Assembly: GCF_017410345.1 (NCBI RefSeq)
Contig: NZ_JAFQQZ010000061.1
Coordinates: forward strand, 1 to 57,832
Length of the DNA: 57,832 nucleotides
Direction of reading: 5' to 3'
DNA from: Methanobrevibacter sp.
Lineage (GTDB): Archaea; Methanobacteriota; Methanobacteria; Methanobacteriales; Methanobacteriaceae
Positions 1 to 57,832 of the stretch are shown in pieces. Each line of letters starts with the position of its first letter. Positions within the stretch are counted from its first letter, which is position 1. Position numbers and translations under genes: made by a program. The notes beneath the pieces are model-generated. The model searched no databases, had not been told where the DNA came from, and was given only the letters and a program-made list of their open reading frames with translations.

Positions 1-2267
1 ACAGTATAAGTACCAGCACCTAAACCAGACAAGACATTGCTATTAACTTCACTGCCATTGACCCAATAAGTCACAGCACCAGCATCACTAGGAACAACAC
101 CACCAGTCAAAGTAACAGAATCGCCATAAATAATCTCCTCACTATCAGCACTCAAACTAACAACAGGAGTAGCCTTAGCAACAGTCACATCAACATTAAT
201 GCTTACAGCATTATGGTTAGCATCAGGAACAGTAGTCACAACCATAGTGTAATCACCAGCAGGCAAACCAGAAACAGTAATCACACTACCAGAAACACTA
301 ACAGCATCAGCAAAACCATCAATAACAGCATTCAAACCAGTAGCACCATCCAAAGTAGCAGTAGCACTGCCAGATTCACCATAAGTGAAACTGATAGAAT
401 CAACACTAACACTAGAATCAGCTTTTTCTACAGTATAAGTAGCAATAGACTGTTCAGTTATAGGATTATAGTTAGCTATATTAGCAGATACTTTAACATC
501 ATAAGTGTCTGCATCAAATACATCAGGTATATTAAAGTCATTATCACCAGCAACAAGTGTAGCATCATAAGTATTATCGCCGACTGTAATAGTGTAAGCA
601 CCAGCAACATCAGTATTTACTACAATAGTGCCTTTCTCAGGATAAGTTACAGTAGTTCCTTGACCAGTGACAGTAATACTACCTGCAATTACTTTGTAAT
701 AATTAATAATACCAGTATCAACAGGAATATATGGGTTACCTAAATCAGCAGTAACACTAATTCCATATTCACCTACATTTGATAGAGGAATATTAACACT
801 AGCAGTACCACCATTTTCTGTAACGGTAACAGGATATGTAGTATCACCTACTTTGACACTGTAAGTTCCAGCAATACTAGCAGTAATAGCAACAGAACCA
901 GTGCCAGGATAAGTAACAGTTACATCAGTACTGGTAACAGTAATTGGAACTCTGTCTATATTTATAGTAAGTGGTTGATTATCTACTGTAGCAGTAATGG
1001 TTACAGGTTCAGTAATGCTGAAAGTTGCATCAAGAGGAGAACCATATGTTACTGATCCACTTTCAGGGTCAATAGTTCCTGAACTTATGGAGAAAGTAGC
1101 ATCACGTAAAGGTAAAGTAGAGCCTGAAGGAGCAGAACTACCATTTAATACTAAGGTTAATTCAACAGTAGTGTCATCTTTTTGAGTTAATGCAGCTTGA
1201 TAGGAATATTGTGGTATTATATACCTAGTACCTGAGTTAGCTACAAATCCATTACTCCAACCATTTTGGCCCCACCAATTATAATTAACATCTGGAGCAT
1301 AGTTATTAACATAATATATTGCTTGACCACTACCAGATGCGGTATTGTTTACAAATACATTATTATTAATTGTGAGCTTACTATTTCCACTACTAATTCC
1401 AGAATAAATAGCTCCCCCACTATTTGAAGCACTATTATTTTTAAATACACATCCAGTGATAGTTACATTACCTGTATTACCTACCCTATTAGTAGTTACT
1501 GAAACATAAACTGCTGGACCACGATAACCTCTATTATTTGTAAAGTTACAATTAGAAATTGTAATTATATTTGGATACTCTTGAGAGACGATAACTCCAC
1601 CAATAGTAGTGCCTGACCTATAAAAATTTTGAAAGTTTATATCATTAAAATTATATGTATAACCATTATAAGTAGTACTCCATGTAGTACCACTAGTATA
1701 TCCTTGGAGATTAAAGAACCTAGTAACAACACCTCCACCATCAATTGTATAACCGTTACCGTTAATAGTAAAATTATTGGAAATACTGAAACCATTTTGA
1801 TAATTACTATCAGTAGCAGGGTTATAAACATAATTTCTGTTTAAATTAGCAGTACCAGAGGAGACTGACTCTCTAAGAAAATCATACAAATCACTAAAAG
1901 TGCCATCAGGTTCAGCACGTAATGGTTCATCAGAGTCTATTTCAGCTTTCAACACATTCTTCGGATTTACATTATCACTGACAACAGCTCCCTCATCACC
2001 ATTGTCGGATATTTCTTGTAATCCTGTGCCATCTGATATCACATCAGAATCACCTGAGTCACCGGTATCAGCAACAACGATATCAGTTGACTCGGCATAA
2101 ATTTCGTCAGAAGTATGTGTATTGTCTACCGCTTGTACTTCATCAACGGCTGCCAGATTGGCATCATCCGTCATTATTGCATCATCGGCTGCACTTGCTG
2201 CGCCGATAGCAAGTAAAAGAATAAGCACAAATGATAAAAATACACTTATCTTATTCGATTTTTTCAA
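1..2267 (-). CDS. Adhesin-like surface protein, N-terminal part (runs off the left edge)
   Basis: The reading frame is open on the minus strand from a TTG at 2267 to the window edge, about 755 codons, so the C-terminus is missing. The TTG has a strong GGAGG site 7 bases upstream and opens a signal peptide: Lys-Lys, a hydrophobic stretch, then an Ala-Ser-Ala cleavage region near residues 22-27. An acidic linker follows to about residue 120. Residues about 130-335 are Asn/Gly-rich with short motifs such as TINGNGYTIDGGG and NNSASNSGGAIYSG, the pattern of a right-handed parallel beta-helix. From about residue 365 onward come tandem Ig-like modules with recurring VTYP...G.V and VTYG...SATA motifs. 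This is the architecture of Methanobrevibacter adhesin-like proteins, which are thought to bind host or partner-cell surfaces. The function here is inferred from architecture. The C-terminal anchoring domain lies outside the window. Confidence 0.88.
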   Translation of the reverse strand, partial: MKKSNKISVFLSFVLILLLAIGAASAADDAIMTDDANLAAVDEVQAVDNTHTSDEIYAESTDIVVADTGDSGDSDVISDGTGLQEISDNGDEGAVVSDNVNPKNVLKAEIDSDEPLRAEPDGTFSDLYDFLRESVSSGTANLNRNYVYNPATDSNYQNGFSISNNFTINGNGYTIDGGGVVTRFFNLQGYTSGTTWSTTYNGYTYNFNDINFQNFYRSGTTIGGVIVSQEYPNIITISNCNFTNNRGYRGPAVYVSVTTNRVGNTGNVTITGCVFKNNSASNSGGAIYSGISSGNSKLTINNNVFVNNTASGSGQAIYYVNNYAPDVNYNWWGQNGWSNGFVANSGTRYIIPQYSYQAALTQKDDTTVELTLVLNGSSAPSGSTLPLRDATFSISSGTIDPESGSVTYGSPLDATFSITEPVTITATVDNQPLTINIDRVPITVTSTDVTVTYPGTGSVAITASIAGTYSVKVGDTTYPVTVTENGGTASVNIPLSNVGEYGISVTADLGNPYIPVDTGIINYYKVIAGSITVTGQGTTVTYPEKGTIVVNTDVAGAYTITVGDNTYDATLVAGDNDFNIPDVFDADTYDVKVSANIANYNPITEQSIATYTVEKADSSVSVDSISFTYGESGSATATLDGATGLNAVIDGFADAVSVSGSVITVSGLPAGDYTMVVTTVPDANHNAVSINVDVTVAKATPVVSLSADSEEIIYGDSVTLTGGVVPSDAGAVTYWVNGSEVNSNVLSGLGAGTYT

Positions 2268-2840
2268 AAGAATTCCTCCAAAAAAAGGTATACTTAAATC
2301 AGCATAATTTTTAATCAGATAAAATGGGGCATTTAAGCTAAAAAAATTAAAATTATTTCAAAAATAAAAGAAATTTATGAAAAAGATTTCCATAAAGATC
2401 CCTTATTCAGAAATAAAAGTTAACTTAAATAACCCACCTTATCTAAAAAAAATATGCTAAAATCTAAAACACACCCCTTTTATAGTCGATTTTTATACGA
2501 ATATATTATTATATATAATAATATGTACGATTATATTTATATGAAATCATATATAAAATTATTCAATTTTTTTTAAAGATTGTTTAATAAGTCAATACTT
2601 AATTTAGTTAAAAACAACCAAAATTCCATTGTTTATATATAAAATTGAACATTATTTAAATTCTGTTTAAAAAATATAATCACTTAATATGGTTACATAT
2701 AAATTAAAATTACATTTAATAAATAGTCATTGAAAAAAATTGATAATTGTTTAAAAAAAGAACAATTTTTTGAAAAAAATTTAAATTTGATTATAAATTA
2801 ATATAATAAAAAATATAAAAAATAGTAAAATTAGGGCATT
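2268..2840. other. Long AT-rich intergenic region upstream of the adhesin
   Basis: No convincing coding region or RNA gene is seen on either strand. The region must hold the adhesin promoter, since it lies between that gene's start and the end of a minus-strand Mur ligase gene. It contains a near-palindrome at 2498-2529 and several long A/T tracts. Confidence 0.6.
2498..2529. repeat. 32-bp near-perfect palindrome in the adhesin upstream region
   Basis: Fourteen of 16 positions pair around a centre between 2513 and 2514. The outermost CG pairs match, with mismatches only at 2500/2527 and 2502/2525. It lies about 230 bp upstream of the adhesin start. AT-only palindromes arise easily in such DNA. 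The matched CG ends make it somewhat more notable as a possible operator or cruciform site. Confidence 0.45.
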
Positions 2841-4487
2841 TTATAATCCATTGCAATAATCAGCAATATCCAATTTGAACTTGAATCCTGCTTCACCAAG
2901 GATTATGATTATATTGGAATCTGTCTTTAAGGCTGCCTTTACACCTTCAACCACTTGATCTGCACTTGCACCTAATGTGAAATTGGATGCCTGTTCTGGA
3001 TCAACATCAGTGAATACAAAGGTCTTCTTCAATGCTTCATAGCCAAAGTCAGCTTTTCCATCTTTTGCAGCTGCCAAAAGCTCATCCACTACGAGCCTTG
3101 AATCATGGGAAGCCGGCACAATATATTTCACATTGTCCAATGCCTTCTCTAGGATTTCAATGTCTCCTTCATGGCCTGATTCGGAAGTGATTGTAATGAC
3201 AACGGTTGTGTCACCATAAATCTTAGTGATTTCCTTTAGGATGGTCTCTACACCTGCAGGATTATGGGCATAATCCACCATAACAATCCTATTGTCCATC
3301 TTAGCAACAATCTCCATTCTTCCAGCAGTTCCCTTAAAGCTTAAAAGTCCTTTTTGGATTTCCTCATCACTTAATTTTAGGAACCTTCTTGCTGCAATGA
3401 TAGCTCCAACTGCATTGTAGACATTGTGCAATCCATCAAGGGAAATGGTAAAAGTGGAACTGCCTTCAGGAGATTCTAAAGTGAAGGTTCTTTCCTTAAG
3501 GGAAATATCCTTAGCCAAATACATTGGCTTTTCATACTTTATTCCACACTCGCATTCAAAGGTTCCGCAACCTGAAATAAGCTCGTTTATTTCAATGTCT
3601 CTGCCACACCAGCATGGTTTGGTAGATACTCTGCATGGCTCATCCTCAAGACCAAAGCTTATTGCATCACCCTTAAAGTCAATCTCTTTGAAAAGGCCAA
3701 CAATTGTTGGGTCATCACTGTTGTAGATTAATGTACCATCATTCTCTTCAATCCCCTTTACAAGTTCCCCTTTTACTTTAGCATACTCTAAAAAGCTTCT
3801 TGTAATAAAATCAGCCTCATCGTTTTCGTGAGGATCCTGCAAATGGTCAACAGTAATGTTTGTCAAAATTCCAAAATTAGCATGAGTCAAGTCTATAATG
3901 GATTTCAAACCGCCAGGAGTACCGTCAGTACCTGTTTCCAAAATAGCCAAATCACCATTCAATCTGGTTTGAAGTGATGGAATGAATTCATTGTTTCCTT
4001 GCATTCCCTTAAGGTTATGTTCAGAAGGCCTAATTCCAGCGGAATATGCAATATGCTTTAAAAGAGTGGTTGTGGTGGTCTTACCATTGGTTCCGCCAAT
4101 GCACATTACAGGCTTATCTGGCTTGAATAGCTTAAAGATGTCTCCAAGTTCAATGATCTTAATGTCTCTATTGGAAGCAAGCCTTAAAACCTTAGCATTG
4201 GAAGGCATGCTTGGAGGTGGAACAATATAGTCTATCTTTTCAAAGAATTCTTCAGGATGTCCTCCAAAGAATATTTCAATGTCATAGCCTTCAAACGAGG
4301 AATAGAATCTGCAATCTTCCTTAGATGAAATATCTGTTCCAACAACAGAATATCCCCTATCCATAAGGATTCTTGCAACCAAGTTTCCTACAACTCCACA
4401 AACACCAATTACACCAAAGGTTTTATTTTCTAAATCCAATGAAGCCAATTCTTCATCAGACATAGAAGAGAGCTCTAAACTATTCAA
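2841..4487 (-). CDS. Mur ligase family protein, probable pseudomurein peptide ligase (MurE/MurT-like)
   Basis: This is an ATP-dependent amide ligase of the Mur superfamily. Such enzymes add amino acids to a UDP-activated or lipid-linked peptide; in Methanobacteriales the likely product is the pseudomurein cross-bridge peptide. A Rossmann-like N-terminal part (about 22-60) is followed by a P-loop, GGTNGKTTT, at residues 131-139, and then the central and C-terminal ligase domains (VDYAHNP motif). Residues 285-314 hold a cluster of six cysteines (CWC and CEC pairs), suggesting a zinc ribbon inserted in the central domain, a feature known from MurT-type ligases. The 548-residue length fits the family. 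The start is a TTG with GGTG eight bases upstream. It follows another Mur ligase on the same strand, but a hairpin and U-run lie between them. The exact substrate cannot be read from sequence. CfbE (coenzyme F430 synthase) is less likely because the N-terminus differs. Confidence 0.8.
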   Translation of the reverse strand: MNSLELSSMSDEELASLDLENKTFGVIGVCGVVGNLVARILMDRGYSVVGTDISSKEDCRFYSSFEGYDIEIFFGGHPEEFFEKIDYIVPPPSMPSNAKVLRLASNRDIKIIELGDIFKLFKPDKPVMCIGGTNGKTTTTTLLKHIAYSAGIRPSEHNLKGMQGNNEFIPSLQTRLNGDLAILETGTDGTPGGLKSIIDLTHANFGILTNITVDHLQDPHENDEADFITRSFLEYAKVKGELVKGIEENDGTLIYNSDDPTIVGLFKEIDFKGDAISFGLEDEPCRVSTKPCWCGRDIEINELISGCGTFECECGIKYEKPMYLAKDISLKERTFTLESPEGSSTFTISLDGLHNVYNAVGAIIAARRFLKLSDEEIQKGLLSFKGTAGRMEIVAKMDNRIVMVDYAHNPAGVETILKEITKIYGDTTVVITITSESGHEGDIEILEKALDNVKYIVPASHDSRLVVDELLAAAKDGKADFGYEALKKTFVFTDVDPEQASNFTLGASADQVVEGVKAALKTDSNIIIILGEAGFKFKLDIADYCNGL

Positions 4488-4556
4488 TTTAACACCTTCA
4501 TGAAAAGATAAAAATTAATTAAAAAAAGAAAAAATATCATTACTCCATAATAGAGG

Positions 4557-4598
4557 AAAAAATTTTGGTCAAGGTTTTAGCCGAAGGGTAAAAGCTTG
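4557..4598 (-). terminator. Hairpin plus U-run after the Mur ligase (copy 1 of a repeated 3' element)
   Basis: Read on the minus strand, arms 4586-4598 and 4570-4582 form a 13-position stem with a TTC loop, followed by GACCAAAA and a run of T. It starts two bases after the TAG stop of the 4600-6096 gene. The outer arm (CAAGC...CCTTG), its C-C mismatch and the GACCAAAA tail recur at 11670-11719 and 18714-18760. Probable terminator or 3' processing signal, which could also limit read-through into the downstream Mur ligase. Confidence 0.7.
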
Positions 4599-4599
4599 G

Positions 4600-6096
4600 C
4601 TATTCATATTTTTTACAGCCTTCTTCTAAACCAGTTACTATTTTTTCCATAATTCCTTCAGGATCCTGCATGAGTTGTGGTCCTAAGTGAAGGATAGTGT
4701 CTCCAGGTTTAGAATACTTAATGGCTAGTTCTGCACCTTCTTCCATAGTTCCTGCAATTACCTTAACTGCATCAGAGTCTACTGCAGCATCCAGCAATTC
4801 CTGTGCAGGTTCCAAGTCAACTCTTTGGTAAACCTCATTGAATCCAGTAGCTACCATTACATTAGCATACTTACCCATAAGCTTACCTGTTTCCTTCTTG
4901 TCCCTGTAAGTTGAAGTGTCAAAGTTATCAAGCAATAGGACAAGGCTTCTGTCACCTAAGAAGTCAAGTGCAGCAGTAATACCTTCAATTAAGTAGGAAG
5001 CATCAATGTAAACTTCCCTACCGTTATAGTCTCCAATGTATTCCATATGAACTGAAAGTCCCTTGAAGTTTGCAAGTCCTTCCTTGATGATTTCTACAGG
5101 CAATCCATAAGCCATTGCAATAGCTGTTGCAGCAACTGCATTCTCATAGTAATAGCTCATCATATGGAAGTCAGAAGTGAAGTTGCCTTTTTTAAGTTCA
5201 TTGGATTTGTTTCTGAATTTATAAGCGATATCAATAGCGCCTTTGGCGCTGTCACCAATAAAATTACATACTTGACCTTCGCCGATGGCAATTTCCTCAA
5301 AGTTTGCCACCTTATCGAAGTATTCGGATTTTTTGGATGGGTCATATCCAGGCAAATCCTTAACCATTGCGTAAAAGATTGCATCAGGTCTTGCTTCTTT
5401 TACGGTGTCTTTGCAATGAATGCTTGTAATGAAGTTTTCGCTGTTTTTTGCAATGAACATCTTTCTTTGGGTGTAACGTTCCATTGAACCTCCAAACTCG
5501 GACAAATGCTCCTCATAAATGTTTAAGAGTGCCCCTACCTTAAGCTTAAGCTCTGCCATCAAACCTGCAGTACCGTGAGGAAGCTCCAAAACGGCAATGT
5601 CTGATTTTTCCGGAATTCCCTTGATGATTCCGTCAACGATGACCTCACTTACAAGGTTCTGGGTCATGGAAGAACAGATCCAAACCTGATATCCGGCGGT
5701 TCTGAAGATTTCAGTGACCATATGTGTGGTACTGGTCTTTCCTACACTGCCTGTGATTCCAATGATGTCGATGTCAATGAAGCTGTCTGCCAATCTTCCG
5801 AAATCATCATTTGAGAAGACATTGAGATTTGCCTCTTTGACTATCTTGTAAGCCGGAGCATTTTCCGGAACTGTTGGAGATAGGTAAACTGTATCGATTC
5901 CTTCAAGATTTGGTTCGAATACGCCTAAATCCAGTTCCACTCCTTCGCTTTCCATAAGTCTTAAAGTCTTTTGAACATCCATATGGAAGTCTTCAATATT
6001 CTTGGGATCGGTTATCTTTACCGTGTGGCCAGCATAGTTTAATAATCTTGCAACAGGACGACCTGCATTTCCTGCTCCTACAACAATAACATTCAT
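4600..6096 (-). CDS. Mur ligase family protein, probable pseudomurein ligase (MurC/MurE-like)
   Basis: This is a second Mur-superfamily ligase of 498 residues. The N-terminus has a dinucleotide-type fold with VGAGNAGRPVARLL at residues 6-19, as in MurC/MurD-like proteins. The P-loop GITGSVGKTSTTH is at residues 113-125, and the C-terminal domain includes YIDASYLIEG and a glycine-rich end. It has no cysteine ribbon, unlike its neighbour. Together the two genes look like a cell-wall peptide-ligase pair, which in this lineage points to pseudomurein synthesis. Which amino acid each one adds is not visible. The ATG start has AGGAGTG upstream. A hairpin terminator candidate begins directly after the stop codon, 112 bp before the next gene. 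Confidence 0.78.
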   Translation of the reverse strand: MNVIVVGAGNAGRPVARLLNYAGHTVKITDPKNIEDFHMDVQKTLRLMESEGVELDLGVFEPNLEGIDTVYLSPTVPENAPAYKIVKEANLNVFSNDDFGRLADSFIDIDIIGITGSVGKTSTTHMVTEIFRTAGYQVWICSSMTQNLVSEVIVDGIIKGIPEKSDIAVLELPHGTAGLMAELKLKVGALLNIYEEHLSEFGGSMERYTQRKMFIAKNSENFITSIHCKDTVKEARPDAIFYAMVKDLPGYDPSKKSEYFDKVANFEEIAIGEGQVCNFIGDSAKGAIDIAYKFRNKSNELKKGNFTSDFHMMSYYYENAVAATAIAMAYGLPVEIIKEGLANFKGLSVHMEYIGDYNGREVYIDASYLIEGITAALDFLGDRSLVLLLDNFDTSTYRDKKETGKLMGKYANVMVATGFNEVYQRVDLEPAQELLDAAVDSDAVKVIAGTMEEGAELAIKYSKPGDTILHLGPQLMQDPEGIMEKIVTGLEEGCKKYE

Positions 6097-6328
6097 TAAT
6101 TGACACTCCTAAAAGGTTTATGTAATTTTATTAGTATTTTTGAATTTTTTAAAATCTAAGAAAATGATTCATAGATTTATATGATATTATTTATTATTCT
6201 TATATAACTTAAATGTTATTAAAAAATTAGGCAAATTTGGATAAGATTAGTTAAGAAATAGTTATGAAGAAAAATAAAAATTAAAATAATTATAAACAAA
6301 AAAATAAGAAGAATAGAAAAGAATAAAT

Positions 6329-7564
6329 CTATTCGAAATCGAGTAAATTTTCTATATCATTATAGATGACTTTCAATCCGCACATTGAAGGCACGTAATT
6401 GGCTGCCTTTGCAGAGTTCACTCCAATTACCTCATAGCCCATCTGTTCGATTGGGGCAACCACCATACAGGTGTCACAGCAGATCTTACCGCCAGCAGCT
6501 TCAATGGTTTCAAGATAGCCTAAACGCTTAGCCGCTTCCTTGATATTGATTGAGGTGCATACCCAAAGCTCGTTCTTGATCTTTTTGCCTTTGACAATTT
6601 CAGCCACTTCCTTGACCTCCTCAAGGGAAGCGTGCGGACAACCTAAACAGACCAAATCGGCATAACCTTCAGCGGAAGACAATTTTTCTCTTGTTTCTAG
6701 AATGTCCTCTTTGGTGATTGTGATTTTCTCATCAACATTAGCAATGTCTGCATTCCTGTACTCTGGAGTGATATCTTCAACATGATACAATGCTACCGCA
6801 CCAGAAGATGCCAAAGCAGCACCAAGAGCTTTCAGATTGCCGTTTTCAACTTGGTAGGACTTGTTCTGCATCTTGAAGTAAGGGACTCCGTCCTTGACCA
6901 CTTGCCCGACTGCATATCCTAAAGCACCGAAATCAGCCCTTTCAAGCTCGCATTCCACATCCACAAGCAAACTTGCAGTTCTGTTTTCCTCTAAATGGAA
7001 TCCATATAATGGGGTCTTTCCTACAATGGCTGCAGCCAATGCCCCAGGACCTCCTTCACGGTTGGTCCTTGCACCGATTACGGAATTCACATAGGCAACT
7101 GCAGAAGATTCAGACCAGGAGACATGGTCTCCGAATCTTGGAACATTCCCAATCAGATATGGGGTGCATGTACAGGTTGTGCTTATTCCAAGAGCACCAT
7201 AGGCATTGCAAATATCAACTTGCTTTTTGGCAAATTCCGGTGGAAAACCGAAATCCTCCCAATTGTCAAGGTCTGTTCCGGCAGGGTTCAATGTTGCTGA
7301 AATTGTTGCGATTCCACTTTTATCGCTAATTGTGCCGTTTTCATTATAGATGATTTCAGCAGTGCTTGCAAGGTCTTCAAGATATTCAAGTCCTGCCTGA
7401 CCTATGGTCTTGTAGGATACACCAGACACTTGCGCGGATTTGATGTCTACAAACTTCTCTGCACCGTAAATGTCTCCCAAAGCAATCAGGATATCCATAC
7501 TCTTTCTAATGGTCTCCCCATATTCACCATTAGCCATTTTCTCTTCTTCTTTAGTTAAAAACAT
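6329..7564 (-). CDS. Aconitase X family protein, probable phosphomevalonate dehydratase large subunit
   Basis: The 411-residue protein matches the aconitase X (former DUF521) catalytic subunit. It has the characteristic N-terminus [16 protein letters not shown], an [10 protein letters not shown] segment, a Cys-rich CTCTPYL stretch near residue 140 that could bind the Fe-S cluster, an [13 protein letters not shown] motif, and a late CCDTCMV region. In archaea this subunit, with a small DUF126 subunit, dehydrates phosphomevalonate to trans-anhydromevalonate 5-phosphate in the archaeal mevalonate pathway for isoprenoid lipids. The small subunit is not adjacent. The ATG has a GGGG ribosome site 5 bases upstream. 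Cis-3-hydroxyproline dehydratase is the other known activity in the family and is less likely in a methanogen. Confidence 0.85.
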
Positions 7565-7650
7565 AAAATTCCCCGGTGTTTATGAATAAAAAATTAATAT
7601 AAATTGATTGAAAAATTGATTAAAAATGGAAATTGAAACATAATTTGATT

Positions 7651-8610
7651 TTAAAGCACTTCAAAGCCTACAAGCTTTATATGATTGGAAACCAATTCAG
7701 GATCTTCATCAATCGGTTCGGACAATTTGGTAGTTATGTATTTCTTGTTGTCATCCGGAAATACAGTGGCTATCTTCAAATCGTCATTGTCCATTATTAC
7801 ACTTGCCAAGAAGTTTGCACCGCTTGAAATTCCGATACCTAAACCTAATTCCTGAGCTATCCTTTTGGACATGTTGATTGCATCGTAATCGTGAATGAGA
7901 ACAATGTCATCAATCAATTCCTCATCAACGATTCCTGGAATGAAGTCATCTCCAATTCCTTCAATCATATGGCTTCCTTCATCCATTCCCATCTTAAGAA
8001 TGGACAATGTGCTTGGCTCCAATGCAAAGACTTTGGCATCAGGATTATGGTCCTTCAATCTTTTGCCGATTCCCATTAGGGTTCCGCCGGTTCCAATTCC
8101 TGAAACAAAGGCGTTTACATCTGGAATTGCATCAATGATTTCCTGACCTGTAGTCATGTATTGTGCCTCCACATTCAATTCATTGTCAAACTGAAGAGGC
8201 TTGTAGGCACCTATCTCATCTGCAACTTCATCCACTATCTCAAGAGCCTTCTTGAATCCTCCATCCTCTCTGGATACCAAGTGAATCTTAGCGCCATACA
8301 TTTCAATGAGCTTACGCCTTTCAAGGGAACACCAATCAGGCATGAAAATATGAACCTCATGGCCGAAAAGCGCACCGACAGCACTGAAGGCAATTCCAGT
8401 GTTGCCGCTTGTAACCTCTATGATAGGCTGGCCATCCTTCAAGTTGCCTCTTTCCTTTTCCTTTTGAATGATGTATAAGGCTATTCTGTCCTTTATGCTT
8501 CCGGAATAGTTGTAATATTCAACTTTAGTGTAAATGCTCCCTTTCTTTCCTTCATATTCATAATCAATCTTTATCATTGGTGTATTGCCAACTAATTTAT
8601 CAACATTCAT
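7651..8610 (-). CDS. cysK: Cysteine synthase-like PLP-dependent enzyme
   Basis: This 319-residue protein belongs to the fold-type II PLP enzymes. It carries the lysine that binds PLP in the SGSIKDR motif (residues about 36-42), the substrate loop TSGNTG (about 68-73), and the phosphate-binding loop GTGGT (about 171-175). The family condenses sulfide with O-acetylserine or O-phosphoserine to give cysteine. In methanogens the acceptor is not obvious from sequence, and some homologs act on other substrates. The gene follows the aconitase X gene's orientation but has its own spacing. The ATG is preceded by GGAAGGA. The C-terminal tail after PDDNKKYITTKL is longer than in a minimal CysK, so the specific assignment is tentative. 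Confidence 0.75.
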   Translation of the reverse strand: MNVDKLVGNTPMIKIDYEYEGKKGSIYTKVEYYNYSGSIKDRIALYIIQKEKERGNLKDGQPIIEVTSGNTGIAFSAVGALFGHEVHIFMPDWCSLERRKLIEMYGAKIHLVSREDGGFKKALEIVDEVADEIGAYKPLQFDNELNVEAQYMTTGQEIIDAIPDVNAFVSGIGTGGTLMGIGKRLKDHNPDAKVFALEPSTLSILKMGMDEGSHMIEGIGDDFIPGIVDEELIDDIVLIHDYDAINMSKRIAQELGLGIGISSGANFLASVIMDNDDLKIATVFPDDNKKYITTKLSEPIDEDPELVSNHIKLVGFEVL

Positions 8611-8903
8611 AAGAGTCCTTCCAATTAATGATAAAATAATAAAAAATTAATTTAACTAATCATCAGTTTATTAATATAACATTATAATTTATGTATTTTA
8701 ATTATAAAAAACTTTTTTAAAAATAGGAATGGAAATTTGAAATTTTGTATTCTAATTATAAACTTTTTGAAAAATTAAAGAAAAATAGGTTTAAAAAAAT
8801 AGCAATGATAGATAAGTAAAAAAATATTTAAAAACAGAAAAAAAAGTTTATTCAAAGTTTTTTTTTAAAAATAAGTTAAAAAAGAAAATAGCTAAGAACA
8901 ATC

Positions 8904-10328
8904 TTAACTATTTAATTGAGCTTCAATAGCTTGGTCAACTAAATGTAAGAATTGATCCTTAGCTTCATAAGGTATCATAGCGCCAGCTGCTATGTCGTGT
9001 CCGCCACCTTGCCCGCCGAAGTTAACTGCGACTTCACTTAATGCTTTGCCTAAATTAACTCCACGTGCAACCATTGGGCGTGTTGCTCTGCCGGAAACCT
9101 TAATATCCTTATGCAGTCTGGACAATCCTAAAATAGGCTTATCGTCATTTAGGATTTTAGCAGACATTCCAACACCTGCAATTGTTCCCATAATGCTTTT
9201 AAGAACCTTGTCCTCACTATAGAGATACTGAATGTAATTCAATTGTTGGGCGCCTTCACGGCTGATCCAATCAAACCCTTTAGTAAGGTCGTTCCTATAA
9301 GTCTTCTGAAGATCGAGAGCCTTATCCAAAGACTCTTTCCTCTCACCGAGAACAATGCTAAGCGCCAATCCATACTCCTTGTTTTTACCACAAGCATCCA
9401 AGATTGCAGAATATTCCTCTAAATTACGTAAGACAGGATGCTCACGAGGAACACTGTAAACGTCCCCAAATATTTGAGGATTTACCTTTACAAGTTCATC
9501 TTTAACAACATCCTTTTCCTCATCTTCCAATTCAATGAACTTAATGCCATAGGAAACACCCATCTTTTCAAGGAGTTCCTGAGACTTCTCCAAGCTTCCA
9601 GTCAATCCTGGAAGTGGAGGGTTCAAGGTATAAGCGATTGATTTGAATAAAGGCTCTTGTGCTTTAGAGACTATCTTCAAATCTTCATGGATTTCTAGAT
9701 TGCCTGCCTCTTGACCGTCTTTCAATATTAATTGATTCACACCGATAAATCTGTTCTGGCACTGCATATCGCCAAAAGCACCAATAAGCGCCATATAAGC
9801 TAAATGCTTCTTGCCCATGTCTCTGACCGCCAGATAGCTGGAACCTGCCCCGCTTATTTCACGACTTCCGTCAACGCCAAACAAGTGGGGATTGACATGA
9901 ACAAGATTCTCTTTAGGCTCATGGGCACTTGGCTGGTGATGGTCTGCAACAATGACATCGGCCTTTAGGGAATTGAGTTGCTTGATGCAGGCACTGCCCA
10001 TATCTGAAAAAACATACAATTCATATTTTTCCTTTGCAACATCCCTTATGACATCACTCTTTAGACGAGGAACAATTGTTATGTGGAATTGTCCTCCCTC
10101 TTCCTTGATGGCATTGGCTATAACACCTGCTGCTGATATTCCATCAGCATCATTATGAGAAATTAGTCTTATAATGTTATCATTTTCGATATGCTCCTTA
10201 AGCATATCTGAAGCTTCGCATCCTCTACTTAATAGAGAATCAAATTTTTCATTGTCTCTATTTAACGAGAAGTGCTGCTTTTGTTGGATCGTATCTCCAT
10301 CCTTCTGGTAATTGGCCATTCTTTGCAT
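8904..10328 (-). CDS. RecJ-like DHH-family single-strand nuclease (GAN-type)
   Basis: The 474-residue protein has the DHH phosphoesterase motifs NDADGIS (about 58-64) and VADHHQPS (about 125-132). The C-terminal DHHA1 motif is [13 protein letters not shown]. Archaeal homologs are Mn-dependent single-strand nucleases that associate with the replication machinery (GINS/Cdc45-like role). The start is unusual: the only in-frame candidates before residue 40 are ATGs at 10328 and 10319, both inside rpsO, giving an overlap of about 70 bases in a different frame. An AGGTAG site lies just upstream of 10328. Translational coupling to S15 is likely, and the rpsO-recJ neighbourhood is common in archaea. 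Confidence 0.85.
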
Positions 10329-10656
10329 AGTATCTACCTAATCTACGGATTCTAGATTCAATGATAGTTAATCCTCTTTTACCATGAAGGTCTTTTGGGT
10401 TTTCTTCTAAGTGATCTCTGATATTTACTGCTCTTCTGATTAAATTCATTAAATCTTCAGGGTACTCTTCTGCTTGTCCGTTTCTTTTTAAGATTTGGGT
10501 AATCTTTTCACCAGTGACTTCTTTGACACTAGGAATACCGTATTGGTCTCTTAAAATTACTCCGATTTGACTTGCAGTTTTACCTTCTCTTTTGAATTTT
10601 ACAATAAATTCTTCGATTTCTTCATTAGAATATGCGATCCATTCTGGTCTTGCCAT
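10258..10656 (-). CDS. rpsO: Small-subunit ribosomal protein uS15
   Basis: The 132-residue protein begins MARPEW and has the archaeal/eukaryotic-type S15 (S13e) N-terminal extension, then the conserved helical core [20 protein letters not shown]. It binds 16S rRNA in the central domain of the small subunit. The ATG at 10656 is chosen because GGAGAGG lies 7 bases upstream; an upstream in-frame start at 10671 would have no such site. The last 70 bases overlap the recJ-like gene in another frame. Confidence 0.95.
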
Positions 10657-11019
10657 AAATATCCTCTCCAATAAGTTTTTTGATTATTTATAGTAAGGTC
10701 CTTTGTAAAATAATCATTAATGAAAAATTAATGAAAAAACTATTTCAAGATAATCATTTACAATGCTTTGAAAAAATTATACAAAGAATAATCCTTAACA
10801 ATTCATTAAAAAAAATTATCTTAAGAATAATTTTTATAAAAATGATCATTAAAAAATTATTTTAAATTCAAGTTTGAAAAAATCTTTAAAAAATTATCCA
10901 GGCCTAACCTAAATAAAAACAATAAGTTTTCAAATTTTATCAATTAAACTACAGTAAAACAAGCAATTTAGATTAAATTGCCTATGATAATTTTGTTAAT
11001 TAAAAGATATCTGAAAAAT
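10657..11019. other. AT-rich intergenic region upstream of rpsO
   Basis: The region lies between the rpsO start and the rdgB stop, both on the minus strand. It consists of A/T tracts with repeated ATAATCATT and ATTAATGAAAAA words near 10710-10765. It presumably contains the rpsO-recJ promoter. A 61-codon frame on the plus strand is almost only Lys/Ile/Leu and is not credible. No RNA gene is evident. Confidence 0.55.
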
Positions 11020-11580
11020 TTATTGCTCATCATCTTGGTTTACATACCAGTTGATAAATTTTTCTAAAGAATTTCTTCTATGTGAATACTGGTTTTTCTC
11101 TTCTGTAGTAAGTTCTCCAAAGGTCTTGCCTTCTTCCTCTATTATGAATAAAGGGTCATATGCAAAACCAAGATTGCCTCTTTCTTCAAAAGCTATTTGA
11201 CCTTCGACACGCCCTAAAAAGACCTTGGGCTCAGAATTGGGTGTGCAATAGCCAATAACTGACCTGAATTCAGCGTATCGATCGTCAACTCCATCCATAA
11301 GTTTTAATATGTTTTGGTTTCCAAGTGAATTCTGAACAAATTTAGAATAGGTCCCTGGAAAATCGTTTAAAGCTCTTATGAACAAACCAGCGTCTTCCAC
11401 AATCACAGAGCGATTTAACTCTTGGCAAGCATATTTAGCACCGAATCTTGCCACATCCTCAAGGGTTCCCTGAGGTTCCATGTAGCCTAGATCAATATGC
11501 TCAAGTTCAACACCAAAAAGTTTGAAAATATTCTCTGCTTCTTTTACTTTATGTTCGTTCCCAGTTATAAATGTTATCAT
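11020..11580 (-). CDS. rdgB: XTP/dITP diphosphatase (HAM1/RdgB family)
   Basis: This enzyme hydrolyses non-canonical purine NTPs such as ITP and XTP to monophosphates and so keeps them out of DNA and RNA. The 186-residue protein shows the family motifs: [11 protein letters not shown] at the N-terminus, EDAGLFI near residue 62, the FAYDPLF segment near 137, and SHRRNSL near the end. There is no Shine-Dalgarno site at the ATG, and an ATATATT box lies about 35 bases upstream, so a leaderless transcript is plausible. It is a separate unit from kae1-bud32 upstream on the same strand, which has its own terminator element. Confidence 0.93.
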
Positions 11581-11669
11581 AGTTTTTATTATATAAAAAA
11601 GTTTTAATATATTTATCTGAAAAATTGAAACAAAATTTCAAATTAAAAAAAAAATAGTAAATACTAGTG

Positions 11670-11719
11670 AAAAAACTTTTGGTCAAGGTTTTATTGGCCG
11701 AAGGCCAATAAAAAGCTTG
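11670..11719 (-). terminator. Hairpin plus U-run after kae1-bud32 (copy 2 of the repeated 3' element)
   Basis: On the minus strand arms 11703-11719 and 11684-11699 pair across a TTC loop (11700-11702). The inner stem ATTGGCC/GGCCAAT is fully paired and unrelated to copies 1 and 3, while the outer CAAGC...CCTTG and the GACCAAAA tail are the same. It begins three bases after the stop codon and is followed by a T-run on the minus strand. Confidence 0.75.
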
Positions 11720-11721
11720 TT

Positions 11722-13392
<1,671 letters not shown>

Positions 13393-13548
13393 TTAAAATC
13401 AGATAATTGACATTAATGTAATCAATCAATTATTTAAAATAATTTATTAACATACATTTATATAATTTTTATCCATAATATATTTATAGAAATGATATGA
13501 TTAAACTTATCAAAAAAATTAATGAAAATAATAATTTAAGATGATAAA

Positions 13549-14613
13549 ATGATAGAAGGACTAAAGACTTACGGATCAGATAAATTAGTGAAAGAGCTTC
13601 CAAAATTTAAAAACCCTATTTTTATTTGTACAATAGCTACAACTGAAACCTCCAGGATTCCGGGACTTACCGGTGCTGGAGCAACTCCAGAATTAACAAA
13701 ATACACTCCTGCTGGAGATGCAGAACTTATCCTGGAGGGTGAAGTTAAATGCATGAGCGACATTCCACAAACAATAATTGGAGAGGTTGTGACCCCTACT
13801 CCATCAATGATTACAAAAGGTTCCCTTGCACTTTGCGATTGTCCTGTAATGGTTCTTGATGCAGGAAGCGAAATAAAGGCAAACTCTGATGTCTTTGACA
13901 TTAGCGACGGCAAATGGGGTAAGGATATCCGTAGCGGAAAAGCTGTGGAAGACCCTGAAGGGCTTTTTGAAAAAGGATTTGAACTTGCTGAAATATTATC
14001 TGAAAAGCATGACTACATCGTGATTGGAGAAAGCCTTCCTGCAGGTACAACCACTGCCCTTGGAGTTTTGGTTGGACTTGGCTATGATGCAAAAGGAAAG
14101 GTCAGCGGATGCATGGACACAAACCCTCATGAGATGAAAAATGCAATCGTTGAGGAAGGACTTAAGAATGCAGGATTGGAAGAATCCAAAGACAATGATC
14201 CTTTCGATGTGGTGAGGGCTGTTGGAGACTGCATGCTTCCGGCAGTTGCAGGAGTAATCATGGGTGCAAAAGTCCCTGTTGTATTGGCAGGTGGAACACA
14301 ACTTACTGCAGCCTGCGCTATTGTAAAGGCATTGGATCCTGATTTTGACTTCTCAAACTGTTGCCTTGCAACTACCTCATTTGTGGTGAAGGATGACACT
14401 GCAGACATTCTCGATATCATAGATCAAATCGGAGACATAACCGTAAATGCAGTAAACCCTAACTTTGAAATATCCCGCATTGAAGGCCTTAAAAACTATA
14501 CCCAAGGATTCATTAAGGAAGGTGCGGGCGCTGGAGGAGCAATGTTCCTGGCCCTTATGTTAGGAAACAGCATTGATGAAATCAGGGAATCAATTGAAGA
14601 TGCCTGCAACTAA
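13549..14613 (+). CDS. cobT: CobT-like nicotinate-nucleotide-dependent phosphoribosyltransferase
   Basis: The 354-residue protein belongs to the archaeal family related to nicotinate-nucleotide:dimethylbenzimidazole phosphoribosyltransferase, which makes the alpha-ribazole phosphate moiety of cobamides. Methanogens need cobamides (with their own lower ligand) for methyl transfer. The sequence has a Gly-rich loop GLTGAGATPELTKYTPAGDAE near residues 37-57 and an AGGTQLTAA motif near 248, typical of the archaeal family. Start ATG has GATGAT upstream. The gene is alone on the plus strand, divergent from kae1-bud32, and ends in a hairpin terminator at 14641-14678. Substrate preference in archaea is less certain than the family assignment. 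Confidence 0.85.
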   Translation: MIEGLKTYGSDKLVKELPKFKNPIFICTIATTETSRIPGLTGAGATPELTKYTPAGDAELILEGEVKCMSDIPQTIIGEVVTPTPSMITKGSLALCDCPVMVLDAGSEIKANSDVFDISDGKWGKDIRSGKAVEDPEGLFEKGFELAEILSEKHDYIVIGESLPAGTTTALGVLVGLGYDAKGKVSGCMDTNPHEMKNAIVEEGLKNAGLEESKDNDPFDVVRAVGDCMLPAVAGVIMGAKVPVVLAGGTQLTAACAIVKALDPDFDFSNCCLATTSFVVKDDTADILDIIDQIGDITVNAVNPNFEISRIEGLKNYTQGFIKEGAGAGGAMFLALMLGNSIDEIRESIEDACN

Positions 14614-14640
14614 TTGATTATTCTTTAAAATAGCAAAATA

Positions 14641-14678
14641 ATAGTTAAATCATTGATTTGGTTTAACTATATTTTTTT
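14641..14678 (+). terminator. Hairpin terminator after cobT
   Basis: Arms ATAGTTAAA (14641-14649) and TTTAACTAT (14662-14670) pair perfectly, and a seven-base T-run follows directly. Confidence 0.65.
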
Positions 14679-14803
14679 GAAATGGAAAATAGTTTGTAAT
14701 CATTAAAACAAATGTGAAAATTAAAAAAATAGGCCTTAAGCGAACTGAAATAATATTAATAGAAAAATACTAAAAAAAGAAAAATAGAAAAAAGAGAAAA
14801 TAG

Positions 14804-15001
14804 TTATTCTTGAATAGAGATAAATGCTATTTTTCCACCTTTAATAACTTTTAAACCTTCACCATCATCCAAAACTAAGTTTAAAAAGTTATCGATGGTA
14901 ATTATTTTTCCTTCTACTTCTTCCCAGTTTTTTAAACCAATGAGAACATCTTTGCCTTTGAATCTGGCAAATTGTTTATTTACTTGGAAATTGTCACTCA
15001 T
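14804..15001 (-). CDS. Sm-like (Lsm) RNA-binding protein
   Basis: The 65-residue protein consists of a single Sm fold. The Sm1 part runs KDVLIGLKNWEEVEGKIITIDNFLNLVL, with the usual Asn/Leu turn at NFLNLVL. The Sm2 part is IKGGKIAFIS, a variant of the usual IRG(D/E)xV. Archaeal Lsm proteins form heptameric rings that bind U-rich RNA. Start ATG has GAGGCT upstream. It is a separate short gene downstream of, and on the same strand as, a 48-residue protein. Confidence 0.88.
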   Translation of the reverse strand: MSDNFQVNKQFARFKGKDVLIGLKNWEEVEGKIITIDNFLNLVLDDGEGLKVIKGGKIAFISIQE

Positions 15002-15142
15002 TATATAGCCTCATAAAATTATAAAATAAAATTTAATAGATATTTATTATTAATTTAAGTAATAATACTATTTATCCTTAATCCATTATAAACTTATTTA
15101 ATGATAGAATTGAATTGGAACTGGTAAATTAAATATGATCAA

Positions 15143-15289
15143 TCAGTTTAAGTTCAATTCATGCAAGATTTTATCTCTTTCTTCTCTAAGCTCTTTTAAA
15201 AGCTTTTCATCATTGCATCCTTCTTTTTCCAATTTTGCTAAAGTGTGTGTTACAGCTTGCAATGTTGCTTCAAGTTGATTTACAGACAT
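15143..15289 (-). CDS. Small hypothetical protein (48 residues), helical
   Basis: This short frame is preceded by a strong GAGGAGAT site five bases upstream of its ATG. It encodes 48 residues that start MSVNQLEATLQAV and continue with charged, heptad-like sequence (KLEKEGCNDEKLLKELREERDK), suggesting a short coiled coil or helical hairpin. It sits between surE and the Lsm gene on the same strand. No family is recognised. The ribosome site and regular codon use make it more likely real than chance. Confidence 0.65.
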   Translation of the reverse strand: MSVNQLEATLQAVTHTLAKLEKEGCNDEKLLKELREERDKILHELNLN

Positions 15290-15408
15290 TTTTATCTCCT
15301 CAAATTTTTTAGAAATTGAATTTCAATTATAATTAATTCTATTATGTATCTTATGTTATATATTGTTTGTGTATTATGAAATAAAATTAAATTTTCATTT
15401 GAAAAATC

Positions 15409-16188
15409 TTATTTGTCATACCACTCTCTTAAGGCATCCAAATCATGACCCATGTCCAATATCAACGGAGTCAAGGTAGGCAAATTCTCTTCCAGGATGA
15501 TATAGTCATCGGTATTTTCAGGATTGTCCATATACAAATCCCCATTGATCCAATAGTAAGGCCTTCCTCTAGGGTCTATTCTCTCTTCAACAACAGGCTC
15601 ATACATCCTAACTGCCAATGGACAGATGACAGGCTTGTATGAATGAGGGTTTTCAGGAACATTCAGATTCAATATGTCAACCCCTTCCGGAAATCCATTA
15701 TCAATGATCTTTTGAATAAGGTCTCTTAAAACCCTTTGACTTGATGAAAAGTCAATTTCAATATGCCCTTCCTCAAACTTGATGTCATCACTTGGAATAT
15801 GCTGGCTTACTGCAATTGTTGGGATTCCCAATGATGCCGCCTCACTTGCAGCCCCTAAGGTACCTGAGGTTGAAAGCTCTCCCTTACCGGTATTTCTACC
15901 GGTATTTATTCCGGAAATCACCAAATCAGGCTTTTCATCCATAAGAGCATAAATGGCAATGGTAACCGCATCGGTCGGAGTGCCTGAAACACCATAACCA
16001 GTGGTTCCATCTCTCAAATTGGTCTCATAGACTCTAAGAGGGTCAAATAGAGTCAATGCATGACCGATTCCACTTTGCTGCTTGGTTGGTGCGACAACAT
16101 AAGTTTCCCCAAACTCATCTGCAACCTCCTTTGCAGCCAAAATACCGGAGGCGTCTACGCCATCATCGTTAGATAATAATATTTTCAT
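15409..16188 (-). CDS. surE: 5'/3'-nucleotidase SurE
   Basis: SurE removes phosphate from nucleoside monophosphates. The metal site is visible as NDDG at residues 6-9, with the conserved GTPTDAV and SGINTGRNTG motifs downstream. The 259-residue length is normal. The ATG at 16188 is chosen because the NDDG motif then sits at its usual position; upstream in-frame starts would add four residues without better support. It may be co-transcribed with thyA upstream, although a hairpin with U-run lies in between. Confidence 0.93.
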   Translation of the reverse strand: MKILLSNDDGVDASGILAAKEVADEFGETYVVAPTKQQSGIGHALTLFDPLRVYETNLRDGTTGYGVSGTPTDAVTIAIYALMDEKPDLVISGINTGRNTGKGELSTSGTLGAASEAASLGIPTIAVSQHIPSDDIKFEEGHIEIDFSSSQRVLRDLIQKIIDNGFPEGVDILNLNVPENPHSYKPVICPLAVRMYEPVVEERIDPRGRPYYWINGDLYMDNPENTDDYIILEENLPTLTPLILDMGHDLDALREWYDK

Positions 16189-16250
16189 ATGAATCATCAA
16201 TAAAAATTAGATTGGAAATTTGATAGATTGTTTCATCAAAATGTTTAAAA

Positions 16251-16279
16251 TAAAAAAAGAAGGCAATTATGGATTGCCT
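16251..16279 (-). terminator. Hairpin terminator after thyA
   Basis: On the minus strand arms 16273-16279 and 16261-16267 (AGGCAAT/ATTGCCT) pair perfectly with a five-base loop, followed by a T-run. It lies just after the thyA stop. Confidence 0.7.
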
Positions 16280-16285
16280 CTAAAA

Positions 16286-16984
16286 TTATTTATTAGCGGA
16301 AATCAATCTTCTAGCCGCTCTCATATCGTTATTGTATATGTGACCGGAAGTTGAATGGTAATGAAGACCGCCGAAGTTTAATTTCTCTCCCATAATCTCC
16401 TTGTTCACTTCCTCTTTCATCTTAATTCCAATATAGGTTATGAAAAACATGTTGGAATAAAATGCTCCAAAGATGTCATTGGAACGGAAGAAACAGTGAA
16501 TGGTAAGTTCTCCATCCCTTACAAGAATCTGCAATACCTGAAGGCATGGAATGTCTTCCCTATCCCCATCCAATGCAGGATCGATTGTGACAGCTACTGC
16601 ACGGTTACTTCCTGTAGCGGTCAGGATCCTTTGCTTCATGGTTTCGAATTGGTCCACACCGAAATGCTCCAATATACGGTTAGGGTAAGTGTAGACAAAA
16701 CCCTGATCGTCCCTTATTTCAAAGGACTTTACATATTCATACAATGCATCACCTTTGATAGGGCATGAAGGAATGTCAAATCTGCCGCTTTTAATCTCTT
16801 CCAACATCAATTCAGGAGTCATGTGCTGATATTTTGCCCTGAATTTCAAATCCAATGGATCATCAATATAATAATAATTACCAAGACTTTCCTTTAAATG
16901 ATGATCGCTGTCCTTATAGGTTTCCTTACCTTCCTTTAAGATTTTTTCAACAAAATCCAAGTAACATTGACCAATAGATAACAT
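16286..16984 (-). CDS. thyA: Thymidylate synthase, methanogen type
   Basis: The 232-residue protein matches the archaeal short form of ThyA, which methylates dUMP to dTMP. The catalytic cysteine is Cys147 in IPCLQ, followed by VRDGELTIHCFFRSNDIFGAFYSN, the equivalent of the nucleotide-binding RSxD region. Methanogen forms are shorter than bacterial ThyA and are thought to use a tetrahydromethanopterin-type C1 donor; this is family knowledge, not visible here. Start ATG has AAGGAATC upstream. A hairpin terminator follows. Confidence 0.9.
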   Translation of the reverse strand: MLSIGQCYLDFVEKILKEGKETYKDSDHHLKESLGNYYYIDDPLDLKFRAKYQHMTPELMLEEIKSGRFDIPSCPIKGDALYEYVKSFEIRDDQGFVYTYPNRILEHFGVDQFETMKQRILTATGSNRAVAVTIDPALDGDREDIPCLQVLQILVRDGELTIHCFFRSNDIFGAFYSNMFFITYIGIKMKEEVNKEIMGEKLNFGGLHYHSTSGHIYNNDMRAARRLISANK

Positions 16985-17228
16985 AATAAACGATTCCTTA
17001 AAATTATAATTAAAACAATATGAAATTAAAATAATCCATAAATTTTAGATTATTTCCTTATTATATATTATATGATTTCATGATTATAAAATTTTTTATT
17101 ATATCTAAAAATTTTCTAAAAGTTAATTAAAATTAATAAAAATAGAGATAATATTAGAAAAATTTAATAAAAATTATATATTGAGAAAATATAAATATAT
17201 TATATTAAAATTAAGATAAGGTGAAACC

Positions 17229-18362
17229 GTGGAAAAGCCACAATTAGTGAATTTTATAGCTAAAGTTCTTGAAGATTCTGGCTTTAAAGTCTATAAAAAT
17301 TTTAAGACATCCCAACAGGTTGTAGACATTTACGCAATCCTGCAAACATCCATGGGTGATTTTGGTCTGGTCGTTGCATGTAAAAACTACGACAAGGACT
17401 GGGAAGTCGGAATCGATGTTTTAAAGGAAATGGAAGTCATCGGCAAAAAGCTTAGGGCATCTAAAGTTGCCGTTGTGACCAGTTCCGGTTTCTCATCACA
17501 AGCAAAAAGATATGCTGAAGAGAGAAAGATAAAACTGATCGACAGGAACAACCTTGTTACTTTAGCTAAGAAATATTCAAACAAAAACAAGGAAACAAAA
17601 CCAAGATTAGACCGTAGAGATAGGTTGACAGACATTGATAGCGATTCATTCTATCATAGAGATGTCAACAGGGATTATATTGACAACACATCAAATTATA
17701 GCAGCGCTTATGATTATGATGACAGGTCATACAATAGGCTCCAAGGGGCTTATGAAGGCTACGAAGAGTATGCTGAAGACATGGAATATTATGAGGATGA
17801 AGTCGGCGGTTTGGAATTGAGCCATTACGATGAATACGATGATGACTTATACCGTGCCGAGTTCCTGAACAAGACTCCTAGAGACAACTATTCCGGTCCG
17901 ACCAGCTCATTGTTCTCAAGCCGTCAACAGCAAGCTCCAAAAAGAAGAAGAGTTCCTTCCCTTTCAAGAAATGGAATGAACAATTCCCTCAGCCAAAGAA
18001 GAAGCAGCCCTCAAAGCAAACATAGATTCATGTCTTCTTCAGAAAACGCATTAAGCAATTATGGAAGCTATGTTCCTCAAAAGCCAAGCAAGCCTATTAT
18101 GGAGATTCTAAAACCTATATTGGCCAATCCTATAGCAGCCGTTGCGGCAGTGGTCATTGTTGCATATCTGATAGGATTTATACTTGGAAAAATGATAAGA
18201 GTGCCTACAGGATACTTAGGCATTGCTGAACTGATAATAGCATTGATATTATCATATGGAATTGTAATATATTCCGATAGAGAAGCGGACATTTTAGTAA
18301 AAGGAACAGTCATATTCTTTATTTCATTAATAATAATTATGATATTGATTGTTGCCTTCTAA
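17229..18362 (+). CDS. Membrane-anchored protein with Mrr-like PD-(D/E)XK fold domain
   Basis: The 377-residue protein has three parts. Residues 1-120 resemble the Mrr-type restriction endonuclease fold: Glu15, Asp33 in VVDIYA, and a beta strand ending VVACK (residues 48-52), then VAVVTSSGFSSQAKRYAEERKIKLIDR. The usual Glu or Gln two residues before the catalytic Lys is Ala50, so nuclease activity is doubtful. Residues 120-295 are low-complexity: Tyr/Asp-rich, then Ser/Arg/Gln-rich. Three hydrophobic segments follow at about 304-322, 328-346 and 357-377. The GTG start has AAGGTGA six bases upstream. It stands alone on its strand. It could be a membrane-tethered DNA-binding or sensing protein; the function is unknown. 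Confidence 0.7.
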   Translation: MEKPQLVNFIAKVLEDSGFKVYKNFKTSQQVVDIYAILQTSMGDFGLVVACKNYDKDWEVGIDVLKEMEVIGKKLRASKVAVVTSSGFSSQAKRYAEERKIKLIDRNNLVTLAKKYSNKNKETKPRLDRRDRLTDIDSDSFYHRDVNRDYIDNTSNYSSAYDYDDRSYNRLQGAYEGYEEYAEDMEYYEDEVGGLELSHYDEYDDDLYRAEFLNKTPRDNYSGPTSSLFSSRQQQAPKRRRVPSLSRNGMNNSLSQRRSSPQSKHRFMSSSENALSNYGSYVPQKPSKPIMEILKPILANPIAAVAAVVIVAYLIGFILGKMIRVPTGYLGIAELIIALILSYGIVIYSDREADILVKGTVIFFISLIIIMILIVAF

Positions 18363-18581
18363 AAGTGTTTTTTCACTAAAAGCGTTTCAACCAAATCTTA
18401 ATTTAATTTTAAACCACCATTTTTCTTTTTTTCTTTTTTTAAGTTCTATTTTTTAAACTCTAAAATTACATTTAATTCTATTTTTTACGAACAAAATATT
18501 GAAAAATAATTATGAAAATAGCTAAAAATTTTAAAAAAAAGAGTGGATGAAAATTGCGAAAATAAAAAAAAAGTTGAGAAG

Positions 18582-18653
18582 TGGTTCCGACGAGATTCGA
18601 ACTCGTGATCCTCTCGTTGTAAGCGAGATATCATACCCCTAGACCACGGAACC
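18582..18653 (-). tRNA. tRNA-Val (UAC), copy A
   Basis: The minus strand folds as a complete tRNA of 72 nt: acceptor arms GGTTCCG/CGGAACC, anticodon loop CTTACAA (anticodon UAC, valine GUA/GUG) closed by TCTCG/CGAGA, and a T loop TTCGAAT. CCA is not encoded. It is identical to copy B. Confidence 0.97.
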
Positions 18654-18713
18654 ATTGCAAAAAAGAATTAAAATTTATATAAAACAAAAATTAATTCATA
18701 AAAAGTTAATTAG

Positions 18714-18760
18714 AAAAAAGTTTTGGTCAAGGTTTTTGAGACGAAGTCTCAAAAAGCTTG
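18714..18760 (-). terminator. Hairpin plus U-run between the tRNA-Val genes (copy 3 of the repeated 3' element)
   Basis: On the minus strand arms 18746-18760 and 18728-18742 form a 15-position stem with a TTC loop and one C-C mismatch, followed by GACCAAAA and a T-run. It lies six bases after the 3' end of tRNA-Val copy B and so would end that transcript. Confidence 0.75.
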
Positions 18761-18766
18761 GACGAG

Positions 18767-18838
18767 TGGTTCCGACGAGATTCGAACTCGTGATCCTCTC
18801 GTTGTAAGCGAGATATCATACCCCTAGACCACGGAACC
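18767..18838 (-). tRNA. tRNA-Val (UAC), copy B
   Basis: The 72-nt sequence is identical to copy A, with anticodon UAC in loop CTTACAA. CCA is not encoded. It lies 113 bases upstream of copy A on the same strand, with the repeated hairpin element in between. Confidence 0.97.
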
Positions 18839-19032
18839 ATACTACATACTAAATATTGTTAACATATTATTTAAAACTTTCGATGAAAAAGATTTGAAAT
18901 AAAACCCTTTTAGAAAAAATAGGCTGAAATTGAATAAAAAAGAATAAATTAAAATTAAAATGCCTTAAATAAAGCAATATATTTAAAATATAAGAAATAA
19001 ATAATTAATAAAGGAATTATTTTTTAAAAAGT

Positions 19033-19062
19033 TTTAATCAGCTTCTAAAACAACTGATTAAA
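19033..19062. promoter_or_regulatory. Inverted repeat upstream of ilvE
   Basis: TTTAATCAG (19033-19041) and CTGATTAAA (19054-19062) form perfect 9-bp arms with a 12-bp spacer, 71 bp upstream of the ilvE start. It could be an operator or a leader hairpin. Confidence 0.4.
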
Positions 19063-19133
19063 CAAAACAATCCTTAAAACTAACTACAAGACATTAATAG
19101 AAATTACTTTTAAAAAACAAAAAGGTGAATAAT

Positions 19134-20057
19134 ATGGCATTCGACGAAAATTTAAAAGTTTGGATGGATGGAGAATTTGTTGCATTGAAAGATGCTAAAA
19201 TCAACGTTCTCGCACACGTAGTCCACTATGGATCTGCAGTATTTGAAGGTATTAGATGTTATGAAACTGAAAATGGACCTGCAGTATTCCGTTTACAAGA
19301 CCATGTACAAAGATTATTTGATTCCGCTAAAATTTACAAAATGGACATTCCATATACTCAAGAAGAAATCTGCGATGCAATCGTAGAAACCATTAAAGTA
19401 AACAACTTAAAAGGCTGCTACATCAGACCAATTACCTACAGAGGATTTGGGGAGTTAGGTGTAAACCCATTAAACTGTCCTGTAGAAACCACCATTGCCG
19501 TATGGGAATGGGGAGCATACATCGGTGAAGAGGAAATGGAACAAGGTGCAAACATCGGTATTTCCACCTGGAGAAAACCTGCACCAGGTACCTTACCTGT
19601 TCTTGCAAAGGCTGCAGCTAACTACATGAACTCACAGCTTGCAAACTTGGAAGCTGGAGAACATGGATACGATGAAGCAATCCAATTGGATTACCACGGC
19701 CACGTTGCAGAAGGTAGTGGAGAAAACATCTTCATAGTTGAAGGCAACAAGCTCATTACCCCAGACTTAGGTTCTTCCATCCTTAGAGGAATTACCAGAG
19801 ACAGTGTCATGACCATTGCAAAAGATTTAGGCTATGAAGTCTCTGAAGAAACCATTTCAAGAGAAAGATTATACTTAGCTGACGAAGTCTTCTTCACTGG
19901 AAGTGCAGCAGAAGTTACTCCAATCCGTGCAATCGACAACAGACAAATCGGCATCGGATCAAGAGGACCTGTAACCAAGGAATTACAAGAAAAATACTTC
20001 GACGCAGTATACGGAAGATCCGAAGACATTCACAATTGGTTAACCTTTGTTGAATAA
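19134..20057 (+). CDS. ilvE: Branched-chain amino-acid aminotransferase
   Basis: This fold-type IV PLP enzyme carries out the last step of valine, isoleucine and leucine synthesis. The PLP lysine lies in LAKAAANYMNS, and HVAEGSGENIF follows, both diagnostic of IlvE. The N-terminus has the HYGSAVFEGIRCY motif. It is 307 residues long from the ATG at 19134, chosen because AAGGTGA lies 6 bases upstream; a GTG nine bases earlier overlaps that site. It is monocistronic, with a strong hairpin terminator at 20121-20154. Other ilv genes lie 4-19 kb away. Confidence 0.95.
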   Translation: MAFDENLKVWMDGEFVALKDAKINVLAHVVHYGSAVFEGIRCYETENGPAVFRLQDHVQRLFDSAKIYKMDIPYTQEEICDAIVETIKVNNLKGCYIRPITYRGFGELGVNPLNCPVETTIAVWEWGAYIGEEEMEQGANIGISTWRKPAPGTLPVLAKAAANYMNSQLANLEAGEHGYDEAIQLDYHGHVAEGSGENIFIVEGNKLITPDLGSSILRGITRDSVMTIAKDLGYEVSEETISRERLYLADEVFFTGSAAEVTPIRAIDNRQIGIGSRGPVTKELQEKYFDAVYGRSEDIHNWLTFVE

Positions 20058-20120
20058 GCAAAGGAATTGATTATTTTAATTAATGGCCATTTTGAATGAA
20101 AATGGAAACTGATAAAATCT

Positions 20121-20154
20121 ATAACTTATGTCAATGGCATAAGTTATTTTTTTT
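20121..20154 (+). terminator. Hairpin terminator after ilvE
   Basis: Ten-base arms at 20121-20130 and 20138-20147 (ATAACTTATG/CATAAGTTAT) pair perfectly and run into an unbroken T-run. Confidence 0.75.
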
Positions 20155-20217
20155 ATAAAATTTTTCAAACTTAAATGCTTAAAGAATTTTTACTATTTAG
20201 AATAAAAAGGTGAAACT

Positions 20218-21042
20218 ATGGATATTTTTCAAGCAATAATCATTGGACTCGTCCAAGGATTAACTGAATTTCTACCTGTAAGCAGTTCCGCCCACCTGAT
20301 TTTTGCCCAACAGGCATTAGGTGTGGCTGATGTCGGACTTGCTTTTGATGTATTGTTGCATCTGGGAACCCTTGTAGCTGTAATAGCATATTTCTACCAT
20401 GATGTCATAGAAATGATCAAGGGATTCTTATCAAGCCTCATCGACTTAAAGGAAGGGAAATTCATTCCAGAAATCAAAAAGGACCCTTATAAGAAATTGG
20501 CTTGGCTGACAATATTGGCTACCATTCCTGTAGGAGTGGTTGGAGTATTGTTCAATGACATTATTGAAGAGATGTTTACTGGATTGACCATTCCTGCATT
20601 CCTATTATTGATTACCGGTTGTCTCTTATACGCTTCCCAAAGAATGAACAGCGGCAGAATCAATGTGACAAACTTAAGCGTTAAGGAAGCTCTTATCATG
20701 GGATGCGGACAGGCAATAGCTATACTTCCAGGACTTTCCCGTTCAGGTACAACAATAGCTTCAGGATTGTTTGCAGGATTGGATAAGGAATTCGCTGCCA
20801 AATTCAGTTTCATCATATCAATTCCGGCAATCTTGGGAGCTGCAGTATTCCAGCTTAAAGATTTGGGCAGTGCAAATGTAGAAATGGGAGCATGCATTGC
20901 AGGATTTATCGTTGCAGTCATTTCCGGATACTTTGCAATCAGCTTCCTGCTTAAGATCGTTAGGGAAAAAAGCCTGGACATATTTGCCTACTACTGTTGG
21001 ATAGTGGGAATGATTGTCTTGGTTGGTAGTTTAATAATTTAA
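20218..21042 (+). CDS. uppP: Undecaprenyl-diphosphatase-type lipid phosphatase UppP (BacA)
   Basis: This integral membrane enzyme recycles polyprenyl diphosphate carriers to the monophosphate needed for cell-wall and glycan export. The two signature motifs are present: EFLPVSSSAHL at residues about 18-28 and GLSRSGTTIASG at about 173-184. The 274-residue length and multiple hydrophobic segments fit. In an archaeon the lipid is probably an archaeal polyprenyl carrier used for pseudomurein or N-glycans, which links it to the Mur ligases, MurG-like enzyme and flippase in this window. ATG with AAGGTGA upstream. Confidence 0.93.
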   Translation: MDIFQAIIIGLVQGLTEFLPVSSSAHLIFAQQALGVADVGLAFDVLLHLGTLVAVIAYFYHDVIEMIKGFLSSLIDLKEGKFIPEIKKDPYKKLAWLTILATIPVGVVGVLFNDIIEEMFTGLTIPAFLLLITGCLLYASQRMNSGRINVTNLSVKEALIMGCGQAIAILPGLSRSGTTIASGLFAGLDKEFAAKFSFIISIPAILGAAVFQLKDLGSANVEMGACIAGFIVAVISGYFAISFLLKIVREKSLDIFAYYCWIVGMIVLVGSLII

Positions 21043-21308
21043 TTATTAATCTACATTCTTTTTTTATTTTTAAAATTTTAAAAACAAAACTTATTTTTTA
21101 ATAACTTTTTTCGCTACTTTTTTAGATTTATTGGTTAATTTAATTTTTCTACAGAGAAAAATCATAATTTAAAAAAAAGAAAAATAAAAAGGAATTTCAA
21201 TAAAATAAAAGCTTTAAACTCTTTTTTAAAAAAAATAGAAAATTAAAAAAATAAAGAAAAAATATATTTTAAAAAATATATTGTATAAAAAAATAAAAAA
21301 GCTGGGAC

Positions 21309-22310
21309 CTATAACTCAACCTTTATACCCATGATCTCTCTTTTTCCATGAGCAATGTCTCTTGCTATCTGTGCTGCGCCAATAGCTCCAGACTCACTGG
21401 AAATGATTTTAGTTGGGTATTTGTTCTTAAAGTATTTGTTCAATTCTAATTCGAAATCAACAGGATCCTTCATGGAACCCATAGAACCAGTGAGGACAAT
21501 GCCTTCGATTTCATTCTTGCTGACTGCAATTAAACCGGCAATTTCCATAGCCACAGTCATAATCATGGTGTCAATGGCCAATTTGGCTTTCTCATCACCA
21601 TTTCTATAGTTGTTTAGAAGCTCATCCTTCATGAATGCAACCTTATTATCGATTCCGGCTATTTTAATGGCACCGGCATGTGAGAAACATTCATTTGCAG
21701 TGCGTTTTCCATCATCTATGTCCCGAATCATTTCCAAATCAAGAGGTCCATGGACAACACCCATCGCACCGCAGCAGGCATCAATGGCTCCCTTGATTAT
21801 TCCATCCTCAATCAAGAGGTCAACACTGTTGGAACTGATGTCCGCCACTATCATGTTTTCCCAATTGGTTTCAAGATATGCATTATAGACAATGCTAATC
21901 TTTTCCGGGCTTGCATGATGGGAATAGGCTGCCCTGAACAAAGGGTCAAGCCACTCGCAATTCTTATGGATTCCTGGAATCATCAATACAGGCAAATTGG
22001 AATTTTCTATTTCAGAGTAAACTGAAGTTCCTCCACCGGTTACCTTTCCTGCGCCGCCGATTGAAAGAATTCCTCTGTTTTCAACCCTTTCCATTGGAAG
22101 AATTGTGCTGATTCCATCTCCCATAGCATAAGTAATAATCATTAATTCAATATCATCCAAATCCACACGCTTGGACAATTCTTCAATGGCTGACACTTTT
22201 CCAGCCTTACTATCTTCACGGGATATCTTAAAAACATCAAGAACCTCTGAATCATTCATTATAGCAAATGAAATTCCAGTAGTTCCATGATCCATACCTA
22301 CATATACCAT
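21309..22310 (-). CDS. Methanogenesis marker 12 family protein (ASKHA/UPF0285-like)
   Basis: The 333-residue protein has the phosphate-binding loop of the acetate kinase/Hsp70/actin fold at its N-terminus (VGMDHGTTGISFAI), a second phosphate motif in MIVADISSNSVDLLI, and a Gly-rich IVLTGSMGSMKDP adenosine-type motif near the end. This pattern, with the Cys pair in GAIDACCGAMGVVHGP, fits the conserved methanogen-specific protein called methanogenesis marker 12. Its biochemical role is unknown. The ATG at 22310 is preferred over an in-frame start seven codons upstream because the loop then begins at residue 3 and GTGATT lies just before it. Confidence 0.75.
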   Translation of the reverse strand: MVYVGMDHGTTGISFAIMNDSEVLDVFKISREDSKAGKVSAIEELSKRVDLDDIELMIITYAMGDGISTILPMERVENRGILSIGGAGKVTGGGTSVYSEIENSNLPVLMIPGIHKNCEWLDPLFRAAYSHHASPEKISIVYNAYLETNWENMIVADISSNSVDLLIEDGIIKGAIDACCGAMGVVHGPLDLEMIRDIDDGKRTANECFSHAGAIKIAGIDNKVAFMKDELLNNYRNGDEKAKLAIDTMIMTVAMEIAGLIAVSKNEIEGIVLTGSMGSMKDPVDFELELNKYFKNKYPTKIISSESGAIGAAQIARDIAHGKREIMGIKVEL

Positions 22311-22528
22311 TTTAATCACTTGTAAATTCAAAACTAATTTAATATATAATGTAAATTATTTAAAAACTTTTATATTTTGAAAAAAGAATCGGAAGAAAAA
22401 ATTTACTAAAGCTTTTAAATTTAAAAAAAGAATTATAAAAAATAAATCTATTGAAAACTTTTTAAATCAATTAAATATTTAAAAAAAATAAATTTTAAGC
22501 ATTTTAAATTTGCTTTAAGTTAAAAAAA

Positions 22529-23680
22529 TTAAATAATGTCAAGTAGATTTATCTTCTTTGAAACGAATATCCACTGAATGATAATTGACAATAAGCATGA
22601 CAGGATTATTATCGGAGGCCAGTAGTAGTAACCGATAATTATGAAAATGCATGTGAGTACAATGGTTATGAAGAAGTTATTGTAATTGTCAAATGCCTTT
22701 TGCAAGTATAGATTTGATTCATCCAGCTTTTTCATTTCAATTGTGGAAATGACGGAACATAAGGAAATTATCATGAAGATTATTCCATACAGACATTGTG
22801 GCACAAACTCATGGAAATTCATAGCAACAAATGTTGTCAAATAAGGAATCAATGATAAGAAAAACAGCATGGAAGCTGTAGACCAAATCACCTTATAATT
22901 GATCTTCTTGACAATGGCAAATACATTATAAGTGAGTTTCCACATATTGAAGCAAACAATGAAACTGACTATGTATGCTATAAATTCAAGCTTCAATTCC
23001 AATAATGCCGCCAAGCTGCCATCTGCAGCCAATGGAATTTCAAGCACTATGATTGTTATGATGATGGCTACAATCGCATCGATCAATGCCTCAAATCTTT
23101 CTGTGTCTTCAAATTCTTTGCCTTGCACCCTATTGTAAATGATGCTTATGATTACAGAAAGCAGACTCGCCAGATAAATTCCTGGAGGATATATTGTATA
23201 TGAAATTATGAAACCGATCAGCAAAATGATGATAGGCAACAGCAAATGAATTGGCTTGATGTTGAATTCCTCTAATCTTTCAATATATCCATTAGCTCCA
23301 AAAACTGCAAATAATGCTATGATATGAGAAATGTTTGCAAAAAGTATGATCAATCCGAAAACTGTTTCAGCAGTCAATGAGAACAGATTCATTGAAATCC
23401 ATAATGCGAAATATGGGAATAGTGTAGTTAAGAAAAGGGAAAATCCATATGCAAATAGGGACATGTTGTTTATTTCATCAAAATTCTGAAACAGCTTATG
23501 ATTGTTATACCAAATGTTGATGATTGCCAGGAATACTATAAAATATGTTGAAAAAGTCAGATAATTTGCAGAAAAAGCTCCCCAAGTCGGACCTAATGGT
23601 TGAGGGATTTTCAACACCAAAATGGTTATGACAATCGCTAGAACAGCATCATAAAAAGTTTCAAATCTATTTGCATTCAT
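22529..23680 (-). CDS. TMEM175-like membrane channel protein, two repeats
   Basis: The 383-residue protein is almost entirely membrane-spanning and contains two homologous six-helix-like repeats. Each begins with the TMEM175 signature: RFETFYDAVLAIVIT at residue 5 and RFEALIDAIVAIIIT near 197. TMEM175 proteins are potassium-selective channels. Prokaryotic homologs usually have one repeat and assemble as tetramers; a two-repeat form resembles the eukaryotic dimeric architecture. The canonical FSD motif reads FYD and LID here. No ribosome site is clear at the ATG. Ion selectivity is inferred from family only. Confidence 0.8.
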   Translation of the reverse strand: MNANRFETFYDAVLAIVITILVLKIPQPLGPTWGAFSANYLTFSTYFIVFLAIINIWYNNHKLFQNFDEINNMSLFAYGFSLFLTTLFPYFALWISMNLFSLTAETVFGLIILFANISHIIALFAVFGANGYIERLEEFNIKPIHLLLPIIILLIGFIISYTIYPPGIYLASLLSVIISIIYNRVQGKEFEDTERFEALIDAIVAIIITIIVLEIPLAADGSLAALLELKLEFIAYIVSFIVCFNMWKLTYNVFAIVKKINYKVIWSTASMLFFLSLIPYLTTFVAMNFHEFVPQCLYGIIFMIISLCSVISTIEMKKLDESNLYLQKAFDNYNNFFITIVLTCIFIIIGYYYWPPIIILSCLLSIIIQWIFVSKKINLLDII

Positions 23681-23835
23681 ATTTTCTAATATAGTTTTAT
23701 TAGTTAATATAATTTTTCAATACCTATTGGACCTTTAAGTAGATTTAATGAAAAAAATAAAAAATTTCTAAAAAAAGTTAATATATAAACGAACAATTAA
23801 AAATTGTTTAAAAAAAAGAAAAAAGAAAAGAAGAA

Positions 23836-24831
23836 TTATTCATCTTCTTTTTGTAATCCACAAGCGATTCTTAATCTTTTACCAACAACTTCGATGTCAG
23901 TTTGCTCTTCAGCAGCCCTCATTTCCTTTAAGTTTGCTGCATCAGTTGCGTTTTCATCTGCAAATTGTTTTTTGAAGGTTCCGTCTTGGATTTCACCTAA
24001 GATCGCTTTCATTTCAGCTTTGGTAGCATCGGTGATTACTCTTCCGCCTCTGGTTAATCCACCGTATTCAGCAGTGTTACTTACATCATGCCACATTCCA
24101 GCCATACCGTTTTCGTAGATGTCATCTACAATGAGCTTAACTTCGTGACAGGTTTCAAAGTAAGCGATTTCAGGTTGATATCCTGCTTCTACAAGAGTTT
24201 CGAATCCTGCTTTGATTAATGCAGTGAGACCACCGCATAATACAGCCTGTTCACCGAACAAGTCGGTTTCAGTTTCTTCTTGGAAGGTGGTTTCAATTAC
24301 ACCTGCTCTGGTAAGTCCAACTGCCTTTGCCATACCTAATGCAAGTTGCAATGCGTCACCGGTAGCGTCCTGTTCAATAGCTACGAGTCCAGGAATACCG
24401 AAACCTTCTAGGTAAGTGGTTCTTACACGGGAACCAGGACCTTTAGGTGCAAACATTACAATGTTTACGTCTTCTCCAGGTTGGATCAAGCCAAAGTGAA
24501 TGTTGTAACCGTGAGAGAATGAAATGGTGTTTCCAGCTTCAACATAAGGAGCGATTTGTTCTTTGTAAACTTTTTCTTGGGTTTCATCAGGAAGCAAGAT
24601 GTGAATGATGTCTGCAGCTTCTGCAGCCTCTTCAATGGTTTTTACATTCATTCCATCATCAATAGCTTTTTGCCAGGATGAACCTCCTTCTCTAAGACCG
24701 ACAATAACATTCAATCCACTGTCAGCCATATTTCTAGATTGACCACGTCCTTGACTTCCGTAACCGATTACAGCAATAGTCTTATCTGCAACTACTTCTG
24801 CGTCGACATCGTCATCATAATACATTTTCAT
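23836..24831 (-). CDS. ilvC: Ketol-acid reductoisomerase
   Basis: This is the second common step of branched-chain amino-acid synthesis: NAD(P)H-dependent isomerisation and reduction of acetolactate or acetohydroxybutyrate. The 331-residue protein has the Rossmann motif [17 protein letters not shown] (the family norm is GYGSQGHAxAxNLRDSG), FAPKGPG, and the Mg-binding [12 protein letters not shown] segment, all diagnostic of class I KARI. It begins MKMYYDDD at the ATG with AAAGGAG about 12 bases upstream. It is divergent from the MATE gene, with a palindrome at 24915-24926 between them. Confidence 0.96.
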
Positions 24832-24914
24832 CTTTAAAGACTCCTTTTAAGTTTTTTAATAATTTTATAAATATTAAAGCTAATTTTTAGCCAAATTATA
24901 TTTAATGTTAAACT

Positions 24915-24926
24915 AGTTCCGGAACT
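24915..24926. promoter_or_regulatory. Palindrome AGTTCCGGAACT between ilvC and the MATE gene
   Basis: A perfect 12-bp palindrome with a GC-rich centre stands out in AT-rich DNA 84 bp upstream of the ilvC start and 126 bp upstream of the MATE start. It is a candidate operator for either gene. Confidence 0.5.
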
Positions 24927-25051
24927 TTATTCCTAACAATATACTTAAATAATTGAGTGTCTATACTAATTTATAGAATTAAATATAATGTGTATATATT
25001 TATTTTAATAGTTTATAAAACTTATCAATATAAGAAAATCCAATAATTTTA

Positions 25052-26458
25052 ATGAATGGGAAAAATATGTTTGAAGAAAGGAACGACAATATTGAAATGA
25101 TTACCGGAGACCCTAAAAGGGCTATTAGAAAGCTTAGTGTCCCTATGATACTGTCTATGTTTTTAATAACCTTATACAATCTTGCAGACAGCATATGGGT
25201 TGCAGGCCTCGGTCCGGATGCATTGGCAGCAATTGGATTCATTGCACCGATGTACATGATTCTAGTAGGGCTTGGAAATGGAATCGGTGCAGGTGCAAAC
25301 TCACTGATTGCAAGACATATCGGCGCTGAAAATTATAAGCAAGCAAACAATGCAGGATTGCATGGAATTTTCCTTTCAATAGTTGTATCCGTAATATTCA
25401 CAATCATAATACTTATAGCAATCACCCCTATCCTCAAGCTTATGGGTGCGGGAAATTCAATAGAATATGCTGAAGACTATGCATATATCGTTTTTGGATT
25501 CCTATTCGTTTTTGTATTCTCATCAGTATTGTCAGCAATCTTTAGATCCGAAGGGGATATGAGGAGGGCAACCATTGCAATTGCAATCACCTCCATAATA
25601 AACATAATCATAGACCCTATATTCATTTATTATTTCGGTCTCGGAATAGCTGGGGCCGCTTGGGCAACCGTTATTTCAGGAGCCATTTCAGTCATTGTCA
25701 TGAGTTATTGGATTTGGGGAAAGAAGGACCTTTTCCTTGACTTGAACCCTAAAGGATTCAAATTTGACAGTAAAATATTGATTGACATATTTCAAGTTGC
25801 AATCCCATCAACTCTGGAAAATGTGATATTTTCCGCATTTACAATTCTGATTAATTCCATGCTTGTAATTGCAGCAGGAACAACTGCAGTGGCGGTCTAT
25901 ACCGCTTCAATAAGAATCACACAAGTGGCCATACTCCCTCTGATAGGTATAGGAACAGCTGTGATTACTGTAGCGGGAGTCGCATATGGAGCGAGAAATC
26001 CTGAAAACCTTAAGATAGGACATAGCTATTCCATTAAATTGGGACTTGCAATATCAATCATTCTTGGAGCGATAATGGTCATATTCTCAAATCAGTTCGC
26101 TACCATATTCAGCTATACAAGCGCAAGCGCATCATTATCCGGAGAGATAGCAACTGCACTCAGTGTATTGAGCTTCTTCGTGATTGCGGTACCTCATGGT
26201 ATGATGTCCTCTATGGTATTTCAAGGAGTGGGAAAGGGAACCAATTCACTTATCATCACATTATTCAGATCCCTTATATTTGAATGCGTATTTGCATATC
26301 TTTTCTGCTTTACCTTTGGATGGGGACTTGTTGGAATCTATGCAGGAGTAGTCTTTGGATGCTTCTTGGGAGGAACAGTAGGATATGTTTGGGCCAAATG
26401 GTTCATTAAAAAGTTCAAGGAAGAATGCGAAAACGAATATGAAACTGTAGATTCATAA
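25052..26458 (+). CDS. MATE family multidrug/metabolite efflux transporter
   Basis: The 468-residue membrane protein has twelve hydrophobic segments and the MATE-type N-terminal signature LSVPMILSMFLITLYNLADSIWVAGLG, with the second half repeating the pattern (FQVAIPSTLENVIFSAF). MATE transporters export organic cations or drugs using sodium or protons; the substrate is not predictable. The ATG at 25052 is used. An in-frame ATG at 25067 is an alternative, and neither has an obvious ribosome site. The gene lies between ilvC and ilvBN on the opposite strand, which does not imply a related role. Confidence 0.9.
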   Translation: MNGKNMFEERNDNIEMITGDPKRAIRKLSVPMILSMFLITLYNLADSIWVAGLGPDALAAIGFIAPMYMILVGLGNGIGAGANSLIARHIGAENYKQANNAGLHGIFLSIVVSVIFTIIILIAITPILKLMGAGNSIEYAEDYAYIVFGFLFVFVFSSVLSAIFRSEGDMRRATIAIAITSIINIIIDPIFIYYFGLGIAGAAWATVISGAISVIVMSYWIWGKKDLFLDLNPKGFKFDSKILIDIFQVAIPSTLENVIFSAFTILINSMLVIAAGTTAVAVYTASIRITQVAILPLIGIGTAVITVAGVAYGARNPENLKIGHSYSIKLGLAISIILGAIMVIFSNQFATIFSYTSASASLSGEIATALSVLSFFVIAVPHGMMSSMVFQGVGKGTNSLIITLFRSLIFECVFAYLFCFTFGWGLVGIYAGVVFGCFLGGTVGYVWAKWFIKKFKEECENEYETVDS

Positions 26459-26614
26459 ATCAATCCAAAAATAGTTAAAGAATTTTTCTAATAAAAAAAT
26501 TAAAATCCCTCGAAAAAAAATAAAAAAATAAATTATCTAAAAAAATTAAAATCCTTAGAAGTAAAAAAAGTAAAAGAATTATTCTAATAAAAAAAGTAAA
26601 AAAAGTAAAAAAGT

Positions 26615-26647
26615 AACTATTTAAAGAGCCTATACTCTCAAATAGTT
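26615..26647 (-). terminator. Hairpin terminator after ilvN
   Basis: On the minus strand arms 26640-26647 and 26615-26622 (AACTATTT/AAATAGTT) pair perfectly, with an inner GAGAG/CTCT pairing, and are followed by repeated T-runs. Confidence 0.7.
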
Positions 26648-26659
26648 AAAAATTATTAT

Positions 26660-27151
26660 CTAATGATGACCTCTTGCAATTGCAGTAGGTCCAGTACGAG
26701 CTATTTTTTTGATTCCGAATGGTTTCATCAATCTTAGGAATGAGTCAATCTTTTCAGGATTTCCTGTAACTTCCATTGTAATGAAATCATCACATACATC
26801 AATGATCTTTGCTTTGAAAATGTCTGCGTATTCAATGATTTCAGACCTTGATTTTTCCCTAGTTGTTTTAACCTTTACTAAACAAAGCTCTCTTTTCAAT
26901 ACGTATTCAGGGTCAAGATCCTTGATCTTTACAACATCAACAAGCTTATGCAATTGCTTGATGACCTGTTCCAAGACCTTTTCATCGCCTTTTACAACGA
27001 AAACCATTCTGGCCAAGCCTTCAACTTCAGATGCACCTACAGTGATGCTGTCAATGTTGAAACCACGTCTATTCAACAATCCTGCAACGTTTTGAAGTAC
27101 ACCTGGCTTGTGTTCAACCAAAGTACTAATAACATGAGATTTTTCGCTCAT
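26660..27151 (-). CDS. ilvN: Acetolactate synthase small (regulatory) subunit
   Basis: The 163-residue protein has an N-terminal ACT domain (HVISTLVEHKPGVLQNVAGLLNRRGFNIDSI) that binds the feedback inhibitor valine, followed by the C-terminal subunit domain ending ARTGPTAIARG. It activates and regulates IlvB. The ATG at 27151 is chosen because AAGGAGG, inside the last codons of ilvB, lies 9 bases upstream. The gene starts one base after the ilvB stop, so the two are translationally coupled. Confidence 0.96.
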   Translation of the reverse strand: MSEKSHVISTLVEHKPGVLQNVAGLLNRRGFNIDSITVGASEVEGLARMVFVVKGDEKVLEQVIKQLHKLVDVVKIKDLDPEYVLKRELCLVKVKTTREKSRSEIIEYADIFKAKIIDVCDDFITMEVTGNPEKIDSFLRLMKPFGIKKIARTGPTAIARGHH

Positions 27152-27152
27152 T

Positions 27153-28850
27153 TTATTTTCCTCCTTCAACATCTTTTTCGTACTTATACTCACCAAGAAG
27201 GTCATTTATACCTCCACCTGGTGGGAACATAGGAATGAACTCATCCTTCTCAACAGTAATCTCCAAGAGAATGGACTCATTATCCTTAAGGGCTTTGGAC
27301 AATGCTTCTTGAGTCTTGTCAACTTCCTCAACCCTTTCTGCATTGATTCCATAGCTTTCAGCCAATTTTACAAAATCAGGACTGTTTCCTAAATCTGTCT
27401 CGGAGTACCTCTTATCATACATCTTGTTTTGCCATTGGTATACCATTCCCAGTTTTCTGTTGTTCAGCAATGCAATGACTATAGGAATGTCATGCTCTTT
27501 GATTGTAGCCAATTCCTGGGATACCATAAGGAATCCGCCGTCACCTACAATGGCAAGTACGGCATCATCAGGACAAGCTACCTTTGCACCAATAGCTGCA
27601 GGGAAACCGAATCCCATGGTTCCAAGACCTCCGGAAGATATGAACTTGCGAGGTTTTGAAATGTCAAGGAAATGAGCTGCCCACATTTGGTGAAGACCTA
27701 CATCAGTGGTTACAATTGTATCTTCTGTGATTGAAGCTGCAATCTCCTTGATTACCTGTTGAGGCTTTAAAGGAATATCCTCATAGCTGACTCTTGGTAT
27801 AGTAGATTTCTTAAAGTCTACAATAGATTTCAGCCAAGCATTCCTATCACTTGGATTAGCTTCCAACTCTTTAATCAATTGATTCAATACAATCTTAGCA
27901 TCACCTACAATAGGCAAGTCTACAGCAACATTCTTTCCGATTTCAGCAGGATCGATGTCAATGTGGATGACCTTTGCATCAGGTATGAACTCTTCAAGTT
28001 TACCGGTGGTTCTGTCAGAGAATCTGCATCCGATTGCAAGCAAGCAGTCGGTTTTGTTTACATTCTGATTAGCTACCTGCTTTCCATGCATACCAAGCAT
28101 TCCAATGGATAAGTCATCATTCTCATCGATGATTCCTTTACCCATCAATGAAGTGGCTATAGGAGCATTGATCAATTCCGCAAGTTTCTTGACCTCTTCT
28201 GAAGCCCCTGCTAAAATTGTACCTCCACCAGCTAAAATGAATGGTCTTTCAGCTTCAAGAAGCATTTTTGCAGCTTTTGCAATCTGTTTTGAATTACCTT
28301 TAAGGGTAGGCTTATAACCTGGAGTTGGAATTGTTCCTAACACATATTCATCCAATTCCTGTTCCTGCACTTCCTTAGGAACATCAATCAATACAGGTCC
28401 GCATCTGCCAGTTGAAGCGATTTCAAAACTGGTATTAATAATACTTGGAATATCATTGGCATCCTTCGGTTGGTATGAGTGTTTTGTAATAGGCATTGTA
28501 ATACCCATGATGTCCACTTCCTGAAATGCATCATTACCAATTAAATTACTAACCACCTGTCCGGTAATTGCAATTATCGGGGATGAATCCATATATGCAT
28601 TTGCAATACCGGTAACCAAATTTGTTGCACCAGGGCCAGAAGTGGCTAAACAGACACCAACTTTACCAGAAGCTCTTGCATAACCTTCTGCAGCATGCGC
28701 TGCACATTGTTCATGTCTGACAAGTATATGTCTCAAGTCTGAGTCATATAGCATGTCATAAAATGGAATTACGGTACCTCCAGGGTAACCGAATATGGTG
28801 TCTACACCCTTATCCATCAAAGCTTTTATTATAGCGTCTCCGCCTCTCAT
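27153..28850 (-). CDS. ilvB: Acetolactate synthase large (catalytic) subunit
   Basis: This ThDP- and FAD-dependent enzyme joins two pyruvates (or pyruvate and 2-oxobutyrate) in the first common step of branched-chain synthesis. The 565-residue protein has VDTIFGYPGGTVIPFYD at the N-terminus, the catalytic glutamate in RHEQCAAHAAEGYARASG, and the ThDP motif GDGGFLMVSQELAT...NNRKLGMV near residue 440. The FAD-binding middle domain is present. It forms an operon with ilvN. ATG with AGGAAGG upstream. An inverted repeat at 28904-28926 lies about 55 bp upstream of the start. Confidence 0.97.
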   Translation of the reverse strand: MRGGDAIIKALMDKGVDTIFGYPGGTVIPFYDMLYDSDLRHILVRHEQCAAHAAEGYARASGKVGVCLATSGPGATNLVTGIANAYMDSSPIIAITGQVVSNLIGNDAFQEVDIMGITMPITKHSYQPKDANDIPSIINTSFEIASTGRCGPVLIDVPKEVQEQELDEYVLGTIPTPGYKPTLKGNSKQIAKAAKMLLEAERPFILAGGGTILAGASEEVKKLAELINAPIATSLMGKGIIDENDDLSIGMLGMHGKQVANQNVNKTDCLLAIGCRFSDRTTGKLEEFIPDAKVIHIDIDPAEIGKNVAVDLPIVGDAKIVLNQLIKELEANPSDRNAWLKSIVDFKKSTIPRVSYEDIPLKPQQVIKEIAASITEDTIVTTDVGLHQMWAAHFLDISKPRKFISSGGLGTMGFGFPAAIGAKVACPDDAVLAIVGDGGFLMVSQELATIKEHDIPIVIALLNNRKLGMVYQWQNKMYDKRYSETDLGNSPDFVKLAESYGINAERVEEVDKTQEALSKALKDNESILLEITVEKDEFIPMFPPGGGINDLLGEYKYEKDVEGGK

Positions 28851-28903
28851 TTCTCTACCTTCCTTTCGTTTAATAAATATTTAATAAGTTTGATAAAATA
28901 ATC

Positions 28904-28926
28904 ATTTTCTCAAAGGATGAGAAAAT
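28904..28926. promoter_or_regulatory. Inverted repeat in the ilvB upstream region
   Basis: ATTTTCTC (28904-28911) and GAGAAAAT (28919-28926) form perfect 8-bp arms, 7 bp apart, about 55 bp upstream of ilvB. Candidate operator of the ilvBN promoter. Confidence 0.45.
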
Positions 28927-29110
28927 TAAATTTTATTCTTTTGATTTGTAATATAATAATATATATCCTAAGATAGATATAAATATTAACATATGATTTT
29001 TAAAAAATATATACTAATAAAGACATAAGAATTAATATATATTTAAAATTTGCAAATTTTAAAAAAATCTTATAGAATTATCAAAAATCCAATCTATTGG
29101 GAGATTAAAA

Positions 29111-30427
29111 ATGAAAGTATTAGTTGTTGGAACCGGTGCAAGAGAACATGCAATCTGTGATGCATTGATAAAAGATGATGTGGAATTATATGCTTACATG
29201 AGCAAGAACAACCCTGGAATCAGCAAGATTTCCACCTTCAAAAAGGGAGATGAAGGAGAAGTTGATGAAGTGGCCAAGTTCGCAAAGGAAAACGGAATCG
29301 AATTGGCTGTAATCGGACCTGAATCCCCTCTTGGAAAAGGAATCGTAAATGCTCTTGAAGCGGTTGGAGTCCCTTGTGTCGGACCGGCACAGGAATCCGC
29401 AAGGATTGAAACAGACAAATCCTTTATGAGAAACCTATTTGAAAAATACGAAATCAAGGGATCCCTTACCTACAAGGTATTTGACAACTACGAAGACATC
29501 AGCAAATTCCTGGATGAATATGAAAAGGATGTTGTAGTGAAACCTGTAGGATTGACCGGCGGTAAAGGCGTAAAGATCGTAGGTGACCACCTTAAGGACA
29601 ATCAGGATGCAAAAGCCTATGCAAAAGAGGTTATGGACAATGCGATGGGCGGATTTGCACAAGTGATCATTGAAGAGAAAGTAGTTGGAGAAGAATTTAC
29701 CATCCAAGCATTCTGCGATGGTGAAAACTTGGCTCCAATGCCTGCGGCACAGGACCACCCTCACGCTTTTGAAAACGATCAAGGCCTTATCACTGGTGGA
29801 ATGGGTTCCTACTCAGATGTAGGAGGTCTATTGCCATTCTTAAGCCAAGAAGACTATGACGAAGCTGTTGACATCATGAAGGAAACATTGAAGGCAATAG
29901 CTAAGGAAACCACTCCATACAAAGGAATCCTCTATGGTCAATTCATGCTTTCCAACGAAGGCCCTAAATTAATCGAATACAACGCAAGATTCGGTGACCC
30001 TGAAGCAATGAACGTACTTCCATTACTCAAGACTCCAATGATTAACATCTGTAAATCAATTGTAGATGGAACTCTTGGAGATGTAGAGTTTGAGGATTTG
30101 GCTTCCGTATGCAAATACATCGTACCTGACGGATACCCAGACACCCCTCATGCAGGAGAGCTTATCGAAGTAGATGAGGAAGCAATTGAAGCCCTCGGTG
30201 CAAAAGTCTTCTATGCAGCTGTAAGCGAAGAGGAAGATGGAATTCACCTCTCCGGTTCAAGAGCTTTAGGAATCGTTGCTCAAGGAGAAACCATTGCTGA
30301 AGCTGAAAAAATAGCTGAAGAGGCTTGCGGCTTAGTTGGTGGAAACGTTTACCATAGAAGAGACGTTGGTACCCAAGCCTTAATCCAAAAACGTATCGAT
30401 CATATGGAAGCAATCAGAAATGAATAG
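29111..30427 (+). CDS. purD: Phosphoribosylamine-glycine ligase (GAR synthetase)
   Basis: This enzyme carries out the second step of purine synthesis, ATP-dependent ligation of glycine to phosphoribosylamine. The 438-residue protein shows the N-domain motif [10 protein letters not shown] at residues 5-14, [11 protein letters not shown] near 71, the ATP-grasp loop [11 protein letters not shown] near 151, and the [13 protein letters not shown] metal site near 297. ATG with GGGAGAT upstream. A palindrome follows the stop codon at 30473-30497, before the next gene on the same strand. Confidence 0.97.
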
Positions 30428-30472
30428 ATAATTTAAAAATTAATTGTTTTTTTAATTTTTATAAATCCAAAA

Positions 30473-30497
30473 GTTAATTAGTTTTAAACTAATTAAC
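30473..30497. repeat. 25-bp palindrome between purD and the next gene
   Basis: Twelve-base arms 30473-30484 and 30486-30497 (GTTAATTAGTTT/AAACTAATTAAC) are perfectly complementary around one base. There is no T-run after it, so it may be an operator of the gene at 30530 rather than a terminator of purD. Confidence 0.5.
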
Positions 30498-30529
30498 TCA
30501 CTAATACTTTTAAATAATTCGGTGATTTT

Positions 30530-31519
30530 ATGTCTAAATCAGCAAAATCCAAAAACACAACCTTGAAAAAGGTGAAAAAGTTAGAAAGACAGGGAAAATA
30601 CCAAAAGGCCTTAAAACTTTGTGATGAATATTTAGACAGTACTGTCGCTGAAGAAAACCTTATTCTATTGAAGATAGATCTCCTTGTGGAATATTACAAC
30701 AACGATGAGTTCATAGGACTCATCAATGAATATAAAATCAAACTCACTAGTTTTCTAGAGGAAGGACAGGAGATAGAGCTTTTAAAAATCTATAATACCC
30801 TTGACAACTATCTTGAACTCAAGACCCAAAACCTGGCAAGTGAAGGAATCGTAAAATCATACCTTGCAGGAGGACTGTTGATAGACAATCTGGAAACCAT
30901 TCTTGTATTGAATGAAATGGTCAAGGACAATTACGAAAGCATAAAAAACGATGCGGAGTTCATTGAAAGCAAGGTTCCCCATGAACTTGAAAACTTTGTG
31001 GAAAACGTTATGAAGACATCCTATCAATATCTGGAGCTTATCCTTGAAAATCCTAAGGAGCAAATAGCCAATTCCAATTTCAATCTAGAGGCAATCAGAG
31101 CCAAATTAAGAAAATTCCTAGAGCCTAAAAAGGAAGAGCCGGAAGACAGTCCAGTTGAAACATCAGCTGAAACTGAAGAAAGCAATGAAGCTCTGGAAGT
31201 GATGGAAGAAACCAACGAAATTTTGGAAGAAATGTCTGAACTTGGAGAAAAAAGTGTAGTTACTCTCTCAGAAATAATCAACCCTGAAGAAGAGGAAGAA
31301 GACATATTGGAAACAACTGATAATACAGAAATCACTAGAAAATACACTATTGAAGAGGAAATCCAAGGCCTTAAGGATATCATATCATACTTGAATGATA
31401 AGAATCAGTTTAAAAAGGCTTTAATATACCAAAGAAGACTTGTCAAATTGGCTAGAGAAGAGAACATTAAAGCCCATGTGGAAACTGACTTGAAGCAAAG
31501 AACACTTTCCGACTTTTAG
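30530..31519 (+). CDS. Hypothetical cytoplasmic protein, TPR-like N-terminus with acidic linker
   Basis: The 329-residue protein is not recognised as a named family. Residues about 10-90 look like TPR-type helical pairs (KKVKKLERQGKYQKALKLCDEYL). A helical middle part is followed by a very acidic, Glu/Thr/Ser-rich linker at about 205-270, and the C-terminus repeats a TPR-like unit (LNDKNQFKKALIYQRRLVKLA). There is no signal peptide or membrane segment. ATG with GGTGAT three bases upstream. It precedes argF on the same strand, and another TPR protein follows argF, so it may be a scaffold. The function is unknown. Confidence 0.7.
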   Translation: MSKSAKSKNTTLKKVKKLERQGKYQKALKLCDEYLDSTVAEENLILLKIDLLVEYYNNDEFIGLINEYKIKLTSFLEEGQEIELLKIYNTLDNYLELKTQNLASEGIVKSYLAGGLLIDNLETILVLNEMVKDNYESIKNDAEFIESKVPHELENFVENVMKTSYQYLELILENPKEQIANSNFNLEAIRAKLRKFLEPKKEEPEDSPVETSAETEESNEALEVMEETNEILEEMSELGEKSVVTLSEIINPEEEEEDILETTDNTEITRKYTIEEEIQGLKDIISYLNDKNQFKKALIYQRRLVKLAREENIKAHVETDLKQRTLSDF

Positions 31520-31728
31520 GATTTGGTTGATAATTTTCAATAATTATTTTTCTATTTTTACAAAAACTATTTTATGCGTATTTTTTAACTATTCTTTAAC
31601 TATTTTTACTTATTTTTATATAAAATATACGCTTTAATGTGATAAGTTTTAATATTATTAAAAATATATATTTATTTTTATTATAGTGAAAATAAGTATT
31701 TTAAATAAATTTTATGAAGGAGTCTAAA

Positions 31729-32640
31729 ATGAGAAGTCTATTATCAGTAAGTGATATTGAAGATGAAGTCACTAAAATCTTAGATATTGCTAGTGACTTT
31801 AAAGCTGGAAAGATAGAGGAAAAACCTCTTAAGGACCAAAAATTGGCTATGATTTTTGAAAAGTCCTCCACAAGAACAAGAGTTTCCTTTGAAGTTGGAA
31901 TGTATGAATTGGGTGGAACCGCACTCTTCTTATCCTCCAATGACCTTCAATTGGGAAGAGGGGAACCTATCAAGGATACAGCAAAGGTATTGTCAAGATT
32001 CTGTGATGCAATAATGATTCGAGCAATCGAACACGATGATGTTGTAGAGCTTAGGGATGAAGCAAGCGTTCCAATCATAAACGGATTGACCAATTTGGAA
32101 CACCCATGCCAGGCATTGGCAGACATGTTGACTGTCAAGGAACATAAAGGAGGATTTGATGGCAAATTCGTTTATGTCGGTGATGGAAACAATGTATGCA
32201 ACTCCCTTCTATTGATCTGCGGATGCTTGGGAATGGATATGGCAGTAGCCTGTCCTGATGAATACAGACCAGACGCTGAAATTGTGGCAAAAGCTGAAGA
32301 GTATGCCGAAAAGAACAATTCAACCATCACCATCACAAGTGATGTGAAGGCTGCTGTAAGCGGCGCTGATGTCATCTATACTGACGTTTGGGTAAGTATG
32401 GGTGATGAGAAGGAAGCGGATAAGAGAAGAGAGGACTTCAAGGCATATCAAGTAAATCAGGAACTTATTGATTTGGCAGATGATGATGTGATTTTCATGC
32501 ACTGCTTGCCTGCAATCAGAGGAGAGGAAGTGAGCGCTGAAGTGATTGACGGCCCTCATTCTGTAATATACGACCAAGCGGAAAACAGAATGCATGCACA
32601 AAAGGCTGTATTATACTACTTCCTTAAAGAACTGCAATAA
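31729..32640 (+). CDS. argF: Ornithine carbamoyltransferase
   Basis: This enzyme makes citrulline from ornithine and carbamoyl phosphate in arginine synthesis. The 303-residue protein carries the carbamoyl-phosphate motif SSTRTRVSFE near residues 48-57, HPCQALAD near 126, and the ornithine-binding MHCLPA near 265, which separates it from aspartate carbamoyltransferase. The ATG at 31729 is chosen because AAGGAG lies 8 bases upstream; an in-frame ATG five codons earlier would put the ribosome site inside the gene. No clear terminator hairpin follows. Confidence 0.96.
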   Translation: MRSLLSVSDIEDEVTKILDIASDFKAGKIEEKPLKDQKLAMIFEKSSTRTRVSFEVGMYELGGTALFLSSNDLQLGRGEPIKDTAKVLSRFCDAIMIRAIEHDDVVELRDEASVPIINGLTNLEHPCQALADMLTVKEHKGGFDGKFVYVGDGNNVCNSLLLICGCLGMDMAVACPDEYRPDAEIVAKAEEYAEKNNSTITITSDVKAAVSGADVIYTDVWVSMGDEKEADKRREDFKAYQVNQELIDLADDDVIFMHCLPAIRGEEVSAEVIDGPHSVIYDQAENRMHAQKAVLYYFLKELQ

Positions 32641-32791
32641 ACGGTTCAACTCCAAATCAAAGAATCAAAAAATTATACTGAATTAGACAATTTAACGACT
32701 CCAATTATCATTTTAATTATTGTTTTTTAAAAACAATAATATTAATCATTATATGAAAGAATAATTATAGTATTTAGGAAAGGGTGGAAAT

Positions 32792-33784
32792 ATGGACTTT
32801 AATGACCCTGCATTAGAACATTTAGTAAACAAGATTACAATTGCACTTCAAGAAAACAATAGGGAAGAGGCAGCGAGATACATGGATATCATCATTGAAG
32901 AGTATCCTGAAGTTGCAAACATCCTGATGAACTCTATAGAATTCCAGACATTGATGGCAGAAAACGAGGAAATGGCTGAAAATGAATCTCGCGCATTAAG
33001 CGATGAAGATATCATAAAGCCTGGAAACAGCATGGAAATCGATGAGCAAAGGGTCATTGACGACATGAATGCAATGCTTGACATTGAACCTAGCACTGCT
33101 CAGGAATTCATTCAGAAGGGAACTGTCCTAACCATTACAGAGCAATTTGAAGATGCTTTGGACTGTTTCAATAATGCATTGGAATTGGATCCGAACAACC
33201 TTTCCGCCTTGATTTCCAAAGGAAACACTTATGAACTTATGGACAATTACGAAGAGGCTTCAAAAGTTTATGACATTGTAATGGAAACCGAAGTGAGTGA
33301 CATTTACGATTTGATGAGCAAAGGATATGTCCTTGAAAACCATCAAAGATTTGATGACGCCTTAAAGACTTACAATAAAGCTTTAAAATCAGACAAAAAC
33401 AATTCCAATATTCTCTTTTTAAAAGGAAGCTGCCTAATCAAGCTTCAAAAGCATAAGGAGGCCGTTCAAACTTTGGATGAATGCATTGAAAGATATACTG
33501 ACAATCCTTATGAGACCATTTTCGAATTGGAAAACGCCTATCACAACAAAGGTGTTGCATTGCATGCATTGGAAGAGGATGACGATGCGCTTGAAGCATT
33601 CTCCCTTGCACTTGGAATCAATCCGAACTATCACTACACCTACTACGAAATCGGCATTATCCAAGAGGACCGAGAGAAGTATGAAAGCGCTCTCAAAAAC
33701 TATGAAAAGTTCTTGGAATTCGACAATACCGACTCTGAAGTTGTAGAAGCCAAGGAAAGAGTTGAAGCATTACTCAAAGAATAG
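32792..33784 (+). CDS. Tetratricopeptide repeat protein
   Basis: The 330-residue protein has a helical N-terminal part (1-100) and then several TPR units from about residue 104, each with the 34-residue pattern (for example EQFEDALDCFNNALELDPNNLSALISKGNTYELM, then QRFDDALKTYNKALKSDKNN, and DDDALEAFSLALGINPNYHYTYYEIG). TPR arrays bind partner proteins. No partner can be deduced, and there is no signal peptide or membrane segment. ATG with AAGGGTGG upstream. It lies 45 bp before the YhhQ-type transporter gene on the same strand. Confidence 0.88.
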   Translation: MDFNDPALEHLVNKITIALQENNREEAARYMDIIIEEYPEVANILMNSIEFQTLMAENEEMAENESRALSDEDIIKPGNSMEIDEQRVIDDMNAMLDIEPSTAQEFIQKGTVLTITEQFEDALDCFNNALELDPNNLSALISKGNTYELMDNYEEASKVYDIVMETEVSDIYDLMSKGYVLENHQRFDDALKTYNKALKSDKNNSNILFLKGSCLIKLQKHKEAVQTLDECIERYTDNPYETIFELENAYHNKGVALHALEEDDDALEAFSLALGINPNYHYTYYEIGIIQEDREKYESALKNYEKFLEFDNTDSEVVEAKERVEALLKE

Positions 33785-33829
33785 GATTTTTAAAAATATT
33801 AGAAGACATTAAGATAAATCTGTGATAGA

Positions 33830-34486
33830 ATGACAATTTTAAAGAGTAAGCCTAGTCAAATGGAACTGTATCCGATCATCACTGCATTGTTCTGCGGATG
33901 TCTTTTAATATCAAACATCCTTGCTTCAAAGACATTTTCCTTATACGATATCATATTGCCATGCGGTGTGGTAATATTTCCTATTGTATATATCGTAGGG
34001 GATGTTCTAACAGAAATCTATGGATTCACCCTTGCAAAAAGAACAATCTATTTAGGGTTCATAATAAACGTGATTGCAATTGTCGCATATCAAATAGCTA
34101 TCTTTTTACCTGGAACAGACATTGCAAGCTCAAATGCATTCAGCATCATTTTAGGTAGCACACCAAGAATCCTCTTGGCAAGCTTCATCTCATATCTTGT
34201 AGGATCCTATGTGAATGCATATTTCATGAAAGTCCTAAAGGAAAGATACACAGACTATCTCTTTGCAAGATGTTCAATAAGCACACTCTTCGGTGAAGGA
34301 TTGGATGCAATACTATTCATTTCAATAGCCTTTGCAGGCACCATGCCTAATGATGTCATAATTACAATGATTATATGCCAAGGAGCATTCAAAATACTTT
34401 ATGAAATCATAGTCTATCCAATTACAAGAGCTGTAATCAATTGGATGAAATCACTTGATGATGCACCATTTGCAAAAATAGCTTAA
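33830..34486 (+). CDS. YhhQ/QueT-type queuosine-precursor transporter family protein
   Basis: The 218-residue membrane protein matches the VUT/DUF165 family: SNILASKTF near residue 28, PCGVVIFPIVYIVGDVLTEIYGF near residues 43-66, and LFGEGLDAILFISIAFAG near 155-172. Bacterial members import preQ0/preQ1 for queuosine. In an archaeon the substrate could be a 7-deazaguanine precursor of archaeosine. Six hydrophobic segments are visible. ATG with GTGAT upstream. The gene converges on argS, with hairpins between the two stop codons. Confidence 0.85.
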   Translation: MTILKSKPSQMELYPIITALFCGCLLISNILASKTFSLYDIILPCGVVIFPIVYIVGDVLTEIYGFTLAKRTIYLGFIINVIAIVAYQIAIFLPGTDIASSNAFSIILGSTPRILLASFISYLVGSYVNAYFMKVLKERYTDYLFARCSISTLFGEGLDAILFISIAFAGTMPNDVIITMIICQGAFKILYEIIVYPITRAVINWMKSLDDAPFAKIA

Positions 34487-34603
34487 ATAAATCCCACATC
34501 ATCATTAATTAAAAATAGAAAAAATAAATAAAAAACTCATTTTATAATTTAAAAAAAAATAAAATAGCTTGTTTTAAAATTTTAAAAATAAATAAAAAAA
34601 GAA

Positions 34604-34632
34604 ACTAGTTAGAGTAAATACTCCCAACTAGT
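34604..34632. terminator. Hairpin between the converging transporter and argS genes
   Basis: Outer arms ACTAGTT/AACTAGT (34604-34610 and 34626-34632) enclose an inner stem GAGT/ACTC with a four-base loop. On the minus strand it is followed by a long T-run, so it could act as a second terminator for argS. Confidence 0.55.
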
Positions 34633-34633
34633 G

Positions 34634-34668
34634 AAAAGAATTTTGATCAAACTTTTTCTAAAAGTTTG
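34634..34668 (-). terminator. Hairpin plus U-tract after argS (diverged copy 4 of the repeated 3' element)
   Basis: On the minus strand arms 34660-34668 and 34648-34656 (CAAACTTTT/AAAAGTTTG) pair perfectly with a three-base loop. ATCAAAA and a T-rich tract follow, echoing the GACCAAAA tail of copies 1-3. It begins two bases after the argS stop. Confidence 0.65.
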
Positions 34669-34669
34669 G

Positions 34670-36391
34670 CTACATCATCTCCGGAGCACTTACTCCTAAA
34701 ATGTCCAATGCATTTCTCAATGTGATTCTAGACTTTTCAACTAAAATCAATCTTGCATTTTCCACATCAGAGCCGATTACTTGCTCTGCCTTATAGAACC
34801 TGTTGAATGCACCAGCCAAGTCCTGACAGTATTGTGCAATCGGATGAACTCTTTTTATATTTGCTGAATCTTCAATCAAGCTTGGGAACTTGGCAATCAA
34901 TTTTACCAATTCTTTCTCATTGTCATCCAATGACCAGTTTTCTTCAGCCTCAATATTTGCTAAGTCAATGCCCTTTTCATCTTGAGCCTTCTTTAGCAAT
35001 TTGCAGGCTCTTGCATGAGCGTATTGAATTGAAGCGCAGCCTCTTTCAAAGCTCAATGCCTCATCCCATTTGAAAGTGATGTGCTTTTCAGGAGATAATC
35101 TTGCAATGTAATATCTGATTGCACCGATACCGATCTCTTCGGCAATCTCATCAGCTGTTTCCTCATCAAGGTCTGGCCTTCTTGAGCTAATTTCTTCCTT
35201 AGCTCTCTTTACAGCCTCATCCATCAATTCATCCACAGAGATGAACACTCCTCTTCTTGTGGACATGGATCCTTCAGGCAAGGTGATGAATTCATAGAAG
35301 ATGACTTCCATCTTGTCACTGTTAGGCTCAATTTCCTCAAGAATCTCAAGGGCAAGTTCAACTTGTCTTGCAGCCAATTTATGGTCAGAACCGAAGATGT
35401 CGAGTATCTTATCGCATTTTCTGGATTTGTATATGTGATATGCAATGTCTCTTGTAGAGTAAAGGGAAGTTCCGTCTGCCCTTCTAAGTACAAGATGCTT
35501 GTCAATATCATATTCAGTCAAGTCAAGATACAAGACTTCATCATATCTTGCATAGCCGATATCGATCAATTCTTGGGTAAGATTGTCAACGATGCCTGTC
35601 CTAACGAACTGTCCTTCCCAAACAAATGCGTCATGCTTCACATTCATTCTCTTCAAGGTCTCCCTTACTCCTTCAAGACAGCTGTTTACCGCATATTCGA
35701 ACTTCTCATCAAGTTCGGATGGGCCCCCTTCATATTTTCTGATGGTTGCATCCACACCTTCACCTAATGACTCGTCCTCTTTCAACATCTGATTGACCTT
35801 GAAGTAGAGCTCTCCAACCTTGTGGTCGATTTTCTCGGAAGGTTGGTCTTCAAGCTTGAGTCCAAGCTCTTCCATACCGAAAACTATCATGGCCAATTGC
35901 CTTCCCATATCGTTTACATAGTATTGGGTATCCACTTCCCTTCCTGCCTTTGTCAAAAGCCTTCTTAAGGAATCTCCCAATATGGAGTTCCTGATATGGC
36001 CAATATGCAATGGTCCGTTAGGATTGGCTGAAGTGTGCTCCAATATGATCTTCTCATCAACTTTTGCAAGGGTTCCGTAATCCTCATCTACGGAATCCAA
36101 CAATTGCTTTGCAAAGATGTCATGATTGATGAAGAAGTTTACATAAGGTCCGGTAGCTTCAACCTTTTCGAAAATTTCAGGAAGTTCAATCTTTTCCACG
36201 ACTTCAGGAGCGATCAAATTTGGAGCCTTTCTCAAATGCTTGGCCAATTGGAATGAAACAGTGCTTGCCAAGTCACCTAATTCAGGATTAGGCGGAAACT
36301 CCAACTTAATCTCATCATCAAAATCACAGTCGAATTGATCAACTGCCTTTTTTAAAGCTTCTTGAGCTTCTGATTTTATTTTAAAGTACAT
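34670..36391 (-). CDS. argS: Arginyl-tRNA synthetase
   Basis: This class I synthetase charges tRNA-Arg. The 573-residue protein has the N-terminal additional domain (SEAQEALKKAVDQF...), the HIGH motif in SANPNGPLHIGHIRNSILGD near residues 110-129, and MSTRRGVFIS in place of KMSKS, as is common in ArgRS. It ends with the DALR anticodon-binding domain (FNRFYKAEQVIG). The ATG at 36391 is chosen: it opens MYFKIKSEA with GGTG nearby upstream. An in-frame start 33 codons earlier exists, but that extension is not conserved-looking. Confidence 0.95.
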   Translation of the reverse strand: MYFKIKSEAQEALKKAVDQFDCDFDDEIKLEFPPNPELGDLASTVSFQLAKHLRKAPNLIAPEVVEKIELPEIFEKVEATGPYVNFFINHDIFAKQLLDSVDEDYGTLAKVDEKIILEHTSANPNGPLHIGHIRNSILGDSLRRLLTKAGREVDTQYYVNDMGRQLAMIVFGMEELGLKLEDQPSEKIDHKVGELYFKVNQMLKEDESLGEGVDATIRKYEGGPSELDEKFEYAVNSCLEGVRETLKRMNVKHDAFVWEGQFVRTGIVDNLTQELIDIGYARYDEVLYLDLTEYDIDKHLVLRRADGTSLYSTRDIAYHIYKSRKCDKILDIFGSDHKLAARQVELALEILEEIEPNSDKMEVIFYEFITLPEGSMSTRRGVFISVDELMDEAVKRAKEEISSRRPDLDEETADEIAEEIGIGAIRYYIARLSPEKHITFKWDEALSFERGCASIQYAHARACKLLKKAQDEKGIDLANIEAEENWSLDDNEKELVKLIAKFPSLIEDSANIKRVHPIAQYCQDLAGAFNRFYKAEQVIGSDVENARLILVEKSRITLRNALDILGVSAPEMM

Positions 36392-36599
36392 ATAAACACC
36401 GATAAATATAAATTTTAATTGAAATTGAAAACAGTTTTTATATTCATTAAATGGCTTCCGCCATAGGCGAAAATCAAAACCATTTTCCATAAAAAAATTA
36501 TTATTAAAATAATAAAAATAACGATTAATTAAAATTGATTTAATATAAAAAACTATCAGTTAAAATGATTATAAAATCAATATAATTAATCATGAAATA

Positions 36600-37025
36600 T
36601 TAAAGTCCTCTTAGCCATATGGAGATATATCCTATTTTAGGAATAATTATTGGTTGGCCATTAAAAGTCAATACCCTTGAGGTGATCTGACCTTCAGTCA
36701 CCAAGAACGGATCGGCAACATCATTGTTGTCCCCCTTGATCTTAAATACGGTAGTGCCATTGACCTGACCCTTTTCAATAACCCTATGGATAATAGGCCC
36801 ATCATGATGAGGGGTTACATAAACCACAATGTCCCCAACGTCAACGTCATCTACGTTGAATTCATTGAATCCTAATAGATTAGCTTTTTCAAGCACTACA
36901 ATATCTCCCCTATACATTACAGGTTCCATACTGCCGGATACAACAACATTCAAGTGCTGTGCAACAATAAGGACAGCTATGATAAGGACAATATAAATTG
37001 CTATTTCTTTTAAATCTATTTCCAA
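36600..37025 (-). CDS. Signal peptidase I (archaeal S26 type)
   Basis: This membrane peptidase removes signal peptides from secreted proteins such as the adhesin in this window. The 141-residue protein has one N-terminal transmembrane segment (residues about 8-28), then SGSMEP with the nucleophile Ser32. IIHRVIE with His80 takes the place of the bacterial lysine, and GDNND with Asp99/Asp102 is the third site. This Ser-His-Asp pattern is typical of archaeal and endoplasmic-reticulum enzymes. The TTG start has AAAGGTG seven bases upstream. Confidence 0.9.
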   Translation of the reverse strand: MEIDLKEIAIYIVLIIAVLIVAQHLNVVVSGSMEPVMYRGDIVVLEKANLLGFNEFNVDDVDVGDIVVYVTPHHDGPIIHRVIEKGQVNGTTVFKIKGDNNDVADPFLVTEGQITSRVLTFNGQPIIIPKIGYISIWLRGL

Positions 37026-37220
37026 AATAACACCTTTTCATATTTTTTAGAATAAATTAATAAGAATTATAATAATTAAGAATTTTGATTATTTATAAAT
37101 TCTTAATGCCTATAATATATTTAATATCTTTTATAAAATATTTAAATTTAATTAAAAATAGCAAAAATAATAGAACATTTAAATTAATCTAAGTCATCTA
37201 AAAAAGAATTAAAAAATTTT

Positions 37221-37261
37221 AAAAAAAAAGAAGAAAATAGGAACTATCTTAAAATAGCTCC
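37221..37261 (-). terminator. Hairpin terminator overlapping the end of ilvD
   Basis: On the minus strand arms 37254-37261 and 37240-37247 pair (one G-T wobble) and span the last codons and stop of ilvD, followed by T-runs. Confidence 0.6.
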
Positions 37262-38899
37262 TTCATCTGCTGAGGATACTGAACGTCTGTAGATGTTCAA
37301 CCATCCCTTGACCTTCTTCTCAGGAAGATCTGCATTTGCAATTCTTTCTGCAATTTCCTCATCAGACAATTCGACGCTTAATTTTCCATTGGTTATGTCA
37401 ATTTCAATTATGTCTCCATCCTTGAGTGCTGCGATTGGTCCGCCGCTCATGGCTTCAGGGGATACGTGACCTATGCAAGGGCCTCTTGTACCGCCAGAGA
37501 AACGACCATCGGTGATAAGGCCTACATTCTTGATGCCCATTCCCATGATGGCTGAAGTTGGGTTCAACATCTCTCTCATTCCAGGACCTCCTCTTGGTCC
37601 TTCGCATCTGATAACAAGAATGTCCCCTTCCTTAAGCTCATGGTTGAAGATTGCCTCTACAGCATCCTCTTCACTGTTATAGACTTTAGCCGGTCCTTTA
37701 AGCTGCATCAAGTCTTCAGGTACAGCAGCAGACTTTACGATTGAACCGTTTGGAGCAAGGTTTCCTTTGAGTACCTTAAGCCCTCCAGCTTCATGAATCG
37801 GGTCATCAAGTGAGTGGATGACTCCGTTTCCACTTACCTTTGCATCCTTTAGGTTTTCTTCCAAGGTCTTTCCGGTACAGGTCATGACAGTTGTATCCAA
37901 TTTGGATTCAATTGTTTTGAGTACGGCAGGAATTCCTCCATCATCATGCAAGTCTGCCATAGTGTCTTGTCCTGCAGGGGATAGGAGTGCAATGTGTGCG
38001 ACCTTTTCACTGATTTCATCGAATAGGTCCAAGTCTGCATGAACACCTTTTTCCTCAAGCTCATATGCAATAGCTGGAATATGGAGTGCAGTGTTGCTTG
38101 ATCCGCCAAGGGCCATGTCCATTGCAATTGCATTTTCAAAGGCAGGTTGGGTCATGATTTCAGATGGCTTCAAGTCTTCCTTGACCATTTCCACAATTCT
38201 TTTACCGCTTGCTATCGCCAAATCTTTTTTCTCATCACTTAATGCTAGAGCAGTAGCACAGGTAGGCAAACTCATACCAAGGGTTTCGGTAATGCATGCC
38301 ATGGTGTTTGCTGTAAATAATCCTGAACAGCTTCCCGCTCCAGGGCAGGCGCAGCATTCGAGTTCATACAATTCATCTTCTGTAATCTTGCCGGAAGACA
38401 GTTCACCGACAGCTTCAAACACGGTGATCAAATCTGCATTCTTGCCTTTGAAACTGCCCGGTTCCATAGGCCCGCCGGTTACAAAGATGGACGGAACATC
38501 CAATCTTGCAGCTGCCATCAGCATTCCTGGAACAACCTTGTCACAGCTTGGAATGAGTACAAGACCGTCAAAGCAATGGCCCATGGTCATGCTCTCTACA
38601 GTGCTTACTACGATTTCACGTGAAGCAAGGGAATATTTCATACCGTCATGGTTCATTGCAATTCCGTCACAGATGGCCATTGTGTCAAATTCAAATGGAA
38701 TTCCTCCAGCTGCCCTGATACCTTCCTTTACATAATCGACCAATTCCCCCAAGTGAATATGGCCAGGTACGATATCTGTGTAACTGTTTGCAATCCCAAT
38801 GAATGGCTTATCGAAATCATCATCATTCAATCCGCAGGCACGCAATAATGATCTGTGTGGTGCCCTCTGAACTCCTGTCTTTATGTTATCACTATTCAT
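37244..38899 (-). CDS. ilvD: Dihydroxy-acid dehydratase
   Basis: This Fe-S enzyme dehydrates the dihydroxy acids in the third common step of branched-chain synthesis. The 551-residue protein has the cluster cysteines in [26 protein letters not shown] and [19 protein letters not shown], the VKSAAVP segment, and the [12 protein letters not shown] motif near the end. The ATG at 38899 is preferred to one three codons upstream because GGATGATT then sits at proper spacing. It is a lone gene, separate from the other ilv genes. Confidence 0.97.
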
Positions 38900-39072
38900 A
38901 TTAATCATCCAATAAGAATCAATTTGAATTATTTCTTAATCAATCATTAAAATAATTTTACTAATTATTTATTAGTAATTAATGTTTATTAAATTTAATT
39001 TAAAAATAATTCTAAAATGAGTAAAAAGTTGAAAAGTAAGAAAATCTGTAATATAAATAAAATAAGAAAATT

Positions 39073-39110
39073 GAAAAAAAGAAAATAAATGACTAAATCT
39101 AATCAGATTT
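39073..39110 (-). terminator. Possible terminator hairpin at the end of the cupin gene
   Basis: On the minus strand AAATCT/AGATTT (39105-39110 and 39095-39100) pair across GATT and include the stop codon; T-rich sequence follows. Confidence 0.4.
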
Positions 39111-39422
39111 AATCATGGTTAAAACCATTTTATATGGTCCGTTTACTGCTTGCAAGGCATGTGGAACGTTTGCAGGCATGATCAGAAACTCACCTTTCTT
39201 GACTGTATGAGGTTCTCCTGCAAGGGTGATTTCAGCCTCACCATCGATTATTTGAACCATAGCATCAAAAGGAGCACTATGTTCACTTAACCCTTGACCT
39301 TTGTCAAATGCAAAAATGGTTACAGTACCAAGTTCCTTTTTGATGACTTCCATACTTACAACGGAGCCTTCCTGATATTCAATCAAGCTTTCCATTTCAA
39401 TTGGTTTTCCTTTTAATTCCAT
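39099..39422 (-). CDS. Small cupin-domain protein
   Basis: The 107-residue protein is a single cupin barrel. Motif 1 reads GLSEHSAPFDAMVQIIDGEAEITLAG and motif 2 FLIMPANVPHALQAVNGPYKMVL, so two of the usual histidines (His43 and His88) are seen, while the second histidine of the canonical HxH is replaced. Such small cupins often bind a metal or a small ligand; the substrate is unknown. ATG with AGGAGAAA upstream. It lies just downstream of hcp on the same strand with 90 bp between, and may share its stress-related context. Confidence 0.85.
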   Translation of the reverse strand: MELKGKPIEMESLIEYQEGSVVSMEVIKKELGTVTIFAFDKGQGLSEHSAPFDAMVQIIDGEAEITLAGEPHTVKKGEFLIMPANVPHALQAVNGPYKMVLTMIKSD

Positions 39423-39514
39423 AGTAATTTCTCCTTTTAATTTAATTTAACTTTTATCTAATATTTATTTTTATTATGTGAATTTTGAAAATAAATAAAG
39501 AAAGGGATTTAATA

Positions 39515-40813
39515 TTATCCCATTATTTTCTTAATGTCCTCTTTTGGAGTTGATATTGGAGTCAAGTTGAAGTTTTCAACCAAGACATTCAAGATATCCT
39601 CATTGGCCCATGCTGGAAGAACCGGTCCAATGAACATGTCGGTTTTTCCAAGGTATAACAAGGTCCAGAGAATAGCTGCTGCCTTTTGTTCCATCCAGCT
39701 CAATACGATGGTAAGAGGCAATTCATTCAATTCCATCTCGAACAGGTCACATAAAGCAACCGCAAGTTCAATGGCTACAATTGCATCGTTACATTGGCCT
39801 AAGTCCAATAGTCTTGGAATTCCTTCAATGTCTCCCAAGTCAAGATCGTTGAACCTGAACTTATTACATGCTAAAGTGAGCACAATTGTATCTTCAGGCA
39901 AGTTTTCAACAAACTCTCTGTAGTAGCTCATCCTTGGGTTTGGAGTGTCACATCCAGCTACAAGGAAGAATCTCTTTATTTTTCCAGCAAGCACTAATTC
40001 CTTGATTTGAGGTGCTAAGGATAAAATAGTGCTTAAGCCGAAACCGGTAGTGATAGTTGAGAGTTCTTCAGCTTCGAGTCCGCCTAATTCAATAGCCTTA
40101 TCGATCAATGGCTTGAAGTCGTAATCTTCAATTACCTGTGCGCCAGGAATCTTTACTATATCCATGGTGAACAATCTGTCTGCATATTCCGCTTTTGGCA
40201 ATAATACACAGTTGGTAGTTCCTAAGATAGCTGCATTGTACTCTGCAAACACTTTCTTTTGGTCAATCCATGCTCCACCGATTTGACCTGCCAAGGATTC
40301 ATATTTTGCAAGTTCTGGGTATCCGTGAGCAGGCAACATTTCACTGTGGGTGTAGACCTTTACATCGGTTCCTTCGGTTTGCTTTAATAATTCTTCTAAA
40401 GCTTTTAAGTCATGGCCAGTTACGATAATGGCTGGACCTTCTTGAGCTCCAACTTTTACTTCAGTTGGCACTGGTTCGCCAAAGTTCTTGATGTGAGCTT
40501 CTTTAAGCATTTTCATAACTTTAAAGTTTGCTTCACCAGAGTCAAGCCCTAATTGAACTAAATCTCCTACATCAAAGTTTACGTTGGTTAAAGTGGAGTA
40601 TAATCCTTTAGTCAAGAATTCATCTACACTTTCATCCCTTACTCCTAATTCATTGCAATGGTAGTTGTAAGCGGAAATACCTTTCATTGCAAAGATCAAA
40701 TTGTCCTGAAGTCTTGCAACGGTACCGTTTTTACCGCATACCCCTGCATTTGTACATGCAGTTCCTCTTGCAGTTTGGGAACATTGATAACAAAACATGT
40801 TGAAATCACTCAT
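39515..40813 (-). CDS. hcp: Hybrid cluster protein (hydroxylamine reductase family)
   Basis: Hcp proteins carry a cubane and a hybrid Fe-S-O cluster and act in nitric oxide, hydroxylamine or peroxide defence. The 432-residue protein has the N-terminal Cys8, Cys11, Cys20, Cys26 set for the first cluster. Hybrid-cluster ligand motifs lie in [42 protein letters not shown] and LACNKFRF. It is the short form found in archaea and thermophiles, lacking the bacterial insertion. The ATG at 40813 is chosen with GGATG eight bases upstream. A TrmB-type regulator is divergently transcribed from the same 311-bp region, suggesting control. Confidence 0.94.
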
Positions 40814-41124
40814 TAAAAACACATCCTTTTCCTAATTTTAAATCAAATTTTACTTCTCTTAAGACTAGAAAATAGAAATTCAATTGCAACATAGTTTTAT
40901 CAAAATCAATAAATAGGCCTAAATAAGAATTTTAATAATGCAAGCCTTCAATTGCTTAAATGGCTTGAACTATATAAGAAATTTTTTCTATTTTTATTCT
41001 TATGTAATTAAAGATATTCCTTATAGTACTTATAAAGGTTTTGTAACTAGTGTAGGGTGAAAAGTAACAAAATATATTTATAAAACAAAATAATAGAGTA
41101 ATATATAGTTAGGAGAGGAATTGC
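40814..41124. promoter_or_regulatory. Divergent promoter region of hcp and the TrmB-type regulator, with two inverted repeats
   Basis: No gene is seen. Repeat 1 is CAAGCC (40941-40946) with GGCTTG (40962-40967), centres 21 bp apart, about two helix turns. Repeat 2 is TTTTGTAAC (41039-41047) with GTAACAAAA (41064-41072), arms matching at eight of nine positions, just upstream of a TATA-like AAATATATTTATAAAA. Both are candidate operators. Confidence 0.5.
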
Positions 41125-41934
41125 ATGGAATCAATAATAGAATCATTACAAAAGTTCGGCCTTACAAGATACGAAGCAAAGGCATACATAGGAATGACCA
41201 ACTTAATATCCGGAAAAGCTGAAGAAATAGCCAGGACATCTGAAATTCCAAGATCAAAAATCTACAATACATTAAAGGAACTTGATAAAAAAGGATTCAT
41301 TACAATAACACATACAAGACCTCTTCTATATCAAGTTGTTCCTCCAAACGAAATATTCAAAAGGAAAAAAGGGGAACTGATTAAGGAACTTGAATTATCA
41401 CAAGAAAAATTAGACGAGATTTATAATGACCAAATATCCGAAATTCAAGCTCCTGTATGGTTGATTAAAACAAGCGAGAATATCATAAATAAAGAGCTAG
41501 AAATTGTCAAAAGAGCAAGAAAATCAATCAACATGAGAATAGGATTCCTGCTTGAAGGTGAAGGGGAAGCTCTTATAAAGGCCTTCAAGGAACTTCCAAG
41601 AGGAATTCCAATAAGAATCCTTGCAACACCAGAGTGTTATATCAATGGTGAGAAATTGGAAATCATCAAAATGTTTGAGGAAGCTAAACTGGACAATCTA
41701 GAGATTATAGAAACAGACATCAAATTTGTGAAAATCATAATTAGAGATGGAAAAGAGCTTTTCCGTACTATAGTAAAATTTACAGGAGAAGAGAAATCCG
41801 TGCTTCCTGAAACATCTGTAGGTGTGCAGAACAGATATGAGGACATTTGCCAGAACTTTGATGAGAGATTCCTGAATCAGTTCAATAAGATGAAAGCTAA
41901 ACAAAATAAGAAAAACAAAGGAAAAACAGAATAA
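41125..41934 (+). CDS. TrmB-family transcriptional regulator
   Basis: The 269-residue protein begins with a winged-helix DNA-binding domain (LQKFGLTRYEAKAYIGMTN...IPRSKIYNTLKELDKKGFI, residues 8-58), the pattern of the TrmB family. A coiled linker (about 75-105) and the C-terminal TrmB-type ligand or dimer domain follow. TrmB proteins are sugar-responsive in Thermococcales, but methanogen members have varied roles. It is divergent from hcp, so redox or nitrogen-stress control of hcp is a reasonable guess. ATG with GGAGAGG upstream. Confidence 0.85.
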   Translation: MESIIESLQKFGLTRYEAKAYIGMTNLISGKAEEIARTSEIPRSKIYNTLKELDKKGFITITHTRPLLYQVVPPNEIFKRKKGELIKELELSQEKLDEIYNDQISEIQAPVWLIKTSENIINKELEIVKRARKSINMRIGFLLEGEGEALIKAFKELPRGIPIRILATPECYINGEKLEIIKMFEEAKLDNLEIIETDIKFVKIIIRDGKELFRTIVKFTGEEKSVLPETSVGVQNRYEDICQNFDERFLNQFNKMKAKQNKKNKGKTE

Positions 41935-41953
41935 TGGAATTATAGATAAATAG

Positions 41954-43048
41954 TTATTTTTTCAATGATTCATCAACAATATCGCAAATGGTCTCATCCA
42001 CATTCAAAATGGCTGTCCTGTACTCATCGGTTCTTTTTGCAAACTCATCGTAATTGTCCATGACTTCGAAGATCTTTTCATCCAAGTCCTCAAGGTCACA
42101 TTCAACAGTTGCGCCTTTGAATATGGAAACCATATCGTGGTATCTGCCATATTTCACTCTTTTTAAAATTACAACAGGCAAATTGCATACCATGGCCTCA
42201 TGAAGCATCAATCCATCATTGGTGAGCACTGCAAGGTCAGCCAAGCACAATAAGTCATTCACCCAATCGATAAATCCAAGATTGATTATCTTTGTCTCAT
42301 CGATGTACTTGTAAAACTCTTCCTGTAAAGGGTCACCTACCAAGACAAGATTATATTTATCACAGTACTTTGAGAACTGGTCAATGGCCTGCGCTGTCTT
42401 TTCAAACAATGAAGAGCCTGATGAGAAAACGATTGTCGGCTTGCTTTCATCAAACTCGATAGCATCAGGGTTTTTGGATTTGACTTCACTGCAATGGGCC
42501 TTTATCTTTTCGAGTGCAATTTCCTTGTTTCCATGAGTGATGTTTTCATTTACAGGCAAGAAGGATTTCACCATATTGTCTGGAATGTCTTCTGAGAGGA
42601 ACAAGTTGTTTTCAGGCAATATTATTGGAGTTCCAATATGACTGCATATTTTGGTATCAAGTGGAGTGATCAAAAGACTTACGGTTGGGATTCTTGCAAG
42701 CTTTGCGCCAAGTGCTCCTACAATGGCTCCACCACCGAGAATCCCCAGTTCCAAATCGAACTTTTTGGACTTCAATAGCTTTCTTGTTTTGAAAACAGCC
42801 CTGACAGCTCTGACAGCTGCCTTGATGGTGGTAGTGATTGTTGCGGAATGGCCTCCAGCCTGTGGAATGATTACCTTATTCCACTCTATATTGTTCTTCT
42901 TGAACAGGATACCTGGAGCGGATTCATCCAGTGCAATCTCACAATCATATCCTCTCTTCTTGAGTGCATTGTAAACATTCAATGCTATTCCGGCATCTCC
43001 ACCTAAGCCTCTGCCTGTTACAATGATCAATATCTTTTTCTTGTCCAC
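41954..43048 (-). CDS. MurG-like glycosyltransferase (GT28-like, GT-B fold)
   Basis: The 364-residue protein has a MurG-type layout. The N-terminal half carries ILIIVTGRGLGGDAGIALNVYNAL and an AGGHSATITTTIKAAVRAV loop, and the C-terminal half carries IVFSSGSSLFEKTAQAIDQF and LADLAVLTNDGLMLHEAMVCNLPVVIL, which resembles the UDP-sugar site. It probably moves an N-acetylated amino sugar onto a lipid-linked intermediate, possibly in pseudomurein synthesis. The start is set at GTG 43048 because AGGGG lies 8 bases upstream; the ATG at 43063 would put that site inside the coding region. Substrate not determined. Confidence 0.75.
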   Translation of the reverse strand: MDKKKILIIVTGRGLGGDAGIALNVYNALKKRGYDCEIALDESAPGILFKKNNIEWNKVIIPQAGGHSATITTTIKAAVRAVRAVFKTRKLLKSKKFDLELGILGGGAIVGALGAKLARIPTVSLLITPLDTKICSHIGTPIILPENNLFLSEDIPDNMVKSFLPVNENITHGNKEIALEKIKAHCSEVKSKNPDAIEFDESKPTIVFSSGSSLFEKTAQAIDQFSKYCDKYNLVLVGDPLQEEFYKYIDETKIINLGFIDWVNDLLCLADLAVLTNDGLMLHEAMVCNLPVVILKRVKYGRYHDMVSIFKGATVECDLEDLDEKIFEVMDNYDEFAKRTDEYRTAILNVDETICDIVDESLKK

Positions 43049-43326
43049 AAAGATTCCCCTCATGAAAAATAAAAATAATTAAAACTGATTTTATTGATTA
43101 AAAAATCAATAAATGAACTTTACAATAATTTGTACTATTAAATTTATATTCATAATATTTTATATACTTTAAGAAAAATTAATCCAATTAAGAAGTTTTT
43201 TTTAAAGAAATTATCTAAAACAAGATTTATTAAAAAATTTTATTGAAAAAACTTAAAAAATTATATTAAAAATGAAAAATAAACTAAAATTAAGCAATAT
43301 TCTTAATAAACTAAAAGTGATTGAAA

Positions 43327-43785
43327 ATGAAAAACTGGAAAATAATCGGATTAATATTAATCATTCTGCTTGCTGTTGTGGCAATCAGCGGTTGCATCGG
43401 AGAGGATTCCGACTCCGACTCTTCAGCTCTTGTGGTGGATGGTATTGACATTACAGAAGATGGAACCTATGACTCAAAGGAAGAGGTTGCGGCATATATC
43501 GTTGAATATCACAAGCTTCCTTCCAATTACATAACCAAAAGGGAAGCGAAGGCTCTTGGATGGCATGGTGGAAGCGTTGAAAAATACGCTCCTGGAAAAT
43601 GCATTGGAGGGGACATATTTACAAACCGTCAATCCATTTTGCCTATAACCCATGAGTATAAGGAATGTGACATCGACACCTTAGGTGCAAGCAGCAGAGG
43701 ACCTAAAAGGATAGTTTATTCCACTGATGACTTTGAGGTTTACTATACTGGAGATCATTACGCAAGCTTTGAGCATTTGACTTAA
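43327..43785 (+). CDS. Barnase-family secreted ribonuclease, predicted lipoprotein
   Basis: The 152-residue protein begins with a hydrophobic signal segment ending AISGC (Cys23), a lipobox, so it is probably exported and lipid-anchored. From residue 48 it aligns by eye over the whole length of barnase. It has EYHKLPSNYITKREAKALGW, PGKCIGGDIFTNR, then the ECDI, SRGPKRIVYS and TGDHYASF motifs. The catalytic residues of barnase appear conserved: Lys71 (barnase Lys27), Glu113 (Glu73), Arg124 and Arg128 (Arg83, Arg87) and His144 (His102). It would therefore cleave single-stranded RNA. The ATG at 43327 has AAGTGAT upstream. The next gene encodes a barstar-like inhibitor. Confidence 0.88.
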   Translation: MKNWKIIGLILIILLAVVAISGCIGEDSDSDSSALVVDGIDITEDGTYDSKEEVAAYIVEYHKLPSNYITKREAKALGWHGGSVEKYAPGKCIGGDIFTNRQSILPITHEYKECDIDTLGASSRGPKRIVYSTDDFEVYYTGDHYASFEHLT

Positions 43786-43850
43786 AAAAGATTTAAAATC
43801 AATTTTAATCAAGCTAAATAATAAACTGAAACCATAAAATAACGATTCAT

Positions 43851-44153
43851 ATGACAAATAAACTATTGGAAAACAGACGACTTAGAAAAAAACTGAAAAA
43901 GATGATAGATAACATGAATGAAATAGTCTTGTATGGGGAAGAAATGAAGGAAAATCCCCATGAATACATAAAGGAAAAACTGGATTTCCCAGATTATTAC
44001 GGTGAAAATCTTGATGCATTATATGATTGCCTTTGTGAATTGGATGAAAGGATAATCATCATCAAGGACAGCTCCGAACTTGATGAAGACCTGATAGCCA
44101 CCTTCAAGGATGCATCAGTTGAAAACCCTGATTTGAAATTAATTTTAGATTAA
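43851..44153 (+). CDS. Barstar-family ribonuclease inhibitor
   Basis: The 100-residue protein contains the barstar core: EIVLYGEEMKENPHEYIKEKL, then FPDYYGENLDALYDCL, the strongest signature, holding the barnase-binding aspartates equivalent to barstar Asp35 and Asp39 (the latter two residues before the final Leu). Trp38 of barstar is Tyr here. There is no signal peptide, so the protein should stay inside the cell, as an immunity protein does. It starts 65 bp after the barnase-like gene. The basic N-terminal extension of 21 residues before MNEIVLYG is unusual; the ATG at 43914, with GATGAT just upstream, may be the true start. Confidence 0.87.
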   Translation: MTNKLLENRRLRKKLKKMIDNMNEIVLYGEEMKENPHEYIKEKLDFPDYYGENLDALYDCLCELDERIIIIKDSSELDEDLIATFKDASVENPDLKLILD

Positions 44154-44355
44154 ATCCTTAATCTAAATTCTTTTTTTATTTTCATTCAAATGCCATTTTT
44201 TTTATTTTTCTAATCTATTTTTCAAATAATCAAATCATCAAGATTATTACTAATAATTAAATAATATAAAAAATAAACCTATAATATTATATTGTAAATT
44301 AAAATTTATAATTAATATTTATCAAAAATTACTTAAATTAGAAAACGGTGAAAAT

Positions 44356-46182
44356 ATGAGAGTTTTACTTATTCACTCTGATTATATAAAATATCAAGTA
44401 AAAAACAAAACTCCAGTAGCTGAAGAAATTGAGGAAGCTCAGGAAAATGGGGCTTTCGATGAAGCTTTGGTCGTTTTCTCATCCATTGAAAAAGAGGATG
44501 AGGAAAATCCAAGCGCTATCGTTAAAAATTTGGTTGCTGAAGTCATCAAAACCAACGAAGAAGTCAATGCAGAAAAAATCGTCTTGTACCCATATGCTCA
44601 CCTTTCTTCATCCCTTGGTGCCCCTAAAGTGGCAGTGCAGATATTGAAGGATGCTGAAGAGGCACTTAAGGAAGAAGGATTGGATGTGTTTAGAGTTCCA
44701 TTCGGCTGGTATAAGGCATTTGAAATTTCTTGTAAAGGACACCCATTGTCTGAACTTTCAAGAACCATCACTGCAGACGCTGAAGAAGAGGAAGAAAAAG
44801 AAGAGAAAAAGCCATCCACCTGGTTAATATTCAAGGACGGGGAAACCTTTGACCCTAAGAAATACAACTATGAAAGCAAGGACTTGGAAAAACTGGTTGC
44901 ATACGAACTTGGAGAAGGTGCTTCCGATGAAGGGGAACCTCCACATGTAAAGATCATGAGGGAAAAGGAATTATGTGACTATGAACTTGCCTCTGACATC
45001 GGTAACCTCAAATGGTATCCGAAAGGCAGATTGGTTCGTGACTTGCTTGCAGATTACGTTTACAACTTTGTAGTTGACTTAGGCGCAATGCCTATTGAAA
45101 CTCCAATCTTCTATGACCTTGCAAACGATGCAATCAGGGAACATGCGGCAAAGTTCGGTGAAAGACAATACAAGACCGCAACCAAAAAGGACTTGATGCT
45201 CAGATTTGCATGCTGTTTCGGTGCATTCAGAGTTCTTGGCGGATCTTTCCTTACCTGGAAAAACCTCCCTGCAAAGGTTTACGAATTATCCACCTACAGT
45301 TTCAGATTCGAGAAAAGAGGAGAAGTTGTAGGTCTTAAGAGACTAAGGGCATTCACCATGCCTGATATGCACAGCTTCTGTGCCGACATGCCACAAGCCC
45401 TTCATGAGTTTGACGCTCAAGTTGACATGTGTGTCCAAACCGGTGTTGACCTTGATGTTAACTACGAAGCGATCTTCAGGGCAACCGAAGACTTCTACGA
45501 AGAAAACAAGGAATGGATGGAAGCAACCGCAAAAAGAATCGGCAAGCCATTGTTACTCGAAATCTTGCCTGAAAGAAAACATTACTGGTCCTGCAAAATC
45601 GACTTTGCAGCTATCGACTACCTAGGAAGACCTATCGAAAATCCTACCGTACAGATAGATGTTGAAAGCGGTAGAAGATTCGGCATCGAATATGTTGACG
45701 AAAACGAAAATCCTCAAAACCCAATCATCTTGCACTGTTCCCCTACCGGAAGTGTGGAAAGGGTTATCTGCAGTTTGCTTGAAAACACTGCAAAAGAGGA
45801 TGGAATATCCCCAATGCTTCCGATTTGGTTAAGCCCATCTCAAGTTAGAATCTTGCCAATCGGTGAAAAACACTTAGACTATGCTAACGAATTGGCTGAC
45901 AAAATTGCAGCTGAAAACATTCGTGTGGATGTCGACAACAGTGATGACAGGGTAGGTAAGAAAATCAGAAACGCTTCCAAGGAATGGATACCTTACATTG
46001 TAGTGATTGGTGATAAGGAAGTTGAAACCGACAATTACAATGTAACCGTAAGAAAAACCGGTGAAAAGCTTGATATGACTGCAGATGAACTTATCGCATC
46101 TGTCAAGGAAGAAACCGAAGGAATGCCATTCAGAAGACTTCCATTGCCAAGAAACGTTTCAGAAAGAATTAATTTCAAATAA
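44356..46182 (+). CDS. thrS: Threonyl-tRNA synthetase, archaeal type
   Basis: This class II synthetase charges tRNA-Thr. The 608-residue protein has the archaeal N-terminal editing domain (residues about 1-145, with [11 protein letters not shown]), which is related to D-aminoacyl-tRNA deacylase. The catalytic core follows, with the motif 2 region [22 protein letters not shown] and the zinc-site cysteine in FACCFGAF. The C-terminal anticodon-binding domain holds [14 protein letters not shown]. Full length, ATG with GGTGA upstream. A perfect hairpin terminator starts at the stop codon. Confidence 0.96.
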
Positions 46183-46219
46183 GTTGATTCAATCAACTTA
46201 TAATTTCTTTTTTTTTTAA
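46180..46219 (+). terminator. Hairpin terminator starting at the thrS stop codon
   Basis: TAAGTTGATT (46180-46189) and AATCAACTTA (46191-46200) are perfectly complementary; the stop codon TAA is part of the arm. A long T-run follows. Confidence 0.75.
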
Positions 46220-46399
46220 CAGTTTTTTATATGTTCGTATAGGAACAAATTTTATTTTTTTTCATGCTCTTTTTAAATCTTAAATTGATTAACAATCCTA
46301 TATTTAAATATTAAATTGAATAAATAGTAATATGAACAATTATTATTGAACAATTTATTCCGTATAATTTTTATTGAATATGGATTGCCTTAATTTTTA

Positions 46400-47245
46400 T
46401 TGGAGGGGCTTAAGATTAATATAAAGAGAATTTTTATGGTTTTAACTGTCTTGCTTATTTCATTTTTGATGATAAGCTCAGTTAGTGCAGGTTGGTTTGA
46501 TTTTCTAGGTGATGGTTCAAGCGCTGAAAATAATGAAACCAATTTTGTTGTCGGATATTTCGTTGAATTTCCACCATTCGAGTATACAGATGACAATGGT
46601 GAAGTGACCGGATTCGATTTGGACTTGGCTCAGGAAGTCTGTGACAGAAACAATTGGACATTGGTGAAACATCAGATAATCGATTGGGACACTAAAGAAG
46701 CGGAACTTGACTCTGGTGCTATAGACTGCATTTGGAGCGGATTTACAATCAATGGTCGTGAAGACGATTACGCTTGGAGCGAACCATATTTCAACAATTC
46801 CCAAGTATTTGTAGTGAAAGCAAATTCCAGCATTTCCTCATTTGAAGACTTGAAAGGAAAGGCTATAGATGTGGAGATGGGAAGCAGTGCCCTTAACGCT
46901 CTTGAAAACAATCAGACCTTAAAAGACAGTTTTGGAAATGTCAATGAAATAACAGAATATGATACATCATTCATGGATTTGGAATCTGGAACCTGTGATG
47001 CTGTTCTTGGCGATTGTGATGTCATGAAATACATAATCAATACAAAATATGATGAGGGAGATTATAAAATCTTGGAAACTCCATTATCCATTGAACAGTA
47101 TGGTGTCGGATTCTCAAAGGACAATACTGAATTGAGAGACCAGGTCCAAGAAACCTTAAATGAAATGTATGAAGATGGAACCATTGATAAGATTGCTCAA
47201 AAATATAAAGATTATGGAGTGCCTGAAGGGGTAATCTATCCATAA
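46400..47245 (+). CDS. Extracellular solute-binding protein, amino-acid ABC transporter type
   Basis: The protein has a signal peptide (basic KINIKR, hydrophobic FMVLTVLLISFLMIS, cleavage after SVSA) followed by a type 2 periplasmic-binding fold (residues about 45-275). The fold includes FPPFEYTDDNGEVTGFDLDLAQEV, WSGFTINGREDDYAWSEPYF and VGFSKDNTELRDQV, matching GlnH-like amino-acid binding proteins. No permease or ATPase is adjacent. The start is unclear. The TTG at 46400 overlaps the only strong ribosome site, GGAGGGG (46402-46408), so it cannot use it. An ATT at 46415, six bases after that site, is the best-spaced start. ATG 46436 would drop the basic N-terminus. Confidence 0.85.
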   Translation: MEGLKINIKRIFMVLTVLLISFLMISSVSAGWFDFLGDGSSAENNETNFVVGYFVEFPPFEYTDDNGEVTGFDLDLAQEVCDRNNWTLVKHQIIDWDTKEAELDSGAIDCIWSGFTINGREDDYAWSEPYFNNSQVFVVKANSSISSFEDLKGKAIDVEMGSSALNALENNQTLKDSFGNVNEITEYDTSFMDLESGTCDAVLGDCDVMKYIINTKYDEGDYKILETPLSIEQYGVGFSKDNTELRDQVQETLNEMYEDGTIDKIAQKYKDYGVPEGVIYP

Positions 47246-47260
47246 TCCCTTATTTTTTTT

Positions 47261-47340
47261 AACTTATCACTTTTCTTTTCTTCATCATAAATATCATAAA
47301 GTATAATTAAATCAACTTATCACTTTTCTTTTTTCATCAA
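47261..47340. repeat. Imperfect direct repeat upstream of fae-hps
   Basis: The sequence AACTTATCACTTTTCTTTT followed by (C)TTCATCA occurs at 47261-47287 and again at 47314-47339, a 53-bp period. Both copies are followed by a similar AAATATCA word. It lies between the solute-binding gene and fae-hps. T-rich tracts suggest a role in ending transcription. Confidence 0.55.
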
Positions 47341-47538
47341 TTATTATAAATATCAAAACTATTTTTCACATTATTTAAATTACTTAACTATATATTATAT
47401 TAAAACATAAATTATAATTGTATAAATACTTAGATTTTATGAAAATAATAAATGAGTATTTAAACTAAATAAATGATTTAAATAAATGATAATTAAAAAT
47501 CAAAATTATAAATTATTCTTGAAATTGGAGGATATGAA

Positions 47539-48756
47539 ATGTTTATAGGAGAAGCTCTCATTGGAGACGGAGACGAATTAGCACACGTTGATTTACTTAT
47601 TGGTGAAAAAGACGGTCCTGTAGGAAACGCATTTGCTAATGGATTAAGCCAATTATCTGTTGGACACACTCCATTGCTCAGTGTAATCAGACCTAACCTA
47701 ATGACCAAGCCAGCTACCATCATCATCCCTAAGGTAACCGTTGGTGACTTAGAGGATGCAAGCAAGATCTTTGGACCAGCTCAAACCGCTGTAGGTAGAG
47801 CAGTAGCTGACTGTGTGGAAGAAGGAATCATCCCTAAAGACAAAGTGGAAGACTGGGTAATCAATGCAAGCGTATTCATCAGCCCAGCTGCTGAAGACTA
47901 CAGAAAGATTTACCAATACAATTATGCTGCAACCAAGCTTGCAATCAAAAGAGCATTGAAAGGATACCCTGACATTGACAAGGTATTATACGAAAAAGAC
48001 CGTGGAACCCACGCAATCATGGGATTCAAGGCAATCAAGCTCTACGAACCACCTTACTTGCAAGTTGCTCTTGACCTTGACAACTTGGAAGTTATGGAAA
48101 GAATCATCAAGCAACTCCCTAACAGAGAAAGAATCCTCCTTGAAGCAGGAACTCCTCTTGTTAAGAAATTCGGTGTCGGCGTAGTTGGTAAAATCAGAGA
48201 ATTGGCTCCAAGCGGATTCATCATTGCTGACTTGAAGACCTTGGATGTAGGTAGGGTTGAAGTCAAGATGGCTGCGGATGAAACTGCTGATGCAGTGGCT
48301 ATCTCCGGTCTCGGTACCATTGAATCCATTGAAAAGGCTATCCACGAATGTCAAAAACAAGGAATCTACTCCATCCTCGATATGATGAATGTGGATGACT
48401 TCACCAAAAAGCTCAAGAAACTCAACAAGGAGTACTTGCCTGACATCGTTCTATTGCACAGAAACGTTGACCTCGAAAGTAAGCTTAGAGCTGAAGGCAA
48501 GAACCTTGATGACGTAAGCGCATGGGGTAACATCAAAGAGATCAAGAAAATCACTGGCGGTTTAGTTGCTGTAGCTGGAGGAGTAACTCCAGAAAAAGCA
48601 CCTGAAGCATTTGAAAAAGGTGCAGACATCATCATTGCAGGAAGATACATCATCGGTTCCGGTGACCCAAGAAGAGCTGCAGAAGACTTCTTGGCACAAA
48701 TGCCTGTAGATCCAAACCACATGAGAGTGGTCATGGAAGATGATGAGCAAATCTAA
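47539..48756 (+). CDS. fae-hps: Fae-Hps fusion: formaldehyde-activating enzyme / 3-hexulose-6-phosphate synthase
   Basis: The first 160 residues are Fae, which condenses formaldehyde with tetrahydromethanopterin, with the catalytic His16 in [12 protein letters not shown]. From about residue 165 the protein is Hps ([17 protein letters not shown], a TIM barrel ending [25 protein letters not shown]), which interconverts formaldehyde plus ribulose 5-phosphate and hexulose 6-phosphate. In archaea without an oxidative pentose pathway the fusion is thought to make ribulose 5-phosphate and rescue the formaldehyde released. The ATG has GGAGGAT upstream. A perfect hairpin terminator is at 48785-48819. 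Confidence 0.97.
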
Positions 48757-48784
48757 GTTCGTCAATAAAAATTATTAAGGCATC

Positions 48785-48819
48785 AGCTAATTAGATTATT
48801 CTAATTAGCTATTTTTTTT
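48785..48819 (+). terminator. Hairpin terminator after fae-hps
   Basis: AGCTAATTAG (48785-48794) and CTAATTAGCT (48801-48810) pair perfectly with a 6-base loop, followed by an eight-base T-run. Confidence 0.8.
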
Positions 48820-48888
48820 AAATGATTTTTGAAAATAAGAATTATCATGATGCCAATGGCTTAAGAACCAAACAATAAAGGTGAAAAT

Positions 48889-49215
48889 ATGGGATTTTGC
48901 AATTCTTGCGGCAGACCTATGGGAAGAAATGACTGCGGTACAAATGAAGATGGCAGTCAGAATATGGATTACTGTAAAGACTGTTTCCAAAATGGAGAAT
49001 TTACAGAACCTGACATAACCATAAACGAAATGATCATTAGACATGCAAAAAGGATGATGAAGAGAAACCCTGACTTGCGTGAAGAGGAAGCAACCGGTTT
49101 GCTTTGCAACTTCCTTCCAAACCTAAAGAGATGGAATCCAAATCCTGACGATGAAATCGATGAGGATGAGGAACCTGTCATGGGTTACAGAGGAAATGCC
49201 AAAGACATGTTCTAA
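48889..49215 (+). CDS. Putative zinc-ribbon protein
   Basis: The 108-residue protein opens with FCNSCGRPM, then GTNEDGSQNMDYCKDCFQNGEFTEPD, the pattern of the putative zinc-ribbon family (two CxxC pairs, residues 4-7 and 29-32). The C-terminal part is helical and ends with acidic residues. Ligand and function are unknown; such proteins are widespread small cytoplasmic proteins. ATG with AAGGTGA upstream. It is not obviously in an operon with fae-hps, which has its own terminator. Confidence 0.8.
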   Translation: MGFCNSCGRPMGRNDCGTNEDGSQNMDYCKDCFQNGEFTEPDITINEMIIRHAKRMMKRNPDLREEEATGLLCNFLPNLKRWNPNPDDEIDEDEEPVMGYRGNAKDMF

Positions 49216-49422
49216 TCAAAACAAGATTTTTGAATTTATAGAAGTTTTCATTAAAGTTTTAACTTCTATATCACTAATTTTTTTAAAAATTTAAAATCAA
49301 TGAAAAGACTAAAATTTACTAATTTTTTTAAAAATTTAAAAATAGAAAAAATAGCTATTAAATAAACTGTTTTTAAGATTAATTTTAAAAAAAAAGTAGT
49401 TGATATTTGTTAGAATAATAAA

Positions 49423-50163
49423 TTATTGTATTCTTAAAATGAAGTTTTTGAATTTATCCAAGAGATTCTTATAGTGGATGACCTTGACTTTCTCATTGTA
49501 TAGGTCTTCCTGAGACCTTTCGTATTTTTTGAGCAATGCTATGTACTCTTTCTGCAATTCCACATAATCGTCAAAAGTATAGGAACTTGAACTGGATGTG
49601 AACTGCTCATTGCTGATGAACTCGGAATCATCTGATTCTCCATTGCTTAATTTTTCATTCAACAATGCCAAATCATCATTCAAATCTGAAATGATGAAGT
49701 TCTTGTCTTCCAATTGTTTTCTTAAACTGGAAATGGTGTTCTTGTTTTCCTCAAGCTGATCCCTTAGATTTGAGCAATCCTCTTTTAAAATAAGCAGTTT
49801 CCTGTTGGATTCCCCAAGTTCGGATTTGCTTTCATCCAATTCAACTGTGAAAGCCTCCAATTTTGAGGCATTGTCAATCAATTCATCCTTGACTTCGGTC
49901 AATTCCTTTGTTAGCTTTTCATTCTCATCGGCTAACATGGCGTTGAACAATTCCATTGCCGCTTGCATTTCATCAAGCTCTTCAAGCTCTTCCGCTTGGG
50001 CTTGTGATAGGATGAAGACCTCTTCCTTATCCTCAAAGATATTGTCAGACTTGGATACAGTGACCTGAACCTGTTCTGTCTTATAGGTCTTTTTAGTACC
50101 ATCCTTCAATGTCCTATTGTAAGACCTAAAATATTTTTTAACAATACCTTTTACGAAATCCAT
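49423..50163 (-). CDS. Hypothetical coiled-coil protein
   Basis: The 246-residue protein has a short basic N-terminal part (VKGIVKKYFRSYNRTLKDGTKKTYKTEQVQVTV), which could be a small beta or nucleic-acid binding unit. A long coiled coil spans residues about 55-180 (repeated heptads such as NEKLTKELTEVKDELIDNASKLEAF and NRKLLILKEDCSNLRDQLEE). A Ser-rich gap at 180-200 is followed by a second helical stretch. There is no signal peptide. No family is recognised. ATG with GGTG upstream. Long coiled coils in archaea often belong to cell-structure or DNA-associated proteins, but this is not shown here. Confidence 0.75.
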   Translation of the reverse strand: MDFVKGIVKKYFRSYNRTLKDGTKKTYKTEQVQVTVSKSDNIFEDKEEVFILSQAQAEELEELDEMQAAMELFNAMLADENEKLTKELTEVKDELIDNASKLEAFTVELDESKSELGESNRKLLILKEDCSNLRDQLEENKNTISSLRKQLEDKNFIISDLNDDLALLNEKLSNGESDDSEFISNEQFTSSSSSYTFDDYVELQKEYIALLKKYERSQEDLYNEKVKVIHYKNLLDKFKNFILRIQ

Positions 50164-50421
50164 AAAAACACCATTTAGAATATAACCATTAAAAAAAATT
50201 AAAAATTAAAAACATCGTTTTCAAGACAAAAATTTGTCAATAAAATTCGATTATAATATTAATATATGATTTATATTATATAAGTTTTATAATTTTTTTA
50301 AGGAAATAAAAAGTAAATTTTAATCAAAGTTATTATAAAAATATGTATAGTTAAAAAACAATCCTTAAGAAATTATCACTTAAAAAAATAATTATTTAAA
50401 AATAAAAAATGGGGCAAGATA

Positions 50422-51018
50422 ATGAAAATTGTTGGAATTTGTGGAAGTCCACGGGAAGGAGCCAGCGAATATTTGCTGAAAAGGGCATTGGATGAATTGG
50501 AAAATGAAGATTCATTTGAAACAAAATTCATATCTGTAAAGGATAGGAACATCTCTCCATGCACTCATTGCAACGACTGCGAGAGAAGCAAAGGGAAATG
50601 TTCAATAGCTGATGACATGGATGAAATCTATGAAGCCCTAAGGGAAGCTGATGGAATCATACTTGCAAGTCCAATTCATTTTGGAAGCATCTCCGCACAA
50701 CTAAAGGCCGTAATCGACAGATGCCAGGCCATGATCATGGAAGATTTGGATATCTTCAAGAACAAGGTAGGGATTTCAATAGTCGTTGGAGGAGACAGGT
50801 CCGGCGGTCAGGAATTGGCCATTCAGCAAATCAATACATTCTACCTATTGAATAAAATCATACCGGTGAGCGGAGGATCCTTTGGTGCCAACTTAGGTGC
50901 ATGCCTTTGGTCACAGGACGATGGTGCAGATGGAGTCAAGGAAGATGAGTATGGCCTTAAGACATTGGATATGACCATAAGTCACTTTAAGGAGTTCCTA
51001 TTGGAATTCAAATCATGA
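50422..51018 (+). CDS. Iron-sulfur flavoprotein (NADPH-dependent FMN reductase family)
   Basis: The 198-residue protein has a flavodoxin-like fold: VGICGSPREGASEYLLKRAL at the N-terminus binds the FMN phosphate, and SPIHFGSISAQLKAVIDRC follows. The compact cysteine motif Cys47, Cys50, Cys53, Cys60 (PCTHCNDCERSKGKC) fits the iron-sulfur flavoprotein family known from methanogens, which carries a [4Fe-4S] cluster next to FMN and moves electrons. Redox partner and substrate are unknown; an oxidative-stress role has been proposed for the family. No strong ribosome site. Confidence 0.85.
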   Translation: MKIVGICGSPREGASEYLLKRALDELENEDSFETKFISVKDRNISPCTHCNDCERSKGKCSIADDMDEIYEALREADGIILASPIHFGSISAQLKAVIDRCQAMIMEDLDIFKNKVGISIVVGGDRSGGQELAIQQINTFYLLNKIIPVSGGSFGANLGACLWSQDDGADGVKEDEYGLKTLDMTISHFKEFLLEFKS

Positions 51019-51171
51019 TGCCTAATGACTTTAAGAGATTTGCAAAAGATATATAACTAAAAATTTATATAGGAATATCTAATTATAATATATAAGAAAT
51101 TATTAATTGTTTTAAGTTTAAAACAATATTAAATAAAAAAAATACTTCTTTTTAATTTTGATGGTGAAAAA

Positions 51172-52737
51172 ATGGGCGAAGCGACTGGAAGTTCCAAAGT
51201 GGCTAAGGGAAGTGCAATAATCCTGATTGGTAATGTCATCTTCCGTGTGGGAGGATACCTTTACCGTTTCCTTATGGCATCACTTTTAGGACCTGCAGCA
51301 TATGGTATACTTGGACTTACAACTCCATTTCAAGGAATCTTCCAGGTATTGTCTGCGGCAGGGCTTCCGCCTGCAATAGCTAAATACGTATCTGAGTACA
51401 ATGCTCTCGATGAGGAGGACTTGGCTCGCCAGACCGTCTTTACAGCACTGAAGATAATGGTCTTTTTAGGATTCTTCTTTGGACTGGTCATGGTATTTGT
51501 AGCCGCACCTATCATTACAAACTATTATCACAAGCCTGAAGCGCTATTGCCTCTCCAGGCTGTAGGTCTCATCACTCCTTTCAGTGTAATTGTAGGAGCA
51601 TTCAGAGGTGCCTTCCAAGGTGTATACAAAATGGAATACATCCTTTACACACGTGCAATCGAACAGATATTCATGATTCTCTTTGCAACTGCACTTGTAA
51701 TTTTAGGATTGTCCACCTTTGGTGCAGTATTAGGTTCCGTTCTCGGTTTTGCGGCATCTGCAGTTTCTGCAGTATACATATTCAAAAGATATATGGGAAA
51801 GTACATACCTCCTGCAAATCCTGACTTCAAGTTCACATTCAAACAGGAAATGGGCCTTGCAAAAAGGTTGCTCTTCTTTTCAATCCCAGTGACAATCACC
51901 GCACTTGCTGAAATGGGTATCTACAGTATCTGCACCTTGCTTATGGGAGGATTTTTGGCTGCAACCGCAATCGGTTACTTCACAGCTGCAGACCCTATCT
52001 CAAGGCTTCCATTGATCGTCTCAAGCTCCCTTGCAACCACAATACTGCCTGCGGCATCTGAAGCATATGCCCTAAAGGACCAGAACCTTCTTGAAAAATA
52101 TGTGAATGCATCCTATAAATACGGAATGTTCTTTGTAATCCCTATGTGTGTGGGAATAGCAATATTCGCAAAGGAAATCATGGGGCTTGTATACTTCACC
52201 AATTCTGCATACATGAACGGTGCAATGTCCCTTGCAATTCTTGTTATCGGCATGACATTCTATTCAATCTACACAATTTCCGGAAGCATTGTGCAGGGTA
52301 TAGGAAACCCAAGAATTCCAATGTACCTTTTGATATTCGGATGTATCATCACCTTAGGCCTTGGATGGTATCTGATTCCTACCTACGGCATTGAAGGGGG
52401 AGCGCTTGCAACCACAATAGCTTCATTCATAATGATGATTCCAATGTTCCTGCTTCAATTCAGATTGACAAAGACCCATGCCCCTTACATGTTCCTCGCC
52501 AAAGTCACAATAGCTTCATTGATCATGGCATTGCCTGTATTTGTGCTTCCAAACGACAGCTATGGATTGATTGCAGGATTGATCATCTGTCCTATAATCT
52601 ACATGATTGCAATAGTGGCACTTAAAACCTTGTCACATGATGATGTGGCAGGATTCAGAAGATTTACCACAAAATTAGGACCTTTAAGAAAATATGCAAA
52701 CAAGCTATTGGATATCATCGATAAATACAGCTCTTAA
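51172..52737 (+). CDS. Polysaccharide/lipid-linked oligosaccharide flippase (MOP superfamily)
   Basis: The 521-residue membrane protein has about fourteen hydrophobic segments and the MOP-type N-terminus (GSAIILIGNVIFRVGGYLYRFLMASLLGPAAYGILGL), matching PST/MviN-like flippases. These move lipid-linked sugars across the membrane. In a pseudomurein-bearing archaeon it is a good candidate for flipping the cell-wall precursor or an N-glycan donor, in line with uppP and the MurG-like enzyme in the window, though none is adjacent. ATG with GGTGA upstream. No obvious operon partner. Confidence 0.85.
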   Translation: MGEATGSSKVAKGSAIILIGNVIFRVGGYLYRFLMASLLGPAAYGILGLTTPFQGIFQVLSAAGLPPAIAKYVSEYNALDEEDLARQTVFTALKIMVFLGFFFGLVMVFVAAPIITNYYHKPEALLPLQAVGLITPFSVIVGAFRGAFQGVYKMEYILYTRAIEQIFMILFATALVILGLSTFGAVLGSVLGFAASAVSAVYIFKRYMGKYIPPANPDFKFTFKQEMGLAKRLLFFSIPVTITALAEMGIYSICTLLMGGFLAATAIGYFTAADPISRLPLIVSSSLATTILPAASEAYALKDQNLLEKYVNASYKYGMFFVIPMCVGIAIFAKEIMGLVYFTNSAYMNGAMSLAILVIGMTFYSIYTISGSIVQGIGNPRIPMYLLIFGCIITLGLGWYLIPTYGIEGGALATTIASFIMMIPMFLLQFRLTKTHAPYMFLAKVTIASLIMALPVFVLPNDSYGLIAGLIICPIIYMIAIVALKTLSHDDVAGFRRFTTKLGPLRKYANKLLDIIDKYSS

Positions 52738-53094
52738 AATCAATTATTTTTATTATTTAATTCTATTTTTAGATTTTTACCTTTTAATTAAATTTGAAGC
52801 CTTACTATTTTTATCATGATTTAAAACTTTCCTTAGTTAATTTATATCGATTGAAAAGGAAAATGCCCTTTATAAGCAAATTATCGATTACGAATATTGC
52901 TCATAACGAATAAAAATGAATATCAACTCTTTTTTTAGCTAAAATCACGATTTAAACCACTGTTAAACTTTGAAAATTTTATCGATTATTAGATTAAAAT
53001 AAATAAGTTTAATTAATAAAAAGTATATATTAACTATCAATAAAGGGTAATTTTTATAAAATAAGTTGTTAATAAGGTAAAAGGGACGATTAAA
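52738..53094. promoter_or_regulatory. Intergenic region upstream of the ModE-type regulator
   Basis: No gene is evident. The word ATCGATT occurs three times, at 52846, 52883 and 52981, and ACGAATA twice near 52890-52911, in DNA otherwise nearly devoid of CG. These could be binding sites for the regulator itself (autoregulation). A TATA-like stretch AAGTATATATTAAC lies near 53021. Confidence 0.45.
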
Positions 53095-53787
53095 ATGACT
53101 GAAGTTAAGGCTGGTGTTGAATATAAGATCAATATTGATGGAAATTCTTTTCTTTTGGATCAAAAGAAATTCAATCTATTGATTTATATTAATGAAAGCG
53201 GATCCATTACAGAAGCGGCTAAGCGTTCTAAAATTTCTTACAGAACCGCTTTGAACTATATCGACAAAATAGAATCCGCTTTGGATATAGCTATTGTAAG
53301 CACAAAAAAAGGAGGAAGCGGTGGTGGAGGCAGTACCACCCTTACCGAAGAGGGCTTGCAAATATTGAAGGAATGCAAAAAGATCAATGCCATCATGGAA
53401 CTCCACAGGGAAACCAACGAAATCGAAGCGGAAATTCTTGAAGTGGATAAGGCAAAAGGGGTCATGAAAATTCAAATGAATGAATTGACCATAACAATTC
53501 CTTTGAAAAAGGAATATAAAGTTGGAGATCAGATATTGGCTTTAATAAGCTATGACAATATCTTCATAATGTTGGAGCCTCAAACATCCAGCATAAGAAA
53601 TATCTTCAAAGGCAGAGTTACTGAAATGAAGCTTCAGGATGAGATGATTCGTGTTAAAATAGATATTGGCGGAGTGGATATTTTCTCAGACATTACCTTG
53701 TCTGCAGGAAAAGACTTAGATTTGAGTTTGGGAAAAGAAGTTTACATTGGATTCAAGGCATTGTCAATAGCTACTTTAAAATTATAA
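53095..53787 (+). CDS. ModE-type transcriptional regulator (LysR-like HTH plus TOBE domain)
   Basis: The 230-residue protein joins a ModE-type winged helix (about 20-95: KKFNLLIYINESGSITEAAKRSKISYRTALNYIDKIE) with a C-terminal MOP/TOBE-like half (from about 155: IRNIFKGRVTEMKLQDEMIRVKIDIGGVDIFSDIT), as in molybdate- or tungstate-responsive ModE. In methanogens such proteins may govern molybdenum or tungsten uptake and the formylmethanofuran dehydrogenases. The linker holds a GGSGGGG stretch corresponding to the wing. ATG with AAGGGACG upstream. It sits just upstream of a ferredoxin gene. Confidence 0.87.
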   Translation: MTEVKAGVEYKINIDGNSFLLDQKKFNLLIYINESGSITEAAKRSKISYRTALNYIDKIESALDIAIVSTKKGGSGGGGSTTLTEEGLQILKECKKINAIMELHRETNEIEAEILEVDKAKGVMKIQMNELTITIPLKKEYKVGDQILALISYDNIFIMLEPQTSSIRNIFKGRVTEMKLQDEMIRVKIDIGGVDIFSDITLSAGKDLDLSLGKEVYIGFKALSIATLKL

Positions 53788-53893
53788 TCATTTTTTAAAT
53801 GCTTAAAAATAAGATAATCTAATAATTTAGCCTATAGTTTTATATAGATTAAACAAAATAAGATTATTTACAGATTTATTCAATGGTGATATT

Positions 53894-54094
53894 ATTTTAA
53901 AAATTATAGTTGATGAGGACAAATGCACCGCATGTGGAAATTGCAAGGAAATTTGCCCTAAAGGTGGATATATTTGGACAATTGATAAGGTTGCACATGT
54001 ATCAAACCTGGATTATTGTCATGTTTGTACATTATGTGCAATGAAATGCGGTCCAGATGCAATTAAAATTATGAGAAATGCGCCAGATGAATGA
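53894..54094 (+). CDS. 2[4Fe-4S] ferredoxin-like protein with an ATT start
   Basis: This small 66-residue frame is well supported. It has CTACGNCKEICP and CHVCTLCAMKCGP, two full CxxCxxCxxxC cluster motifs, for electron transfer. The frame has no ATG, GTG or TTG between its upstream stop at 53828 and the first cysteine. GGTGAT (53885-53890) is followed by ATT-ATT. The second ATT (53894) lies three bases after GGTGAT, exactly as the ATG does in the mtd and 30530 genes (mtd: GTGATATT then ATG), so ATT is the best start candidate. It could also be a sequencing error or a decaying start. It lies about 107 bp after the ModE-type gene. Confidence 0.8.
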   Translation: MLKIIVDEDKCTACGNCKEICPKGGYIWTIDKVAHVSNLDYCHVCTLCAMKCGPDAIKIMRNAPDE

Positions 54095-54194
54095 ATTATT
54101 AATCGTTATTTTAATTAAATTATAGTTTAAAATTTTGCGATAAATTGTTGACTATATCATACTATTATAAAACTTAAATCAAGTGAGTGATTCA

Positions 54195-54773
<579 letters not shown>

Positions 54774-54883
54774 CTTAAAGGTTTATTTGGCCTTTTATTT
54801 TTTTACTTTTCTTTTTTTAAATTTATTTTTAATCTATTTTTTATTATTTTTTTAACTTTTTAATGATTTCTTAATCTATTTCT

Positions 54884-55384
54884 CTAGAATTTATCCAAGC
54901 ACATCCCATCAACTACTTTTATTTCACCATTGCATTTTGGACATTTGTTTTTTGATAGGATATATTTTGGAATCTCACTGTCACAGCTAGGGCAGTGATA
55001 CTTCTTTGAAGAGTGGAAGTTTCTTGATAGGTCTACAATATAACAGTCATCCTTCAAATCTGAAGATTTTATGAATGGCTTTAGGATTTCATTGGAAATC
55101 CTATTTTCCTTAGCCAAGTTTTCTATTAAGGAAATAGCTTCATCTTCATCAGATGGATTCCTAATGACGGATATGATGTATAGCTTTATCTTCCTATCGC
55201 AATTCACGCAATAAGTTTCGACAATGTCTCCTGAGATTAAGGAATCCCTATCCAAATCATAGGCTTTTCTAATCAGGATATACTCTTCAATCTCGCCGTC
55301 CTCATTTAGGCAAAAGAGCAATGGTCCCTGATCTTTCCATCTGAATCCGCAATCCTCACATTCAAAGTAATCTATAGAAGGCAT
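54884..55384 (-). CDS. Hypothetical zinc-ribbon-rich protein
   Basis: The 166-residue protein has three pairs of cysteines: CEDCG at residues 9-13, CVNC near residue 59, and CPSC near 134 with CPKC near 150. This suggests at least two zinc ribbons, one of them made from widely separated pairs. The middle part is helical and acidic. No family is recognised. Such proteins often bind nucleic acid or serve as small adaptor domains. ATG with GGTGATG upstream. It lies downstream of mtd on the same strand, separated by a TTTGAT-rich tract. Confidence 0.7.
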   Translation of the reverse strand: MPSIDYFECEDCGFRWKDQGPLLFCLNEDGEIEEYILIRKAYDLDRDSLISGDIVETYCVNCDRKIKLYIISVIRNPSDEDEAISLIENLAKENRISNEILKPFIKSSDLKDDCYIVDLSRNFHSSKKYHCPSCDSEIPKYILSKNKCPKCNGEIKVVDGMCLDKF

Positions 55385-55502
55385 TTCACATCACCATAAA
55401 AAAATGATAGCATTTCAATCATATTGTTAGTATTTTAACGAATTAAATTATTAAATAAAAAGTCTTGAAATTGAGTTTAAATAAAAATAAAAAAAGTAAA
55501 TT

Positions 55503-55551
55503 TTGGTTTGATTTGAGATTTGATTTATTTGATTTGATTTGAATTTGTTTT
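55503..55551. repeat. TTTGAT-type microsatellite
   Basis: The plus strand has overlapping repeats of TTTGATTTGA and TTTGAT over about 49 bp, lying between mtd and the zinc-ribbon gene. It looks like a simple-sequence tract. Confidence 0.6.
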
Positions 55552-55559
55552 AAAAAAGA

Positions 55560-55591
55560 AAAAAGAAAAATAAGTAGCTAAAAAGCTACTT
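55560..55591 (-). terminator. Hairpin terminator after mtd
   Basis: On the minus strand AAGTAGCT (complement of 55584-55591) pairs with AGCTACTT (complement of 55572-55579) across a four-base loop, followed by T-runs. Confidence 0.75.
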
Positions 55592-55604
55592 AAATCCAAT
55601 ACAC

Positions 55605-56435
55605 TTATTCTGGTTTGCTGATTAAATCAAGTTTGCAACCAACGTTACCTTCTTTCATGTGAGGGGTTCTTAATACAGTGTCGTTGGATTTTTCAATTTC
55701 TCTTGCTTCAGCTGCTAATGCAGCAGCACATGCAGCCATTTCGTGAGCAGCAGCTACTAAAGGAATGAAGTTTTCGAAACCTTTGGTCATGAAACAACCT
55801 TTCATGTCTAAACCTGCTACAGCACCAGCCATTTCGTATGCAGCAATAGCTTTTGCTTTTGCGTATGGGTTTTGGAACTTAGCTGCTTCTACTGCTTTTT
55901 CAGCAGTTACAATGAGTTTAGGTAATTCGATTTCGTTACCTGCTTCTACAGCTTCGATTACACCGTCAATGGTTTTTTGGATTAATCTTAAAGCACCGGT
56001 TTCAGCTAATACCTTAATGATGTCAGCGTTGAAGATAGCCATTTCAGTTGGGTCTAACCATTCTCTTTTTGCACCGATCATTGGGTCAGCCATAACAATA
56101 ATGTAACCTAAACCTTGTTCATCCATTTCGTCTTTCTTACCTTTACCAGGAGCGTCACCGATGATAATAGCAGGAATATCTTCTGCAGATAATAATTCTC
56201 TTGCTTTAGCTGGACCAGGTGCAGCTGGGTTTGGGCTTACGAAAATACAGAAATCTGGGTCGAATTGTTTGAACTTAGGTACAACGTCTTCGACTTGTTC
56301 AGGGTTCATTTTTGCTCCAGATCCAAATACTCTTACGTCGATGTTTGGTCTGTCTGCTCTTTCGTCTAATAATAAATCTAATATTGGTGAAGAACCAATA
56401 TTACCACTTCTTAATATAGCGATTTTAACTACCAT
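55605..56435 (-). CDS. mtd: F420-dependent methylenetetrahydromethanopterin dehydrogenase
   Basis: Mtd reduces methenyl-H4MPT to methylene-H4MPT with F420H2, a central step of methanogenesis from CO2. The 276-residue protein begins MVVKIAILRSGNIGSSP and has FVSPNPAAPGP and the VMADPMIGAKREWLDPTEMA segment, all diagnostic. The ATG at 56435 is chosen because GTGATATT lies directly upstream and the N-terminus then matches the family; the 19-residue upstream extension is not conserved. A hairpin and U-run end the gene. High expression is expected. Confidence 0.98.
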   Translation of the reverse strand: MVVKIAILRSGNIGSSPILDLLLDERADRPNIDVRVFGSGAKMNPEQVEDVVPKFKQFDPDFCIFVSPNPAAPGPAKARELLSAEDIPAIIIGDAPGKGKKDEMDEQGLGYIIVMADPMIGAKREWLDPTEMAIFNADIIKVLAETGALRLIQKTIDGVIEAVEAGNEIELPKLIVTAEKAVEAAKFQNPYAKAKAIAAYEMAGAVAGLDMKGCFMTKGFENFIPLVAAAHEMAACAAALAAEAREIEKSNDTVLRTPHMKEGNVGCKLDLISKPE

Positions 56436-56702
56436 AATATCACAATTATATTTATAGTATTTGCTTTTTATAAAGTTTAATGTTAAAATCAAAACAAAAC
56501 ATTTATATAATAGAAAAAATTTTTTGCAAATTATTAAAAAAAGTTATTTGAGTAATAATAAAATTTTAAAACCCCCGAACAAAAAATAAAGAACAAACAA
56601 GAGTATTTTTATTAAAAAAAGGAAAATTTGTCTTTTTTGAAAAAATCAGAAATTCTTATAAAAATGAAATTATTGGAAAATTTCTCTCATAAAAAATATC
56701 AG

Positions 56703-57344
56703 TTAATCTTCTAAATATTCATCAATTTTTTTGCCAAAAATCCTATCATAAAATTGGATGATGAAACCTACAACAATTCCTGCAAAAATGGTTCCTTCAC
56801 GAACTCCTTCGAGATGGCCTAAGAATATGAATGAGATAACTGCAGCCATAGTTATGATAGATATGTCAAAAAATGGCTTTACCTTTCCAAAGTCCCTATT
56901 CAATACTTCTGCAATAGCTAGAACTGCACCGTCACCTGGAAGCATGGTAAGATTTGACTTAACCTCAATGGTTAAACCAAAAGCAAGAACAAAACAACTC
57001 ACAATACATAAAATCCATTGACTGATGTAATCAGTGAGATTAATAAAGCTTAGGAACCCAAGGGTGAAATCAATCATATACCCAAATAATATGCAAATAA
57101 GCATTTGTGCAATCTGTGAAACTGTAACTTTCTTGAGAAGAAGCATTTGAAATAAAACAAGAAGTGCATTGAAAAGTATTGTAAATACTCCAACGCTTAA
57201 AGGAAAAATAATGCATAAAACATAAGGAACAGAAGATATTGGGGCAGTTCCTAAAGTAGCTTTAATGGATAATGAGATACCTAAGGACATTATACTTACT
57301 CCAACAATAAGCATTACATATCTGAAAATCAATTTTTTATCCAT
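56703..57344 (-). CDS. YczE/YitT-like membrane protein
   Basis: The 213-residue protein has six hydrophobic segments and a pattern of the YczE/DUF6198-type family (GISLSIKATLGTAPISSVPY, LPGDGAVLAIAEVL, and GTIFAGIVVGFIIQFYDRIFG). Its function is unknown; members are found near diverse genes. ATG with AAAGGTGG upstream. Confidence 0.78.
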   Translation of the reverse strand: MDKKLIFRYVMLIVGVSIMSLGISLSIKATLGTAPISSVPYVLCIIFPLSVGVFTILFNALLVLFQMLLLKKVTVSQIAQMLICILFGYMIDFTLGFLSFINLTDYISQWILCIVSCFVLAFGLTIEVKSNLTMLPGDGAVLAIAEVLNRDFGKVKPFFDISIITMAAVISFIFLGHLEGVREGTIFAGIVVGFIIQFYDRIFGKKIDEYLED

Positions 57345-57459
57345 TTTATCTTCCCACCTTTATATTCCATTTTAAATTTTAATAGAATAAAGTATTTAAA
57401 ATTTTTTAAGAAAAAATAAAAAATAAATAAAAAAACCAAGAGATATTTAAACAGGTGCT

Positions 57460-57777
57460 ATGATGAAAAAAGTAAAAATCACTGTAATGAAAAAAGCAAG
57501 ATATGATGACTTGATTGAAAAATACGAAAATCCAATGGAACATGAATGTGATGTAGAGCTTGGAGACACTTTTATTGCTAATGGATGGGAAAAGCCTGAA
57601 GATTTCTGCAGCAGCGCTTGGGAAAGCATTTCATCATTTGTGCTTGCATTATCATCTGGCGGTGAAGATTTATACGATGGCTGGATGAAAAATAAGAAAT
57701 CAGCAATGATATCCTGCAATGATGGATTCCGTCCTGTAAGCTTTTTGCTTGAAACACTTGATGAAGATGCAGATTAA
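57460..57777 (+). CDS. TIGR04076-family small protein
   Basis: The 105-residue protein has KKVKITVMKKARYDDLIEKY at the N-terminus and PEDFCSSAWESISSFVLALSSGG then NDGFRPVSFLLETL, the pattern of the TIGR04076 family of conserved small proteins, which has no known function. Four cysteines are present (one each in HECDV, DFCSS and ISCND regions plus flanks vary); whether they bind metal is not clear. Start is ATG 57460 or the adjacent ATG 57463, both downstream of AGGTG. Confidence 0.75.
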   Translation: MMKKVKITVMKKARYDDLIEKYENPMEHECDVELGDTFIANGWEKPEDFCSSAWESISSFVLALSSGGEDLYDGWMKNKKSAMISCNDGFRPVSFLLETLDEDAD

Positions 57778-57832
57778 AATTAAATTAAAAATGGATAAAA
57801 AATCTGGCAGGATTGCTTAAAAAATTAATAAA

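Follow-up and report, generated by a model that had tools for sequence, protein, structure and literature searches.

A probable AUU start codon in a ferredoxin gene of Methanobrevibacter and its conservation in Methanobacteriaceae

The classic example of a gene that starts with AUU is the bacterial infC, which encodes initiation factor IF3 and is autoregulated through the fidelity of initiation. Start codons in archaea are mostly annotated by gene finders limited to ATG, GTG, and TTG, which would miss or truncate genes with near-cognate starts of this kind. A survey of start-codon switches in prokaryotes found that AUU is an extremely rare substitute: it had replaced 1 of 61,358 ancestral AUG starts and 1 of 5,080 GUG starts (PMC5622118). 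The archaeal initiation factor aIF1 is reported to destabilize initiation complexes on a non-AUG mRNA (PMC6237735).

Here we describe a 2[4Fe-4S] ferredoxin gene that, judging from its sequence, almost certainly begins at an AUU codon. It lies in a window of 57,832 nucleotides (the whole stretch of DNA that was analysed) from Methanobrevibacter sp., a methanogen of the rumen. As in infC, the AUU stands behind a Shine-Dalgarno sequence at a start position that is conserved, and the near-cognate start has been retained over long evolution. In contrast to infC, the gene is archaeal, its product is a ferredoxin instead of an initiation factor, the trait extends to several genes, and the gene for the fidelity factor aIF1 itself starts with ATG. 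The gene is therefore not a member of the infC type, in which the product is a fidelity factor that judges its own start, although its AUU may be sensitive to the stringency of initiation as that of infC is. And whereas switches to AUU were almost absent from the survey, a single column of this family has AUU, AUA, or AUC in 38 of 104 loci. Near-cognate initiation as a kind is known. Our searches of open-access literature turned up no description of conserved near-cognate starts from Methanobacteria, and their conservation in a ferredoxin gene and in core genes across an archaeal class is apparently new.

An earlier note on this DNA, made from the sequence, had claimed that the ferredoxin frame contains no ATG, GTG, or TTG between the upstream stop at 53828 and the first cluster cysteine. 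Our reading of the frame agrees: the first such codon is an ATG inside the gene, 49 codons downstream of the proposed start (Table 1). The note had placed the gene at 53885-54094. The end of that interval stands, but what begins at 53885 is the Shine-Dalgarno sequence; as the start proper is 53894, the coding sequence is 53894-54094. Its two cluster motifs read CTACGNCKEIC and CHVCTLCAMKC.

Table 1. Coordinates of features in the window and of other open reading frames with proposed near-cognate starts (positions with L numbers lie in stretches sampled for the genome scan)
Feature	Position	Strand	Evidence or remark
ModE-like regulator (HTH + TOBE/Mop), upstream neighbour	53095..53787	+	TIGR00637, E 6e-22; TOBE above cut-off
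Ferredoxin open frame	stop 53828-53830 to TGA 54092-54094	+	frame reading
Candidate archaeal promoter, TATA-box-like	53838..53846	+	read from sequence; leader roughly 25 nt
Overlapping short frame, ATG-GTG-ATA-TTA-TTT-TAA	53883-53900	+	overlaps Shine-Dalgarno sequence
Shine-Dalgarno sequence GGTGAT	53885..53890	+	6-base match to 16S tail complement; kept in orthologs
First ATT	53891-53893	+	directly after GGTGAT
Second ATT, proposed ferredoxin start codon	53894..53896	+	no canonical in-frame start; aligned start column
2[4Fe-4S] ferredoxin coding sequence, 66 aa	53894..54094	+	Fer4 and Fer4_10 above cut-off; two CxxCxxCxxxC motifs
hisB, downstream neighbour	54195..54773	+	IGPD, E 1.7e-60; normal ATG start, outside the near-cognate phenomenon
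PyrG (CTP synthase)	L179:11026	minus	CTG start
PyrB (aspartate carbamoyltransferase)	L183:11880	+	ATA start
ARMT1-like/DUF89 protein	L178:7688	minus	ATT start
NUDIX protein	L174:17260	minus	ATC start; candidate from scan
ABC transporter ATPase	L304:8806	+	ATT start; candidate from scan
Family-2 glycosyltransferase	L303:10982	minus	ATT start; candidate from scan
Adhesin-like protein, signal peptide	L169:18862	minus	ATT start after GAGGTGAAAAA
Adhesin-like protein, signal peptide	L180:323	+	ATT start after GAGGTGAAAAA
ATT candidate, no Pfam family matched	L183:8522	minus	scan

For long open reading frames in 258 kb of this genome, we aligned the 20 nt upstream of the start to the sequence complementary to the 16S tail. 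The modal distance from the end of the Shine-Dalgarno alignment to the start, seen in 49 of 133 cases, was 2 nt, and the second ATT lies at exactly this distance from its six-base match. The earlier note had also pointed out that GGTGAT is followed by two ATT codons and that the second of them is spaced like the ATG of mtd (...GTGATATT-ATG, with the A at 56435 on the minus strand) and of the gene at 30530 (CGGTGATTTT-ATG); both comparisons are correct. Upstream, the TATA-box-like TTTTATATA, or a near copy of it, is present in close relatives (L009-L012 and L014). A scan for sigma-70 promoters gave 6 promoter-like sites as compared to 4.3 expected, a result that carries no information for an archaeon. 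Elsewhere in the window, two neighbouring genes for tRNA-Val(TAC) are found on the minus strand (18581-18653 and 18766-18838).

We then compared the ferredoxin start column across 104 orthologous loci from Methanobacteriaceae. Within the genus, no ortholog has ATG at this column: 11 of the 12 unambiguous orthologs, which include one from a closed 2.94-Mb genome, have ATT, and the other has ATC. (A 13th, L020, could start at ATT or at a downstream TTG.) The ferredoxin of M. olleyae SIG14 is 98% identical to that of the window. Across the family, ATT is found in 33 loci, ATA in 4, and ATC in 1; we refer to these 38 as AUH loci, and they span nine genera (g1, g3, g6, g7, g8, g9, g10, g11, and g13). 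Another 44 loci have ATG (42), GTG (1), or TTG (1) at the same column, which implies that the column is the start position, and the remaining 22, except for L020, have a canonical start one codon earlier or later. By this alignment, ATT is exactly where the relatives have ATG. Of the 38 AUH loci, 32 lack any canonical codon in frame from the upstream stop to the first cluster cysteine, and in six loci (L056, L057, L060, L062, L066, and L019) an in-frame stop immediately precedes the Shine-Dalgarno sequence. The proposal that ATT is the start codon is thus supported by the ortholog column, by the Shine-Dalgarno spacing, and by the lack of a canonical in-frame start. The earlier note had expected a rare case, which underestimated its extent, as non-canonical starts recur in the family, are conserved there, and are also seen in other genes.

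To trace the history of the start codon, we built a tree from ModE and the ferredoxin with the start column left out. On this quick tree (102 labelled rows, some long branches), the AUH or NUG label changes at least 6 times, with five of the changes forced by well supported branches, while shuffled labels average 31 changes. AUH starts have thus been kept over long spans, with a few switches.

Other genes in the genome appear to use near-cognate starts as well. We sampled 849,555 bases of the genome as stretches, with 806 gene-like open reading frames (a first version of the scan covered 544 kb), and searched for non-canonical codons with a Shine-Dalgarno sequence at a spacing of 1-4 and with the next ATG, GTG, or TTG at least 6 codons further on. 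There were 7 matches for ATT, 3 for ATA (two of them weak), 1 for ATC, and 1 for CTG, and 9 for all other non-canonical codons together. These four codons were seen 12 times at starts placed by a Shine-Dalgarno sequence, where triplet frequencies would predict 2.4 (P about 6e-7). The convincing hits, and one further ATT candidate (L183:8522), are given in Table 1. About nine open reading frames in the 850 kb, besides the ferredoxin, open only from a Shine-Dalgarno sequence followed by ATT, ATA, ATC, or CTG, and where Pfam domains were found in the proteins, they begin within residues 3-18. For four of these (pyrG, pyrB, the DUF89 protein, and the adhesin-like proteins), orthologs confirmed the near-cognate start.

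For pyrG, CTG is found in 28 of the 30 loci that were read first (L202-L231), from three families of the order. Within the genus there is no canonical codon within 26 codons downstream, and most loci have a stop five codons upstream. A later reading (L342-L346) found CTG without an alternative in a fourth family of the class (L345). Because a TTG inside the Shine-Dalgarno sequence is a possible alternative in the sister families f2 and f3, the case for CUG is cleanest in f1 and in L345. Elsewhere, pyrG has TTG in one genome of g12 (G114) and ATG or GTG in more distant archaea. For pyrB, all 21 family loci read first (L232-L252) have ATT or ATA, and a few of them also have an upstream TTG, GTG, or ATG; a g12 locus that was read later has ATG, and the outgroups have ATG or TTG nearby. 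The gene for the DUF89 protein has ATT or ATA in all 16 genomes of the genus that were read (L262-L277) and ATG or TTG elsewhere. Finally, the ATT of the adhesin-like genes is kept in at least 6 genomes (L190-L196), and the window's genome has TGA directly 5' of the Shine-Dalgarno sequence.

Could AUU be reached by reinitiation, after translation of modE or of the overlapping short frame, without being a start in its own right? We consider this improbable. A modE gene does lie upstream in 103 of the 104 loci, with a stop as near as 9-23 nt in some AUH species, and a short frame with ATG or GTG spans the Shine-Dalgarno sequence in the window and in some relatives. However, the gap from the modE stop to ATT is 106 nt in the window, and in g11 ATT is retained although the gap reaches 470 and 1,038 nt. 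The full range in AUH loci is 9 to 1,038 nt, so coupling to modE is no general explanation of the AUU start, and the tightest gaps belong mostly to loci that start with ATG. Coupling in archaea is reported to require overlaps or very short distances (PMC10666635), and the ferredoxin start is not accompanied by either in a consistent way. The short frame can be rejected as an explanation, as it is not conserved: it is absent or different in L013, L017, L065, and L069. Furthermore, pyrG, pyrB, and the DUF89 gene have near-cognate starts outside of any such context.

It is very improbable that translation starts at another codon, such as the first ATT, the TTA that follows the second ATT, or, in some species, an upstream GTG or ATG. 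In sister families the ferredoxin starts one column later, at TTG or ATG, so TTA could be a decayed TTG, and six AUH loci (L012, L017, L059, L067, L071, and L103) have another possible start that is canonical. But the first ATT is not fixed in the genus, being replaced by ATC, ACT, or CAA in L013, L015, and L017, while the second is invariant across the genus orthologs apart from the single ATC. Similarly, L138 and L141 have ATA or ATT at the TTA column, which in many loci simply encodes leucine after an ATG, and only the second ATT has the modal Shine-Dalgarno spacing. We therefore rejected both TTA and the first ATT, which are not conserved as starts and are wrongly spaced.

That the frame is a decayed and untranslated copy without a start codon would account for the lack of a canonical start, and gene finders restricted to ATG, GTG, and TTG would overlook the ferredoxin, but we regard this as highly improbable. 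Among 11 close orthologs from the genus, 47 of the 66 codon columns vary, and in 37 of these all the changes are synonymous, which implies that the protein is under selection. The eight cysteines are retained, identity within the genus is 84-98%, the same pattern recurs in nine genera, the genome holds just one close copy, and pyrG, which encodes a central enzyme, has a near-cognate start too. As for a sequencing or assembly error, ATT differs from ATG by a single base and the window comes from a 63-contig draft assembly, but ten further species of the genus (one of them with the closed genome) and eight other genera have the same ATT, and the outcome that the earlier note had tied to such an error, ATG in the genus orthologs, did not appear, so we rejected this explanation as next to impossible.

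We consider it highly likely, from sequence comparisons, that AUU at 53894 is a near-cognate start anchored by its Shine-Dalgarno sequence, conserved in the family, and part of a wider use of such starts in the lineage; the product is probably an electron carrier tied to molybdenum/tungsten-pterin metabolism. GGUGAU would pair with the tail of the 16S rRNA and so place the 30S subunit, and the initiator Met-tRNA(CAU) would pair with AUU at its first two bases and tolerate the mismatch at the third, so that the ferredoxin would begin with methionine. The AUU start, or less often AUA or AUC, would have been conserved through much of Methanobacteriaceae and would be one case of a broader pattern that includes CUG in pyrG, AUU or AUA in pyrB and the DUF89 gene, and AUU in adhesin-like genes.

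An argument against initiation at AUU is that aIF1, which is reported to oppose non-AUG starts (PMC6237735), is present in the genome. The aIF1 gene is found in the genome and begins with ATG, so the near-cognate starts do not stem from loss of the factor, and we rejected a missing or changed aIF1 as an explanation. The C-terminal basic tail of aIF1 varies among families. Because aIF1 is reported to act against non-AUG starts (PMC6237735), AUU would be expected to be a weak start with low or tuned output; it might keep synthesis of the ferredoxin low or tie it to the stringency of initiation. A more speculative idea, which we think unlikely, is that the near-cognate genes of Methanobacteria (the ferredoxin, pyrG, pyrB, DUF89, adhesins, and others) are co-tuned by start-codon stringency. 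This would be an archaeal, multi-gene counterpart of the control of infC by IF3.

At least 32 loci have a ferredoxin frame that offers no start but AUU, AUA, or AUC, and in most of the genus the gene for CTP synthase, which belongs to central metabolism, offers none but CUG. Should these starts be confirmed, near-cognate codons would be acceptable to the archaeal initiation machinery even in core genes, and these genes would offer a natural system for studying the discrimination of start codons by archaeal initiation factors and the possible use of weak starts in control. For rumen methanogens, the N-termini of real enzymes would be corrected, with two genes of nucleotide synthesis (pyrG and pyrB) among the near-cognate set.

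ModE is a molybdate-responsive type of regulator. The ferredoxin gene adjoins modE, and in g12 (20 genomes, G107-G126) neither the ferredoxin, nor the ModE gene, nor a moaA scoring above the cut-off was found, while nearly all of these genomes retain fmdB/fwdB, for the B subunit of formylmethanofuran dehydrogenase. Methanosphaera is not known to synthesize molybdopterin, and g12 resembles Methanosphaera, although to identify it as such would be a guess. The linkage to ModE and the joint absence with molybdopterin synthesis suggest that the ferredoxin is probably an electron carrier for a partner enzyme tied to molybdenum/tungsten-pterin metabolism. Among solved structures, its best sequence matches are the FwdF polyferredoxins of formylmethanofuran dehydrogenase (PDB 9sw6_H and 5t5i_F; 1.7e-15). 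Unlike FwdF, it is a free-standing protein of 66 amino acids that is encoded beside modE and is not a polyferredoxin subunit. The genome also encodes a second ModE-like protein (G000:C3:15450-16136, minus strand), which is 66% identical to the ModE of the window.
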